From: Bacillota bacterium
Lineage (GTDB): Bacteria > Bacillota > Sulfobacillia > Fermentithermobacillales > Fermentithermobacillaceae
Direction: 5' to 3'
Assembly: GCA_012841065.1 (NCBI GenBank)
Contig: DUVI01000042.1
Coordinates: 1-64,000 of the forward strand
Length of the DNA: 64,000 nt
The notes beneath the pieces are model-generated. The model searched no databases, had not been told where the DNA came from, and worked only from the letters and a program-made list of their open reading frames with translations. Positions 1 to 64,000 of this stretch are shown here, piece by piece (the stretch's first letter is position 1; each line of letters begins with the position of its first letter). A program made the position numbers and the translations under genes.

Positions 1-237
1 GCTACATCGTCCCTTGATACCGGATCTGAAAGGTTGGTCCAAGATGCTTTGCGGCAACTCATGGAAACGCGTACTTGCATCGTAATCGCCCACAGGCTGT
101 CTACGGTTGAGAGCGCCCACGAAATCCTGTACCTTGAAAACGGTTCAATAACAGAGCGGGGAACGCACGAAGATCTCATGGCCAACCCGGACTCAAAATA
201 CAGGTTGCTGGTGGAAAGAGATTTGTCACATAGCTAA
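1..237 (+). CDS. ABC transporter ATP-binding/permease protein, C-terminal fragment (5' truncated by window edge)
   Basis: Frame 1 from base 1 reads [61 protein letters not shown]-loop and H-loop (IAHRLST) of an ABC exporter. Confidence 0.9.
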
Positions 238-285
238 CATACATAGACATCCGGTGAAGCACCCGGCGAAAGGAGGGAAGTTGCA

Positions 286-1029
286 GTGTACATCCCAATC
301 CCCGACCTCAGACAGGCACAAAATGTGCTGGTGGTATCACCCCACCCTGACGACGCAGAGATCGCGGCGGGAGGAACCATAGCGCTCCTGGCTGAAAAAG
401 GTGCCAAGATTACTTATGCCATGGTGACAGACGGGGCCAAGGGAGGCCTGGAACCAGGCGTCTCAGAAGCTCAAGTTGCTGCAATCAGAAGGACTGAACA
501 GAAACAAGCCGGAAACATCCTTGGCGTTGCAGATATAGTGTGGCTTGGTTTCCAGGACACAGAGGTTCCTCAACCTGAGGTGGTACGGGAACCCCTGATT
601 TCTCTGATCCGGGAAATCCGGCCTGATTTCGTGATCAGCCTGGACCCGTGGCTTCCGTATGAGGCACATCCGGACCACCGCCGGGCGTCCATGGGTGTAG
701 TAGAAGCTTGCCTGTTTGCCGGGTTGCCCATGATTCAACCTGAAGACTTAGAGCACGGCCTGGCTCCATGGCAGGTCACCGGAAGAGCCCTGGCATTGTC
801 ACCAAGCCCCAACACCTTCATCGGTATCGACAGTACTTGGGACAAGAAAATCGAAGCGCTGAAATGCCATAAGTCGCAGTTTCCCAGCCAGATCTGGGAC
901 ACGTTTTACCCTCTGATTCTGGCCAAGTCAAGAGAATACGGGAGCAAGGCAAACGCCAGCACAGGAGAGGCGTTCAAAGTGCTAACCACTACTCACCTGC
1001 ATGTTATGGTAGACACGTGGGAGGCTTGA
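286..1029 (+). CDS. PIG-L/LmbE-family N-acetylglucosaminyl deacetylase
   Basis: VVSPHPDDAEIAAGGTIALL (PHPDD metal motif) and HPDHR; GTG start with aaaggagg RBS. Confidence 0.88.
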   Translation: MYIPIPDLRQAQNVLVVSPHPDDAEIAAGGTIALLAEKGAKITYAMVTDGAKGGLEPGVSEAQVAAIRRTEQKQAGNILGVADIVWLGFQDTEVPQPEVVREPLISLIREIRPDFVISLDPWLPYEAHPDHRRASMGVVEACLFAGLPMIQPEDLEHGLAPWQVTGRALALSPSPNTFIGIDSTWDKKIEALKCHKSQFPSQIWDTFYPLILAKSREYGSKANASTGEAFKVLTTTHLHVMVDTWEA

Positions 1030-1031
1030 TT

Positions 1032-2402
1032 ATGACCTTGTCTGGAAGGAAGGGACACCAGCGCCTTAGAAACATGAAAACCATTAGATTAGCAGTGGTC
1101 GGCGGGGGTTCATCGTATACCCCTGAGCTCATCGACGGACTTATCAAGCGCTGGCAGGACAACGAGTTCTTGGCGGAACACCTGGCACTCATAGATATTC
1201 CCCAAGGCAGGGATAGACTGGAAGTAGTCGGCGCTTTCGTACAAAGGATGATTGCAAGAGCCGGCATGCCTTGCAAGGTTACCACCTGGACTGAGCTTGC
1301 CCCTGGCCTTGAAGACGCAGATTTCGTCATAAGCCAGATCCGGGTTGGGGGAATGAAAGCAAGGCAGACAGACGAACATATTCCGGCCAAGCACGGCGTC
1401 GTGGGGCAGGAAACCACAGGGCCAGGCGGATTTGCATGCGCCTTAAGGACCATTCCCGCAGCGTTGGACATAGCAGGGCAAATGCAAAGCACTTGTCCCG
1501 ACGCGTGGTTACTTAATTTCACCAACCCATCAGGCATCGTAACCGAGGCACTCACTAAACACTCACAGGCCAAGGTTTTCGGATTGTGCAACGTACCTAT
1601 AGGGATCAAGATGGGTATAAGCCAGGCTATGGAGGTTGAACACGAGAGGCTCAGCGTCGACGTGTCGGGGTTAAATCACCTGTCTTTCGTCACAGGGTTG
1701 TACCTTGATGGCGAAGACATAATGGAACAGGTCATGAACTCGCCTTTGCTTGAGGAATACCTGGACAAGATAAAGGTAGGCAGACATCTTGCGTTTTTTG
1801 TGAGAGAGCTTAACGTCATTACAGGCAGTTACCTCTACTACTACTGGTCCAGGGAAAAAGCAATCAGAGATCAGAAACATGACATCTCATCGGGCAAGGG
1901 TACAAGGGCAGATCAAGTGATGACAATTGAAGACAGTCTGTTCAACTTGTATGCAGATCAGACCCTCGACACCCTCCCGCCCGATCTCAAGAAACGGGGT
2001 GGCGCCTACTACTCTGATGTTGCCCTTAACTCAATATCAAGCATCGTCAGGAATGTTCCCCACACTGAAGTGCTCAATGTGGAAAACAAAGGGGCAGTAC
2101 CCGGGCTTCCGCCGGATGTAGTTGTAGAAGTGACCTCAGCCGTTGACGGCGCCGGGCCCAAGCCGGTGGCACAACAAACGCTGCCTGCCGAAATCCTGGG
2201 ATTGGTCCAGAAAGTGAAGTGTTATGAACAGCTCACTGTAGAGGCGGCAGTCGAAGGCAACATCGTCAAAGCCTTCTCAGCCCTCATCAATCATCCCTTG
2301 GTTCAAGACGGGGAGGTTGCGGCAAACTTGCTGAAAGACATCCTGAAAGCCAACAGCGGGTTCTTGCCCCAGTTTAGGGGAAAACAGGTTCCCGGCTTCT
2401 GA
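1032..2402 (+). CDS. Glycoside hydrolase family 4 (6-phospho-beta-glucosidase/chitobiase-like, NAD-dependent)
   Basis: MKTIRLAVVGGGSSYTPELIDGLI, CNVPIG and GLNHLSF motifs of GH4; start may be 1032 or 1074. Confidence 0.88.
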   Translation: MTLSGRKGHQRLRNMKTIRLAVVGGGSSYTPELIDGLIKRWQDNEFLAEHLALIDIPQGRDRLEVVGAFVQRMIARAGMPCKVTTWTELAPGLEDADFVISQIRVGGMKARQTDEHIPAKHGVVGQETTGPGGFACALRTIPAALDIAGQMQSTCPDAWLLNFTNPSGIVTEALTKHSQAKVFGLCNVPIGIKMGISQAMEVEHERLSVDVSGLNHLSFVTGLYLDGEDIMEQVMNSPLLEEYLDKIKVGRHLAFFVRELNVITGSYLYYYWSREKAIRDQKHDISSGKGTRADQVMTIEDSLFNLYADQTLDTLPPDLKKRGGAYYSDVALNSISSIVRNVPHTEVLNVENKGAVPGLPPDVVVEVTSAVDGAGPKPVAQQTLPAEILGLVQKVKCYEQLTVEAAVEGNIVKAFSALINHPLVQDGEVAANLLKDILKANSGFLPQFRGKQVPGF

Positions 2403-2511
2403 TTACAACACCCGGTGGGAACTTGTGATCCGTGGATTCGGTATAGGGCTCCTGGTGGGATGATGTTTACCGGGTTTGAAACGATAAGCATCAACGAAAA
2501 GGAGGATGTAA

Positions 2512-3522
2512 ATGTCTTTCATCCTGGGCGTTGACGGCGGAGCTACCAAAACCTTGGCTGTTGTGGGAGACGATACAGGCCGGATTCTGGGCGCAGGCCT
2601 TGCAGGGCCGACCAATTACCAGATCACCGGAATCGAACTTGCGATGGAGAACCTCAATTCAGCCGTAGCGGTAGCTTTGGGCAACGCGGGCCTCAGTGGA
2701 ATAGATGAAGTTGATTATGCGGTGTTCGGGTTGGCAGGAGCTGATTTCCCTGTCGACTTCCGTAACCTCACGGCAGGAGTTCTAAATCTCTACCCGGGCC
2801 TGGAGTTCGAGATCGTGAACGATACATGGGTCGGCTTCCGTTCGGGCACGGGAGAGGATTACGGCGGTGTGGTAATAGCAGGTACAGGGGCGACTTCTGC
2901 AGCAGCTGCACCTGACGGCAGGAAAATCACAGGCAGGGGAATGGGCTATGAATGGGGCGGCGAAGGCGGAGCCGGATACCTGATCCGGAGCGCACTTCAT
3001 TACTCATTCAGGTCCAATGACGGCACCGGCCCTAAGACACGTTTGGCTGAGGTTGTGCTTTCACTGCTTGATTTTCCGTCTTACGATGATTTATCGCTCT
3101 ACATGTACGAAGTCCAGGGCAAATTCTCCAGGATCTACATGAAGGCGGAAGCGATAGTGCCCGCCGTGTTCCAGCTGGCTAATGAGGGCGATGAGGTTTG
3201 CATGGACATACTCATGAACCTGGGCCAGGTTATGGGAGACATCATCGGAAGAATGATCAAGTCGCTGGGTTCGTGGCAAGTGCCTCAGGACGTTGTCATG
3301 GTGGGAAGTCTGTTCACCAAAGGTGCAAACCCGCTCCTCAGAGACTCGTTCGTACTGTCTTGCCACAGGTTCGTGCCCTTTGCCAGGTTCAAGACACCTG
3401 AACTTGAACCTGCAGGAGGCGCTTACCTCATGGGGCTTGAGAAGAGAGGCTTGCCCGCCAAAGGAGAGATAAGAGCTAAGGCAATCGCCACTCTCGGGGA
3501 GATAGATATTCCCGGGGTGTGA
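2512..3522 (+). CDS. BadF/BadG/BcrA/BcrD-type ATPase, N-acetylglucosamine kinase-like
   Basis: LGVDGGATKTLAVVGDDTGRILG phosphate-1 motif and GTGATSAAAAPDGR; RBS aaaggagga. Confidence 0.85.
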   Translation: MSFILGVDGGATKTLAVVGDDTGRILGAGLAGPTNYQITGIELAMENLNSAVAVALGNAGLSGIDEVDYAVFGLAGADFPVDFRNLTAGVLNLYPGLEFEIVNDTWVGFRSGTGEDYGGVVIAGTGATSAAAAPDGRKITGRGMGYEWGGEGGAGYLIRSALHYSFRSNDGTGPKTRLAEVVLSLLDFPSYDDLSLYMYEVQGKFSRIYMKAEAIVPAVFQLANEGDEVCMDILMNLGQVMGDIIGRMIKSLGSWQVPQDVVMVGSLFTKGANPLLRDSFVLSCHRFVPFARFKTPELEPAGGAYLMGLEKRGLPAKGEIRAKAIATLGEIDIPGV

Positions 3523-3529
3523 TACAAGA

Positions 3530-3561
3530 CCGGCCTGCCCCGTAGGTTTTGGGCAGGCCGG
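3530..3561. terminator. Bidirectional hairpin between convergent kinase and grpE
   Basis: Perfect 11-bp inverted repeat ccggcctgccc / gggcaggccgg, 10-nt loop, between convergent stop codons. Confidence 0.65.
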
Positions 3562-3567
3562 CCATAC

Positions 3568-4272
3568 TTACCTTATCACCTTTACCCTGCTTGGCCTGAG
3601 GACCTCACCCTGATACATGTACCCTTTCTGGAGCTCTTGGATTATGGTACCGTGCTCCCCGCCGCCTTCTTGCGCAGCCACAGCTTCGTGGTACCTGGGA
3701 TCGAAGGCCTTTCCTACAGGATCTTCGATTGGCTCCACACCTTCCCTGGCGAGCACATCCAGGATTTGGCGCTGTATCAGGGCCACGCCGTCGTAAAATG
3801 CCTTGAACCCACCGTCCTTATCCTCGTTTGCGCCTTTTTCTCCTGCGGCCAAGGCCCTGTCGAAATTGTCCAATACATCCAGCAAGGGCAGTATGAGTTC
3901 AGACTTGCCCCTGTTTACCCTGCTATGGATATCCCTTTCAGTGCGTTTCCTGAAATTCTCCATCTCCGACATGGCCCTGAGGTACCTGTCCCAATAGTCC
4001 CCGGCCTTGGACTTCCATTCATCCCGTTCAACGATAAGCGCCTGGATCGTCTCATTTACCGCTTCGCCTGAAACCTCAGATCCCTCACCAGGAGCTTCGG
4101 TTTCGGCCCCAGATGAAGCCTCCTCTTGAGCACAAGGTCCACCGGCAGTGTCAGGGCTCGTGGCAGCTTGCCCGCGCTCATCTCCAGACAGGCAGCGCTT
4201 TTCTTCTGCACCACATAGGTCTGGCTCAGGGTTAACTTCGGCTGTATTGGGATCTCTCTTGTTCTTATCCAT
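3568..4272 (-). CDS. grpE: Nucleotide exchange factor GrpE
   Basis: YLRAMSEMENFRKRTERD...LLDVLDNFDRAL...GVEPI...FDPRYHEAV. Confidence 0.93.
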   Translation of the reverse strand: MDKNKRDPNTAEVNPEPDLCGAEEKRCLSGDERGQAATSPDTAGGPCAQEEASSGAETEAPGEGSEVSGEAVNETIQALIVERDEWKSKAGDYWDRYLRAMSEMENFRKRTERDIHSRVNRGKSELILPLLDVLDNFDRALAAGEKGANEDKDGGFKAFYDGVALIQRQILDVLAREGVEPIEDPVGKAFDPRYHEAVAAQEGGGEHGTIIQELQKGYMYQGEVLRPSRVKVIR

Positions 4273-4277
4273 CTGTC

Positions 4278-6224
<1,947 letters not shown>

Positions 6225-6271
6225 TCACAAGTTTGTCTCTTTGGGCGTACCGTGGCCCGAAGCATCACGTC

Positions 6272-6643
6272 TCACCGGGTCTCTTTGACCATCCCGTTTG
6301 TGGTCTCACATCTGCCGGCATTGTGCTTGCCTTGTTTGGTGGCGCGCATGGAATCCTGAGGCCGGCTGTCAACGTGTGTCAGACTGTCAGAATCCCCCTC
6401 CTCCATGGCGATGATCACCCGGATCCCTTGTGGGTTAATCCCGCAATGTCTCCAGAGGTATATGATGCGGGCGAGCAATTTGAGATCGTTACTGGAGTAC
6501 AGGCGGATATTTGAATCGGTCCGGGCGGGTGATATCAACCCTTCGTTTTCTATCTGTCTGAGGAACTGCGGAGTCTCACCGAGAAGACGCGCAGCAACTC
6601 CTATGGTATAAACCGGTTCATCGGGACCGTGAAAGTAAGCCAC
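6272..6643 (-). CDS. MerR-family heat-shock regulator, HspR-like
   Basis: VYTIGVAARLLGETPQFLRQIENEGLISPARTDSNIRLYSSNDLKLLARI (MerR HTH); immediately upstream of dnaK-grpE. ORF opens at 6676, but GTG at 6643 has an aagggg RBS. Confidence 0.78.
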   Translation of the reverse strand: MAYFHGPDEPVYTIGVAARLLGETPQFLRQIENEGLISPARTDSNIRLYSSNDLKLLARIIYLWRHCGINPQGIRVIIAMEEGDSDSLTHVDSRPQDSMRATKQGKHNAGRCETTNGMVKETR

Positions 6644-6724
6644 GCAATCATCCCCTTGATTAAGAAACCTCTTCAACTTGCACAGTTTTCTTATCGGACA
6701 TCATTAGTAATTATATCCTATACC

Positions 6725-6760
6725 GTCAAGTAATCTACACCCTTGATCAAGTATGTCCAA
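6725..6760 (-). promoter_or_regulatory. Candidate hspR-dnaK-grpE promoter with operator-like palindrome
   Basis: Minus strand: TTGGAC-17 bp-TAGATT, spacer contains palindrome CTTGATCAAG (6742-6751) plus another CTTGAC half-site at 6725-6730. Confidence 0.4.
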
Positions 6761-7054
6761 CAAGCATGTCAGAATTGCCTGAACTGGACAACTTAGCCAC
6801 TAGAGGAGCCCGATTTCACACGCCTGGTCAATTTCAGCTCAGTTTCGGGGTAAGGGCGGTCAGTTAAAGACCAGCTCCCAGCCAGTTCTTGAAGCTCTGG
6901 TTAATTTGAAGCCAGATTTGGCCCTGAAGTGGTCAAATCCGAACCAGACGGAACAACAGACCGGTCAACTCGTGACCATGTCCGGAGGTACTGGCGTGGT
7001 ACTATGTTTGCCGTGAGGCGGTGCCTGGTTCTTGCTGAGAAATTACCGGCAGAG

Positions 7055-7086
7055 AGCCGGGAAAAGCGTCCCCGCTCTTCCCGGCT
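7055..7086. terminator. Strong hairpin downstream of the methylmalonyl-CoA operon
   Basis: agccgggaaaagcg-tccc-cgctcttcccggct, one imperfect pair in 14. Confidence 0.55.
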
Positions 7087-7128
7087 TGTGTTTAGCAACA
7101 CACCTGCTGCCGGCTATTGCCTCCTTCA

Positions 7129-8142
7129 TTACACTCCACTACACAAATATTTCTCTACAAGCTGCCTTGCCAAGGCAGCCGGATATGTCTTGCCCTCGGA
7201 TAACTGCTTCAAGGCGCAGTCAAGGCTACCGTCTGAACGCGATTTTGAAAGGACGTGCTCAACCGTTTGCCGCCTTAAGTTAGCTTCCAGTGCAGCAAGG
7301 TAGCTCCTAGAAACCCTTTCCTCGAGCAAGTTGCCCTGCTTTAGAAACCCCAAGTGCTCATCGATCTTGTCCAGAAGTTCAGGTACACCCTTGCCCTGGG
7401 ATGCGACGGTCTTGACTACCGGAGGCCTCCATTGCCAATCTTTGTTCAGCCCCAGCATTGCCTCTAGCACGGCAACATCCCTGTCAGCGTCAGGGCGGTC
7501 GGCTTTGTTGACGCAAAACACGTCGCCGATCTCTAAGATTCCCGCCTTGATCGCTTGAATATCATCGCCTAAGCCCGGAGCCATGACAACCAGCACAGAA
7601 TGGGCATAGCGCATGATGTCCACTTCTGACTGGCCTGTGCCCACTGTTTCAACCAGTACATAGTCGAAGCCGAAAGCATCAAACAGGGTTATTACGTCGC
7701 CTGTATTTCTTGAGAGCCCGCCCAGGTATCCCCTGGATGCCAGGCTGCGGAAGAAAACCCCATCATCAGTTGTACGCGAACGCACCCTGACCCTGTCTCC
7801 CAGTATTGCGCCGCCGGTAAACGGAGAAGACGGGTCTACGGCGATCACGCCTACGGAATCGCCACGCTCCCGTATGGCCTCGATTAGGCTGTCAACCAAA
7901 GTGGACTTGCCAACGCCCGGTGACCCTGTTATGCCGATGATCTTACTGCGTCCTTTGAGTCTATAAGCTTCTTCCAGGATGTGCTGGGCATGTTCTGAGC
8001 CATCCTCAACTAGGGTCACAGCCCTTGCCAAGGCGGCACGTTTCCTGTCCCGCAAACCCTGGATTACCTGGTTATGCAAATACAACACCATCCCGCCAGG
8101 ATTGTCGGAAAACCATCTAAGGCCGCCGCAGCAGCCTTCCAC
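7129..8142 (-). CDS. meaB: Methylmalonyl-CoA mutase-associated GTPase MeaB
   Basis: GITGSPGVGKSTLVDSLI, VIAVDPSSPFTGGAILGDRVRV, VETVGTGQSEVDI. Confidence 0.93.
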   Translation of the reverse strand: MEGCCGGLRWFSDNPGGMVLYLHNQVIQGLRDRKRAALARAVTLVEDGSEHAQHILEEAYRLKGRSKIIGITGSPGVGKSTLVDSLIEAIRERGDSVGVIAVDPSSPFTGGAILGDRVRVRSRTTDDGVFFRSLASRGYLGGLSRNTGDVITLFDAFGFDYVLVETVGTGQSEVDIMRYAHSVLVVMAPGLGDDIQAIKAGILEIGDVFCVNKADRPDADRDVAVLEAMLGLNKDWQWRPPVVKTVASQGKGVPELLDKIDEHLGFLKQGNLLEERVSRSYLAALEANLRRQTVEHVLSKSRSDGSLDCALKQLSEGKTYPAALARQLVEKYLCSGV

Positions 8143-8150
8143 TTGTTGCT

Positions 8151-8555
8151 TTACCGCTTGAGGTTAGCTCTTGTATATTCCACAATGTCCTGTGTGCTGG
8201 TTCCGGGACCGAACACTTCGTCTACTCCGTTCTGCTTCAAAAACTCAACATCTTCCACGGGGATTATGCCGCCGGCAAGCACCAGCACGTCCAACTCGTC
8301 AGTACCTTTTTCTTTCTTGAGACACTCAACTACGCGGGGAAGCAGCGTATTGTGCGCTCCTGAGAGAATAGAGCAAGCTACTACATCGACGTCTTCTTCC
8401 ACTGCCATCCTTGCCAGTTCTTCCGGAGTCCGGTGCAGACCACTGTAGATCACTTCCATGCCCGCATCTCTAAAGGACCTCGCTATTACCTTAGCTCCGC
8501 GGTCATGGCCGTCCAGCCCTGGTTTTCCTACAAGAACCCTGATTTTCCTGTCCAT
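8151..8555 (-). CDS. Cobalamin-binding (small/C-terminal) subunit of methylmalonyl-CoA mutase
   Basis: [40 protein letters not shown] (DxHxxG B12 motif). Confidence 0.93.
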
Positions 8556-8639
8556 CCTATGACCCTCCTTCAGGATTCGCCAATTTACGCATTCTAACCG
8601 CCAGTTTCCCTAATCAACCAATCACTCATTGCCGGAACC

Positions 8640-9776
8640 TTATGTAAGCAGCGCTATCAAGACTCCGGCAGCAACCGCCGTTCCTATAGCTCCTGCAACG
8701 TTAGGCCCCATTGCATGCATAAGCAAGAAGTTCTGGGGGTTTTCCTCCTGGCCCACAACTTGGCTGACCCTTGCAGCCATGGGAACCGCCGATACTCCGG
8801 CGGAACCGATCAGAGGATTCACCTTACCGCCGGTCAAGTGATACATGAGTTTGCCAAGCAGCACCCCACCTGCAGTACCTCCGGCGAAGGCCACTATCCC
8901 GAGGGCTATGATCTTGAGAGTATCAAGGGTCAGGAAGTTCTCAGCGCTCATGGTGGCCCCAACAGACGTTGCCAGCAAGATCACTACGATGCTGTTAAGC
9001 TCGTTCTGTGCAGTCTTGGATAACCTTTCAGTGACCCCGCATTCCCTGAAGAGGTTGCCCAGCATAAGCATCCCAATCAGGGAAGCTACCGATGGAAGAA
9101 GCAAGCCGACCAATATGGTAACCACAATTGGGAATATGATCTTCTCCGTCTTTGAGACTTTCCTAGGCTGGCTCATAACCGTCATGCGTTCCTCTTTGGT
9201 GGTCAAAGCCCTCATGATTGGAGGCTGGATAAGAGGAACCAGAGACATGTAGGTGTACGCCGCAACGGCAATCGGGCCCAGAAGGTCCGGAGCTAACTTC
9301 ATAGCTGTATAAATCGCGGTTGGCCCGTCTGCCCCTCCGATGATCCCGATAGCACCGGCTTGCTTAATGGAGAAGCCCAAAGCTTGCGCCATAAGCATCG
9401 CCAGAAACACGCCGATCTGGGCTGCAGCTCCGAGCAGAATAGTTGAGGGGTTCGCCAGGAGCGGCCCGAAGTCTGTCATAGCCCCGACCCCGAGGAAAAT
9501 CAGGGGAGGGAATATTTCCTTCTCCACACCGAAACTGAGGTAGTACAGCAATCCACCTGGCATATCTCCTTCAGGAGGATTCATGATTGGAGCAAGGGGC
9601 AAGTTAGCCAAAATAGCCCCAAACGCGATGGGTACCAACAGAAGGGGTTCGAATTCTTTGTATATTGCAAGGTAAAGGAGCAGTATTCCTATGCCCAACA
9701 TCACAATGTTGCCCAACGTAATCTGTGAAAAACCGGTTTCTAGCCATAACCTTTCAAGAACAGTGCCTACACTCAT
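8640..9776 (-). CDS. Na+-translocating decarboxylase beta subunit (methylmalonyl-CoA/oxaloacetate type)
   Basis: Multi-TM protein with [16 protein letters not shown] and [22 protein letters not shown]. Confidence 0.93.
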
Positions 9777-9812
9777 GGGGTAAATACACCTTCCTCTGGC
9801 TTCTTAAGGTAA

Positions 9813-10214
9813 CTATTTGTCTAGGCGGATGAGCACGTCTCCTGTCTGCACCGACGCTCCTTGGCTCACAACGACCTCAGTCACCGTGGCGTCATAAGGT
9901 GCAAGGATTTCATTCTGCATCTTCATTGCTTCAAGATACAGCAGGATGTCGCCACTCTTTACACTGTATCCCGCTGCAACCTTGATCTCAGTGATAACTC
10001 CAGGGATGGGAGCTGTGACCTCTCCTGCCCCGGCCGGAGCTGCAGCAGGCTTAGGCGCAGGCGCTGCCGCAGGCTTGGCAGAAACCGCAGGTTGTTGTGG
10101 AATTGCCGGAGCTTGGGGAATCCTTGCCACCGGCTCCCTTTGTGCACCCTGCCCGATCTCTTCCACTTCAACCTCAAATACTTCATCGTCGATCTTAACC
10201 CTGAATCGTCGCAC
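9813..10214 (-). CDS. Biotin carboxyl carrier (gamma) subunit of methylmalonyl-CoA decarboxylase
   Basis: Ala/Pro linker followed by EAMKMQNEILAPYDATV biotinyl domain. Confidence 0.92.
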   Translation of the reverse strand: MRRFRVKIDDEVFEVEVEEIGQGAQREPVARIPQAPAIPQQPAVSAKPAAAPAPKPAAAPAGAGEVTAPIPGVITEIKVAAGYSVKSGDILLYLEAMKMQNEILAPYDATVTEVVVSQGASVQTGDVLIRLDK

Positions 10215-10259
10215 TTTAGATCCTCCTTTATGTACAATTTGACGTAAATAATTCTTTGC

Positions 10260-10631
10260 CTATTTCAGAGCATGAATCCTTGACGTCTTACCCCATGCCC
10301 CGGCATCCGGAATCCTTCGCACGAACACCGGAACTGCGTCATATCCCAGATAGGCACGTAAAGCCGCCATAATGGCCGCTTTACGGCGGGAATCCAGTGA
10401 ATCGAAAGGCACAGCTACTGCGGCAAGCACTTCCTTCTCAGCCCTACGCGATGCACCCTGGGAGTTTGAACTTCCCAGCCCGGTGCCTGCATTAGGCTTC
10501 TCATCTTCTTCCTTTGACGTTAATCTGTGAATGAGGTTAATCACAAAGGCGATTACGGTAAGCGCCGCAAACACAACGACCATGTTAATTACAGTCAACA
10601 TCAAACCGCCTGCAAGGGTATCCGGTATCAT
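10260..10631 (-). CDS. OadG/MmdD-like small membrane subunit
   Basis: Single N-terminal TM (GGLMLTVINMVVVFAALTVIAFVINLI); position between alpha and gamma subunits. Confidence 0.8.
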   Translation of the reverse strand: MIPDTLAGGLMLTVINMVVVFAALTVIAFVINLIHRLTSKEEDEKPNAGTGLGSSNSQGASRRAEKEVLAAVAVPFDSLDSRRKAAIMAALRAYLGYDAVPVFVRRIPDAGAWGKTSRIHALK

Positions 10632-10669
10632 CTATATCCCTCCACACGTTGTGACCAGAACCCACGCCA

Positions 10670-12235
10670 TCACAACGGTATATTGCCATGCTTCTTGCGC
10701 GATTGCTCGACCATTTTGGTCGCTGTAATCTCAAGTGCACTTATAACCCTGGGACGAAGTTCCTGGGGATCGATGACGTCGTCGATGTAACCTCGGCCCG
10801 CGGCCACATATGGGTTGGCGAACACTTCGCGGAATTCCTTGATTTTCTCTGCCCGCTTAGCAGCCGGGTCTTCAGCTTCGCTGATTTCTTTCCTGAATAC
10901 CACATTGGCGGCACCTTCAGGACCCATGACAGCAATTTCTGCATGGGGGAGCGCAAATACCATATCTGCGCCAAGATGCCTGGAGCACATAGCTATGTAA
11001 GCTCCGCCATAGGCCTTCCTGGTTATCACAGTCACCTTAGGCACGGTAGCTTCTGAGTAGGCATACAAGAGCTTGGCACCATGCCTGATAATCCCGCCGT
11101 ATTCCTGATCGACTCCAGGGAGGTACCCGGGTACGTCTACCAGGGTTACGAGGGGAATATTGAAAGCATCGCAAAACCTTACGAATCTGGAAGCTTTGTC
11201 TGAAGCATCGATATCAAGGCATCCGGCTTTAACCTGGGGCTGAGATGCAATCAGACCCACCGCCCTGCCGCCCAACCGTGCAAACCCTGTTATGATATTG
11301 GTTGCGAAGCACTTCGACACCTCAAAGAAGGCACCATTGTCAACCATGGAGTAGATTACGTCGTACATGTTGTACCCTTTGTTGGGATCAACAGGCACTA
11401 CTTCCCGCAGTTTAGGATCGCATCTTCCGGGATCGTCGCCTGAATCCACAAACGGAGGATCCTCCAGGTTATTGGCAGGGAGATATGACAAGAGCGTCCG
11501 CACCATTTCGAAACAGGTGCGCTCGTCAGGAGCCATAAACTGCGCCACGCCGCTTACCTGGTTATGTATAAGTGCGCCTCCCAGTTGCTCAGTGGACACT
11601 TCTTCCCCGGTGACGGCTTTTATCACCTGAGGCCCTGTAATGAACATGTTGGATATGCCTTCAACCATAAACACAAAATCAGTGAGCGCAGGAGAATACA
11701 CAGCCCCGCCTGCGCACGGGCCAAGGATCACTGATATCTGCGGGATTACACCTGAATACTTCACATTGCGGTAAAAGATGTTGCCGTATCCCTTGAGGGC
11801 ATCTACCCCTTCCTGGATCCTGGCGCCGCCTGAATCGTTCAAAGACACAAACGGAATACCAACTTTGGCCGCAAGGTCCATGCACTTGCAGATTTTTTCT
11901 GCGTGCATTTCACCCAACGAACCGCCGATCACAGTGAAGTCCTGGGCGGCAACGCACACGGCCCTGCCGTCAACCAAACCATACCCGGTAACGACACCTT
12001 CGCCGGGGGCCTCGACATCTGCCATGCCAAATTCGGTTGCCCTGTGGGTGACAAACGCATCGATCTCAACAAACGTGCCTGGATCGAAAAAGGCAGCTAT
12101 CCGCTCCCTGGCACTCATCTTGCCACGCTCGTGCTGCCTTTCGATTCTCTTCGGACCGCCGCCTTGCTCCACTTTACTGCGGCGTTCTCTCAGTTCCTTC
12201 AGTTTTGCTTCCAACTGCATCAATGAATCTGACAA
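10670..12235 (-). CDS. mmdA: Methylmalonyl-CoA decarboxylase alpha subunit (carboxyltransferase)
   Basis: GGGPKRIERQHERGKMSARERIAAFFDPGTFVEID, GPCAGGAVYSPALTDF; TTG at 12235 has RBS ggaggtg (ORF opens 12250). Confidence 0.92.
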   Translation of the reverse strand: MSDSLMQLEAKLKELRERRSKVEQGGGPKRIERQHERGKMSARERIAAFFDPGTFVEIDAFVTHRATEFGMADVEAPGEGVVTGYGLVDGRAVCVAAQDFTVIGGSLGEMHAEKICKCMDLAAKVGIPFVSLNDSGGARIQEGVDALKGYGNIFYRNVKYSGVIPQISVILGPCAGGAVYSPALTDFVFMVEGISNMFITGPQVIKAVTGEEVSTEQLGGALIHNQVSGVAQFMAPDERTCFEMVRTLLSYLPANNLEDPPFVDSGDDPGRCDPKLREVVPVDPNKGYNMYDVIYSMVDNGAFFEVSKCFATNIITGFARLGGRAVGLIASQPQVKAGCLDIDASDKASRFVRFCDAFNIPLVTLVDVPGYLPGVDQEYGGIIRHGAKLLYAYSEATVPKVTVITRKAYGGAYIAMCSRHLGADMVFALPHAEIAVMGPEGAANVVFRKEISEAEDPAAKRAEKIKEFREVFANPYVAAGRGYIDDVIDPQELRPRVISALEITATKMVEQSRKKHGNIPL

Positions 12236-12262
12236 CCGGTTCACCTCCACGATGAATTCATA

Positions 12263-12299
12263 AGGCCGCTACATTAGGCCGCTACATTGGCTCAGCCAA
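12263..12299. repeat. 13-bp tandem repeat plus palindrome in mmdA leader
   Basis: aggccgctacatt x2 (12263-12275, 12276-12288), then ttggctCagccaa (12287-12299). Confidence 0.7.
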
Positions 12300-12468
12300 T
12301 ACTAAGCCCAAAGCTTACATTAAACCAAGCATAGCATAACACAAAGGCAATAAAGGTGGAAGCATAGTTTGAGTACCTCAGAAAGCGGGTTCTAGAGCGG
12401 TTGTCCTGGGTGTTTTGGACCTGCGATATAGTCCAATTTGGCCAGGATGACGTTACGCCTGGAAATCT

Positions 12469-13098
12469 CTACAGGTAAAAACCCAGCTCCTGAAGATCAG
12501 AAGTCACATCGCTGTTCTGGATCCTTACATGGGAAGGAACTTTGATCCTTACAGGGGCAAAATTCAAGAATCCCTTAATCCCCTTGGAGATCGCATAATT
12601 GACCACGTCCTGGGCAGCTTGTGCCGGAACTGCAATCACGCCGATCTTGATCTCATTGGAAGCCATCACTTGTTCCAACTCATGAAGGTGTCTCACAGGT
12701 ACGCCGTCTATTTCAGTACCCACCTTATCCGGGTCAACATCGAACAGACCCTTGACGACGAACCTGTAGTTGGGGGTGGTTTCCTTTCTCGAAGTCAGGT
12801 ACCTGGCAAGAGCGGTTCCAAGTTCACCTACGCCGACAATCCCTATGTTCATCTGCCTGTCGGCTCCCAGAATCTCTATGAGCTCATTTCTCAGGCCCAG
12901 GATGGGATATCCCACACCCTGCTTGCCAAACTCTCCGAACAGTGCCAGGTCTTTTCTCACTTGTGCGCTGTTTACCGCAGCCAGATCTCCGATTTCAGCC
13001 GACGAAATATAGTCATCAGGCCCTGCGTCTAAGTCAGTCAAAATCCTCAAGTATGTCACGAGCCTGCGGATTACTACATCCGGAATCTTGCTACGCAA
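12469..13098 (-). CDS. rex: Redox-sensing transcriptional repressor Rex
   Basis: VNSAQVRKDLALFGEFGKQGVGY, NIGIVGVGELGTALARY. Confidence 0.95.
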   Translation of the reverse strand: MRSKIPDVVIRRLVTYLRILTDLDAGPDDYISSAEIGDLAAVNSAQVRKDLALFGEFGKQGVGYPILGLRNELIEILGADRQMNIGIVGVGELGTALARYLTSRKETTPNYRFVVKGLFDVDPDKVGTEIDGVPVRHLHELEQVMASNEIKIGVIAVPAQAAQDVVNYAISKGIKGFLNFAPVRIKVPSHVRIQNSDVTSDLQELGFYL

Positions 13099-13188
13099 TC
13101 GAGCTCCTACCCCCTTGCTGTTTCAGGTAAGTAAGTTTTTTCCTGTCTTTCCGCTATATTCCAAGACAGCCATGGGACTTCAGCCACA

Positions 13189-13707
13189 TTACCGCTTAGA
13201 CAAGTTTTCTGTGTAAACAATGATTCTCCCTGCAAGCATACCCACAAAAATCCCTGTAGGTATTGCAAACAGCAGGAGATACGGCAAGTAGAACATGACG
13301 CCGATCTGACGCAGGATCAAACTGGCCACAAGAAGCTGGGTAACGTTATGAGTGATCGAACCTGCAACGCTTATGCCTATAACCGACAGACTGTCTCCAA
13401 ACAGTTTCCTGAACGCGTACATCACAGCCGTAGACGCCAATGCTCCGGAAGTGCTCAGATAGTAGGCCACATTCAGGAAGGTTCCCGACAACAAGCTTCC
13501 CAACAGGGTCCGGAGGAAGCTTATCGCCATGGACTCGCCGGGCCCCATGGTCATTACAGCATACAGGGCCACGATATTGGCAAGCCCCAATTTGGCACCT
13601 GGAACCGTATAGGGAATTGGGAGCATAGCTTCAACCACATGCAAAGCCGTAGCTAAAGCAACCATTATTGCAATACGTGCAAGGGTTCTTACTCCATTGG
13701 TTCTCAA
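13189..13707 (-). CDS. Gx transporter / heptaprenyl diphosphate synthase component I family membrane protein
   Basis: PIPYTVPGAKLGLANIVALYAV...SFLRTLLGSLLSGTF...SITHNVTQLLVA. Confidence 0.85.
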   Translation of the reverse strand: MRTNGVRTLARIAIMVALATALHVVEAMLPIPYTVPGAKLGLANIVALYAVMTMGPGESMAISFLRTLLGSLLSGTFLNVAYYLSTSGALASTAVMYAFRKLFGDSLSVIGISVAGSITHNVTQLLVASLILRQIGVMFYLPYLLLFAIPTGIFVGMLAGRIIVYTENLSKR

Positions 13708-14999
13708 GTCCGTTTACGCCACCATTCCAGCAATACTTGCGATAAAGTTTGTTTCTCGTTCATTTTCGGATTCTGCAGAACTACATCTTCCAGATATTCG
13801 AGAGCTTCCCCCACAACCTCTCCCTGCTCCACACCCAAACGCTCCATAATTCCGTTTCCGTCAAGCGCGATGTTCGTGAAGTCCTGGCATTCAGAGTTAA
13901 ACACTGACCAGAACCCTGCAGCCAGAAACAAATATCCTTTTGGCAGGCCACTGTTGCCAAGGCCCAGCCACACTGCCCGTTTTGCTTCCATCAGACGTTC
14001 AAGCTGCCTGGTTCCCCAATGGTAAACTATCCTTCTTGCCAGGTACCCTGGATCGCTATTGTATGCCTGTGATTGTTTCCACAAACCTGAATGGCCTTTT
14101 GGGAGCGTACGCTTATCGAGAATGATTTCAGGATCACAATTTAGAGCTAACCATTCAACTTCTTTCGCCAAACTTACAGGTAAGTTGAACCTGAGTTTCA
14201 GGATATCTGCATCAGTTTCGGTTATCCCCAACAACACCCCCAATCTTGTTGCAAGGTCCGGCTGACATACGGAAATGCCGACTGCTGCCTGATTGGGAGC
14301 TTTGTCCACTTCAGGCAAGACCACAGCGCTTATGCCGTATTCGTACAGGTCCACTATACCTTGATAAGCAGACGGAGACACCAGGATACGCTTTACCTCG
14401 GCAAATACCCTCTCGCCAGGCAGCTGGGACAACAGGCCCTTACATGCCCGGATAGCTTCGACCAACTCAGCATCTAAGTTCAACCCGAGGCACGTTTTCA
14501 GCCTTACCGCTCTCAAGATCCTCAGGGGATCTTCCTCAAACCGCTCTGAGGCAAGCCCCACGCATACAAGCGCCCGGCGCTCAAGGTCATTGAGCCCTCC
14601 GAAAGGATCGAAAATCTCACCGGTAAAAGGATCCCAGGCCATGGCGTTGATGGTAAAGTCCCTGCGTTCCAGGTCTTTCTCCAACGGCACCCCAAACATC
14701 ACCTGGCTGGGGTGACGTTTATCATGGTAATCCTTCTCAGCCCGCAGGGAAACCACGTCCACATCTCCAACTGAAACCCTGCCGTACTCAATCCCTACAG
14801 TACATGCCCCCGGGAACACACGCAATACCTGATGAGGATCCATATTGACAGCAATATCCCAGTCTAACGGTTGCTTTCCAAGCAAAACATCCCTTACCGG
14901 GCCACCTACGATTAGGGGATTGCCACCGCTGTCTCTAAGAGCTGAAGCTATAGCCAGTACCTTGAAAGGTATTTTGCTGGGATCGATGTATCCTCTCAT
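13704..14999 (-). CDS. CCA tRNA nucleotidyltransferase / poly(A) polymerase family
   Basis: GGNPLIVGGPVRDVLLGKQPLDWDIAV and RRDFTINAMAWDPFTGEIFDPFGGLNDLERR; start assigned to ATG at 14999 (MRGYIDPSK). Confidence 0.92.
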   Translation of the reverse strand: MRGYIDPSKIPFKVLAIASALRDSGGNPLIVGGPVRDVLLGKQPLDWDIAVNMDPHQVLRVFPGACTVGIEYGRVSVGDVDVVSLRAEKDYHDKRHPSQVMFGVPLEKDLERRDFTINAMAWDPFTGEIFDPFGGLNDLERRALVCVGLASERFEEDPLRILRAVRLKTCLGLNLDAELVEAIRACKGLLSQLPGERVFAEVKRILVSPSAYQGIVDLYEYGISAVVLPEVDKAPNQAAVGISVCQPDLATRLGVLLGITETDADILKLRFNLPVSLAKEVEWLALNCDPEIILDKRTLPKGHSGLWKQSQAYNSDPGYLARRIVYHWGTRQLERLMEAKRAVWLGLGNSGLPKGYLFLAAGFWSVFNSECQDFTNIALDGNGIMERLGVEQGEVVGEALEYLEDVVLQNPKMNEKQTLSQVLLEWWRKRT

Positions 15000-16575
15000 G
15001 AGTCTTAGCTTTTGCTGCCAGAAGTTTGTCGTCAGCTGCTGCCACCAACAACCGTGACTCAACCCCGTCCATGGGATAGCATGATATACCGAAAGATGCA
15101 CTGGGAACCGGAACGTGCCTTCCCGACGGGTCTGTGAGCGTTGCATCAAGCCAACCTCTTATCACGGCCTTTACGCGCTCGCATGCCACTTCAGGACTAA
15201 CCCCGGGCAGCAAAACTATGAACTCGTCACCTCCGAACCTGCCTACTATATCATTGGCCCTGAACCCTCTCGTGAGGCTTTCGGCAATGTGCATCAATAC
15301 CAGATCGCCTGCCAGGTGTCCGAAATTGTCGTTCACAAATTTTAACCTGTCTACGTCGAGCAAGATAATCGAGATGCACTCAGGGTACTTATTGTGTTTC
15401 GCGCCTTGTATGAACCTTTCCAGGGCAGACACTATGCTGCTCCTATTATACAACCCGGTCAGGTTGTCAGTCTCGGCCGCTTTTTTGACCTGCCTGTGCA
15501 ATTGGGCCACCTCCAATGCCGACGCGATGTGGCCTGCAACTGCCATGAGCAGTTTGACATCTGTCGGCGTGAAGCCATACTTCTCAGCTTTTTGCACAAC
15601 CAATACTCCCAGCCGTTTTCCCCGCACCTCAAGGGGCACATGCAATTCTGAAGCTACCTCAGGCGTGCCTTGATAATACCTGTCGTCTACCCTCACATCC
15701 GGCACATTCTGAGGCTGGCCGTGTTCCATGACCCACCATGAAATCCCTGTTCCACGAGGGACCTTGAGCCCGAGTACCTTTTGGGACATTCCCAAACCGG
15801 CAGAAAGCACGAGGTTCTGTCCGCCTTCGTCTGGGAGTAAGATAGAACAGTCGGTATACCGCATCTCCGTTGACACAATGTATAAGATGTGATTGAGCAG
15901 GTCATCTAGATCCAGCAACCTCCTCATCTCTTGACTGATTCGGAATATTACCCTCATTTCCTTCGACAGGATGGTTTCGGTATCGATGTCCTGTTGCTCA
16001 ATCAGCGTGTGGGGGCCGTAGGAAACCACATTCCATCCCGGATCAGGTTCACCTGGATACAAGACATCTTCAGGCCGGTCATCGATGCAGGACACACCTT
16101 TGATGGTTACGACAGTCTTCAGCCGGCTTTGTTGCGGCGGCTGAGGTGTTTCTGATGTCTCATGGGTTACGACAGTCTTCAGCTGGCTTTGTTGCGGCGG
16201 GCCAACGGGCGCGGCAACAAACTTCAGAGTCCGCTTCTGGTTGCGGCCTAGATACTCAACCTGGCAATCAAACCTGAGATCTTGTCCGGCAGGCGAAGCG
16301 CTTTCTACAAGGTCAATCCACCTGGCAAACTCATTGTGACCCACAGCATGCAAGTCAGCAACGTGGCGCATGAACTCCCCAAAGCCCCGCCCCGCGATCT
16401 CTTGTCCGGCGCAGCTAAGGAGCAAAGCTGCTTTTTGATTGGCAAAGGCAATGCAACCTGTTGAGTCTACCAACAGAATCCCTGCATCAATCCCGTTGAG
16501 TGCCGATTCGAGTTCCTCTTGCGAGAAAGCAAATCTGACGTTCACTTTGTCACCCCCTTTGTAGTTACTTTTCAC
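14935..16575 (-). CDS. PAS-GAF-GGDEF diguanylate cyclase
   Basis: Intact RFGGDEFIVLLPG, GAF region (ILLPDEGGQNLVLSAGLG), N-terminal PAS; start could be GTG at 16545. Confidence 0.92.
   Translation of the reverse strand: MKSNYKGGDKVNVRFAFSQEELESALNGIDAGILLVDSTGCIAFANQKAALLLSCAGQEIAGRGFGEFMRHVADLHAVGHNEFARWIDLVESASPAGQDLRFDCQVEYLGRNQKRTLKFVAAPVGPPQQSQLKTVVTHETSETPQPPQQSRLKTVVTIKGVSCIDDRPEDVLYPGEPDPGWNVVSYGPHTLIEQQDIDTETILSKEMRVIFRISQEMRRLLDLDDLLNHILYIVSTEMRYTDCSILLPDEGGQNLVLSAGLGMSQKVLGLKVPRGTGISWWVMEHGQPQNVPDVRVDDRYYQGTPEVASELHVPLEVRGKRLGVLVVQKAEKYGFTPTDVKLLMAVAGHIASALEVAQLHRQVKKAAETDNLTGLYNRSSIVSALERFIQGAKHNKYPECISIILLDVDRLKFVNDNFGHLAGDLVLMHIAESLTRGFRANDIVGRFGGDEFIVLLPGVSPEVACERVKAVIRGWLDATLTDPSGRHVPVPSASFGISCYPMDGVESRLLVAAADDKLLAAKAKTHERIHRSQQNTFQGTGYSFSS
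16105..16200 (-). repeat. 36-bp direct repeat (60-bp period) in the PAS-GAF linker
   Basis: ggttacgacagtcttcagc[c/t]ggctttgttgcggcgg at 16105-16140 and 16165-16200; encodes PPQQS(Q/R)LKTVVT twice. Confidence 0.9.
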
Positions 16576-16653
16576 AACGGTTCATACAGTATTTCGGATT
16601 TATGGGAATGGGATTGATATTATCCAGAATACGGCAAGCTGTGCTGTGGATAG

Positions 16654-17406
16654 TTAAGCTAAGGTATGGTTGTTGATGCCAGATCTCCGCTTGAGATATG
16701 CGAAACAACCCAAACCGGCTGCAAGTAACAGGACAGAAAACCATTGGGCATAGCTCAACCCTAACACGAAACTGTGGTTCTCCCTGAAAAACTCAAGGGC
16801 AAACCGTATGGCCGCATATCCAGAGAAGTAAATTGAGAACAAACCGCCGTCAAACTTCACCCGTTCGGACATTTTCAACAATAGGATAAACAGCAGGAAG
16901 TCAGCTATGCTTTCATAAATCGGATAGGGATGTCTCAATCCCGGAGCGTATCTGGTAAGCACACCCCACGCGCCGCCGGTCAATGTCCCGTAACAGCAGC
17001 CATTGAACAGGCAGCCCCATCTGCCGATTGATTGTCCCAAAGCAACTCCCGGAACTACTATGTCAAGCAGTTGTCCCAGGCGCACCTTTTTCACATGGCA
17101 ATACACGATTACGGCAATTAGCCCCCCGAGGAGTACACCGTGGATTGACAGGCCGCCGTCCCTGAGATCCAACACCGCCTGCAAATCCTGATAGCTCGCG
17201 GGGTTCAATGCCATGTGAAGCAATCTGCCGCCCAGAACCCCGGCTACGAATAACAAGATAAAGAAATCGAACAGGGAGTCCGGATCCACTCCTTTTTTGA
17301 GAGCCATTTTGACTGCTACTCTGGCACCAAGCACATACCCCAACCCGACCATAAGGCCGTAAGAGTAGAATTTTATCCCGCCTAGAGTGAAAAGCACAGG
17401 CTTCAT
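16654..17406 (-). CDS. lgt: Prolipoprotein diacylglyceryl transferase
   Basis: GGRLLHMALNPASY, GLSIHGVLLGGLIAV, VALGQSIGRWGCLFNGCCYG, RHPYPIYES. Confidence 0.94.
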   Translation of the reverse strand: MKPVLFTLGGIKFYSYGLMVGLGYVLGARVAVKMALKKGVDPDSLFDFFILLFVAGVLGGRLLHMALNPASYQDLQAVLDLRDGGLSIHGVLLGGLIAVIVYCHVKKVRLGQLLDIVVPGVALGQSIGRWGCLFNGCCYGTLTGGAWGVLTRYAPGLRHPYPIYESIADFLLFILLLKMSERVKFDGGLFSIYFSGYAAIRFALEFFRENHSFVLGLSYAQWFSVLLLAAGLGCFAYLKRRSGINNHTLA

Positions 17407-17503
17407 ACGATCACCTCTATCAATCATACCACCCAGGAATAGTAGCATACCATTCAACACATGCTATCAACATAAAACACAATCCGGCGGGAGGGCAACC
17501 ACA

Positions 17504-17911
17504 GTGTCTGGAAGACAACGGATAGCTTATGTGTGCCTGGGAGTTGTTATCGGTGTATGTTTGTCTATGGGAACGCTCGCAGGCTTAGCTTACTATGCAC
17601 CCCATGTTATCCTCGATTTACAGCAGGCGATCTCCGGAACCGTCTTGGACGATGACCCTGCGCAGGCTTTGTTGGATCAATCCATGGTAAAATCTCTCGT
17701 TCAAGATATCCTGTGTTCAGAGCAAGGAAAAGCCCTGGTAAACGATATCATACGCAATCAGGCGCCATCGACCTTCAGGCAAATGCTCGATGAAGCCATG
17801 GCCTCGCCGGAATTCCGGGCAGCCCTGGGAGAAGCGTTAGGCTCGTTCCTCAACAGCGACGAAGGAACCGAGTTAATGAGACGTCTGACACAACAGATAA
17901 TGACCCAATGA
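17504..17911 (+). CDS. Hypothetical membrane-anchored protein
   Basis: GTG with gggagg RBS; N-terminal TM IAYVCLGVVIGVCLSMGTLAGLAYYA then helical soluble part. Confidence 0.65.
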   Translation: MSGRQRIAYVCLGVVIGVCLSMGTLAGLAYYAPHVILDLQQAISGTVLDDDPAQALLDQSMVKSLVQDILCSEQGKALVNDIIRNQAPSTFRQMLDEAMASPEFRAALGEALGSFLNSDEGTELMRRLTQQIMTQ

Positions 17912-17938
17912 GCAAGAAGAGCACTCCTCCGGAGCGCC

Positions 17939-18673
17939 CTAAGCTGAAACGTCGGGCTGAGGCATAGCAGCCAGCAGTTCCCTGGCATCCAGGCGGTCTT
18001 CAACCATTTCATCTGAAATGATCCTGCCGTCTTTGAGCGAGATTACCCTCTCTGAATGCCTGGCAATGTCGGGATCGTGGGTTACCAGGACGATTGTTAT
18101 GCCTTGTCTATGGAGTTCTTGAAAGATCACCATTATCTCTTCGCCTGACCGGGAATCCAGGTTTCCTGTAGGCTCATCCGCCAAAATCACTTTGGGCCCG
18201 CCTACAATCGCGCGGGCAATAGCCACCCTCTGCTGCTCTCCGCCTGACATCTCATTGGGTCTGTGCTGAGCTCTCTTAGCGAGGCCCACAGCTTCTAAAG
18301 CTTTGGCAGCCCTTTCACGCCGTTCCCGCGGGGACACCCCTCTGTATATCAAGGGCAGCTCCACGTTGGACGTTGCATCGACCCTCGACAGCAGGTTATA
18401 GGCTTGAAAAATGAAGCCAATGCATTTGTTACGTATATCAGCCAGCTCATTATCTGATTTCTTGCTCACATCTTCGCCGTCAAGGTAATATTCGCCCGAT
18501 GTGGGCCTATCGAGACATCCCAGGATATTCATCAAGGTTGACTTGCCTGACCCAGAGGGCCCCATTATGGCAACAAACTGGCCTTTTGGAATCTCCATAT
18601 CAACTTCCCTGAGGGCAGGTACCGTGATCTTGCCCATTTGGTATGCTTTTGTCAGTCCGCAGATCTTTATCAT
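17939..18673 (-). CDS. ABC transporter ATP-binding protein, MacB/LolD type
   Basis: [62 protein letters not shown]. Confidence 0.93.
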
Positions 18674-18753
18674 TTGTTTGCACCTCCGGCTCAGGCTTGC
18701 CTTTGTATTCCTGACGCAATATCTGCCATCAAGTTCCATAGAGTGTTGCTTAG

Positions 18754-21486
18754 TTACCGGGTAATTCCAGGTGTGAACACATCTACCTGTGTTGATGTAA
18801 CATACGTATTCTTTACTCTGATCACCCTTTCCTCTAATTCATAATCTATCGTCAACCTTACCGCCCACAACACTGTAAACTCTCCTGAACGTTCCCAAAG
18901 CACCTGGAATCTCTCACCGGGATCGCAGTCAACCGCTATAATCCGCGCTCCGTCAGGAAGTCTCCATGTAGCTTTCCCTGAAAACAGCGCATGCTTGCCG
19001 GTAACCCACTTCTGCGGCCCCGTCAGTTCTAATTGTACCGCGGGAGGGACAATACTGGAACAACAGAATTCCCTGACTTCCGGTTCCCCGCCCGTTGCAA
19101 CATCCCATGATTTTTCAAGCAACACGTTATTATGATTATCGTACGAAACTGCCCGCACCTTGTAACGGCCTGAAGGTTCGAAGATGTGGGCGGTTTCCAG
19201 GTAAGGCTGCCCCTGCACAACCACTGTTTCACCGTCGCCAAAGTCGATTTCCCAATATGCATGATATGTCTCCTGGGGTTTCCACAAAGTGGTGTGCTTG
19301 GATCTGTAGACTACCCTTACACTGGGGATGTCTTCCCCGCCGGCTGAGTCTTGACCTGAACCCTGATTTCCGCTATCTTCGTCGCCCGGGACATTGCCTG
19401 CCGAACCAGGGCCGGGCGGCACAATCCCAGCACCGCCGGCTTGACCGGCACCAGGAGCATGCGGGACACTTCCCGGGCCGTCGTCATAGCCGGCACCGGG
19501 AATCTGCACGTCTTCATGCCCTGTGCCTTCACCGGCCTGCAAAACATGCATGCTAATCCAAGCTTTGCTGAACAACTCGCTTTCAAAAGCCGACCCGACT
19601 TTTCCCCCGGGGGTATAGGGGTTTACCGGCCCCACCCTGACTAGCCGCAATCCCACTCTATAACACTTGTCCTTCAGCAATATGTGTGTCCTGGTTCCCC
19701 CGGCGAGTACCTGGTGCCAACCAGGGACAGGCAGCCACCGTTCTCCATCGTACCCTTCAACCCACACGACACATCCCCACCCTTCAGGCAAGGACGGTAC
19801 GCTGATTGATACATCAAATACCTTATCTCCGGCTGCGTCCCAAGCCGGCGACACATACGAAGGCTGCCAGCTTGACGCTGAAATCTCCTGCTGCCCGTTG
19901 TATCCGGGGGTGAGTTGGCTAACTTGTTCCGGCTCCAACAGCAACACCACTATGCTCTCTTGAACCCGTTGGTCTTTGAGCAGGTTAAGGTAAGACGGAG
20001 ACATAAACCCTGTAAACACCCGGATTACATCCCGCGACCCCTGGGGCGGCACTGCAGAGTCTACTTCACAGAACAAGTTGTTGGGGCCCACCTGCGGCCA
20101 CACCAGACTTAGCAAGTTTGAAACTCTACCGGTTATGGTCACAAAGCGCGTACTTCGTGTGTCAGCTGATGAAGAAGATCTCCGGTTAATCTGATCCAGA
20201 TAGTAGTTGGCGGGTACCCTGTAGAACCTTTGGCCGGAAGAAGTACCCAGGTTGACTAATACTTCTTCTTTGACCAGCCTTCTCAGGAATATGCTGTCAG
20301 GACTGTCCAGGTATCCTATTGAACTCACGATGTTGTCTGTTATAATCCTTTGCACTTCCGCTTTCACCGTGACAAGTGCCTTCTTGGCGTAATGCAAGAG
20401 CGCTTTCACCCCGTAATGCACGAGAGCGTCCTTGACGGTGCCGGGCATCTGCCCCTGGGGCGACGAAAACAAGCTCTGGGCAAGACTTCCTGCAGAAGCC
20501 ATCCTTACGACATACTGGTTTCTGCCCACGGCCATGGCAAGCAGCTCATAATATGCCACGGTGAAATCTTGACCGGCTTTGGGCGGGCCGCTCAGGGCAG
20601 TGTCAGGCATAGCCCCGAAAGGCGTCTCATTGCCCTTTGCGATACAGTTCTCCCATATCAAGGGACGCTTTTGCTCTATCCACCCGGCAAAGGTTTGACT
20701 TGGGGAATCCACGGGCACATAAGGAAGGGACAGAAATCTCTCTTGTACATACTGGCTGTAAAGGGGCTCATAGATTTCCCGCGCCCTTTTTGCCACCCAC
20801 CAAGCCTCGCCTTCCCAAGAGAAGTTGCCCGATCCGATAGAACCGGGCAGATCCCCTGTACTTCTTGCAGGTATGGACCCGGGATCCAATGCAGCGCCTA
20901 CATCACCGAAGGGCGAAAACCGTGCCAGCCTGGTTTGCTTTTCAAATATGCACTCATGCTTCACGACGGTACACGCCTGGTACAACAAATCAGCCACAAA
21001 CGAACCTCTTTGAGGGGTGCTCAGCATGATGGCCTTGTCTACCAGGCCGTCTCTGATAATCCCCATTTCCACCCCAAACCTGAGGACCAGCCCTGAGACC
21101 CCGTAGGCAGCTACATCCAGAAGGTTGCATCCTGTGGTATTTACGGTTTCATCCAACACTTGACGCAGTGTATGCGCTCCTGAATCCAGGTCCCCGTACG
21201 GCTCTTCCGGAGTATACACAAACAAAGTCTTCCCTGGCTCGTAGCCTGCGGCTTCCAGCCGGGACACCAAGCCTGTCCGGGACCACAGACTCTCACCGTC
21301 CTTCTTGGCCGGCTCACCGATAAGCACAAGGGGTTTGGACGGGGTACTCCCAGGGGCTGTGTACCCGCCTAAAGGTGCTGCGACATTGAACATTATGCAC
21401 ACTGCCGCCACCACAGCCACAACTGCTCTGGAGCTGCCCATGGGCTTTCCATGGGCCAAAACAGGGTGTCTTCTAGTCACCGGCAA
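18754..21486 (-). CDS. Large secreted protein: alpha/beta-hydrolase (lipase)-like N-domain, Gly/Pro linker, PKD-like domain
   Basis: Signal-like N-terminus; LLDVAAYGVSGLVLRFGVE resembles the lipase nucleophile elbow; YWEIDFGDGETVVV...HIFEPSGRYKVRAVSYD PKD-like. Confidence 0.65.
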   Translation of the reverse strand: MPVTRRHPVLAHGKPMGSSRAVVAVVAAVCIMFNVAAPLGGYTAPGSTPSKPLVLIGEPAKKDGESLWSRTGLVSRLEAAGYEPGKTLFVYTPEEPYGDLDSGAHTLRQVLDETVNTTGCNLLDVAAYGVSGLVLRFGVEMGIIRDGLVDKAIMLSTPQRGSFVADLLYQACTVVKHECIFEKQTRLARFSPFGDVGAALDPGSIPARSTGDLPGSIGSGNFSWEGEAWWVAKRAREIYEPLYSQYVQERFLSLPYVPVDSPSQTFAGWIEQKRPLIWENCIAKGNETPFGAMPDTALSGPPKAGQDFTVAYYELLAMAVGRNQYVVRMASAGSLAQSLFSSPQGQMPGTVKDALVHYGVKALLHYAKKALVTVKAEVQRIITDNIVSSIGYLDSPDSIFLRRLVKEEVLVNLGTSSGQRFYRVPANYYLDQINRRSSSSADTRSTRFVTITGRVSNLLSLVWPQVGPNNLFCEVDSAVPPQGSRDVIRVFTGFMSPSYLNLLKDQRVQESIVVLLLEPEQVSQLTPGYNGQQEISASSWQPSYVSPAWDAAGDKVFDVSISVPSLPEGWGCVVWVEGYDGERWLPVPGWHQVLAGGTRTHILLKDKCYRVGLRLVRVGPVNPYTPGGKVGSAFESELFSKAWISMHVLQAGEGTGHEDVQIPGAGYDDGPGSVPHAPGAGQAGGAGIVPPGPGSAGNVPGDEDSGNQGSGQDSAGGEDIPSVRVVYRSKHTTLWKPQETYHAYWEIDFGDGETVVVQGQPYLETAHIFEPSGRYKVRAVSYDNHNNVLLEKSWDVATGGEPEVREFCCSSIVPPAVQLELTGPQKWVTGKHALFSGKATWRLPDGARIIAVDCDPGERFQVLWERSGEFTVLWAVRLTIDYELEERVIRVKNTYVTSTQVDVFTPGITR

Positions 21487-22153
21487 TCCCCGCCTTAACG
21501 CCTGATTTTGGCCACAACCCCCTGTTAGCTATCGCCACCCGCGTTGCAGGGTAGCCCAACCGGACGCACCTGTCCAATTCTTCCTGCCAATTGCCGGATG
21601 AAATAGCCCTGGGCCCACCGGGCTCCAACACCAGGAGCTCAGCCCAGGATTCTCCGGGCTTGAGGGTGATGTGCCTGGAACCGTACTCTATTTCAACCGT
21701 TCCGTCCCTTCTTGTGCCTGCGATTTTGAGCTTGCCCGCAACCACCCTGGCCAGGTTGTTTACAAGTTCGACTTCCCCGCCGTTGATATCCGGAACCACC
21801 AACGAAGCAGGCGCAGTAAGATCCAAACCCACCCTGCCCGTGCGTGACAAGATCAGGCGCTCATCAAATTCCACACCCTGGGATGTAGCACTGTAATACA
21901 CCCCCAGGCATACTCCCAAGAGGTTTTTCTTCTCGGGCAATACCAGGGTTTTTGCTTGGACGTCAATGAACACCCGGGATAGCTCCGGCATATTAAGGGG
22001 CCACCCGTTGATGGCATTTAGCGAAGACTCTTCTATGGTCAAGAACACGTACGAGTCGCCGAACCAGCTAAACCGGACCAACAGTGCGGCAAGCAACCCG
22101 CAAGCACACAAAGGGAAAAAGATCCTTAATACAACGCCTAAGCGGTTTTCCAT
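21473..22153 (-). CDS. Hypothetical single-TM surface protein, co-operonic with 18754-21486
   Basis: MENRLGVVLRIFFPLCACGLLAALLVRF; stop overlaps start of the next gene; RBS gggggag. Confidence 0.65.
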   Translation of the reverse strand: MENRLGVVLRIFFPLCACGLLAALLVRFSWFGDSYVFLTIEESSLNAINGWPLNMPELSRVFIDVQAKTLVLPEKKNLLGVCLGVYYSATSQGVEFDERLILSRTGRVGLDLTAPASLVVPDINGGEVELVNNLARVVAGKLKIAGTRRDGTVEIEYGSRHITLKPGESWAELLVLEPGGPRAISSGNWQEELDRCVRLGYPATRVAIANRGLWPKSGVKAGIAGD

Positions 22154-22303
22154 TGAAACTCCCCCACCGTGTTGTTCTACTCTTATGTGAGGGCCGGCCG
22201 AAAGGCAAAACAAACGGCCCGGCCTCAGCGAAACACGCAGGGTGCGTGTTCCGTGTGGTCACCGGGCCCTTCGCACTATACATTATATCACATACCTGTA
22301 GGT

Positions 22304-23857
22304 TTATGGCAACAGCTCCGCAGCTCTTTCGATGAATTGCTTGGTATTGGGATATGACTTAATGCGGCCCACGTCTTCCTGGTCAACCCACATCACCCGG
22401 GCCGTCTCGCCCGGTTGAGGCTTGAGGCCTCCTCTAATGTGTTTCATTGCATAATAATGGACTGTTTTCTCAACCACGGCACATCCGCTATCGAAAAACC
22501 TGTATACGCATGGCCCCGCATAGGCGACTATCTCGCAGTCGAGCCCCGTTTCTTCTTTGACTTCCCTCAAAGCAGCTTGTTCAATGGTTTCTCCCTCATC
22601 CACATGTCCTTTTGGCAAGGCCACATAACCAAACCTGTCTTCAACCAAGAGCACCTGGAGTCTCCCATTGCTCTCCCTGAAGACCACTCCGCCGGCCGAA
22701 ACTTCCCGCCTTACCGCCGGGCCGCCCAGCAACACTGCCCTGGACAAACTTGCGATTTGCCTGGCAGCAAAACGCAGGGTTAACCCGGCCTTTTCAATAG
22801 CTTTCTCTACCGTGCCAGGGCCGGTTGTACTGTCAAACACGGCTGAAAACTCCCGGGGGTACCTTGTGAGCACACTGTCACCCACACTGCCGCCAAGCGC
22901 TATCACAGAGACACCCCGTTCAAACCCGGCTTTAGCTACTGCATACGGAACCTTGCCTTTTTGAGTCTGGGAATCTATCCTGCCTTCGCCCGTGATGACA
23001 AGGCTTGCACCCTCTATTTCATCTATGAAACCGGTCTCCTCCAAAATGAAACCGGCCCCGTCTACGAGCTTTGCCCTGAAGAACGCCCAAAGTGCCGCAG
23101 CCAGGCCTCCGCCTGCGCCTGTCCTGGGCACATTTCTTGGGTCGCGCCGCAGATCCGCGGCCAGCACTGAACCATACCGGTCCATGTAACCGTCCACTTC
23201 ATCAAGTTCATGCGGCTTAAGCCCCTTTTGGGGCCCATATACCATGGTTGCTCCGTCAGAGCCGGTAAGAGGGTTATCTACATCGCAAATAGCTATCATC
23301 TCAATATCCTTGAACCTTTCCGGGATATCACCGGGAGCAACATGTGACACATGCTTTAGCCCGCAGATACCCCGTGGAACCTGGCGGCCAGCCACGTCCA
23401 GCACTTTGCCTCCTGCAGCTTGTACCATGCCGATGCCTCCGTCGTTCATAGCCGTTCCGCCTATTCCCACAATAATCCGGCGGACACCTTTGTCGGCAGC
23501 CAGGGCCATGAGCTCGCCTACCCCGTAACTTGTGGCAGAAAACACATCCCGCTCCCCTGGCGCTGCCAGTGCAAGCCCTGAACAAGCGGCGCTTTCTACA
23601 ACCACAGTGTAACCTGGAAGCAATCCCATCCTGCACCTTGCGGGCTTGTTGTAAGGGCCGGTCACTTCTACATGTTGAACTTGCCCGGACCTAGCAGCTA
23701 CCAGTACATCCAGGGTGCCGTCACCGCCGTCGGCAAGGGGGATTTCAACCACACGGGCTTCAGGAAACCCCTGCCTGAACCCATCAGCCACCAAAGCGCA
23801 CGCCTCTTGGGCTGACAGGCTCCCTTTAAATGCGTTCATCGCCACGAGCACCTTCAC
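22304..23857 (-). CDS. Fusion protein: glycerate kinase (GarK/GlxK type) + C-terminal Nudix hydrolase
   Basis: MKVLVAMNAFKGSLSAQEACALVADGF...PLADGGDGTLDVL (glycerate kinase) then SAGGVVF...GHVDEGETIEQAALREVKEETGL (complete Nudix box), one ORF. Confidence 0.9.
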   Translation of the reverse strand: MKVLVAMNAFKGSLSAQEACALVADGFRQGFPEARVVEIPLADGGDGTLDVLVAARSGQVQHVEVTGPYNKPARCRMGLLPGYTVVVESAACSGLALAAPGERDVFSATSYGVGELMALAADKGVRRIIVGIGGTAMNDGGIGMVQAAGGKVLDVAGRQVPRGICGLKHVSHVAPGDIPERFKDIEMIAICDVDNPLTGSDGATMVYGPQKGLKPHELDEVDGYMDRYGSVLAADLRRDPRNVPRTGAGGGLAAALWAFFRAKLVDGAGFILEETGFIDEIEGASLVITGEGRIDSQTQKGKVPYAVAKAGFERGVSVIALGGSVGDSVLTRYPREFSAVFDSTTGPGTVEKAIEKAGLTLRFAARQIASLSRAVLLGGPAVRREVSAGGVVFRESNGRLQVLLVEDRFGYVALPKGHVDEGETIEQAALREVKEETGLDCEIVAYAGPCVYRFFDSGCAVVEKTVHYYAMKHIRGGLKPQPGETARVMWVDQEDVGRIKSYPNTKQFIERAAELLP

Positions 23858-23884
23858 GGCAGAAACCCAAACTCCTCCCTTTTC

Positions 23885-24922
23885 CTATCCAATCACCGCT
23901 CTTAGGATACGCATCCAGTTCCGGCCCAGAAGCCCTTCAATCTGCTGGCCTGATACGCCCCGCTTCAAGAGTTCAAGCGTGAGCAGCGGGAGCTTTCCAA
24001 TGTGAGTCGCAGGTTCCGGCCCCGGCTCTCCGAAACTGTCAAAATCCGTACCTAAGCCCACACTCTCTTCTCCAGCCACTTCCATCGCGTGGATTATGTG
24101 GTCTGCCACCTGAGAAATGGTGGCATTCTCGTCTGTGCCCGTGATGTATTCGTGGTTAAACGAAATCCCCACCAGCCCCCCGGCTTCGCCGATTGCCTTG
24201 AGCTGGGCATCTGTGAGGTTTCTGGGATGGGCAAGCAAAGCATGGCAGTTTGAATGGCTGACTACAACCGGTGCTTGGGCCACATCCAGCACATCCCAGA
24301 ACCCGGCTTCAGACAAATGGGATACATCTACAACCACTCCCAACCGGGCTGCTTCCTCCACAACTTTGAAGCCGAAAGGAGTAAGCCCGCCCCTGGACAC
24401 TGAAAAAGCGGCGCCGTCGCCGATGAGATTCCTGTCGTTCCAAGTTAAGGTCAGCATCCTGACACCGAGCTTGTGATACATCCGGAGAGTCTCAATGCTG
24501 CCTTCAAGCATGGCACCGTCGCCGAGGCTGAGCATAATGCCTACCTCGCCCGCTTCCCTGGCGTCTTCAATGTCTGACGTTTGCAACACGTGACTTACCC
24601 CGGGTATCGAACCCAATTCATGAAACACGTCTATATACTCAAGGGCCTGTCTAACACCTCTTATAGGCTGCAATCTGTCATGGGGAAATGCGCTGAGGAT
24701 TACACAATCCACTCCCGCCTGCCGCAATCTTGGTACATCAGAATGCCCCAGGGAGGATTGCTCCCCGAAGTTCCTGACTCCCTTGATGACATCCAGCAGC
24801 GTCCCCTGGTGTCCGTCAATGACAAGACACTCGGAATGCAGCTCCTCTGCCCGTTCCATACGGATCTCGTCCATGGCAGGATCCTGTTCAGCCTTCTTCT
24901 TAAGCACAGAAGCTATATCCAT
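23885..24922 (-). CDS. Membrane dipeptidase (peptidase M19)
   Basis: VIDGHQGTLLDV, MLTLTWNDRNLIGDGA, VDVSHLSEAGFWDVL, VVSHSNCHALLAHPRNLTD. Confidence 0.9.
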   Translation of the reverse strand: MDIASVLKKKAEQDPAMDEIRMERAEELHSECLVIDGHQGTLLDVIKGVRNFGEQSSLGHSDVPRLRQAGVDCVILSAFPHDRLQPIRGVRQALEYIDVFHELGSIPGVSHVLQTSDIEDAREAGEVGIMLSLGDGAMLEGSIETLRMYHKLGVRMLTLTWNDRNLIGDGAAFSVSRGGLTPFGFKVVEEAARLGVVVDVSHLSEAGFWDVLDVAQAPVVVSHSNCHALLAHPRNLTDAQLKAIGEAGGLVGISFNHEYITGTDENATISQVADHIIHAMEVAGEESVGLGTDFDSFGEPGPEPATHIGKLPLLTLELLKRGVSGQQIEGLLGRNWMRILRAVIG

Positions 24923-25130
24923 GTGGTACTGCCCTCCTCTTTCAGCTGCCTTTGGCTTAATGTTCTCTTTTGGGCGCAAATTTACCTTTTTTGTTCAAGC
25001 GTCACCGGGGATACAACAATATCGTACTACATGACATCTCACTTGACCTCCGTTGCTGTCAACATAATGCCATCATCCCTCATATTATGAGATGACTGAC
25101 CTGATCATTTTACGACAAGGGGGGCTAGAA

Positions 25131-25415
25131 GTGGCCAACAGTCTCAACAAGGAAACGTTGGATCTGGTCTCGGCGCTAAGGCCGTTTGCCGGCCAGTGGG
25201 GCCGGAATGTGATAGATACCCTAATCAGTCTTGCTGACAGTTCAACATCGTTAGCTGACGGAATCGAATTGACAGCCTTGGCGGAGCAAGCCAAAAGCAA
25301 GCTGCTTTCCCGGATCGACTCTGCGCTATCGCTTTTCATCATCCTGGTAGTGGTGTGGCTGGTGCAGGTATTCACACTCTCAACCAGCAGTGAACCAGTA
25401 ATATCTCAAACATGA
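25131..25415 (+). CDS. Hypothetical small protein with C-terminal TM helix
   Basis: GTG with aagggggg RBS; ends SALSLFIILVVVWLVQVFTL. Confidence 0.6.
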   Translation: MANSLNKETLDLVSALRPFAGQWGRNVIDTLISLADSSTSLADGIELTALAEQAKSKLLSRIDSALSLFIILVVVWLVQVFTLSTSSEPVISQT

Positions 25416-25427
25416 GGAGGAGTTAGA

Positions 25428-25643
25428 ATGAAAATTCTCGGAGTTGAGGTCAACCCGTATGAGCTGTTCTTGATCCTGATCCTGCTCTTGGGGGCAACAG
25501 GCTCTTTCAACACCAGAGTAACCCGTGCAGGCAAGAAAGATCCTTCGTCAAGGAATGAGAGCCCGGTCAAAATCCTGAGCCCATCAAAGAGGGCAGCTGC
25601 CGAAAAGCCGTCGAGCTTCAACAAGCGGAAGAGGGAAAGTTAA
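25428..25643 (+). CDS. Hypothetical small protein with N-terminal TM helix and basic tail
   Basis: RBS gaggagg; MKILGVEVNPYELFLILILLLGATGSF...FNKRKRES; directly follows previous ORF. Confidence 0.6.
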   Translation: MKILGVEVNPYELFLILILLLGATGSFNTRVTRAGKKDPSSRNESPVKILSPSKRAAAEKPSSFNKRKRES

Positions 25644-25743
25644 ACCCTGCCTGCCAAGGCTTTTCCCAAGTAACAAATGGTTGGTACCATCATCGGCAAG
25701 CTGTGCATAAGATGCTGAAACAGGGTAACTGGAGGGAACCAGT

Positions 25744-26094
25744 GTGCACAACCTGGCTAGTTTACTTATGCAGATGGAGAAAATCGAGTCCGAGTTAAAC
25801 ACGAGATTGTCAAACTTGCAGGACAGGACAGTGCAGGGAACTGCAAACGACGGGCTGGTCAAAGTCACGGGAGACATCTGGTTCAATATAAAAGACATAA
25901 CCATCGACCGGGCCAAATTAGCTGAGCAACCTTTTGATTTGGCAACCCTGGAAGCGGTAATAGCACAAGCGGTAAATGACGCCATCGGAAAGGCGCGGAC
26001 CTTGCTGAGGACGGAAGTTGGAGGAGTGTTCGGTGGAAAGGTACCTCCGGAGTTTGCTGGCTTCTTTGGACGGAGTGGAGCAAACGGTGAATAA
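25744..26094 (+). CDS. Divergent YbaB/EbfC-like nucleoid-associated protein
   Basis: DGLVKVTGDIWFNIKDITIDRAKL...LEAVIAQAVNDAIGKARTLLRTEVGGVFGGKVPPEF matches the YbaB pattern GLVKVT..I..I.ID...L..LE.LI..A.NDA..KA. Confidence 0.55.
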   Translation: MHNLASLLMQMEKIESELNTRLSNLQDRTVQGTANDGLVKVTGDIWFNIKDITIDRAKLAEQPFDLATLEAVIAQAVNDAIGKARTLLRTEVGGVFGGKVPPEFAGFFGRSGANGE

Positions 26095-27091
26095 GGGCAG
26101 TCTTAGCCGGCTTGCCCAAACTTTTTTGACAGGTGAGGGTTCCGATGATCCCGGTTGGGTGCGGGCAAAAGCGGGCCTGCTCGCACTGTTAAACCTCATG
26201 GGAATCCTGGAAGTGTTTTACGCAGCCGGCGAATTAGCGGAGATTCCGGCTGTTTCTGAAGGCGGAGAGGAAGAGGGCCAGGTATCAACCGGAAGTTCCG
26301 CACCGGAAACCGGCCCGGAAGCACCAACCGGCGGTCCCGTTTTGCCCCAAGGCCATCCGATTGCAGACACTATATTACAACCGGCCCGGCGAGAAGGCAG
26401 CCTCCAACCTCAATCAGAGCCGTCCGGTTTGGCGGATACCCACAGCGGGGCAGCAAGGCCAGATGCTTTGGCCCCATTGCTATCTGCAATCCCGTTACTC
26501 CTTGGAAGCAAAGAAGGAGGAGGAATCGACCCTACACTGATTTCAGCCATACTCAAACTGGTCTCTTCCCTTTCGAGATCCAAACCGGCTTCAGCCACTG
26601 AAGACGGCTCATTTTCAGGCGATGAACCTTGTGAAACTTACAGTGAGACACCCGGAGATTCTCCAGGCGATGCAACAAGAACTTCGTCTCAGGGCAGCTT
26701 GGGTCCAGACCCCAACCTCATAGCCTCTCTCCTCAACTTCTTGGCCGGATTGGACAAATCTAAACAAAAGACGGGCAGGAGCACCAATGGCCGGCCACCG
26801 CCGGAGGTTGCTGAGAAAGATGACCAGAAGGTTGAGATAACCTTGTCTCCGGACGGCAAGTCAGTGATTGCAAGAAGTTCGCCCCGTATTACACCTCAAG
26901 CTCCGTCACTATCTGAGTTCTTGAGGCAACCGTCACAGTGTGCCAAAACACCGGTACAACCGCCGGCAGACAGGCACAAGCCAGGTGTGGGAATACGCAG
27001 GGGATGGATTAAGCAACGCCGCCTGGGAAACAGCAAGGAGACGGATTACACGCAGCATGTGAACAAGTCAGTTTTTGCCCGCAACAGGTAA
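26033..27091 (+). CDS. Hypothetical protein, low-complexity with repeated helical motif
   Basis: RBS ggagg and GTG 26033 inside 3' end of previous ORF; internal repeats DPTLISAILKLVSSLSRSK and DPNLIASLLNFLAGLDKSK. Confidence 0.55.
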   Translation: MERYLRSLLASLDGVEQTVNKGSLSRLAQTFLTGEGSDDPGWVRAKAGLLALLNLMGILEVFYAAGELAEIPAVSEGGEEEGQVSTGSSAPETGPEAPTGGPVLPQGHPIADTILQPARREGSLQPQSEPSGLADTHSGAARPDALAPLLSAIPLLLGSKEGGGIDPTLISAILKLVSSLSRSKPASATEDGSFSGDEPCETYSETPGDSPGDATRTSSQGSLGPDPNLIASLLNFLAGLDKSKQKTGRSTNGRPPPEVAEKDDQKVEITLSPDGKSVIARSSPRITPQAPSLSEFLRQPSQCAKTPVQPPADRHKPGVGIRRGWIKQRRLGNSKETDYTQHVNKSVFARNR

Positions 27092-27188
27092 TATATCACT
27101 CCCGCTAAAACTATCATTTTTATATGAACCAAACAGGAACTAAAGCCGGGGATAAGTTCCCCGGCTCAGCCTCCCGGGGGGAATTTCC

Positions 27189-27980
27189 ATGTTCACCAAA
27201 AGAAGAATTGCTTTTGCCCTACTTGCCGTGCTACTAGTCGCAGGGGGCGTATTCTATGGTTTGCGCCCGCCTCCGGTCGAACCCGTCTTCGAGATGTACG
27301 ACCCACGCCTGGCAATGGGAACGGAAATGCCTGTATTCTATGTGGAAACCGATAAAAAGGCACTGGCGCTTACCTTTGACATTTCGTGGGGCGACAAGAC
27401 CCCTGAGAAGGTGCTTGACGTACTGTTACAACATAATCAAAAAGCTACGTTCTTTCTTTCAGGGCCGTGGGCCAACCACTACAAGTCCATAGTGTCCCGC
27501 ATTGTCCAAGACGGCCACGAGATTGCCAGTCACGGGCAAGAACACGTAAACCTGAGCCAGGAGAGCAAGGAGAGCATTAAGAAAAACATACAATCAGCCC
27601 ATGACATACTCGTAAACCTTACAGATACCACACCCAGGTATTTCAGGCCGCCTAACGGAGATTATGATGACTTGGTAGTGCTGACAGCCAGGGAGCTCGG
27701 TTATGAGACGGTAATCTGGGCTGTTGACAGCCTGGACTGGAAAAACCCAGGCGCCTCATACATCGTCGAGAGAGTGTCGAAACTCTGCTTTCCCGGAGCG
27801 ATTCTGCTGTTCCATGCATCTGACTCAGCAAAGCAAACCCACGAAGCTTTGCCTATGGTGTTAGAGAATCTCAAAGCGGCCGGGTACGAGATCATGACTC
27901 TGGGCGAACTGATGTCCTTGGGTAAGCCGGCCAGGGATGACCCTAGAGGCCGGCCCTTGAATGAGCTGCCGGGCAATTGA
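27189..27980 (+). CDS. Polysaccharide deacetylase, PdaB-like (sporulation)
   Basis: ALALTFDISWGDKTPEKVLDVLLQHNQKATFFLSGPW, HEIASHGQEHVNLS, YFRPPNGDYDD. Confidence 0.88.
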   Translation: MFTKRRIAFALLAVLLVAGGVFYGLRPPPVEPVFEMYDPRLAMGTEMPVFYVETDKKALALTFDISWGDKTPEKVLDVLLQHNQKATFFLSGPWANHYKSIVSRIVQDGHEIASHGQEHVNLSQESKESIKKNIQSAHDILVNLTDTTPRYFRPPNGDYDDLVVLTARELGYETVIWAVDSLDWKNPGASYIVERVSKLCFPGAILLFHASDSAKQTHEALPMVLENLKAAGYEIMTLGELMSLGKPARDDPRGRPLNELPGN

Positions 27981-27990
27981 CGTGCAAAAT

Positions 27991-28773
27991 CTATCTAGGA
28001 TGAATCATCACCAGGGCAAAACCTGACGCAAGGGAGATACCCGCCGTGGCGCCAAGCATTTCGTTGGAGACACCAAGGGTATTGCCCCTGTAAAGCACCT
28101 CATTGTTGAGGGAGAATTTGAGGTTAGCGGTAGTAGCTCCGGTAACCCGGGAAGTTATGGGCATTATGGTCACCCAGTCACCCGGGTTGCCGGCAAACAC
28201 CCGCGTCTGCATCCCCGGGCAATGTTTGTCGCCTGATACCCCGAAGATCACGGCGCCTTGGGAGTGCAATATGACGTCCAGGCCCTTCTTGGCATAATGC
28301 TCAATCAAGAGTACATTAGCTAACTCGTGGTCCAGACGCCGTCCCCCGGTGGCTCCGATTACGATTGCTGTTTCAAAGCCTTTGCGGGCGATAAGATCCA
28401 GTGCCACCTCAGTATCGGTCTTGTCCTTGTCCCGTTCCAGTCGGACTATTGGAACGCCTAACTCCTGGAAGCGGTCAATGGTATCGGGGTTCGATGAATC
28501 GAAATCTCCCACGATTATATCAGGAACCAGATTATGCTGTTTCATAAATTCCGCCCCAGAATCGGCAGCAACCACCAAAGAGGCGCCTTCCACCAGCGCC
28601 CTGTCTGCATCATGTTTTGAGCCACCCGCAACAACCAGGGCATACACGAGATTGTGCTTCACCCGTGTGGCATACTCCCAGGACACCTTGTGCCCATCAC
28701 ACGCCTCAGAATGTACCGTCTCAGAAAGCTTGGGTTTGCTGCCATCTTCACCGGCGCAGTCAAAACCTTTCAA
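27991..28773 (-). CDS. Thiamine pyrophosphokinase
   Basis: ADSGAEFMKQHNLVPDIIVGDFDSSNPDTI, DKDKTDTEVALDLI, IGATGGRRLDHELANVLLI; true start uncertain. Confidence 0.88.
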   Translation of the reverse strand: MKGFDCAGEDGSKPKLSETVHSEACDGHKVSWEYATRVKHNLVYALVVAGGSKHDADRALVEGASLVVAADSGAEFMKQHNLVPDIIVGDFDSSNPDTIDRFQELGVPIVRLERDKDKTDTEVALDLIARKGFETAIVIGATGGRRLDHELANVLLIEHYAKKGLDVILHSQGAVIFGVSGDKHCPGMQTRVFAGNPGDWVTIMPITSRVTGATTANLKFSLNNEVLYRGNTLGVSNEMLGATAGISLASGFALVMIHPR

Positions 28774-28871
28774 CAGACACTCACCTTCCGCAACAAAGGC
28801 TCCCCGTTTAACTTGATTCTACATCGTTTTGCCTGTCGCTTAAAGCAACGGCGCTCCTTTGCTTCAAGTAG

Positions 28872-28900
28872 AAAAGGGCCCTTTCAAAACGGGCCCTTTT
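28872..28900. terminator. Bidirectional-type terminator hairpin
   Basis: aaaagggccc-tttcaaaac-gggccctttt, perfect 10-bp stem with T-run. Confidence 0.75.
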
Positions 28901-29460
28901 CAGCTAGGCTGCGGTACAGATTCGTCGTTTTGTGCGAAGCACACTCATTGGTTGCTGCATATGCACTTCGATCCCTGTTCCGGTTATTGTCTTATCGTGC
29001 GCTGCATCGACCAAAACCCTGACTCGTACCCTGTGCGCTTACAAAACCCCTGTGTCATACATTCCAGAACCGAATTCCGGTTTGTCTTGGCCGAATCCTA
29101 TGGTACGTATCTGGTATAACGGTTGCATCGTACGTTGGTTTATTCCTGTTGCGTACTTGCTGCAGCCGGTACTCTGTTCTGTGCTTCGTGCAAGGCTGTG
29201 TGATTTACTGCATCTCATGCGACGTTGCTCTTACATAACAATGCTTGCTTGATCCCAGGTATTGTAGTTGCTGTGACTTTGCTGTGACTGATGCTGCATC
29301 GGATATGCATCTCTACTGTATTTCCCGGTGCAACTTATGCTTATCCCTTGCTACAGACTCTGGTGCAAAGCATCCCTGTCTACGTTACTGCGACCATTGC
29401 TACAGACCTGACTCCGCAACCCATCTGTCGGAAGGCTTCTGCCGAAGCCCCAACAGAAAC

Positions 29461-30723
29461 TTATAGGAAAATTCCTCTGATCTTCTGGGCAGCAATCAAC
29501 CGCTTGAGCGCTACGATGTAAGCTGCCATCCTCATAGGAATCTTCAATTCTTCTGCAGTTTCATATACTTCGTTGAACGCCTTGACCATGATCCTCTCAA
29601 GGTTGGAGTTCACGGTTTCAATGTCCCAGTAATGGTGCTGCAAGTTCTGGACCCACTCGAAGTATGAACACGTGACTCCGCCCGCATTGGTGAGGATGTC
29701 AGGGCAAGCTATGATGCCTCTTTCCTCAAGCACCTTATCTCCGGCAAAGGTTGTCGGCCCGTTGGCACCTTCGATGACAACTTTAGCCTGGACTTCTTTT
29801 GCGACCTCTTCTGTAATCTGGTTCTCCAAAGCTGCCAGCACCAAGAAGTCACACTTGCATGTGAGAATCCCGTGGTTGTCTGTAGTTTTGACTCCTTCCT
29901 GCTGGTAGCCTTCGATAATGCGCCTCGGATGCTTGTCTACATATTCCAACAAAGCAGGAATATCCAACCCGTCTTCACAATAAAGCCCGCCTGATACATC
30001 GCTGACGGCCACTATCTTGGCGCCCGCTTCATACAGGAACTTCGCAGCGTTGCTACCCACGTTGCCAAACCCCTGGACCGCAACGGTGGATTTAGCAAGA
30101 TCCATGTTGAGTTTCTTCGCAAGTTCCCAGGTGACAAAGAAGACTCCCAATCCTGTAGCCTCTTTGCGGCCGACAGATCCGCCGGCTTCCACCGGTTTGC
30201 TGGTTACAACTCCTGGGGAATATACGCCGGCGAGGGTGCTGTAAGTGTCCATTATCCAACCCATCATCTGCTGGGTAGTGTTAACGTCAGTAGCAGGAAT
30301 GTCCTTCTCAGGTCCTATGAAATCCGCTATCTTGGCTGTGTATCCTCTGGTAATCCTCTCAATTTCACCCTGGGACAGTCCGGTAGGATCAACTGTTACC
30401 CCACCTTTAGCCCCTCCATAGGGAATATCAACAACGGCACACTTGAAGGTCATCCAAGCCGCCAAAGCTCTGGTTTCATCCATATCTACGTCAGGATGGA
30501 ACCGGATCCCGCCCTTGGCAGGGCCTCTAATGGTACTGTGCTGGACGCGATAGCCGGTAAACACGCGGATGGTCCCATCGTCCATCTTGACAGGGAAGTT
30601 AACTGTCAGTTCCCGTTCAGGATAACGTAGGGTTATGTAATCTTGCTTGTCCAACCCCGCGATCTCTGCGGCCGCATCTAGCTGCTCGAGCATGTTCTCG
30701 AATGGATTGGTTTTCTGAGCCAT
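29461..30723 (-). CDS. gdhA: Glu/Leu/Phe/Val dehydrogenase (glutamate dehydrogenase)
   Basis: GGIRFHPDVDMDETRALAAWMTFKCAVVDIPYGGAKGGV, VAVQGFGNVGSNAA. Confidence 0.93.
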   Translation of the reverse strand: MAQKTNPFENMLEQLDAAAEIAGLDKQDYITLRYPERELTVNFPVKMDDGTIRVFTGYRVQHSTIRGPAKGGIRFHPDVDMDETRALAAWMTFKCAVVDIPYGGAKGGVTVDPTGLSQGEIERITRGYTAKIADFIGPEKDIPATDVNTTQQMMGWIMDTYSTLAGVYSPGVVTSKPVEAGGSVGRKEATGLGVFFVTWELAKKLNMDLAKSTVAVQGFGNVGSNAAKFLYEAGAKIVAVSDVSGGLYCEDGLDIPALLEYVDKHPRRIIEGYQQEGVKTTDNHGILTCKCDFLVLAALENQITEEVAKEVQAKVVIEGANGPTTFAGDKVLEERGIIACPDILTNAGGVTCSYFEWVQNLQHHYWDIETVNSNLERIMVKAFNEVYETAEELKIPMRMAAYIVALKRLIAAQKIRGIFL

Positions 30724-31057
30724 GTAATCACCCTTCTTGCATATTCAGTAATCCCCATTCGCACAACCGGAAGCCCGGCGGTAAGGTAGATTTGTGACGA
30801 GCATCACAGATACCCTACCAAGGTACACTATATAGTTTGGCAGTCAATAAATCAACCTCTATTTTCGACAAGTATGCGTAAGACCTGACTAGATTGGCTG
30901 AGCCTTTTGTCCCGTCCACCTTCCCCCACCAGTTAAAGGTGCTGTTCCGACCTCGTCCGGTTCTCTGATTGCATCAACAGCCGGGCCAGAGTTTTTGCTT
31001 CAGCGCCAAGAATATGTCACAGGATTTCTCCGCATCCTTAACACGAGGTGATATTGC

Positions 31058-31600
31058 ATGACCCATCAGCTAACTCAGAAGGAACGGTCGTTATTACAAG
31101 ATCAACTAGCCCATGAGGAAATTTGCATTAAGAAGTACAGGGGATATGCCAACCTTGCCAAGTCCCAGGAGCTGCGCAACCTGTTCAACGAACTGGCCCA
31201 GGAGGAGCTAAATCACTACGATTTGCTGAACAGGTACTTAGGCGGTCAGGGTGGACAGCAACAACAGCAGGAGCAACAGCAACAACAGCACCATATGATC
31301 AGAGGTTCAGGTTTTGAACCCCATCAATTTGACACCCGAACCCATGCATGGAGCCAGCAAACACAGCAACAAAACCAACAGAGCCAGGGCCAACAGGCGG
31401 GCCCGGCTGACGATGCAGCTATGTGTCAAGACATGCTCATGACGGAAAAATTCATCTCCGGCGTCTACGACACTTCGGTATTTGAATCAGCCAACCCCCG
31501 GCTCAGAAGAGACCTTCAGAAAATCCAGGAAGACGAACAAAAACACGGCGAGAAAATCTTCAATTACATGCAAGAACATGGCTACTATAACCCACAGTAG
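31058..31600 (+). CDS. CotF-like ferritin-fold spore coat protein with Gln-rich insert
   Basis: LTQKERSLLQDQLAHEEICIKKYRGYANLAKSQELRNLFNELAQEELNHYDLLNRYL ... QDMLMTEKFISGVYDTSVFESANPRLRRDLQKIQEDEQKHGEKIFNYMQEHGYY. Confidence 0.85.
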   Translation: MTHQLTQKERSLLQDQLAHEEICIKKYRGYANLAKSQELRNLFNELAQEELNHYDLLNRYLGGQGGQQQQQEQQQQQHHMIRGSGFEPHQFDTRTHAWSQQTQQQNQQSQGQQAGPADDAAMCQDMLMTEKFISGVYDTSVFESANPRLRRDLQKIQEDEQKHGEKIFNYMQEHGYYNPQ

Positions 31601-31672
31601 CCCCATTTAGGCCGCGTACAGCAAGCACCATTGCGCCATTCCAGCCGCCCGCCATAGCCCGGCGGGAGGAAA

Positions 31673-31709
31673 CTGCACCGGGGAAAGGGCATACCCTGCC
31701 CCGGTGCAG
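31673..31709. terminator. Strong hairpin downstream of cotF-like gene
   Basis: ctgcaccgggg / ccccggtgcag 11-bp stem with inner agggCATAccct; no T-run. Confidence 0.45.
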
Positions 31710-31789
31710 CCTACAACGCCTCATAAGGAGTAGCAACTTCTCCTCATTTACATAATATGAACTAGATTAACGGAGAGGAGGACTCAATC

Positions 31790-31882
31790 ATGGGAGGCAG
31801 ACAATGCGGAGGGTGCTTTGATGACCCCTTAGTGTTCATCATCTTCCTGATTCTCGTTCTGCTCATACTGGGAATCAACTAA
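31790..31882 (+). CDS. 30-aa hydrophobic small membrane protein
   Basis: MGGRQCGGCFDDPLVFIIFLILVLLILGIN*, ATG preceded by ggagaggagg RBS; absent from the supplied ORF track (too short). Confidence 0.75.
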   Translation: MGGRQCGGCFDDPLVFIIFLILVLLILGIN

Positions 31883-31898
31883 TAGACGCAAGACAAAA

Positions 31899-31924
31899 GG
31901 CCGCACTCTCTTTCAGGTGCGGCC
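31899..31924 (-). terminator. Rho-independent terminator of the glutaredoxin gene
   Basis: ggccgcac / gtgcggcc 8-bp perfect stem, followed by TTTT on the minus strand. Confidence 0.65.
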
Positions 31925-31945
31925 GGCATCATTTCCTAGGCCCGG

Positions 31946-32188
31946 TTAGAGCCCAAGCAGCTCATCAATCTTGTTCTTATCAAACCCAACCACAACGTTG
32001 CCGTCTATGTCCAACACAGGTACACCCATCCGGCCTGAAATCTTGACCATTTCCCGTGCAGCCTGAACATCTACTGAAACATCTTTTTCCTCAAATTCGA
32101 TCCCTGCGTTTTTCAAATAGTCTTTAGCTCTTACACACCATGGACAGGTGGGAGTGGAATACACTACCACTTTGTGTTCAGCAGCCAT
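31946..32188 (-). CDS. Glutaredoxin/NrdH-like redoxin
   Basis: VVVYSTPTCPWCVRAKDYLKNAGIEFEEKDVS (CPWC); start at ATG 32188 with RBS ggaggtg. Confidence 0.9.
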   Translation of the reverse strand: MAAEHKVVVYSTPTCPWCVRAKDYLKNAGIEFEEKDVSVDVQAAREMVKISGRMGVPVLDIDGNVVVGFDKNKIDELLGL

Positions 32189-32424
32189 ACAGACACCTCC
32201 GTATTTTTCACTCATATATCCGATGACACCGGTTGAGTATATGTTCCCCGACTTGAGGGGGAATTTCAACGTTTGCCGCCAATTTACACATTCGACCATA
32301 TCTGCTATCCCACTTCAGTTCAGGACATACTAGAAAGGGCATGGGAGCCTGCATCTCCCCTACTTAGCAGGCAGGATGGCCGCACAAGCATTAATGCCGG
32401 CAACCGATTTGCGAGGTGGATTCA

Positions 32425-32622
32425 ATGCACAAAACGTCCCTTTCTACAAGAGGCCAGATAGTCATCCCAGCTCAGATCAGGAACAAACTTGGCCTCAAAC
32501 CCGGCACCAGGTTTGCCGTATACGATCTGGACGGCAAAGTGGTGCTCGTACCTGAATTGGATGATCCTGTGGGGCACGGGCTGGGTTTTTTCAACAGAAA
32601 GAGCACCGGTCAAGGAGAGTAA
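32425..32622 (+). CDS. AbrB/MazE/SpoVT-domain antitoxin-like protein
   Basis: MHKTSLSTRGQIVIPAQIRNKLGLKPGTRFAVYDLDGKVVLVP. Confidence 0.88.
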   Translation: MHKTSLSTRGQIVIPAQIRNKLGLKPGTRFAVYDLDGKVVLVPELDDPVGHGLGFFNRKSTGQGE

Positions 32623-32625
32623 CCA

Positions 32626-33090
32626 ATGAGGCTGAACAGTCAGGAAAATGCATCCCTGTGTAGTGACTCACCTTGCATCATTGATGCTCCGTCACTAATC
32701 GCATATCTTGAAGGCACCCCGAAAGGACAAGTAATCCAAAGGATTCTCGAGCAGACACATAGCTGCGGAGCTAAGATAAAGATCACGGCACTCGACATGA
32801 TCTTGGTGTACCTCAAAGGCATATCCGAACATCCGGACTCCTTTGCCGAACTGCTTGCCCTGTTGGACCAGCTCCCCATCCAGGTAGAGCCTGTCACACA
32901 AGAGGGCGCCCTGGAGGCCGCCAAACTCATGGCGGAGCACCCGGGCCTTGAGCCTGGCGCAGGGTTATCCGTATATCTTGCGAAAACGGTGGATGGAACC
33001 CTTATCACCGCAGATCGCTCTGTGCATGAACGTAAACTCCTGCCTCCCGACCGGATTGTATATGTGGGCGATGACGGCGGACACGGATAG
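32626..33090 (+). CDS. PIN-domain protein (VapC-like, apparently degenerate)
   Basis: CIIDAPSLIAYLEG...ITALDMILVYLKG...PGAGLSVYLAKTVDGTLITADRSV; adjacent to AbrB-type antitoxin. Confidence 0.75.
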   Translation: MRLNSQENASLCSDSPCIIDAPSLIAYLEGTPKGQVIQRILEQTHSCGAKIKITALDMILVYLKGISEHPDSFAELLALLDQLPIQVEPVTQEGALEAAKLMAEHPGLEPGAGLSVYLAKTVDGTLITADRSVHERKLLPPDRIVYVGDDGGHG

Positions 33091-33194
33091 CTTATCAGGA
33101 GCCGAGCCGTCGGTGCTGCCCACAAACAGGAAGGACAACCTGAACCGATTGTAGAATGTCTGGTACACCCGACCATTGCATAGGAGGAGATATC

Positions 33195-33683
33195 ATGGGC
33201 GTTAAGTTCGAAGTCGTAAACATTGATAAGCCCGAAAATCTGAACATGATACTTGGCCAGTCCCATTTCATAAAATCGGTGGAAGACCTTTACGAAGCCA
33301 TGGCAAACGCCGGCGGCGCGATCAAGTTCGGAATTGCGTTCTTGGAAGCCAGCGGGCCCCGCTTGGTGCGCTCAGCCGGCAACGACGACAAGTTGGTTGA
33401 ACTTGCGGTAAACAACGCCTTGGCCATCGGAACAGGCCACGCTTTCATCATTTTCATGGAAAACGGTTTCCCCATAAACGTGCTGAACAACATCAAGATG
33501 GTGCCTGAAGTGGTCAACATCTTCTGCGCCACCGCCAACCCAGTGCAGGTGATTGTGGCCGAATCCGGGCAAGGCCGCGGGATCATGGGAGTTATTGACG
33601 GTGGCTCACCCAAGGGAGTAGAAGGCCCGGATGACATCCAGACGCGCAAGTCTTTCTTGAGGCAAATAGGTTACAAACTCTAA
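33195..33683 (+). CDS. Adenosine-specific kinase family (PF04008-type) protein
   Basis: LGQSHFIKSVEDLYEAM...GPRLVRSAGNDDKLVELA...GTGHAFIIFMENGFPINVLNNIK...RGIMGVIDGGSP. Confidence 0.82.
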   Translation: MGVKFEVVNIDKPENLNMILGQSHFIKSVEDLYEAMANAGGAIKFGIAFLEASGPRLVRSAGNDDKLVELAVNNALAIGTGHAFIIFMENGFPINVLNNIKMVPEVVNIFCATANPVQVIVAESGQGRGIMGVIDGGSPKGVEGPDDIQTRKSFLRQIGYKL

Positions 33684-33771
33684 CGCCAACCGCTACCTGA
33701 CCTTATTGGAGAATTGGCCGCTGCCAAACATCACGCAGCGGCCTCAACAATTCTTCTCCAGACGTGGAACC

Positions 33772-34623
33772 TTAGTACTTAAAGAACCCCTGGCCGGTTT
33801 TCCGCCCAAGGTGTCCTTTGTCTATCATTTCTTTAAGCAACGGGCATGGCTTGTACTTGTCGTCACCGAAATCTTTGTGCAGCGTGTCCATGATAGCGTA
33901 AAGCACGTCTATCCCGATTAGGTCTGCAAGGGACAGGGGTCCCATTGGATGATTTGCTCCCAGTTTCATAGCTGTATCGATGTCTTCCGCCGATGCTACA
34001 CCTTCCATCAAAAGGTACGCTGCTTCGTTGAGCATGGGACACAACAAGCGGTTTACGACAAATCCGGGTGACTCCTTGACTACCACAGGAGTTTTGCCCA
34101 ATCTTAGGCACAATTCCCGGGCCTTGTCCAAAGCTACCTTAGAGGTGTTGCTGCCTTTTATGAGTTCTACAAGTTTCATGACAGGTACAGGATTGAAAAA
34201 GTGGATCCCCATGAATCTGGCTGGGTTGTCAACCGAGCCTGACATTCCGGTAATGCTGAGAGACGAAGTGTTTGAACCTATGAGCACATCTTTACCGGCT
34301 ACCTGCGAGACTCTTGTCAAGACGTCCTTTTTAACTTCCATATCCTCATAAACCGCTTCCAGAACCACTTCAGCGTCCTTGAGGTCATCGTAATTATCCG
34401 AGTAGATGAGCTTAGCCAACATCTCGTCTCTTGCCTGGGCAGTTATCCTTCCCCGCTGCACACCTCTGTCAAGGCTTTTTTCAATGCCTTGATATCCTTT
34501 GGACGCCAGCTCAATTGTGGAGTCGAGCAAGACAACGTCAAAACCTGCCGCAAGACACGATTCTGCAATCCCCCGGCCCATGGTTCCTGCACCTACTACG
34601 CCAATCTTTCCGACCATGCACAA
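33772..34623 (-). CDS. 3-hydroxybutyryl-CoA dehydrogenase
   Basis: KIGVVGAGTMGRGIAESCLAAG, GIHFFNPVPVMKLVELI, NHPMGPLSLADLIG. Confidence 0.93.
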   Translation of the reverse strand: MCMVGKIGVVGAGTMGRGIAESCLAAGFDVVLLDSTIELASKGYQGIEKSLDRGVQRGRITAQARDEMLAKLIYSDNYDDLKDAEVVLEAVYEDMEVKKDVLTRVSQVAGKDVLIGSNTSSLSITGMSGSVDNPARFMGIHFFNPVPVMKLVELIKGSNTSKVALDKARELCLRLGKTPVVVKESPGFVVNRLLCPMLNEAAYLLMEGVASAEDIDTAMKLGANHPMGPLSLADLIGIDVLYAIMDTLHKDFGDDKYKPCPLLKEMIDKGHLGRKTGQGFFKY

Positions 34624-34722
34624 ACCTCCTCTCTACATAAAACCTTCTACAATACGCATTATATTCCTGCCAAGGGGAGTGGAGTTCACGTCAAAGCACC
34701 GGAAATCCAGCGCGGAAGCTCA

Positions 34723-35769
34723 TCAAGCACTCCTGCCGGCCACGGCGGTTCGAAGAAATCTAAGCAACACGCGGAAGAGCCCGGCCAGGGGCACAGCGAG
34801 GAAAACCCCCCAGAAGCCAAGCAGCTCGCCGCCTGCAAAGATGGCAAATATGACCCATAGAGGATGGAGCCCTATCCGCTCGCCGGTTACTCTGGGGACC
34901 AGGACACTCGAATCAAACCATTGGATGAGGCCTACCAAAGCCAGAGCCCACAACCCTGTCACAGGCGAGTTCAGAAATGCCACTACAAGTATGGGTATGC
35001 TGCCGATGGCAGGTCCGAAATACGGTATGAACTCCCCGAGCCCGCTTATAACCCCCAAGACCGCCCCGTACTTGAGCCTGAGCAGTATCGACGCGGTCCA
35101 AACCATCATGGTCACAAACAAGGCAACCAGCGATTGTCCCCTGATGAATCCTGCAAACACCCTGTCTATGTCTCTCACCAGGTCCATGTAATGAAGCGGA
35201 TAGCCTGACATCCTAATGACAGCTTGGTGCCTCCATTTGTTTATATCCCTGAGAATGTAATATGCGATTACCGGCGCAAGCAGGACGTATGGGACAAAAC
35301 TTGCTGACGACAAGATCGCCTGGACTAACCCCTCACCTGCGCTCACAAGCTGGGTTTCCAACCGGGCAAGGGCATTGGCAACTCCTTGCACAAACCCTTC
35401 AGGCACGTTGTACTGTCTGCCCAGTTCATAGCCCCTTGTAGAAAGCTGTTGTATCGCCTCAATGTACTTGGGGATCTCCGTTGAAATCTCCCTGAGATCG
35501 TTGAAGAAACGGGGGACGAAATATACCCCCAGCAGCAGGGCGACAGTGAAGATGATAAGGTACACTGAAGCTATCGCTCCGGTCCTTGACATACCGCGGC
35601 GGTGGAGAAACCCCACCGGCGGTTCAAGCATGTAGCTCAAGAAAGCGGCCAAAATAAAGGGAATCAGTACCTTGCGCAACAAAACGAGCACAAGTACTGA
35701 GGCAATGACAAGTCCCCAATAGATTATGTGTCTGCGCCTACTGTAGTCCGCCTGAGAACCTTCCTGCAA
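34723..35769 (-). CDS. AI-2E family (PerM/YtvI-type) transporter
   Basis: FILAAFLSYMLEPPVGFLHRRGMSR, SGLGEFIPYFGPAIGSIP. Confidence 0.9.
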   Translation of the reverse strand: MQEGSQADYSRRRHIIYWGLVIASVLVLVLLRKVLIPFILAAFLSYMLEPPVGFLHRRGMSRTGAIASVYLIIFTVALLLGVYFVPRFFNDLREISTEIPKYIEAIQQLSTRGYELGRQYNVPEGFVQGVANALARLETQLVSAGEGLVQAILSSASFVPYVLLAPVIAYYILRDINKWRHQAVIRMSGYPLHYMDLVRDIDRVFAGFIRGQSLVALFVTMMVWTASILLRLKYGAVLGVISGLGEFIPYFGPAIGSIPILVVAFLNSPVTGLWALALVGLIQWFDSSVLVPRVTGERIGLHPLWVIFAIFAGGELLGFWGVFLAVPLAGLFRVLLRFLRTAVAGRSA

Positions 35770-35953
35770 TATGTCCGATACTGCCCTGTGCCCTCCTCCA
35801 CGCTCTCCTCGCCCTTCGTTCCATTGCCATCCTGGTCCGTTCTGAAGGAGTCATTGGCTCTTTTGTCATAACCATAAAGCCCAGGACTACCCCTGCGATG
35901 GCACCCAGTGCCACTCCGTCCCAAAACGTCCTTTGTTTCATGCGCGAATACAA
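35738..35953 (-). CDS. Small YtxH-like membrane protein
   Basis: MKQRTFWDGVALGAIAGVVLGFMVMTKEPMT; start likely ATG 35941. Confidence 0.55.
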   Translation of the reverse strand: MYSRMKQRTFWDGVALGAIAGVVLGFMVMTKEPMTPSERTRMAMERRARRAWRRAQGSIGHIAGRFSGGLQ

Positions 35954-36024
35954 CTCCTTTTTCCCTGTGAGTACTCCTAATCCAAATGCCCACTTTACTG
36001 CCTTAAGTCATAGCCGCTTGAAGT

Positions 36025-36255
36025 TCACTCAGGTTCACGCCGCAATCCTGTGCCTGGCTGGGATTGATTAGTCGGCGCTGAACCGGGCAGAGTCCCGCCC
36101 TCGAGAGTTTCAGGAATGGCAATGCCGTTGGGTTCCAGCCTGTACATCCTGATCCCCTTGTCTGTAGGCTCAAACTCGATGCTACAATCCCAGCAGTAGT
36201 ATTGGCCTTGCCCAATCCTTCCTGTAGATCTGCTCTTGCACTTTGGGCAGTTCAT
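36025..36255 (-). CDS. Small zinc-ribbon protein
   Basis: MNCPKCKSRSTGRIGQGQYYCWDCSIEF, paired CxxC motifs. Confidence 0.7.
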   Translation of the reverse strand: MNCPKCKSRSTGRIGQGQYYCWDCSIEFEPTDKGIRMYRLEPNGIAIPETLEGGTLPGSAPTNQSQPGTGLRREPE

Positions 36256-36437
36256 ACAGACGCCCCCTGGTCGATCGAACTAAATCAGTGTTTGGTCTGA
36301 CAGTCCCGTCACAGAAATTCTGCCCAGACACAATGGCGATTATCCATGAACAAGACAGCGCGTGCGGGACATATACGGGAGTCTATTGGTTCATAGGAGT
36401 TGTCATGCAAGTGTCAGGAGCCGGAAACCCTGCGGCA

Positions 36438-37922
36438 TCAAGACTTGTTTTTCCTGCCGGAGCGCCCAGGGTCTATGTCGTTCTCAGCAGGCTCGTAGTA
36501 TTTGCTTCCCTTGAGTTGTGGAGGAAGGTATTGCTGTTCAGCATAGTGGCCGGGATAATCGTGGGGATAAAGGTAGCCGTCACCATGGCCAAGCTGCCTG
36601 GCTCCCCGGTAACCCGTCCCCCGCAGGTGCAAAGGCACAGGGTAAGCAGGTTTTTCCTTAACATCTTCCAGCGCCTTGTCTATGGCAAGATATGCTGAGT
36701 TTGATTTGGGCGCCAGGGCCACATACACAGTTGCCTGGGCCAGGGGTATCCTCGCTTCGGGCATCCCAAGGTGTTCCGCGGCCCTGAAAGCTGCTTCCGC
36801 CAGCACGAGGGCCATGGGATCTGCCATGCCTACATCTTCAGACGCGCATATCACAAGCCGCCTGGCGATATACCTCGGGTCTTCCCCGGAATGAATCATG
36901 CGGGCAAGCCAGTAGAGAGCCGCATCGGGGTCACTCCCCCTCATGCTTTTGATGTAGGCGGATATTATGTCGTAATGCCAATCCCCCGCCTTATCGTACA
37001 ACCCCACCGGGCTCTGGGTCAGCTCAATGAGTTTATCGAGGGACAGCACCCTCTTGCCGTCTGCCTCATCTCCGGCATAATACAGGGCCTCAAGCACATT
37101 AAGGGCTGTGCGGGCATCTCCGTTAGAATATGCAACGATGTGGTCCAGCACCCCGTCTTCTATTGTCAGCATCGATGCGGCCCAACCCGGATCGCCCTGG
37201 TCATCACAACCCCCGGCTTCTTCCCCGGCAGCGACTTCACTCTTGTCGGTCCCTGCCAAAAGCCCCCTGTCCGGATCATTTACCGCTCTTTCCAGCAAAG
37301 CGCGGATGTGTTCCGGGGAAAGATGCTCAAACCTGAATATCCTCATCCTGGACAGCAGCGCAGAATTGACGGAGAAATAGGGGTTTTCGGTGGTAGCGCC
37401 GATAAGTATAACGGTGCCGTTTTCCACATAAGGCAATAGCACATCTTGCTGGGCTTTGGAAAAACGGTGGATCTCATCCAAGAACAGAATGGTCTTCCTC
37501 CCGACCTTCCTTGCCTGGAGCGCAAAATCCACTACCTTGCGGACATCCTGCACGCCTGAAGATACTGCCGACAGTTCCCTGAAGTAAGAGCGGGTCTTTG
37601 ACGCAATCAGCCGTGCCAAGGCGGTCTTGCCGGTGCCGGGAGGCCCCCAGAATATCATGGATATTAGCTTATCCTCTTCCACCATGCGCCTGAGGGGTTT
37701 GCCGGGCCCCATTATTTCCTCCTGGCCCAGGTACTCGTCAAAGTCCAAAGGCGTCATCCTCAGCGCCAGAGGGGCACCCGGAGGCACGTGGTTTATGCCA
37801 CCTGGTTCTGCCCACGTGCCATGCCCAGGCCGGCCGGTGCGCCTTTGCTTAGAAGGCTCTTGTCCGGCTGCCCCCGGCTTTGAATCACCAGGCTGATTGT
37901 CCCATAGCCCTTTTTGGCTCAT
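36438..37922 (-). CDS. rarA: Replication-associated recombination protein A (RarA/MgsA AAA+ ATPase)
   Basis: [73 protein letters not shown]. Confidence 0.95.
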
Positions 37923-38956
37923 GCACTTAACGCTTCCTTTACGCGCCTGATTGCCTCGTCCATATCGTCAAAATCCACGTCGTTGTGGGTAACCATTCTA
38001 ACCTTGTACTGGGTAGAAGAGTTGAACAGCACTCCATAGCGTTTCATAAGGGCTGAAAACTCAGAAGCGTCCATCCCCGTGCCTCTGGTTTCCACCATAA
38101 CCATGTTGCTCTGGACGGTGGCCATGTCAATGTCCAGTCCTGGGATTTCTGCCAAACCCTTGGCAAGTTTCTGGGCTTTGTCGTGGTCTTCAGCAAGGCG
38201 CTTGGTCATCTTCTCCAAGGCAACTATACCTGCCGCAGCCAAGACGCCCGCTTGCCTCATTCCGCCTCCAAGGATCTTCCTGGCCTTACGGGCTTTGTCG
38301 ATGAAATCTTCCGGCCCTGCAACCAAAGAGCCTACAGGTGCACATAGTCCCTTGGACAGGCAAAACTGAACCGAATCTGTATATTGTGTGATCTGTCTTA
38401 CGTCCACTCCAAGGGCAGCCGCAGCGTTGAACACCCTGGCACCGTCAAGATGAACTGCAAGTCCTTGCTCTTTCGCCGGCCCGTATATGGCTTTCATGTT
38501 TTCAAGGGGGACTACACACCCGCCGGACCTGTTGTGGGTGTTCTCCAGGCATATCAAAGACGTACGTGGACAATGGAGATCGTTTGGCCTGATAGCTGCT
38601 TTAACATCCTCTGGATCCATCGCGCCACGGGTGCCTGGGACAGTCCTTACCTGAACCCCTGAAAGCACCGCAGGCCCGCCTGCCTCATACATGAAAATAT
38701 GGGCATTGGATTCCACGATAATCTCATCGCCGCGGTTGGTCCACGCCATGATGGATACCTGGTTACCCATGGTGCCTGTGGGCACAAACAGCGCTGCTTC
38801 CTTGCTTACCATTTCGGCGCCTAAAGCTTCAAGCCGGTTTATGGTGGGATCCTCGCCGTAAACGTCATCACCCACTTCTGCCCTGGCCATGGCTTCACGC
38901 ATCTCAGGAGTCGGATGTGTCACAGTGTCAGAACGCAAGTCTATGATTTTCTTCAA
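37919..38956 (-). CDS. Low-specificity L-threonine aldolase
   Basis: [64 protein letters not shown]. Confidence 0.93.
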
Positions 38957-39027
38957 CTAGGCCCCTCCGTTCAGTGTTGTCCAAGAGTTCTTAAACCACA
39001 ATTCCGGCGCAACATCGCCTGTAACCG

Positions 39028-39399
39028 CTAATCTGCAAGCCCCGCTCTTTGTGCCACCCTGTGCACCCACTTCAAGAATTCCTCTTCAGTGCGCCCGGTG
39101 AATCTTTCAATGGCGTTGGTGCCGCTAAAGCCAATTACCGTCGGCAAAGTCATGACTGCGAACTTCTGAGCCAATTCGCTTTCCTCATCTACGTTCACTT
39201 GCAGGAAGTTTATCTGGCCCTGATATGCACTCGCAATGTCAGGCAATACCCGGTTAATTACGCCTGCCAGCTGCTTGCAGGGCATGCACCACGGTGCCCA
39301 GAACTTCACCACTGAAGCCCTGGAGCCCGATATTTCCTTGTCGAAAGTCTTGCCGGTTACGTCCTTCATCTGAACATGGTTCTTGTCCACTTGGTCCAT
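39028..39399 (-). CDS. Thioredoxin (CMPC active site)
   Basis: VVKFWAPWCMPCKQLAGVINRV...VNVDEESELAQKFAVMTLPTVI. Confidence 0.9.
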   Translation of the reverse strand: MDQVDKNHVQMKDVTGKTFDKEISGSRASVVKFWAPWCMPCKQLAGVINRVLPDIASAYQGQINFLQVNVDEESELAQKFAVMTLPTVIGFSGTNAIERFTGRTEEEFLKWVHRVAQRAGLAD

Positions 39400-39452
39400 A
39401 CACCTTTCCTCCCGGTTATTCCAGTTGTGTTTTCAAAATCCCACATTCGAGC

Positions 39453-40100
39453 TTATCTCTCTAATCTCCTGTTCAGCTCATGCCACAGGCTGCTCACTAT
39501 TCTCTGGGTGTGCTCAATGCTGCCGGAGTTATCGATCACAACATCAGCACAGGCTGTCTTTTCTTCCAAAGGCATCTGGGATCTGATCCTGCTTAGAGCC
39601 TCTTCCCTGGAATAGCCGTCCCGTTCTCTGAGCCGCTTGATCTGAAGCTCCAAATCCACTGCCACAACCCATATTTCGTCGCAGATCCGGTCGATGCCGG
39701 CTTCAAACAAGAGAGGTACATCCAACACAACACACGCCCGTGCACCGCGCCCGGCGAAACACCGGTCTAAACCATCCAGCATATTGTGTGTTTCCTCGAT
39801 CACAAGGGGATGTACAATCGAATTGAGGGCAGAAAGAGCTTCCCTGTCACCAAACACTATCCGGCCCAACGCCTTGCGGTCAAGCGCCCCTTCAGGGGTA
39901 ACTACTTCACCGCCAAACCTTTCCACCACTTTCAAGTACCCCGGCGTACCGGGCATAGTCACCTGGTGGGCTACTTTGTCTGCATCGATCACATAAGCAC
40001 CCAGCCGCCTGAGGTGACGGGACACAGTGCTCTTACCTGTGGCGATACCTCCGGTGAGCCCAAGCACATATAAGTGATGCCACCTGTTGGATTTACACAT
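39453..40100 (-). CDS. coaE: Dephospho-CoA kinase
   Basis: LGLTGGIATGKSTVSRHLRRLGAYVIDADKVAHQV; ORF opens 40124, start near polA stop. Confidence 0.93.
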   Translation of the reverse strand: MCKSNRWHHLYVLGLTGGIATGKSTVSRHLRRLGAYVIDADKVAHQVTMPGTPGYLKVVERFGGEVVTPEGALDRKALGRIVFGDREALSALNSIVHPLVIEETHNMLDGLDRCFAGRGARACVVLDVPLLFEAGIDRICDEIWVVAVDLELQIKRLRERDGYSREEALSRIRSQMPLEEKTACADVVIDNSGSIEHTQRIVSSLWHELNRRLER

Positions 40101-42795
40101 CGGCCCAGCTTGCTCCGACATCAATATCGACTTTCAAAGGCACTTTGAGTTCCATGACTCCTTCCATCTCCTCTTTAACCATCTGCATCATGTAGTCCTG
40201 CTCTTCGGGGACGGTTTCAAATATCAGTTCGTCGTGCACCTGGAGGATAATCCTGGAACGGAGCCCTTCTTTCACGATCCTCCTGTACAGGCGGACCATA
40301 GCAAGTTTGATCAGGTCGGCAGCGCTTCCCTGAATCGGGGTATTTATGGCAGTCCTCTCGGCGAACCCCCGCCTCACTCTGTTCCTTGAGTTGATTTCAG
40401 GTATCGGCCTCCTCCTGCCGAGTATGGTGGTTACGTAACCGGTCCGCCTCGCCTGAACCACCATATCATCCATATATTGCTTTACCAAGGGGTACCTGCG
40501 GAAGTAGGCCTCAATGAATTGCCTGGCCTCCTCGCGTGAAACACCTGTATTCCTGGCCAACCCGAAGTCAGATATGCCGTAAATCACCCCGAAGTTGACT
40601 GCCTTGGCTTTTTCCCTGAGGTCAGGCGTAACCTTATCCATCGGGACTCCGAACATCTCTGACGCAGTTGCCTTGTGGATGTCGTGATCCCGCCTGAATG
40701 CTTCTATCATGGAATCATCACCTGACATATGTGCCATTACCCGGAGTTCAATCTGAGAGTAGTCAGATGCCAAAAACAGCTTGCCCGGCGCAGGTACGAA
40801 GATCTCCCTGATCGCCTTACCTGATTCGGTCCTCACAGGTATGTTCTGCAAGTTGGGCTCAGAGCTTGAAAGCCTGCCTGTGGCGGTGACAGTCTGGTGA
40901 AACGTTGAATGGATGCGGCCTGTAATCGGATTGACCACGCTTTCCAGTATGTCAAGGTAGGTAGATTTCAACTTCGCGTAATGCCGATGGTCGAGAATCT
41001 TTTCAGGAAGCGGGTGAATTGCACTCAGGGTCATGAGCACCTCAGCATCGGTGGAATACCCGGTCTTGGTCTTCTTCACCGGAAGCAGGTTGAGTTTGTC
41101 AAAAAGGATGTAGCTTAGCTGCTTGGGCGAACTAAGGTTGAACTCTTGTCCGGCAGTTTCATATATCTCCCGCTCCAGGGCAGCTAATTTGCGGGCAAAC
41201 TCTTCCCTAAGCTCCTGGCCTTTGGAGAGATCTATCCCTATTCCCAAAGCTTCCATAGCAGCCAGCACTTCAATCATGGGAAACTCTACGTCACTGGCTA
41301 ATGTCCAAAGCCCGTTTGTCTCCAGGTCTGATTTCATCTTGTCAGCCAGTTTGAAGGCAAAGAAGGAGCCTAGAGCCAGGTGCGCCATGTGGCTTTTTTG
41401 GGCGTCAGCACCGGTCCTCTGGTCCCTTGGCAAACTCTCAATGCTCTGGGGCATGTCCTCGCCCAAGTAGTTGTTGGCCAAACCCTCCAGTTTGTAAGTG
41501 GTGCGGGTGGGATCGAGCAAGTATGCCGCCACCATGACGTCAAACCCGAACCCTTTGAGGGCGATGCCCTTATGGAAACCCAGTGTGTAAAGCCACTTGA
41601 CATCGAAACCGGACTTCTTGATCTGGGAGTCTTGCAGCACAGGGCCGAGGTATTTCCACATTATGTCCTGGTAAGAGTCTGGATCGGCAAGTTCTCCCCG
41701 GCGGAAATCGATTAGATAAGCCTGGCCGCCTGAGGAAACCCCAAAGACTTGCGGCCACAGGAAATCGCGGCTCACCTGGCTGTCAATATCGCTCATCCCT
41801 GCGTAAACCGACATATACTCTGATTCAGCTATCCGGCCTGCAAGCGCCTTAAGTTTGTCTTCTGAATCTATGACTTCATATGCATCAGGCCGGCTGACTT
41901 CAGCCGGGATTTGAGCGCTCCCTTCTCCAAACCTGTCGAGCCTTCTCAGCAAACTCTGAAACTCCATATTGTTGAAATAATCCCGGGCTTTTTCCACGTC
42001 AGGCCCATCCCACCTTGCGTCTTCCACATCAACGTGGCACGGGGCGCCGCAAGCGATGGTCGCCAGCCGCTTGGAGAGGAAGGCTATTTGCTGTTGGTCC
42101 TTGAGCAGTTTTTGAACCCTGGACGGGGAAACCTGGTCAATATTGGCGTAAATTTGCTCTATGTCGCGGTATTGGTTAAGCAGTTTGGTTGCGGTCTTGA
42201 CCCCTACCCCTTTCACACCTGGGATATTGTCAGACTGGTCGCCGGCAAGCCCCTTGAAATCGGGAATCTGTTCGGGCCAGACCCCCATATCTTGCTTGAC
42301 GGCCTCACGGTCATATTGCCTGTGCTGGCTAATCCCCCTGACAAAAAGAATGGCTTCTCGCCCTTCGCCGACCAGCTGCAGGCAATCCTTGTCCCCTGAA
42401 AGAATAAGCACGTCAAAACCCTCAGCACTGTACTTGCAGGCCAGAGTACCTATGATATCGTCGGCCTCAAAACCCGGAAGTTCCACGAAGGCCATGTCAA
42501 GTGCGGAAAGAGCGTCTTTGAGCATAGGTATCTGCACCTTGAATTCATCCGGACTTGGCGCCCGGGTGGCCTTGTAATCTTCGAATTCAACATGCCTGAA
42601 TGTGGGCGATGGATGGTCAAACGCACAAATGATATATTCCGGTTGCCTCTCGTCAATCAGACGGAAGAGCATCGTGAGGAATCCGTACACGGCATTTGTC
42701 GGAACACCTTTGCTTGTAGAAAGCGGGGGAAGTGCGTAAAACGCCCGGTTCGCCAGAGAATTGGCATCTACCAGCAGAAGTCGTCTACCGGCCAT
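40093..42795 (-). CDS. polA: DNA polymerase I
   Basis: LLLVDANSLANRAFYALPPL, LASDYSQIELRVMAHMSGD, ILQVHDELIFE. Confidence 0.97.
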   Translation of the reverse strand: MAGRRLLLVDANSLANRAFYALPPLSTSKGVPTNAVYGFLTMLFRLIDERQPEYIICAFDHPSPTFRHVEFEDYKATRAPSPDEFKVQIPMLKDALSALDMAFVELPGFEADDIIGTLACKYSAEGFDVLILSGDKDCLQLVGEGREAILFVRGISQHRQYDREAVKQDMGVWPEQIPDFKGLAGDQSDNIPGVKGVGVKTATKLLNQYRDIEQIYANIDQVSPSRVQKLLKDQQQIAFLSKRLATIACGAPCHVDVEDARWDGPDVEKARDYFNNMEFQSLLRRLDRFGEGSAQIPAEVSRPDAYEVIDSEDKLKALAGRIAESEYMSVYAGMSDIDSQVSRDFLWPQVFGVSSGGQAYLIDFRRGELADPDSYQDIMWKYLGPVLQDSQIKKSGFDVKWLYTLGFHKGIALKGFGFDVMVAAYLLDPTRTTYKLEGLANNYLGEDMPQSIESLPRDQRTGADAQKSHMAHLALGSFFAFKLADKMKSDLETNGLWTLASDVEFPMIEVLAAMEALGIGIDLSKGQELREEFARKLAALEREIYETAGQEFNLSSPKQLSYILFDKLNLLPVKKTKTGYSTDAEVLMTLSAIHPLPEKILDHRHYAKLKSTYLDILESVVNPITGRIHSTFHQTVTATGRLSSSEPNLQNIPVRTESGKAIREIFVPAPGKLFLASDYSQIELRVMAHMSGDDSMIEAFRRDHDIHKATASEMFGVPMDKVTPDLREKAKAVNFGVIYGISDFGLARNTGVSREEARQFIEAYFRRYPLVKQYMDDMVVQARRTGYVTTILGRRRPIPEINSRNRVRRGFAERTAINTPIQGSAADLIKLAMVRLYRRIVKEGLRSRIILQVHDELIFETVPEEQDYMMQMVKEEMEGVMELKVPLKVDIDVGASWADV

Positions 42796-42894
42796 GTCAC
42801 TGTCACCCCCAGATAGTATTTACAGTATCAGTATATTGGTCAGCACATAGCTTGGCAATTTGAACGGTTGGGCCGGACTTGCGCCTAAAACACT

Positions 42895-42946
42895 ACAGCT
42901 TTTCGGAAAGCCTGCCTGATTCTCAGACGGATTTCCGAAAAGCTGT
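42895..42946. terminator. Long perfect inverted repeat between anti-sigma and polA
   Basis: acagcttttcggaaa (42895-42909) / tttccgaaaagctgt (42932-42946), 15-bp perfect arms, 22-nt loop. Confidence 0.55.
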
Positions 42947-42981
42947 ATGGATTCCAGGCTGCCGTATCAAGAACCTACGGC

Positions 42982-44241
42982 CTACCCCTGTTTGGCAATC
43001 GCCCTTCTTACCAAGAAGTATCCTGCTCCCAACACAATAATCACAGGAGATACCTTGGCGACAAAAACGGCCAGGTCTTGCCAGGCCTTCACGAAAGCCT
43101 TCCAAATATCTGTCCACGGTGACGGGGAAGATTTCCGCGAACCTTCTTCCACGATGTTCACAGACAAAAACGACATGGCAGAAGATTTCTCCAGCAGATT
43201 CTGCCTGCCTTGCAAACTCTCGATCTCAGTCCTTACCCGTGACAGCTCAGCCTCGACCTGCAGCAATTCTCCTACTGTGTTGGCATTCCCCAGGATCTGC
43301 AGGAGTCGTTGCTCTTGCTGTACCTTGTTGTTGATCCTCGCATCCAGATCCATGTACTGTTCAGTCACGTCCTGTTCCAATGTATCCGATTGGGTGACCA
43401 CGCCTAAGCCTGACATCTCGTCAATTGCGGGATCCAGATGCTCCGAAGGCACTCTGGCTGTCATGTAAAACACAGTAGATTGCTTGTTACTTTCATCCAC
43501 AGACATGGAAGAGGACTCTATATATCCCTGATAAGAACGGACAATATGAATAGCTTGCCTGGATGTGGCGTCGACTGTACCCTGGGAAACTTCCAGGGTG
43601 AGTCTTGCCCGCCTTATCAGTTTTCTTTCAAGCCCGGCAGTATCAGCACCGGTTGCAGAATACTGATCAGCTAACTCAGTGTCGCTAATTCCCCGTGATT
43701 GCGGCTGAACAGATTCAAGTTCATCGCCTGAAGGGACCTGAGCCATCTTGAAAAACTGTCCGCCTTCTTCGAAAGCAGCAGAACCCGTCGTCCCGGGCTC
43801 TTGCGGAGCCACTCCGGATTGTTCCTTCGCTGCCATAGGAGCATAATAACGTCGGGCAAAATGCAACGTGCCCGCTGACGACAGTATCATAATCACAAGG
43901 CATGCAGCCAAGGCCAGGGCAGCCGTCTTGAATCCTCCCCGGCGAAAGGAAGATAGGTTCCAACGGAACCGGCCCTTCTTGGGTGAAGTCTCTACCCCGC
44001 GCAGCGCAGGCTCAGCCGCCGGTGCGTCTGATACAGCTTCCATGATTCTGGCATGTAGCTCAGGGGGAGGCTTAACTACAGGGAGGGACTGAAGAGCAGA
44101 CTTAACCTGCCATAGTTCCTCCAATGCAGCCTGGCAATGCTCACATGTCGCCAGGTGTGCTTCCACAATGCCATGGGACTCGTGATCAAGTTCGTCGTCC
44201 AAGTACGAAGACAGAAGCCCGGAAACTTCACGGCAAGTCAC
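42982..44241 (-). CDS. Zinc-finger anti-sigma factor fused to DUF4349-type extracytoplasmic domain
   Basis: MTCREVSGLLSSYLDDELDHESHGIVEAHLATCEHC (zf-HC2), TM ALALAACLVIMILSSA, coiled DUF4349-like C-terminus; overlaps sigma gene. Confidence 0.82.
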   Translation of the reverse strand: MTCREVSGLLSSYLDDELDHESHGIVEAHLATCEHCQAALEELWQVKSALQSLPVVKPPPELHARIMEAVSDAPAAEPALRGVETSPKKGRFRWNLSSFRRGGFKTAALALAACLVIMILSSAGTLHFARRYYAPMAAKEQSGVAPQEPGTTGSAAFEEGGQFFKMAQVPSGDELESVQPQSRGISDTELADQYSATGADTAGLERKLIRRARLTLEVSQGTVDATSRQAIHIVRSYQGYIESSSMSVDESNKQSTVFYMTARVPSEHLDPAIDEMSGLGVVTQSDTLEQDVTEQYMDLDARINNKVQQEQRLLQILGNANTVGELLQVEAELSRVRTEIESLQGRQNLLEKSSAMSFLSVNIVEEGSRKSSPSPWTDIWKAFVKAWQDLAVFVAKVSPVIIVLGAGYFLVRRAIAKQG

Positions 44242-44855
44242 CTGTCATCCCTCCTTTCGTCCTGTTTGACGTAAGAAGGAAAGCTTTGTTCCGCATCCAT
44301 CAATTTTCTTAAAATATTCCTCGCCCTGTGAATCCGTGACTTAACCGTACCCAGGGACATATCCAGGATTTCGGCGATCTCCTGGTACGAATATCCCTGC
44401 ACATCGCACAAAATCAAGACCGCCCGGTAATGAGGCTCCAGATCGTTGAGAACGTGGAGCATCTTTTCACCGAGAAACCTGGCTTCCACGATTTCTTCAG
44501 TGCTTTCCGCCGAATCTTCTACCTGTCTTTGGGCTTCTGAATCAGAGAACTCTACCGGTGCATCAAGGGAATATACCTGGGCCTTTTTGTGCCTTCGCAA
44601 GTGATCCAAAGAAGCATTCATGCAGATCCTGTATATCCAGGTGGAAAACTTGCTGTCTCCCCTGAAGCTAGGCAAAGCTTGGTACGCCTTGAGGAACACT
44701 TCTTGCACTATATCCATAGCATCCTCGCTGTCGGATACCATGCGAAAAGCCACATTATACAGTTTGGTTTCATAGGCCTTTACAAGAGCTTCAAAGGCGG
44801 CGACGTCGCCTCTTGACGCTCTTTCCACAATGGCTTGTTCATTTGGTAAAGCCAC
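44238..44855 (-). CDS. ECF-type RNA polymerase sigma factor
   Basis: DAMDIVQEVFLKAYQALPSFRGDSKFSTWIYRICMNASLDHLRR, YQEIAEILDMSLGTVKSRIHRARNIL. Confidence 0.95.
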   Translation of the reverse strand: MALPNEQAIVERASRGDVAAFEALVKAYETKLYNVAFRMVSDSEDAMDIVQEVFLKAYQALPSFRGDSKFSTWIYRICMNASLDHLRRHKKAQVYSLDAPVEFSDSEAQRQVEDSAESTEEIVEARFLGEKMLHVLNDLEPHYRAVLILCDVQGYSYQEIAEILDMSLGTVKSRIHRARNILRKLMDAEQSFPSYVKQDERRDDR

Positions 44856-44920
44856 GGACTTCCCCCTCCGGTATCAATCTGCAATAAGCCAAAAATATCG
44901 AAGCCCAAGTTTATCTTTAC

Positions 44921-46786
44921 TTACTTGCAGGTCTTGCGCTCCTTGTTAAGTTTCAGGGACAAACCAAGGTCCTCAAGTTGCTCAGATGACACTTGTGACG
45001 GCGCACCTGTCAACAGGCATGTAGCTTTGGCTGTCTTAGGAAATGCAATCACTTCTCTTATGGTACCTGCTCCTGCCATTAGCATCACAAGCCTGTCGAG
45101 CCCGAAGGCAATCCCGCAATGGGGAGGCGCTCCGTACTCAAAAGCTTCTAACAGAAAACCGAACTTCTCCTCAGCCTCTTCAACCGAAAGGTTGAGAAGC
45201 CTGAACATCTTGTCCTGGAGTTTCCTCTCATGTATACGCACAGAACCTGAGGCCAGTTCCACCCCATTTAATACTAAATCGTAAGATCTCGCCCGAATCT
45301 GGGACTTGACTGAGTCGTCATCAGATCCCAACAAGTGCACATGCCTGGTAACAGGGCTGGTAAACGGATGATGAGCTGCCTGCCAGCGCGCATCCTCTTC
45401 ATTTCGCTCGAGAAGCGGAAACTCTGTTATCCACAAGAACTCATACTTGCCTTCCGGTATGAGCCCGAGTTCGTCCCCCAGGCTTAACCGGACCCTGCCT
45501 AAAGCCGTTACGGCCACTTCGAACGGGCCTGCCACTATCAGAACCAAATCCCCTTCTTTGGCACCTGTAGCATGGGCAATGCCTGAGATTTCTTCATCTG
45601 AAAGATGCTTTCTCACAGGGGACTTCACTTCGCCTCCGGGGAGATATGCCAGGTGTATGAGCCCTGCAGCCCCGAACTCCTTAGCTTGGGCAGCAAGAGA
45701 ATCAAGTTCCTGCCTGGACATACCTGCACATTCCGGGGCGCAGATCGCCCTGACTGTACCTTTAGATTCGATTGTACTCTTGAACACCATGAAGCCGGAT
45801 TCCCGCACCACGCCGGTAATATCGTGTATTTCCATCCCAAAACGTATATCAGGTTTGTCCGATCCGTACCGGGCCATGGCCTCATCCCAGGTCATCCGGG
45901 GAAAAGGCTGGGCAATCTCAACACCCAGGACTTCTTTCCACAGGTGTTTCATCATCCCTTCGATCAGGCCAAACAACCGATCCTCATCTGAAAACGACAC
46001 CTCAATGTCGATCTGGGTGAATTCAGGCTGCCTGTCAGCCCTCAAGTCTTCGTCCCTATAGCAGCGGGCAAGCTGAAAATACTTGTCTACGCCTGAAACC
46101 ATCAAGAGCTGTTTAAACAGCTGGGGCGACTGGGCCAAAGCGAAAAAGTTGCCTGGATCCAACCGTGAAGGGACCAGATAATCCCTGGCTCCTTCAGGCG
46201 TGCTCTTGGTCATGGTAGGGGTCTCTACTTCCCAAAACCCGTTCTGGGACAGGTAGTTCCTTACCGCCAAGGTGGCCTTGTGCCTAAGCTCAAGATTCCT
46301 GAGCATAGGCAGCCTCCGGAGGTCGAGATACCTATATCTCATTCTCAGCCCTTCATCGGGTTCAGGTTCATCGCGGATCACAAAGGGGGGTGTCTTAGAT
46401 CTGTTGAAAACCTTGATGTCGTCGGCCATCACTTCTATCATGCCTGTAGAACTGTTTGGGTTTTCGGTATCCGGTGCGCGTTTTACAACTGTACCCGACA
46501 CACATATCACATATTCTGACCGTACTTTCTTTGCAATCCTGAAACTCTCAGGCGATCTCTTATGATCTGTGACCACCTGCACCATGCCTGTACGGTCTCT
46601 CAAATCGATGAAGATCAGTTCACCCAGGTCCCTTTGACGGTTGACCCAACCCATCAGGACCACTTCGGAACCCACATGCTTTTCATCGAGTTCCCCGCAA
46701 TAGCAAGTGCGTTCTTGGCCTTCATATCCTGATATTGCAACAGTCGATGTTGCGTTTGTGAGTTTTTCTCCTTCAGTCGGTGCCAC
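44921..46786 (-). CDS. aspS: Aspartyl-tRNA synthetase
   Basis: VLMGWVNRQRDLGELIFIDLRDRTGMVQVV, RYRYLDLRR, FDRLVMLMAGAGTIREVIAFPKT. Confidence 0.96.
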   Translation of the reverse strand: MAPTEGEKLTNATSTVAISGYEGQERTCYCGELDEKHVGSEVVLMGWVNRQRDLGELIFIDLRDRTGMVQVVTDHKRSPESFRIAKKVRSEYVICVSGTVVKRAPDTENPNSSTGMIEVMADDIKVFNRSKTPPFVIRDEPEPDEGLRMRYRYLDLRRLPMLRNLELRHKATLAVRNYLSQNGFWEVETPTMTKSTPEGARDYLVPSRLDPGNFFALAQSPQLFKQLLMVSGVDKYFQLARCYRDEDLRADRQPEFTQIDIEVSFSDEDRLFGLIEGMMKHLWKEVLGVEIAQPFPRMTWDEAMARYGSDKPDIRFGMEIHDITGVVRESGFMVFKSTIESKGTVRAICAPECAGMSRQELDSLAAQAKEFGAAGLIHLAYLPGGEVKSPVRKHLSDEEISGIAHATGAKEGDLVLIVAGPFEVAVTALGRVRLSLGDELGLIPEGKYEFLWITEFPLLERNEEDARWQAAHHPFTSPVTRHVHLLGSDDDSVKSQIRARSYDLVLNGVELASGSVRIHERKLQDKMFRLLNLSVEEAEEKFGFLLEAFEYGAPPHCGIAFGLDRLVMLMAGAGTIREVIAFPKTAKATCLLTGAPSQVSSEQLEDLGLSLKLNKERKTCK

Positions 46787-48053
46787 CTGAGACTGCCTCC
46801 TTCATGAAATCTAACACGCTTCCGGCCGGAACTTGTTTCTGCCACCCATGTTCCATAGACCTTATTGTGATGAAGCCCTGCTCAATTTCTTCTTCTCCGA
46901 TTATTGCAACGTACTTGGCCTTTAGCCTGTCGGCATGTTTCATCTGGGCCTTCATGCTTCGCCTGAGCGGGTCAAAATCGCTTGAAAGCCCTGAGCACCT
47001 TAAGTCGTTGAGCAGCCCAAAACCCGCCTCTGTAACCCGTTTGTCCCCGGTGTCAGGGAAAAGCACAAAGCAATCTATAGATACATCCGGGGCCAGGGGT
47101 TTGTCGCCTTTCTCGGCTGCCAGAAGCAGCCTCTCAACGCCAACAGCGAAACCCATTCCCGGACATGGCTTACCTCCCAGTTCTTCAATAAGCCCATCGT
47201 AGCGCCCTCCGCCGATGATGGCATCCTGGGCGCCAAGGGGAGGCCACTTGAGCTCAAACACTGTCTTTGTGTAGTAGTCAAATCCCCTTACCAGAGTCGG
47301 ATCGACAGTGTACTCAAGCCCAAGGGACCTCAAACTGTCCTGAAGAGTAACCCAGTGCTCCCGGCAATCATCGCACAGATAATCCCTGATCAAAGGGACA
47401 TCTGCCGTAGCCCTGCGGCACGCGTCGTTCTTGCAGTCCAGGATCCTGAGGGGATTCCTGTCCAGCCGTTCCAGGCAATCAGGGCAAAACTCGCCTACCC
47501 TGCCTGAAATATGCTTGACGAAATCTTCCCTGTGAACTCTGCGGCACTTGGGACATCCAATGGTATTGATGTAAAGAGTGGTTCCCATAAGACCCAGTTC
47601 TTCTGCGATTCTCACTGCAAGCAGGATCACTTCCACATCTGAGTAGGCAGACGGCGAACCGAGTATTTCAACTCCGTACTGCACGAACTCCCTGTACCGG
47701 CCTGCCTGGGGCTTTTCATAGCGAAACATTGGACCGAGGTAGAACAATTTCTTCGGCAAAGCACCGCGATCAAGCCCCCGCTCCAAAAATGCCCGGGCAA
47801 CAGGTGCTGTACCCTCCGGCCTGAGGGTGAGCTCCCTGCCCCCCTTGTCCCGGAAGGTGTACATTTCTTTCCGGACAATGTCGGTGGACTCTCCCACTGT
47901 TCTTGAGAACAGCTCGGTGTACTCAAATATGGGAGTCCTGATTTCTTCAAAGCTGTAGATTTTAGAGAGCCGCCTAAGGAGCAATTCAAGACAAGCCCAT
48001 TTATGCGACTCGGGAGGCAGGATATCATTGGTGCCCCGAGGTGCTCTCAGCAT
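46773..48053 (-). CDS. hisS: Histidyl-tRNA synthetase
   Basis: APRGTNDILPPES, LTLRPEGTAPVARAFLE, VRGFDYYTKTVFEL. Confidence 0.96.
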   Translation of the reverse strand: MLRAPRGTNDILPPESHKWACLELLLRRLSKIYSFEEIRTPIFEYTELFSRTVGESTDIVRKEMYTFRDKGGRELTLRPEGTAPVARAFLERGLDRGALPKKLFYLGPMFRYEKPQAGRYREFVQYGVEILGSPSAYSDVEVILLAVRIAEELGLMGTTLYINTIGCPKCRRVHREDFVKHISGRVGEFCPDCLERLDRNPLRILDCKNDACRRATADVPLIRDYLCDDCREHWVTLQDSLRSLGLEYTVDPTLVRGFDYYTKTVFELKWPPLGAQDAIIGGGRYDGLIEELGGKPCPGMGFAVGVERLLLAAEKGDKPLAPDVSIDCFVLFPDTGDKRVTEAGFGLLNDLRCSGLSSDFDPLRRSMKAQMKHADRLKAKYVAIIGEEEIEQGFITIRSMEHGWQKQVPAGSVLDFMKEAVSGGTD

Positions 48054-48100
48054 AACTACCCCTCCCAGGGTTTTGGTTTGTCCATCTAAGATATCACATT

Positions 48101-48781
48101 TCAGCACATAAAGGGATTGTGTGTACGTTCTCTGCCTACCGTGGTCTCTTCGTCGTGGCCTGGATATATGACAGTATCGTCGGGTAAGGTAAACACTTTA
48201 TTGCGGATGCTGGCTACAAGCTGGTGAACATTACCTGCCGGAAGGTCGGTCCTGCCCACACTCAAACTGAAGATCAGATCCCCCGAGAACAACACTCCCG
48301 GCACACCTTCCGAACCTTCATTATCGCGGGTACCCGGCCAGTACAAACAAACGGAGCCCGGACTGTGTCCGGGTGTCTCGATTACGCGGAGGCAGGTATC
48401 CCCGAAGGTGATTACGTCCCCTTCCCTGATGAAGGTGATATCCTTTGGGCGGATCATCTTGTCCGCGCCTGCGAAAGCCCTCATCCAACCGGGTTCTTCC
48501 AAAAACTTGCTGTCAGCCTCGGAAATCAGCACGGGAACCGATGTCTTGGCCTGGATGAAGCCGGCCTCAAGGAAATGGTCGATATGCCCGTGGGTAATCA
48601 CAACACAGTGGAGCCGGAGTCCCTGGCTATCGATAAAATCCAGGATCCCCTGGCCGTCTCCGCCCGGGTCTATGATTATGGCTTTTCGCGATGCTTCGTC
48701 TTCTACGATGTAGCAGTTGGTTTGCAGCCAGCCTACAACACGCGTGTGTACCTTCACCGGCAACCCGCCTTTCACCATCAA
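48101..48781 (-). CDS. MBL-fold metallo-hydrolase (glyoxalase II-like)
   Basis: VVITHGHIDHFLEAG, TPGHSPGSVCLY, SGDLIFSLSVGRTDL, YPGHDEETTVGRER. Confidence 0.92.
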   Translation of the reverse strand: MMVKGGLPVKVHTRVVGWLQTNCYIVEDEASRKAIIIDPGGDGQGILDFIDSQGLRLHCVVITHGHIDHFLEAGFIQAKTSVPVLISEADSKFLEEPGWMRAFAGADKMIRPKDITFIREGDVITFGDTCLRVIETPGHSPGSVCLYWPGTRDNEGSEGVPGVLFSGDLIFSLSVGRTDLPAGNVHQLVASIRNKVFTLPDDTVIYPGHDEETTVGRERTHNPFMC

Positions 48782-48801
48782 ATCGATTCCAAGTACTCTG
48801 G

Positions 48802-49251
48802 TCAGAACTCCTTCTTGCTGGAAATCAATATAGTAACCGGCCCGTCATTTACAAGTTCCACTTGCATGTTGGCGCCGAAAACCCCGGTCTTGACAGTCAA
48901 GCCCATGCCCTGCAATTCTTCCACCACTTTCAGGTACAACTCCTCACCCTTTTGAGGAGGCGCTGCCTGGTCGAATCCAGGACGTTTGCCTTTTTTTACA
49001 TCCCCGTACAACGTGAACTGGGATACTACAAGAACCTCGCCTGATATATCCAGAAGCGAAAGGTTCATTTTGCCTTCTTCATCAGAAAACACCCTTAAGC
49101 CGGCGATCTTACCGGCCATGTAGGTTACATCTTTTTCAGTATCGTCTTTCCCCACGCCTAAAAGCACAAGGGCCCCAGGGCCGATAGCTGAGACTTGTTC
49201 ACCATCTACTACAACTCTTGCGCTTCTAACTCGTTGAAACACAGCCCGCAC
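48802..49251 (-). CDS. dtd: D-aminoacyl-tRNA deacylase
   Basis: [18 protein letters not shown]...[23 protein letters not shown]...[11 protein letters not shown]. Confidence 0.95.
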
Positions 49252-49254
49252 AAC

Positions 49255-51420
49255 TTATCTCTCCTTACCGAAAACACGCTTCACTGCCATGATACCTTCT
49301 ATTTGCCTGATACTGGCAACCACTTTCTTGAGTTCGTTGAGATCATGGGTTTCAAACTGAATGGTGATCCTTGCGATCCCGTCAGGCTGTCCCCTGGCGG
49401 TGGCGTTGGTAATATTGGAGCCCATGTTGGCTATGACAGATGTAACCTCGGCAAACAATCCGGGCCTGTCTCCGCCCTCAACCAGTATTTCTACAGGGTA
49501 AGACGCTCTTACCTCGGCCTTCCACGATGCTTCAATGAACCGTTCTGTATCGGTAAGCGACAACAGGGTGGGACAATCCAGCCTATGGATGGTAACCCCG
49601 CGCCCTCTCGTGATATATCCGATTATCGGGTCCCCAGGTAGAGGTGAACAGCACTGGGCGAGGCGCACCAGCATACCGTCCATCCCTTTGACGATGACCG
49701 CTTCTTCCGGACCCCTGGGTTTCTTGGGAACCGCCTTGGGAGCTTCCTCCCGCTTGGGCAATAAATCCGGCGCGGTTTTGGCAGCTTCTTCACGCAACAT
49801 TGTTGTGAGGTGGACTGCACTAATCCCTCCGTAGGAAATAGCTGCATATACGCTTTGCAGGTCGGGATAATTCAATTTACGCAGCACATTCCCGGCTACT
49901 CCGGCGTCGATAAGATCTGCCAGTTTCACATCTAGCTTCTGTTGCACCTCATTCTCAAGGGTGGCCTTGCCCCGGGCAATATCTTCTTCCCGCAACTGCT
50001 TCCTGAAAAAACTCCTGATTTTAGAGCGCGCCCCGGATGTCTTGACGATATCCAGCCAGTCCCGGCTGGGGCCTGATGATTGGCGTGAAGTGAGAATCTC
50101 GACTATGTCCCCTGTGTTGAGCTTGTAGGATAAAGGAACCAGTTTGCCGTTGACCTTTGCCCCGACACACTGGTGGCCGATATCTGTGTGAATCCTGTAA
50201 GCAAAATCAAGGGGTGTGGATCCTACAGGCAGATCGATAACATCGCCCTTGGGAGTGAATACGAAGACCTCATCATTGAACAGATCCAGCTTGAGGGCCT
50301 CCATGAATTCACCGGCGTCGGTCATCTCCCTTTGCCAATCAGCCAGTTGGCGCAACCATGACATCTTCTGATCGAATGATTGGTCCGACCGTCTTTCCTT
50401 ATATTTCCAGTGAGCTGCACTGCCGTATTCAGCAGTCCGGTCCATCTCCCTGGTCCTTATCTGTATTTCGAAAGGCTGCCCTAAAGGTCCTAATACGGTG
50501 GTATGCAGCGACTGGTAGCCGTTAGGCTTGGGCATGGCAATGTAGTCTTTGAACCTTCCGGGCATGGGTTTCCAGAGAGTATGAGCTAACCCCAATACTT
50601 CGTAGCAATCGCTGACGGTAGCCACGATAACTCTCACCGCCAGCAGGTCAAATATCTGTGAAATATCAGTGTCCTGGCGCTTCATTTTCCGGTATATGCT
50701 ATACAGGTTCTTGGCCCTACCTTGAATTTCCGCCTGTATACCGTGCTGTGCAAGCAAGTCTTGCAGACGGCTGATTACCATGGCTACCTCGGCCTCACGC
50801 TCGCTGCGCTTGGCCACCATCTGCTTTGCTAGGGAGCGGTATTCGTCAGGGTAAAGGTACCTGAACCCCAAATCCTCAAGTTCCCACTTGAACCGCCAAA
50901 TCCCCAGACGGTGGGCCAGAGGGGCGTATATGTCCAAAGTCTCTTCTGCAGTCTGTTTCTGTTTCTCAACAGGAAGCGCATCCAGGGTCCTGAGGTTATG
51001 CATGCGGTCGGCAAGCCGGATTACCACAACCCGCCAGTCTTCCGCCATGGCCAAGAACATTTTGCGCAGGTTCGACACCTGCTCTTCCATCCGCGAGTGA
51101 AACTGGATCCGGCTCAGCTTGGTCACCCCGTCGACCAATCTGGCTATCTCAACGCCAAACTCTTGCCGTATCTCTTCAATTGTAACGTCAGTATCTTCCA
51201 CTACATCGTGAAGCAGGGCAGCGGCGAGGGTATGAGCATCCCCTTCCAGTTCGGACAGTATCCGGGCTACAGCAACCGGATGCTCAATATACTCCTCTCC
51301 CGATAACCTGAATTGCCCTTGGTGAGCCTTGGCAGCAAAAACATAGGCCCTCTGGACCAGTTGCTTGTCCTGGTCCGACAAGTAAGCACCTATGTCATCT
51401 TGCAGTTTGGTAACTGCCAT
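49255..51420 (-). CDS. relA: Bifunctional (p)ppGpp synthetase/hydrolase RelA/SpoT
   Basis: AALLHDVVEDTDVT (HD), YKERRSDQSFDQKMSWLRQL, TGS and ACT regions. Confidence 0.96.
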   Translation of the reverse strand: MAVTKLQDDIGAYLSDQDKQLVQRAYVFAAKAHQGQFRLSGEEYIEHPVAVARILSELEGDAHTLAAALLHDVVEDTDVTIEEIRQEFGVEIARLVDGVTKLSRIQFHSRMEEQVSNLRKMFLAMAEDWRVVVIRLADRMHNLRTLDALPVEKQKQTAEETLDIYAPLAHRLGIWRFKWELEDLGFRYLYPDEYRSLAKQMVAKRSEREAEVAMVISRLQDLLAQHGIQAEIQGRAKNLYSIYRKMKRQDTDISQIFDLLAVRVIVATVSDCYEVLGLAHTLWKPMPGRFKDYIAMPKPNGYQSLHTTVLGPLGQPFEIQIRTREMDRTAEYGSAAHWKYKERRSDQSFDQKMSWLRQLADWQREMTDAGEFMEALKLDLFNDEVFVFTPKGDVIDLPVGSTPLDFAYRIHTDIGHQCVGAKVNGKLVPLSYKLNTGDIVEILTSRQSSGPSRDWLDIVKTSGARSKIRSFFRKQLREEDIARGKATLENEVQQKLDVKLADLIDAGVAGNVLRKLNYPDLQSVYAAISYGGISAVHLTTMLREEAAKTAPDLLPKREEAPKAVPKKPRGPEEAVIVKGMDGMLVRLAQCCSPLPGDPIIGYITRGRGVTIHRLDCPTLLSLTDTERFIEASWKAEVRASYPVEILVEGGDRPGLFAEVTSVIANMGSNITNATARGQPDGIARITIQFETHDLNELKKVVASIRQIEGIMAVKRVFGKER

Positions 51421-51440
51421 GGCCTCCTCCTCGTATTTTC

Positions 51441-51487
51441 AAAAAGCGACATTCCTGGTTTGCCGTTTAGCCCGAATGTCGCTTTTT
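51441..51487 (-). terminator. Rho-independent terminator between apt and relA
   Basis: aaaaagcgacattc / gaatgtcgcttttt perfect 14-bp stem with T-run. Confidence 0.8.
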
Positions 51488-51513
51488 CTGACTATCCTAT
51501 TGAATTGCACCCT

Positions 51514-51547
51514 AATCTTGCTATTTGCAAAATCTTGCTATTTGCAA
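51514..51547. repeat. 17-bp exact tandem duplication
   Basis: aatcttgctatttgcaa at 51514-51530 and 51531-51547. Confidence 0.9.
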
Positions 51548-51578
51548 AGCTTGCCATTCAAAGCAACCGTGCAAGTTG

Positions 51579-52121
51579 CTAACTTTCGAGCTTAACCACT
51601 GAATAAACCTCATACCCCATTTTAGATAGATTAGCCCTACCTGGAATGTAAGTCAACTCAATCAAAAACACCACACCGGCGATTTCGCCGCCAAGTTTGT
51701 CGACCATATCGATGGTAGCGGCAATGGTACCTCCCGTGGCAAGCAGATCATCCACTACCAATACCCGTTGCCCGGGCTCTACAGCATCTTTATGTATCTC
51801 AAGGGTATCAGTTCCATATTCCAGCTCGTATTCTCCTTGGAGGGTATCCCAGGGCAACTTCCCTTTCTTCCTGACCGGAGCAAACCCTTTGCCCATGGCG
51901 TAAGCAAGTGCGCTCCCTATGATGAACCCCCTGGCTTCTGGCGCCACGATCACATCGAAGTCGATCTGTTCGCATACATCCTTGAGAGCATCTATGCACT
52001 TCTTGAACAACTCAGGATCTTTCAGAAGGAGAGTTATGTCTTTGAAACTAACCCCTTCCTGGGGAAAATCCGGGATCACCCTAATGTTCGACATTATTTG
52101 TTTTTCGACGCTTTCCCCCAT
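51579..52121 (-). CDS. apt: Adenine phosphoribosyltransferase
   Basis: FPQEGVSFKDITLLL, VAPEARGFIIGSALAYAMG, VLVVDDLLATGGTIAA. Confidence 0.96.
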   Translation of the reverse strand: MGESVEKQIMSNIRVIPDFPQEGVSFKDITLLLKDPELFKKCIDALKDVCEQIDFDVIVAPEARGFIIGSALAYAMGKGFAPVRKKGKLPWDTLQGEYELEYGTDTLEIHKDAVEPGQRVLVVDDLLATGGTIAATIDMVDKLGGEIAGVVFLIELTYIPGRANLSKMGYEVYSVVKLES

Positions 52122-52134
52122 GCTTTATCCCTCC

Positions 52135-54786
52135 CTAAAATCGTTCCATCAGCCGCCCGGCAGCCTTCCGGAGCTTGCGCCCTTTCACATACAAGGGTGA
52201 GCCTGAAAGGCTTACTTGTCCCTTGGGCCTGTGTAAGACAAACATGGGTATCCGGTTAACAACATCGAAAGATATCATACCCAGTTCCATCATAATGGAA
52301 ATACACGACTCCAAGAGCACCAAGTGCTGCTCGTAAGCGGCATCCTTAAGTTCCACAAACTCGTGTGAATACAAGGGGCCGGCCTCCCAGACAGGAATAC
52401 ATCCGCTACCCGGCCTAATGAGAAACTTCCACACTTGCTCTACGTATTCCTTTGAAGGATAACGGGCAAGAAGCCACGTGATTGAATCTTCCGCATAACC
52501 ATCGGGAAAGATGCTCTCTATCCCCTGGGACGTTGATAGATCCGCGAGTTTGTCATTGGATTTCCGGGAAATCGGCGGGTGAACCACCACGAGCTTAGCC
52601 CCACGTCCGATGTCCTCTTCCACGAGACTCCAGGGAGCATCAGATACAACTACCCCGTTTTCCCTCTCGAGAATGACCTTTGCATTGTGGGCAAGCGCAC
52701 CGTTGTGTGTGCTCAAGTGCAAACCGGCTTCGATACCGAGGCGTCTCAGCGCAACCCACATGGCGGCTGCGGCATCACGGCTCCACGTGTAGAAAACCGT
52801 AGGCCCACGGTCTGGGATATACCGCGCCAGACTCATGTATTTTTGGCCCAACTTGCTCCAGGGAAGGCGGACATCCTCTACAAACAGGGAAACCGTATCC
52901 CGGCCAAGGAATGTATTGCGGTTGGGAGCAAAAACCACGTCGCAAGCTCCGGGAAGACATACCTCTGAAACCTTGTGGCCTGCACCAAACCATACCAGCC
53001 TGACCGGGTTGGGTGTACCGCCAATCGTGAGTTCAAGATGATCCTGCGTCTTGCCGATCAGCCTTACGCCGGTAATCTTGCCTCCGAAAAGCCCCAACAA
53101 GGGCCTGGGATTTCCTGTTCCAAAGGGCTCCAGGAATACCAAAGGCATTAGCGTTTCCTCACGACAATCTTCAACACTCACCAGTCCGTCTAATTGTAAC
53201 GTCGGTTCGATCAATTTATCTCCCAAAAGCTGCCTCACAGCTGCCTCAAATCTGTCTGCAAACGCCGACACGTGCTCACTGCGGACCGAAAATCCTCCTG
53301 CAGCTTCATGGCCGCCGTAAGTGACCAGGAAATCCTTGCACTCTGACAAGGCCTGGTGAACGTTGAGTCCCGGGATCCCGCGCACTGAGCCCTTAAGCAC
53401 CCGACCTTCGCCTGCAATCAAAGCGCAAGGCCGCCAGTACCTGTCTCTTACCTTGGACGCGGCGATACCTACAACCCCTTGGTGCCACGAAGCTCCAACC
53501 TCACAGATGGAGTACCGGGGGTATCCCGGATAACCCCCACCGGCTCCCTGGCATGCATCTGACAAGACTCCAATTGCGAGCTTGTCGATTCTTTCATAAC
53601 ATTCCTCAAGCATGACCAGCTCAATCTTACGCCTCTGGCGGTTGAGCCGGTCCAGTTCCCGTGCCATCTCAAAAGCCTTGTGCAGATCATCCTCACAAAG
53701 CAGGTTGAACGCATCCCGGGCATGGCTTAGCCGGGCGGCGGCGTTAATCCTGGGTACCAATGCAAACACAACATCCCGCTCAAACTCCAGGTCCCGGACC
53801 TCAACCACACCCGCAAGTGTTTGTTCATCCAATCTCCCAAGGCCAAGAGATTCATCCGGACTGCTTTCAAGCAATTCAGTAGCTGCACAGCTGCATTGGC
53901 CAAGATCTCCTCCAAGCTTGAAAATCCCTGAAACGCACAGCAGGGCAAAGATTCCTGGGCGGCAGGTGTGTTGTAGCTGCCTCACGCCTTGTCTCACCCA
54001 CAAACGATTGAGCCCTGTCACAGGGTGGCCGTCTCCCGCAATGGACAGGGCAAGCATATCTGTACCCCAATCGGAGGATACCATATCCTCCGAGCCCCTT
54101 TGTTCCAGCAACGCCCTGGCCAACAAATACGCAACTCCGGCACCTGTGAGGGATTGAAGACCAAACGCCTCCCACGAAGGCAACCACGGGTTTATGATTG
54201 CAAGCGCGTCAGGCAAGGAAGCGCCAGGCCTGTGATGGTCTGTGATAATCACATCGATCCCCAGTGATTTGGCTCTCTCACATGCATCCCAACCGGTAAT
54301 CCCACAGTCAGCCGTAATTATCAGGGTGACTCCTTGGGAATGAAACCTGTCTATCAAGTCGGCGTGAAACCCGTAACCATGTTGAAACCTACACGGGAAG
54401 AAAACCTCAACATTATGTATACCTGCAAGTTCCAAACCTTCTTTGAGGATCATTGCGGAGGTTATGCCATCCGCATCGAAATCTGAGTATATGAGCACCT
54501 TGTCCCCTGACCCGGCAACTTGCCCAAGTATTCCGACCGCTTCCTTCATCCCAGGAAGGGCGGCAAATTCGGGAAGAGTTGACTTGCCTCCCCAAAGGTC
54601 TACAGCAGCTTGGATACATCCCCCGGTCCGCCTTAGCAGCAATGAAGCAGTTTCCGTAGGAACATCCAGCATCTCTGACAGAATATCCACTTGGTCCGGA
54701 TCGACGGCCACAGGGTGGTTCCACCGGGCATAAGCTCCTGCTATGTTTGTCAAGAAAGATCCAGCAAATAGTGTGTCCTTTTTCAT
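52135..54786 (-). CDS. recJ: Single-stranded-DNA-specific exonuclease RecJ
   Basis: VLIYSDFDADGITSAMIL, ITADCGITG, IITDHHRPG; C-terminal RecJ OB-type region. Confidence 0.93.
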   Translation of the reverse strand: MKKDTLFAGSFLTNIAGAYARWNHPVAVDPDQVDILSEMLDVPTETASLLLRRTGGCIQAAVDLWGGKSTLPEFAALPGMKEAVGILGQVAGSGDKVLIYSDFDADGITSAMILKEGLELAGIHNVEVFFPCRFQHGYGFHADLIDRFHSQGVTLIITADCGITGWDACERAKSLGIDVIITDHHRPGASLPDALAIINPWLPSWEAFGLQSLTGAGVAYLLARALLEQRGSEDMVSSDWGTDMLALSIAGDGHPVTGLNRLWVRQGVRQLQHTCRPGIFALLCVSGIFKLGGDLGQCSCAATELLESSPDESLGLGRLDEQTLAGVVEVRDLEFERDVVFALVPRINAAARLSHARDAFNLLCEDDLHKAFEMARELDRLNRQRRKIELVMLEECYERIDKLAIGVLSDACQGAGGGYPGYPRYSICEVGASWHQGVVGIAASKVRDRYWRPCALIAGEGRVLKGSVRGIPGLNVHQALSECKDFLVTYGGHEAAGGFSVRSEHVSAFADRFEAAVRQLLGDKLIEPTLQLDGLVSVEDCREETLMPLVFLEPFGTGNPRPLLGLFGGKITGVRLIGKTQDHLELTIGGTPNPVRLVWFGAGHKVSEVCLPGACDVVFAPNRNTFLGRDTVSLFVEDVRLPWSKLGQKYMSLARYIPDRGPTVFYTWSRDAAAAMWVALRRLGIEAGLHLSTHNGALAHNAKVILERENGVVVSDAPWSLVEEDIGRGAKLVVVHPPISRKSNDKLADLSTSQGIESIFPDGYAEDSITWLLARYPSKEYVEQVWKFLIRPGSGCIPVWEAGPLYSHEFVELKDAAYEQHLVLLESCISIMMELGMISFDVVNRIPMFVLHRPKGQVSLSGSPLYVKGRKLRKAAGRLMERF

Positions 54787-54791
54787 CTTGA

Positions 54792-55157
54792 TTACGGAAT
54801 GTCTCTCTCCATCCCGACAGCTCTTAACGCCTCCAACTCAGCCGCCAACCTGTCAGCCTCAGCTGCCAATATATCTGTTTTCTCCTTCTGTTCCTTCAAT
54901 GCTCGCTCAAGTTCAGTGACTTGTCTGGTTGACGCCTCAAGGGACTTGGTGAGCTGCTTCACCTGCCCACGGGTTTTGGCGCCCTTGAACCAAGACCAAA
55001 CCGTTCCCACAATCAGGCCAATCAACAAAGAACCCAACACCACGATGGCCATGTTAAGCGACAAGCTCCAACTCAAGAAGGTAATGGAAACCAGCTGCGC
55101 ATTTTGAACGGCAAATATCACCACCGGAATAAGCAACAGCACCACCAGTATAAGCAT
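54792..55157 (-). CDS. LapA-domain (DUF1049) membrane protein
   Basis: VVIFAVQNAQLVSITFLSWSLSLNMAIVVLGSLLIGLIVG then coiled coil. Confidence 0.85.
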   Translation of the reverse strand: MLILVVLLLIPVVIFAVQNAQLVSITFLSWSLSLNMAIVVLGSLLIGLIVGTVWSWFKGAKTRGQVKQLTKSLEASTRQVTELERALKEQKEKTDILAAEADRLAAELEALRAVGMERDIP

Positions 55158-55208
55158 TGGCCTCACCTCCCGGATGTTTTGTGAATGTACCAAGCTAACA
55201 CGTAGGAT

Positions 55209-55895
55209 TCACTTATGTCTACGACGTTTCCGCGCGTTTTGCCTCTCTTCAGATTCCTCCTTGACAGGAGCTTTGCTCCAGTCATACTGCTCCAGCAATT
55301 TCCCGAAATCTTCCGCCTCGGGGCCGAAGTAGTCATCCATGCTTTCCTCTGTACCTGAATATCTCCGGGCCCCAACGGCCGACCCGTCGTGCCAGGAGCG
55401 GCTCGCCTCACGCTTCTGCCTTTGAACACGAAGTCCTGCCTTTCTGGCTTGCTCCCTGAGTTGATCGCGGGCCCGTTCAACTGATTGCTTGAGATGGATG
55501 TTCTCGAACCCTCCTTGGGTCAAGCCGGGCGGGCCCTGCTTGGATAACTTCACGACTTTGTTTACCCACTGCTTGAGGCCTGCCCTGTGTGAAATTTCCA
55601 TGGCAGGGACGCGTATCACCGAGAACCCCCAGGCCTCCAACTCAGATTGCCGCTTCTTGTCCTCAACCTGACGAGAAGATGTGAGGTGGCTCCACCCGTC
55701 TACCTCGACGATGAGCCACTCATCCACCAGAAAGTCAACTGTGAAATGATTTATGGACACTTCCCTTTCAAACGAAACCCCTGCCTTCTTGAGCGCCTTG
55801 GCTAGTTTGAGTTCGCCGGCTGTGTCCTCGTGATACCCCCATATTTCCTTGGACGTGTATGGCCTAAGGCACCTCTTCTTCATGACAGGCCTCAC
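55209..55895 (-). CDS. DUF559/Vsr-like endonuclease-domain protein
   Basis: FTVDFLVDEWLIVEVDGWSHLTSSRQVEDKKRQSELEAWGFSVIRVPA (PD-(D/E)XK/Vsr-like core). Confidence 0.78.
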   Translation of the reverse strand: MRPVMKKRCLRPYTSKEIWGYHEDTAGELKLAKALKKAGVSFEREVSINHFTVDFLVDEWLIVEVDGWSHLTSSRQVEDKKRQSELEAWGFSVIRVPAMEISHRAGLKQWVNKVVKLSKQGPPGLTQGGFENIHLKQSVERARDQLREQARKAGLRVQRQKREASRSWHDGSAVGARRYSGTEESMDDYFGPEAEDFGKLLEQYDWSKAPVKEESEERQNARKRRRHK

Positions 55896-57996
55896 CTTCT
55901 ACTGATGCCGGCTTGGCAGGAAGCATAAGTACTATGTTTGCCGGCTTCGCCAGGGGCACTGAATAGTCGTCCCCGGGACCCATATATCTGTCGAACCAAG
56001 CCACAATGTATTCCAGTCTCTCCACCCGGTGTAACGGTTTGCCTGTCCGGGACAGGTTATGGTTCCCGCCCGGGAACCTGACCATGACGGCAGGTTTACC
56101 GAGTTTCTTAAGCGCCACGAACATTTCATCTGCCTGGCTTATGGGACACCTCAAGTCCCCTTCACTGTGAATCAGCAGAAGAGGGGTTTCAATGTTCCTT
56201 ACATACATAATAGGTGACCTGGACAGGTAGGCCTCAGAGTTGTCCCACGGATCCCCGTCAAATTCGAACTGGCCGTTCATGTAAGCGTAATCACTGGTTC
56301 CAAACTGGCTGAAGCGGTTACATGTACTCTTGCATGAAACAGCGGCTTTGAACCTGTTGGTGTGCCCAATTATCCAATTTGTCATGTAGCCGCCGTAACT
56401 GCCCCCGGTTACTCCCATCCTGGCGTTGTCTACCCAGGGGATTTTGGCTGCGAAATCTGCAATGGCCATTACATCCCTGAAATCGGCGCCTCCCCAATCA
56501 TGCCGCGTGGCGGCCACAAATTCCTGTCCGTACCCTGTGCTCCCCCTGGGGTTGCCGAAAATCACTCCGTACCCTCGTGCAGCTAATACCTGAAATTCGT
56601 GGAAGAAAGCAAATCCGTAAGCTGAGTGGGGTCCGCCGTGTATTTGCAGCACAAGCGGGTACTTGTTTCCGTCCTGCATCCCGACGGGTTTCATAACCCA
56701 CGCCTGGAGTCTCTGCCCATCGTACGCTTCCACCTCTACTTCTTCAGGACGGCTTAGATACAGGCACTCAAGCAGTTCTTGATTGACTTGAGTTATCCGC
56801 CGCACTTCGCCCTTGCCGGCTTTAACCTCCAACACCGTGTCTTCCGGCTTTGAGGTCTCGATGCTCAAATCAACACACCAAATATCACATATGATGTCCG
56901 GCGAAGTAACTGCAACGGCTAACTTGTCACAAGAAGCAGACTTACTCCAACCGTAGATCACGCACTTTCCGTCCACAATAGGGCTGACGGCCATGGTATC
57001 AACACCAACGCTGTAAAGCCCGGTTGCTCCGCTATTCAGGGCTGTGAAAAATACAGTCTTGCCGTCGGCTGACCAAACCGGTTTTGAACCGGAAGCAGAC
57101 ACCATATCAGATGTGGCAGTCTGCCCAACCCCGAGTTGCGCAGGCCTTGTCAGGAACCTGACAGGCCCTCCCTCCGGATCTACCAGGCATACCCCTGGAA
57201 CGGTGGCGCCCTTGTATTCATTGTCATGCCCGTAGCACGCGATGAGCTTGCCGTCGGGAGACCATGAAGGTGAACACAGTACTGCGTCGCTTGACGTAAG
57301 TCGCTTCATCTCGCCGCCGTTTGCGGGTACCACCCAAATATCTCTCACCGACGAAAGCTCATGATCGGGAAACCTGGAAGATACAAAAGCTATGTATCCG
57401 CCGTCAGGAGACCATTCTGGTTCAAGGCAGTCATAGGGGCCGGTGGTAATCTGAGTCACGTCTCCGGACTCAAGATCCAACACAAAAATCTGGTAGTTGC
57501 TTTCCGGAAGGAACCCGACGGAGTCCAGTTTATGTCTTAGGCGGGTAATCACCCTCACTCCGGAACGGTTGTTTGAGTCTGAATGCTTGCATCCGTCGCT
57601 TCCAAGGGCACTGAAGGCGATTCTCTTGCCGTCAGGGGACCAGGTTGGGTTGCGTACCCCGCCTTCTATCGATGTAGCCTTAGCCGCTTCGCCCCCCTCA
57701 AGGGGCAGAATATACAACTGGTTCTTGTCGTCATCTCTGTCAGATACAAGAGCTACCTTCGTCCCGCAAGGCGACCACCTGGGGCAAGTATCGTTTCCCG
57801 TACCTGAGGTAAGCTTTAAGGGTTCCACCTGGGCGTTATCCAGATGAGCCATGTATATTTGGGTCTTGTATGATTTCAGCGTACCCTTGTCAGTTACTGT
57901 CTTGACTTCGAACAATACCTTGGTTCCGTCAGGGGATATTTGAGGATCCCGCACCCATTTCATGAGATATAAGTCTTCTGAGCTTATAGGTCTCAT
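55864..57996 (-). CDS. S9-family peptidase (acylaminoacyl-peptidase-like)
   Basis: TolB-like WSPDG repeats, IHGGPHSAYG, MGVTGGSYGGYMTNWIIGHT, GGNHNLSRTGKP. Confidence 0.95.
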   Translation of the reverse strand: MRPISSEDLYLMKWVRDPQISPDGTKVLFEVKTVTDKGTLKSYKTQIYMAHLDNAQVEPLKLTSGTGNDTCPRWSPCGTKVALVSDRDDDKNQLYILPLEGGEAAKATSIEGGVRNPTWSPDGKRIAFSALGSDGCKHSDSNNRSGVRVITRLRHKLDSVGFLPESNYQIFVLDLESGDVTQITTGPYDCLEPEWSPDGGYIAFVSSRFPDHELSSVRDIWVVPANGGEMKRLTSSDAVLCSPSWSPDGKLIACYGHDNEYKGATVPGVCLVDPEGGPVRFLTRPAQLGVGQTATSDMVSASGSKPVWSADGKTVFFTALNSGATGLYSVGVDTMAVSPIVDGKCVIYGWSKSASCDKLAVAVTSPDIICDIWCVDLSIETSKPEDTVLEVKAGKGEVRRITQVNQELLECLYLSRPEEVEVEAYDGQRLQAWVMKPVGMQDGNKYPLVLQIHGGPHSAYGFAFFHEFQVLAARGYGVIFGNPRGSTGYGQEFVAATRHDWGGADFRDVMAIADFAAKIPWVDNARMGVTGGSYGGYMTNWIIGHTNRFKAAVSCKSTCNRFSQFGTSDYAYMNGQFEFDGDPWDNSEAYLSRSPIMYVRNIETPLLLIHSEGDLRCPISQADEMFVALKKLGKPAVMVRFPGGNHNLSRTGKPLHRVERLEYIVAWFDRYMGPGDDYSVPLAKPANIVLMLPAKPASVEGEACHEEEVP

Positions 57997-58030
57997 AAAA
58001 AGCTCTCCTTTCGTGAACGCAGTTGGGATT

Positions 58031-59596
58031 CTAACCTGATATATCCTGCGGACTACCCAACTTGCGTTTTACAAGATTTGTTATGAGTACGATCTCTTCA
58101 CATTTGAGGATGAAGGCGCACGCCAGGTACACCGCAACAGAAGCCCCTACAACCAAGAAGGTCAACAATATGTCGTGCTTCATGCTGCCTGTACCGGCTG
58201 TCACGCCCGAATATGTCCCAAGCGCCCATGCGCACATACCCATTACTGCAGATGAAACCAGTATCTTCAGACCAGATCCGGCGAGCTGCCTGAAGTTAAC
58301 TCCAGCAATATGCTTTGTGTAAAACATCAGGCCGGCCACGGCACCTATCCACGACGCCAGTACATTGGCCAGCGCCAGGCCAAGATGCCCCAAGGAGTTG
58401 ACAAACACAAGGTCAAGTACAATATTGACACACGAAACCCCAAAGGCAAGTACCACAGGATACCATGTATTCTGGCTCGAATAGAAACCCACGTCAACAA
58501 TCCTGGCAAGCGCCAACCCTACGATTCCGAGGGAGTAAATCGACAGGGCACCGGCAGTAAGCAAAGTGGCTGTGCCTGTAAACGCGCCCCTCTCAAAGGC
58601 AATCCTGACAATGGGCTTGGCGAGCACCGTAAGCCCAACCGCAGAAGGCACGCACACAAACAGTGCATAACGCGCCCCGGTAATGAGGGTCTCACCCATA
58701 GCTTCATGGTCTTTCCGCGCCCACATTTCAGACAGGGTTGGAAATACCACCGTGATTACGGCGGTGACGAACAGATCGAGGGGCAGCGACCGTATCCTGC
58801 CGGCGAAATTCAGGGCAGCTATTGAGCCGGGGACAAGCCTTGACGCCAGATTCTTGTCGACAAGGGTGTACAGCTGGGTTGCAAGCCCCCCTACCACAAG
58901 GGGAAGTGCCAGCTTGAACACTTGCTTGGTGCCATGATCAGCCTCAGGCCGGAAGCGGAGGCCCAGGCGCAACTTCCGCACCCAAGGGGTTTGAATTGCA
59001 TTATATGACAGGTAACCTGCCACAGTGGCGATGGCCAGACCACCCAAACCCAGTCTAGGAGCTAAGAGGGCTGTAAGAGTGACGATGCAAAGGTTTTGAA
59101 CGAAGGGAGCTATTCCGGGTACGGTAAACTGCTTGTAGGTATTGAGTATACCCTTGTACAACGCACCTAGAAGCGGCAATGCAAACGCAGGAAAGAAAAG
59201 CCTTGTGAGTCCCACTGCACTGTCAAACACATCGCCTGAGAAACCCGGCGCGTACAACCTCACCAGAGCAGGTGCAAACGGGATAGCCACCAATCCTGCA
59301 AAGAGGAACACGCCAACAGACAAGGTAATCACCGACGACGCCAACCTTGCCGCACCCTTCTTGTCATCTTGAGCTGCGTATGAGGCAAAAACCGGCAAGA
59401 ACGCAGTCGACACCGGATTGGAAATAAGTCCGGTAAGCACTGTAGGTATGGCAAGAGCTACAACATACGCATCAGTGAGCCCTGATGCCCCAAAAAACCA
59501 AGCTAAGAGCTGCTCACGCACAAAACCCATGATTTTCGAAAGTACACCCAGAACCGAGACTATTACAGTAGCCCTCGCCATCCCTTTCTTTGACAC
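58031..59596 (-). CDS. murJ: Lipid II flippase MurJ
   Basis: SVLGVLSKIMGFVREQLLAWFFGASGLTDAYVVALAIP, multi-TM MviN family. Confidence 0.93.
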   Translation of the reverse strand: MSKKGMARATVIVSVLGVLSKIMGFVREQLLAWFFGASGLTDAYVVALAIPTVLTGLISNPVSTAFLPVFASYAAQDDKKGAARLASSVITLSVGVFLFAGLVAIPFAPALVRLYAPGFSGDVFDSAVGLTRLFFPAFALPLLGALYKGILNTYKQFTVPGIAPFVQNLCIVTLTALLAPRLGLGGLAIATVAGYLSYNAIQTPWVRKLRLGLRFRPEADHGTKQVFKLALPLVVGGLATQLYTLVDKNLASRLVPGSIAALNFAGRIRSLPLDLFVTAVITVVFPTLSEMWARKDHEAMGETLITGARYALFVCVPSAVGLTVLAKPIVRIAFERGAFTGTATLLTAGALSIYSLGIVGLALARIVDVGFYSSQNTWYPVVLAFGVSCVNIVLDLVFVNSLGHLGLALANVLASWIGAVAGLMFYTKHIAGVNFRQLAGSGLKILVSSAVMGMCAWALGTYSGVTAGTGSMKHDILLTFLVVGASVAVYLACAFILKCEEIVLITNLVKRKLGSPQDISG

Positions 59597-59815
59597 AATC
59601 TCATCCCTTTTTCAAAGAAATTTGAACTCAACACTATGGTACCTTACGAAATCATAACATCAAACACAAAAAAGAGGATTATCTCCTTCGTTGTAGAATC
59701 AAGATCTGATGGGAGGCAGAAGTACTGTCCGCATCACGGTTCATATTCCGAGACAAACTGACCGGATTCCATAATACAACCATGCTTCCCCAAAACGTTA
59801 AGGAGGTCATTGCTC

Positions 59816-60991
59816 ATGCAATTCCAAGGTCTGGTTGTCGGCGTCCTGAAAGAAATCATGCCAGGTGAAAGACGCGTAGCAGCTATTCCTGAAACGGTAA
59901 AAAAGATGGTAGCCGCCGGTGCCAAAGTATTGGTGGAAAAAGGTGCAGGCATCGGGTCCTATTTCCCGGATTCTGAATATTCAAATGCCGGCGCGGTAAT
60001 AGTCGACGATGTTGAGGAGCTGTTCGCACAGGCGGACATTATCCTCAAAGTCAAGGAGCCCCTTTTCAACTCCGGCAAGAACAAGCACGAAGTGGATTTC
60101 ATGCGTGAAGGCCAAGTGCTTATCACCTTCTTGCACCCTGCTGCTCCGGCAAACCACGAGATGATCAAGAATCTATCTGCAAAAGGCGTTATTGCTCTCA
60201 CCCTGGACGGGATTCCCAGAATTTCAAGAGCCCAGGCTATGGACGCTTTGACTTCCATGAGCACAGTAGCCGGGTACAAAGCTGTACTCATGGCCGCAAA
60301 CCGTCTGCCCAAGTTCATGCCCATGATCGGCTCAGCAGTAGGTATGATCCCTCCCGCTACAGTCACAGTGTTGGGAACCGGTGTTGCCGGACTCCAGGCA
60401 GTTGCGACTGCGAAGAGGCTGGGCGCCGTTGTTCACGCAGTGGATATCAGGCCTGACGCAGCAGAGCATGCCAAGAGTTTGGGAGCAAGGCCGGTTGAGA
60501 CAGGTATCCCGGCTGAAGTGGCAATCGGTAAAGGCGGTTACGCCAAGGCACTTCCTGAAGAATGGCTAATCAAAGAACGGGAAGCTATCAAAGACACCAT
60601 CATCAAGTCAGACATTGTCGTAGCTACGGCTCTGGTACCAGGACGGCTGGCACCGGTACTGATTACTGAAGAAATGGTCAAAGCAATGAAGCCCGGTTCT
60701 GCAATCGTTGACGTCGCCATTGACCAAGGCGGAAACTGCGAACTGACCGTAGGCGGAGAAGTAATTGAAAAATACGGTGTAAGCATAGACGGAACCAAGA
60801 ACATCCCCGGAATGGTTCCCGAAAGCTCAACCACCATGTTCGCAAGAAACGTGCTCAATTACGTTTCAAACATCGTGAAGGACGGCAAGATCGTGATTGA
60901 TCTCGAAGATGAGATTACTGCATCCTCACTGGTATGCAAAGACGGCGAACTGGTTCACGCCGGAGCAAGGGAAGCTATGGGACTTAACTAA
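59816..60991 (+). CDS. NAD(P) transhydrogenase alpha subunit, domain I (PntAA/alpha-1)
   Basis: GVLKEIMPGERRVAAIPETVKKMVAAGAKVLVEKGAG, GTGVAGLQAVATAKRLGAVVHAVDIR; ATG 59816 with aaggagg RBS. Confidence 0.94.
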   Translation: MQFQGLVVGVLKEIMPGERRVAAIPETVKKMVAAGAKVLVEKGAGIGSYFPDSEYSNAGAVIVDDVEELFAQADIILKVKEPLFNSGKNKHEVDFMREGQVLITFLHPAAPANHEMIKNLSAKGVIALTLDGIPRISRAQAMDALTSMSTVAGYKAVLMAANRLPKFMPMIGSAVGMIPPATVTVLGTGVAGLQAVATAKRLGAVVHAVDIRPDAAEHAKSLGARPVETGIPAEVAIGKGGYAKALPEEWLIKEREAIKDTIIKSDIVVATALVPGRLAPVLITEEMVKAMKPGSAIVDVAIDQGGNCELTVGGEVIEKYGVSIDGTKNIPGMVPESSTTMFARNVLNYVSNIVKDGKIVIDLEDEITASSLVCKDGELVHAGAREAMGLN

Positions 60992-61011
60992 TCGTTCAAG
61001 GAGTGGCGTTA

Positions 61012-61290
61012 ATGGATGTACTTATTCAGGTCGTCGTGTTTGCAGTTGCAACCTGGCTTGGGTATAAGGTGATTAGCGAAGTGCCTTCACTGCTTCACAC
61101 ACCCCTTATGTCAGGTTCCAACGCCATTTCAGGCGTTACAATCCTTGGTTCCCTGGTGTCCACTGCCCTCGCGGTGAGCTTGAGGAGCAAGGCACTTGGG
61201 TTTGTAGCCATAGTCCTGGCTTGCATCAACCTGGTAGGTGGATTTGTGGTTACAGACCGGATGTTGAGGATGTTTAAGAAACAAGAATAG
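61012..61290 (+). CDS. NAD(P) transhydrogenase alpha-2 membrane subunit (PntAB)
   Basis: SEVPSLLHTPLMSGSNAISGVTILGSL, 3 TM helices; between alpha-1 and beta. Confidence 0.92.
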   Translation: MDVLIQVVVFAVATWLGYKVISEVPSLLHTPLMSGSNAISGVTILGSLVSTALAVSLRSKALGFVAIVLACINLVGGFVVTDRMLRMFKKQE

Positions 61291-61307
61291 ATTAACGGGG
61301 TGTCGAG

Positions 61308-63332
61308 ATGGATCAAGTATATGTTGTAGTTTCGATCGTGCTTTCAGGGTTGGTCCTCCTTGGCATTAGATGGATGAGTTCTCCCCGGACTGCTGTTCGC
61401 GGCAACCGGCTAAGTGCCTTGGCCATGTTCATCGCCATAGTGCTGACCCTTTGGAACAACCTTATCTTGAATGTGCCCGTGCTCTGGGCAGCAATGGCAA
61501 TTGGTTCGGCCTTAGGCTGGGTGATCGGTGTAAGAGTCAAAATGATACAGATGCCGCAAATGGTAGCTCTGCTCAATGGGTTCGGCGGCGGCGCCTCGGC
61601 ATTGGTATCCATGATTGAAGTCATGGATAAATACCAGAACATGGCTACCTTCAACAAGCTCAGCGGCCAACTGGGGCTCATTGTCGGGGGCGTGACGTTC
61701 AGTGGCAGCATGATAGCTGCTGCAAAGCTCGACAGGCGCATGACCCAGATACCTGTACACCTTCCCAACCATAACCTTTGGTCCAACCTGAGCATTGTGG
61801 CCATGTTTGGCTTGGGGATTGCAACGCTTTACTTTGATGCCGCAGTAGTGCCGATATCACTGCTCGTACTCATCATATCCCTTGTATATGGCGTGCTTTT
61901 TGCCATAAGGGTCGGCGGAGCTGATATGCCCATCACCATCTCGCTCCTGAACTCATTCTCAGGACTGGCAGGGTCTATTGTAGGTTTCACGATTTCAAGC
62001 CCGCTGCTCGTAGCAGTAGGAGCTATCGTAGGGGCCTCAGGGCTTATCCTCACCCAAATAATGTGCAAGGCGATGAACAGGTCACTGGCCAACGTTTTGA
62101 GCGGTGCCATCGCTAAGCCATCGTCCAAACCGAAGGCGGAAGCTCCCAAAGCACCTGCAGAAGAAGCAGTGCCTGAAGTTGCGCCTGAGGCGGAAGCACC
62201 CGGAGCACCTCAAACTCCCGCAGACGAAACAAGTGAGGCCTTCCCTGCAGGGCGTATGCTTAGGGATGCAAGCCGCGTGATCATCGTACCGGGTTACGGC
62301 ATGGCAATTGCCCAGGCACAGCAACATGTCAAGCGACTCATGGACGCCCTGGAGGCCGGAGGCACAGAGGTCAAGTTCGCCATTCACCCTGTGGCCGGCA
62401 GGATGCCCGGACACATGAACGTGCTCCTGGCTGAAGTTGATGTCCCGTACGACAAACTGTGCGAAATGGACGACATCAACCCTGAATTTCCGGACACTGA
62501 CGTTGTCATAGTGGTAGGTGCTTGCGACGTGGTCAACCCTGCCGCAAACACCGCAGAAGATACGCCCATCTACGGCATGCCCGTACTTGACGTGGACAAG
62601 GCGAATAACGTCATCGTATGTAACCTGGATACCAAGCCTGGTTATTCAGGAGTAGACAACCCCCTCTACGAGATGCCCCATGTGGAGCTGCTCTTGGGGG
62701 ATGCAAAAGAGTCCTTGACCCAGCTCTTGCAGGCTGTTGAAGGCCAAGCCGCAGCTCAAACGGCACCGGAGGCAGCAGGACAAAGCGTTGCTCCTGAAGG
62801 CCCTCAGCAAGTGGGCAAGGAGTCCTTGGGAGAAGCCTTGACCAAGGCCAAGAAGGTCACAATTGTGCCCGGTTACGGCATGGCAATTGCCCAGGCACAG
62901 CAACATGTCAAGCGGCTCATGGACGCCCTGGAGGCCAGAGGCACAGAGGTCAAGTTCGCCATTCACCCTGTGGCCGGCAGGATGCCCGGACACATGAACG
63001 TGCTCCTGGCCGAAGTTGACGTCCCGTACGACAAATTGTGCGAAATGGACGACATCAATCCGGAATTTCCTGAAACTGACGTCGCCATAGTGGTGGGAGC
63101 ATGCGACGTGGTCAACCCCGCCGCAAACACCGCGGAAGACACTCCCATCTACGGCATGCCTATACTTAATGTTGACAAGGCGAAAAGAGTGATCGTGTGC
63201 AACCTGGACACCAAGCCTGGTTACTCCGGGGTAGACAACCCCCTCTACGAGATGCCCCATGTGGTGCTTCTCTTAGGTGACGCCAAAGAGTCCCTTCAGA
63301 CTCTGATGACACAAGTGGAAAGCCAGGGTTAA
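61308..63332 (+). CDS. NAD(P) transhydrogenase beta subunit with duplicated nucleotide-binding domain III (dII-dIII-dIII)
   Basis: Membrane dII (MPQMVALLNGFGGGASAL, ADMPITISLLNSFSGLAGSIVGF) then two copies of VPGYGMAIAQAQ...HPVAGRMPGHMNVLLAEVDVPYD...GACDVVNPAA...GYSGVDNPLY. Confidence 0.95.
   Translation: MDQVYVVVSIVLSGLVLLGIRWMSSPRTAVRGNRLSALAMFIAIVLTLWNNLILNVPVLWAAMAIGSALGWVIGVRVKMIQMPQMVALLNGFGGGASALVSMIEVMDKYQNMATFNKLSGQLGLIVGGVTFSGSMIAAAKLDRRMTQIPVHLPNHNLWSNLSIVAMFGLGIATLYFDAAVVPISLLVLIISLVYGVLFAIRVGGADMPITISLLNSFSGLAGSIVGFTISSPLLVAVGAIVGASGLILTQIMCKAMNRSLANVLSGAIAKPSSKPKAEAPKAPAEEAVPEVAPEAEAPGAPQTPADETSEAFPAGRMLRDASRVIIVPGYGMAIAQAQQHVKRLMDALEAGGTEVKFAIHPVAGRMPGHMNVLLAEVDVPYDKLCEMDDINPEFPDTDVVIVVGACDVVNPAANTAEDTPIYGMPVLDVDKANNVIVCNLDTKPGYSGVDNPLYEMPHVELLLGDAKESLTQLLQAVEGQAAAQTAPEAAGQSVAPEGPQQVGKESLGEALTKAKKVTIVPGYGMAIAQAQQHVKRLMDALEARGTEVKFAIHPVAGRMPGHMNVLLAEVDVPYDKLCEMDDINPEFPETDVAIVVGACDVVNPAANTAEDTPIYGMPILNVDKAKRVIVCNLDTKPGYSGVDNPLYEMPHVVLLLGDAKESLQTLMTQVESQG
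62277..62729 (+). repeat. dIII copy 1 (151 codons)
   Basis: Collinear with 62856-63308, offset 579 nt, no indels; 12 aa differences counted by eye. Confidence 0.95.
62856..63308 (+). repeat. dIII copy 2 (151 codons)
   Basis: Second copy of the intragenic duplication; see 62277-62729. Confidence 0.95.
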
Positions 63333-63356
63333 GCAGGTGTAGGAGCGCACTCAAGC

Positions 63357-63393
63357 GCCTCCGGCAGCCCAGGCAGCGCCGGAGGCCTTTCTT
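63357..63393 (+). terminator. Rho-independent terminator of the transhydrogenase operon
   Basis: gcctccggc / gccggaggc stem followed by ctttctt, 25 nt after the stop codon. Confidence 0.8.
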
Positions 63394-63673
63394 CGGTTAA
63401 ATCTTCAATCTATTGCGCCGTTTGGTGTTTTGTGGTATATCTTTGTGGGCTCATGATTAGGCAGTAATAGACCAAGACCTTTGTGAGGAGTTGAAGCCGT
63501 GCCCATCTCCTAGCCTCATGGGATAGCTTCGGAAACGACCGGGGTTCATGCCGGGTAACCACCCGGTTAATCCTCAATTCCCAACCAGATGCCAATACAT
63601 GAACTGACGGCGTTTTGTGTTGTGTTTTTTCTACAAGACTTTAGTTGCATATAGGTATAAAGGGGTAAGACTC

Positions 63674-64000
63674 ATGTCAGACCTTAAGAGGCTTCTCGGA
63701 TACTTGAAACCGCACTGGATAGGCGTAATCATCGTGGTGCTGGCTATGACAGCCGCCACAGTGCTGGAAATGTCACCAGCCATGCTGCTCCGGAACATAG
63801 TGGACGTAGCATTGCCCCAGCATGACATGTCGCTGCTGGCTAAACTGTGCCTGGGTTTCGTGGGTGTTGCGGCGTTGAAAGGAATTGCAAACTACATTCA
63901 ATGGTACACATCAGAACTCATAGGGCAAAAAGTGATTTATCAGATGAGGCAGGAGATTCACGACCACCTTCAGACCCTTCCGCCATCATACTTCTCAACC
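63674..64000 (+). CDS. ABC transporter transmembrane/ATP-binding protein, N-terminal part (runs off window)
   Basis: MSDLKRLLGYLKPHWIGVIIVVLAMTAATVLEMSPAMLLRNIVDVALP...HDHLQTLPPSYFST, ABC exporter TM domain. Confidence 0.85.
   Translation, partial: MSDLKRLLGYLKPHWIGVIIVVLAMTAATVLEMSPAMLLRNIVDVALPQHDMSLLAKLCLGFVGVAALKGIANYIQWYTSELIGQKVIYQMRQEIHDHLQTLPPSYFST

Follow-up and report, generated by a model that had tools for sequence, protein, structure and literature searches.

A transhydrogenase-like operon with tandem dIII domains and alanine-dehydrogenase residues: a possible proton-coupled amino-acid dehydrogenase

The stretch of DNA analysed here (designated the window) comprises the first 64,000 nucleotides of contig DUVI01000042.1 of a Bacillota bacterium belonging to the family Fermentithermobacillaceae (assembly GCA_012841065.1). 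Towards its end it contains three genes on the forward strand, which encode a dI subunit, a dIIa subunit and a PntB-like protein in the three-gene order of Thermus-type transhydrogenases (Table 1), and dI, dIIa, dIIb and dIII are thus all encoded together. Divergent from the dI gene lies a 521-aa open reading frame (58031-59596, reverse strand), which from its sequence we take to be MurJ/MviN-like, and the operon probably starts between the two. The neighbours within the window (MurJ, an ABC transporter) are uninformative about amino acids.

Table 1 Features of the transhydrogenase-like locus in the window and the evidence used to place them
Feature	Position	Strand	Evidence
dI subunit (pntAA-like), 393 aa; R22, K82, H109, D305 (= AlaDH R15, K75, H96, D270); dI motif R137-Q142-D145	59810..60991	+	ORF, Pfam AlaDh_PNT_N/C, residue alignment
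Codon of Lys82 (AlaDH Lys75 equivalent, KVKEP)	60053..60055	+	Alignment; numbering anchored on solved AlaDH
Codon of His109 (AlaDH His96 equivalent, FLHP)	60134..60136	+	Alignment
Codon of Asp305 (AlaDH Asp270 equivalent, IDQGG)	60722..60724	+	Alignment
dIIa subunit (PNTB_4TM), 95 aa, with channel His (HTPLM)	61003..61290	+	Pfam PF12769; His conserved
PntB-like subunit, dII-dIII-dIII, 674 aa, ATG start	61308..63332	+	ORF list, Pfam, genome search, domain mapping
dIIb membrane domain, residues 1-265	61308..62102	+	phmmer domains; transmembrane helices in AlphaFold model
Linker 1, A/P/E-rich, 48 aa, between dII and dIII; pLDDT < 50 at residues 268-311	62103..62246	+	
dIII copy 1, 151-codon block	62277..62729	+	Direct repeat, domain mapping
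N-L-D replacing KRS motif, copy 1, residues 439-441	62622..62630	+	Alignment
Linker 2, between the 151-codon dIII blocks, A/Q/G/P/E-rich; low confidence at residues 481-503	62730..62855	+	
dIII copy 2, 151-codon block	62856..63308	+	Direct repeat, domain mapping
N-L-D replacing KRS motif, copy 2, residues 632-634	63201..63209	+	Alignment

The architecture of the PntB-like protein, which had been described in an initial annotation of the window, was the same on recount: the two full dIII blocks are collinear with 0 indels and 12 amino-acid differences, corresponding to 92.1% identity of the protein and 87.9% of the DNA, and the composition of linker 2 agrees with the Ala/Pro/Gln-rich linker reported there. 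A direct repeat of 300 nt within 61308-63332 (at 62283 and 62862, 93% identical, spacing 579) reflects the same arrangement. The second dIII, for which an HMM scan had been proposed as a check, is covered by a second stretch matching the Pfam PNTB model (PF02233) in addition to that at residues 8-475, and was found independently by genome search (62754-63311, same frame, no stops). In the AlphaFold model of the 674-aa protein (16 sequences, mean pLDDT 76) both dIII domains are folded, and the only long stretches with a pLDDT below 50 are those in the linkers. A Foldseek search matched this model to solved dIII and dII structures, and R. rubrum dI was the best PDB match of the dI model (pLDDT 94), both results speaking for the fold only. 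The gene is the only PntB gene found in the window's draft genome, which is 80.7% complete. The designation transhydrogenase beta subunit, given in the initial annotation, is borne out by domains and fold but is doubtful as a plain name, because the dIII copies lack the KRS motif and the dI subunit carries an active site of the alanine-dehydrogenase type.

A search of 85,462 species genomes for full-length PntB-like relatives returned many, and 156 distinct PntB loci were compared, of which 85 belong to a type termed N-x-D after the motif in its dIII domains and 71 to the classical (KR) type. Domain mapping placed two, three or four dIII within a single ORF at 46 of the 156 loci, so that the dII-dIII-dIII architecture, far from being peculiar to the window gene, has widespread counterparts of the kind for which a search of related genomes had been suggested. 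Three dIII are present in proteins of 869-874 aa from other species of the window's genus, and four in proteins of about 1,010-1,050 aa from other Bacillota, a Desulfovibrio MAG and a Riflebacteria MAG; tandem dIII also occur in the complete genome of Treponema putidum (L014), in two strains of Porphyromonas uenonis (L028, L030) and in several near-closed genomes. In samples of single phyla, a PNTB match was obtained in 35 of 300 genomes of Bacillota, 118 of 249 of Bacteroidota and 65 of 199 of Spirochaetota, tandem dIII being frequent only in the Bacillota sample (1 case in Bacteroidota, 5 in Spirochaetota). Tandem dIII are confined to the N-x-D type, where they occur in 46 of 85 proteins as against none of the 71 KR proteins; the Fisher test (p 3e-16) is indicative only, since the groups differ in how they were drawn (by similarity search or from genome samples) and have related members, and what counts is that none of the 71 has a tandem array. 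Judging from the many N-x-D proteins with a single dIII, the tandem arrangement is not required in this type.

Described transhydrogenases have a universally conserved three-domain architecture with a dII-dIII linker of 14-19 aa (2017 review, PMC5742237), whereas the dII-dIII linker of the tandem proteins has a median length of 38.5 aa according to our own domain borders. In four single-dIII N-x-D proteins of Bacteroidales (L056, L066, L070, L071) the long dII-dIII linker has a coiled-coil-like stretch (e.g. DLEKRIQELEAIVTKLEERVQKLQ) and is not A/P-rich. No earlier description of tandem dIII or of a membrane-linked alanine dehydrogenase was found in the open-access literature, subscription papers lying mostly outside the search. 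Within the dIII repeats, short-read assemblies are prone to broken contigs and scaffolds or to runs of N, and the number of dIII in drafts, the window's included, may therefore be under-counted. Apparent insertions or frameshifts inside the dIII of L115 (G198) and L117 (G048) were discarded as runs of N, i.e. scaffolding gaps, which were probably caused by the repeats themselves. In one near-closed Bacillota genome (G099/G305, contig C1, about 468900-469707), a PntB-like gene is interrupted by in-frame TGA and TAG stops, apparently reflecting either decay of this copy or an error in sequencing.

In E. coli PntB, loop E contributes the residues K424-R425-S426 (KRS) to the NADP(H) site, and the preference of dIII for NADP(H) over NAD(H) is set by loops D and E (PMC9529548). 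We aligned 226 dIII copies, 155 of the N-x-D type and 71 classical ones. Lys-Arg occupies positions 424-425 in 71/71 classical copies, whereas N at 424 and D at 426 are present in 155/155 N-x-D copies and in 0/71 classical ones; the intervening position 425 is Y, L, F or M, with K in one copy, and both dIII of the window read N-L-D. In the E. coli protein it is K424 and R425 that hold the 2'-phosphate of NADP. No new invariant Lys or Arg offsetting the loss of KRS was found in the N-x-D dIII copies; R350 is 100% conserved, and position 428 is Lys or Arg in 75% of the N-x-D copies, both window copies included. From this pattern we infer that the N-x-D dIII binds NAD(H) and not NADP(H), the alternative being that NADP could be held by other dIII residues, e.g. 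Lys/Arg 428.

The dI subunit is homologous to L-alanine dehydrogenase (AlaDH; Ald, TIGR00518). The enzyme of M. tuberculosis depends on H96 and D270 as essential residues; K75 and R15 are assigned to the same site, and K75 and D270 are also listed among the NAD-contacting residues (PMC4691113). When the dI of 77 N-x-D and 66 KR systems were aligned with 20 genuine alanine dehydrogenases (L209-L228), solved AlaDH providing the anchor for the numbering, K75, H96 and D270 were found in 76/77 N-x-D dI (with one gap), in 0/66 classical dI and in 20/20 AlaDH, R15 being kept in both types of dI. The dI loop R127-Q132-D135-S138 (R. rubrum numbering) has R, Q and D in all 77 N-x-D proteins with T or S at the last position, and this RQD(S/T) motif is common to all N-x-D and KR dI and absent in AlaDH. 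An Asp at the end of strand beta-2, the typical NAD(H) selector, is likewise present in 77/77 N-x-D dI. With 198.2 bits, the window dI falls below the cut-off of the AlaDH equivalog TIGR00518 (391.85), and in the genome search it matched this model in two stretches with 126 and 76 bits. The substrate pocket is only partly conserved, as the segment with Met133 and Ser134 of AlaDH corresponds to the R-Q-D-S loop in N-x-D dI; because of this replacement a substrate other than alanine is possible, as is a different role of the residues. A Mariniphaga genome (G244) provides a natural side-by-side comparison of the two types, as it encodes a KRG system without AlaDH D270, KVKEP and FIHP together with an NYD system having KVKEP, FIHP and IDQGG (L229 and L230); as far as the motifs tell, the change in dIII and the AlaDH residues of dI co-segregate within this one genome.

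On the proton side, the channel and coupling residues (E. coli D213, N222 and R265; Thermus alpha His42) are conserved in both types; in the N-x-D type, D213 is present in 100%, N222 in 99% and R265 in 94%, and the channel His was found at 82/85 loci. Immediate neighbours of N-x-D systems include Lrp/AsnC-type regulators at 4 loci and, at a few loci, enzymes of amino-acid metabolism, among them a diaminopimelate dehydrogenase and a class-III aminotransferase, which lends a link to amino acids slight support. In the family of the window, a stand-alone AlaDH above the cut-off was found in 0/8 genomes with an N-x-D system and in 6/6 without. Outside this family the anti-association is weak: in the Bacillota sample of 300 genomes, AlaDH is present in 8/31 genomes with the system versus 131/266 without (Fisher p 0.014), two of the 31 (G376, G495) having been assigned without reading the motif and three others from dI alone. 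Kinship is ignored in the family comparison as well as in this one.

The similarity of the two dIII copies had initially been attributed to recent duplication or ongoing gene conversion, and these two suggestions fared differently. Copy 1 of the window is closest to copy 1 of a sister species (L003; 95.2% protein identity) and copy 2 to its copy 3 (94.5%), whereas in the same comparison the window copies share 87.8% with each other; the dIII duplication therefore predates the two species, and a recent duplication within the window gene was rejected. The middle dIII of the window gene has either been lost or was never present. Over the first 60 codons, on the other hand, the window copies are 98, 96, 100 and 93% identical to each other in DNA (per 15-codon block), compared with 82-93% to the orthologous copies of L003, and this high-identity tract fits partial gene conversion. 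We thus read the window copies as descendants of an older dIII array with partial gene conversion, not of a recent duplication.

In the family at large, the dIII copies are monophyletic within their own protein in 20/44 cases, near-identical copies (80-98% DNA identity) occur within many proteins, and a dII tree of 94 proteins, approximate because quickly built, requires 20 or more switches between one and several dIII; the number of dIII, 1 to 4, is on this reckoning evolutionarily labile. The distinction between first and last copies is maintained from species to species in L010/L012/L013/L016/L023 and in L033/L035/L040, which in the former group suggests specialised copies within one protein. 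The last dIII of L010, L012, L013, L016 and L023 is of a diverged type (IAVHPVAGRMPGHMNVLMAE ... YNLDRSPGY) kept across species. The window pair has a dN of 0.051 and a dS of 0.493 (NG86; dN/dS about 0.10), and since, in addition, the motifs are kept in all copies, the dIII copies are under purifying selection. In a tree with AlaDH as outgroup, the classical enzymes came out within the N-x-D type, but a single N-x-D clade was not rejected by the AU test (p 0.65), so that such an origin is no more than a possibility. On the dehydrogenase reading set out below, the N-x-D type may resemble the state ancestral to the classical NADP transhydrogenases.

The region 59810-63332 encodes a member of a distinct, widespread and apparently undescribed N-x-D branch of the proton-translocating transhydrogenase fold, which we tentatively interpret as a proton-coupled amino-acid dehydrogenase with tethered dIII carriers; we rate this reading only a little below an even chance. 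If NAD(H) were bound on both dI and dIII, hydride exchange alone would be useless, a paradox that a further reaction of dI with a substrate would resolve; the lost NADP-binding signature together with the kept dehydrogenase residues indicates that the system may couple amino-acid metabolism, and not NADPH production, to proton pumping. In its mechanistic form the proposal would be a proton-pumping amino-acid dehydrogenase in which NADH-driven reductive amination (e.g. of pyruvate to alanine) is coupled to proton export, or the reverse, with NAD(H) on dI and dIII and a tethered dIII array; we regard this form as possible, though somewhat short of an even chance. In this scheme, dIII would take NAD(H), NADH on a dIII would give its hydride to NAD+ held by dI, and dI, working by a ping-pong mechanism, would hand the hydride to the imino acid that a 2-oxo acid forms with ammonia, or act in the opposite direction. 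The substrate of dI would be a small amino acid, with alanine/pyruvate as first candidate. Binding and release at dIII would gate protons through dII, and the tandem dIII might serve as interchangeable carriers tethered by flexible A/P-rich linkers, raising the supply of loaded dIII to dI and dII. Since the A face of NADH is used by AlaDH as well as by transhydrogenase dI, one dI site could serve both half-reactions. Under standard conditions, roughly 35 kJ/mol is released when pyruvate is aminated with NADH, which is enough for one or two protons.

The principal competing explanation, which we consider rather unlikely but to be taken seriously, is that of an ordinary proton-translocating NADH:NADP+ transhydrogenase, in which other residues of dIII hold the 2'-phosphate, the AlaDH residues of dI are an ancestral inheritance acting structurally or in nucleotide binding, and the additional dIII increase catalytic capacity. 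The order of the genes, the fold of their products and the domain matches are indeed those of known enzymes, R350 is conserved throughout, and the listing of K75 and D270 as NAD contacts (PMC4691113) would give these residues a use of this kind; Lys/Arg 428, present in three-quarters of the copies, could contribute, but this position is not conserved. Against it, K424/R425, invariant in the 71 classical proteins, are absent from the 155 copies (bar the one K at 425) and the motif contains an invariant Asp, and in several phyla 98-100% of the dI retain the K, H and D, which classical dI do well without. It is also conceivable, if distinctly improbable, that an NAD(H)-specific dIII is combined with a dI which only senses or binds an amino acid, so that NADH/NAD+ exchange would accompany proton movement, as a regulated leak or buffer, with no net amino-acid conversion. 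The NAD-type signatures of both dI (the beta-2 Asp) and dIII (N-x-D) agree with this, exchange alone giving no net redox change; however, all three catalytic AlaDH residues are conserved, which goes beyond ligand contacts, and a pure leak is unlikely to be so widely kept.

Two further explanations concern the array. Compatible with any of the other readings is the view, unlikely in our judgement, that tandem dIII arose neutrally, through unequal recombination in a 3' end rich in repeats and linkers, only one copy being at work. The frequent single/multi changes on the dII tree and the near-identical copies in many proteins are what such recombination would leave; yet neither the N-x-D motif nor R350 has been lost in any of the 155 copies, the dN/dS of the window pair is low, first and last copies remain distinct across species in some lineages, and all 71 classical proteins lack tandem dIII. 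That the array is an artefact of assembly, to be suspected because repeats break contigs or hold N runs and leave the exact number in drafts, the window's included, insecure, is exceedingly improbable: the window copies differ by 12% in DNA, and the complete T. putidum genome, the P. uenonis isolates and several near-closed genomes carry tandem dIII, and we rejected it as source of the architecture.

Compared with known systems, the N-x-D type has in common with PntAB/NNT (PF05222, PF01262, PF12769, PF02233) the order dI-dIIa-dII-dIII, the fold, the R-Q-D-S/T loop of dI and the channel residues; it differs in having N-x-D in place of KRS in every dIII copy, up to four dIII (two in the window protein) where the PntAB/NNT beta subunit has one, a dI with the K75, H96 and D270 of AlaDH, and longer A/P/E-rich linkers. 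With Ald it shares R15, K75, H96 and D270, but the N-x-D dI has the R-Q-D-S/T loop, is encoded beside membrane subunits and, in the window, scores below the TIGR00518 cut-off. The lipoyl domains of pyruvate dehydrogenase E2 and the tandem ACPs of PUFA synthases are near-identical repeats on flexible A/P-rich linkers, variable in number and each serving shared active sites. The dIII arrays are likened to these by design, although the carrier would here be a Rossmann domain which binds a nucleotide and, in addition, gates a proton channel. Single-chain eukaryotic NNT variants are rearranged or fused versions of the same domains; to our knowledge they keep one dIII, and the open-access literature searched yielded no tandem-dIII variant.

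The function of the N-x-D system stands a realistic chance of being new. Natural enzymes with 1 to 4 dIII would allow a direct test of the swivelling or alternating dIII model, since a dimer carrying four to eight dIII cannot keep the classical two-fold division of labour unaltered, and the system may inform how a soluble alanine-dehydrogenase-like protein joined a proton pump. Should dIII bind NAD(H) and dI convert an amino acid, this would be a new way in which anaerobes couple amino-acid metabolism to the proton motive force; the annotation as NAD(P) transhydrogenase subunit beta would then be wrong for the whole branch, in Clostridia and several other phyla, and fermenting and syntrophic anaerobes would possess a previously unrecognised energy-coupling site.
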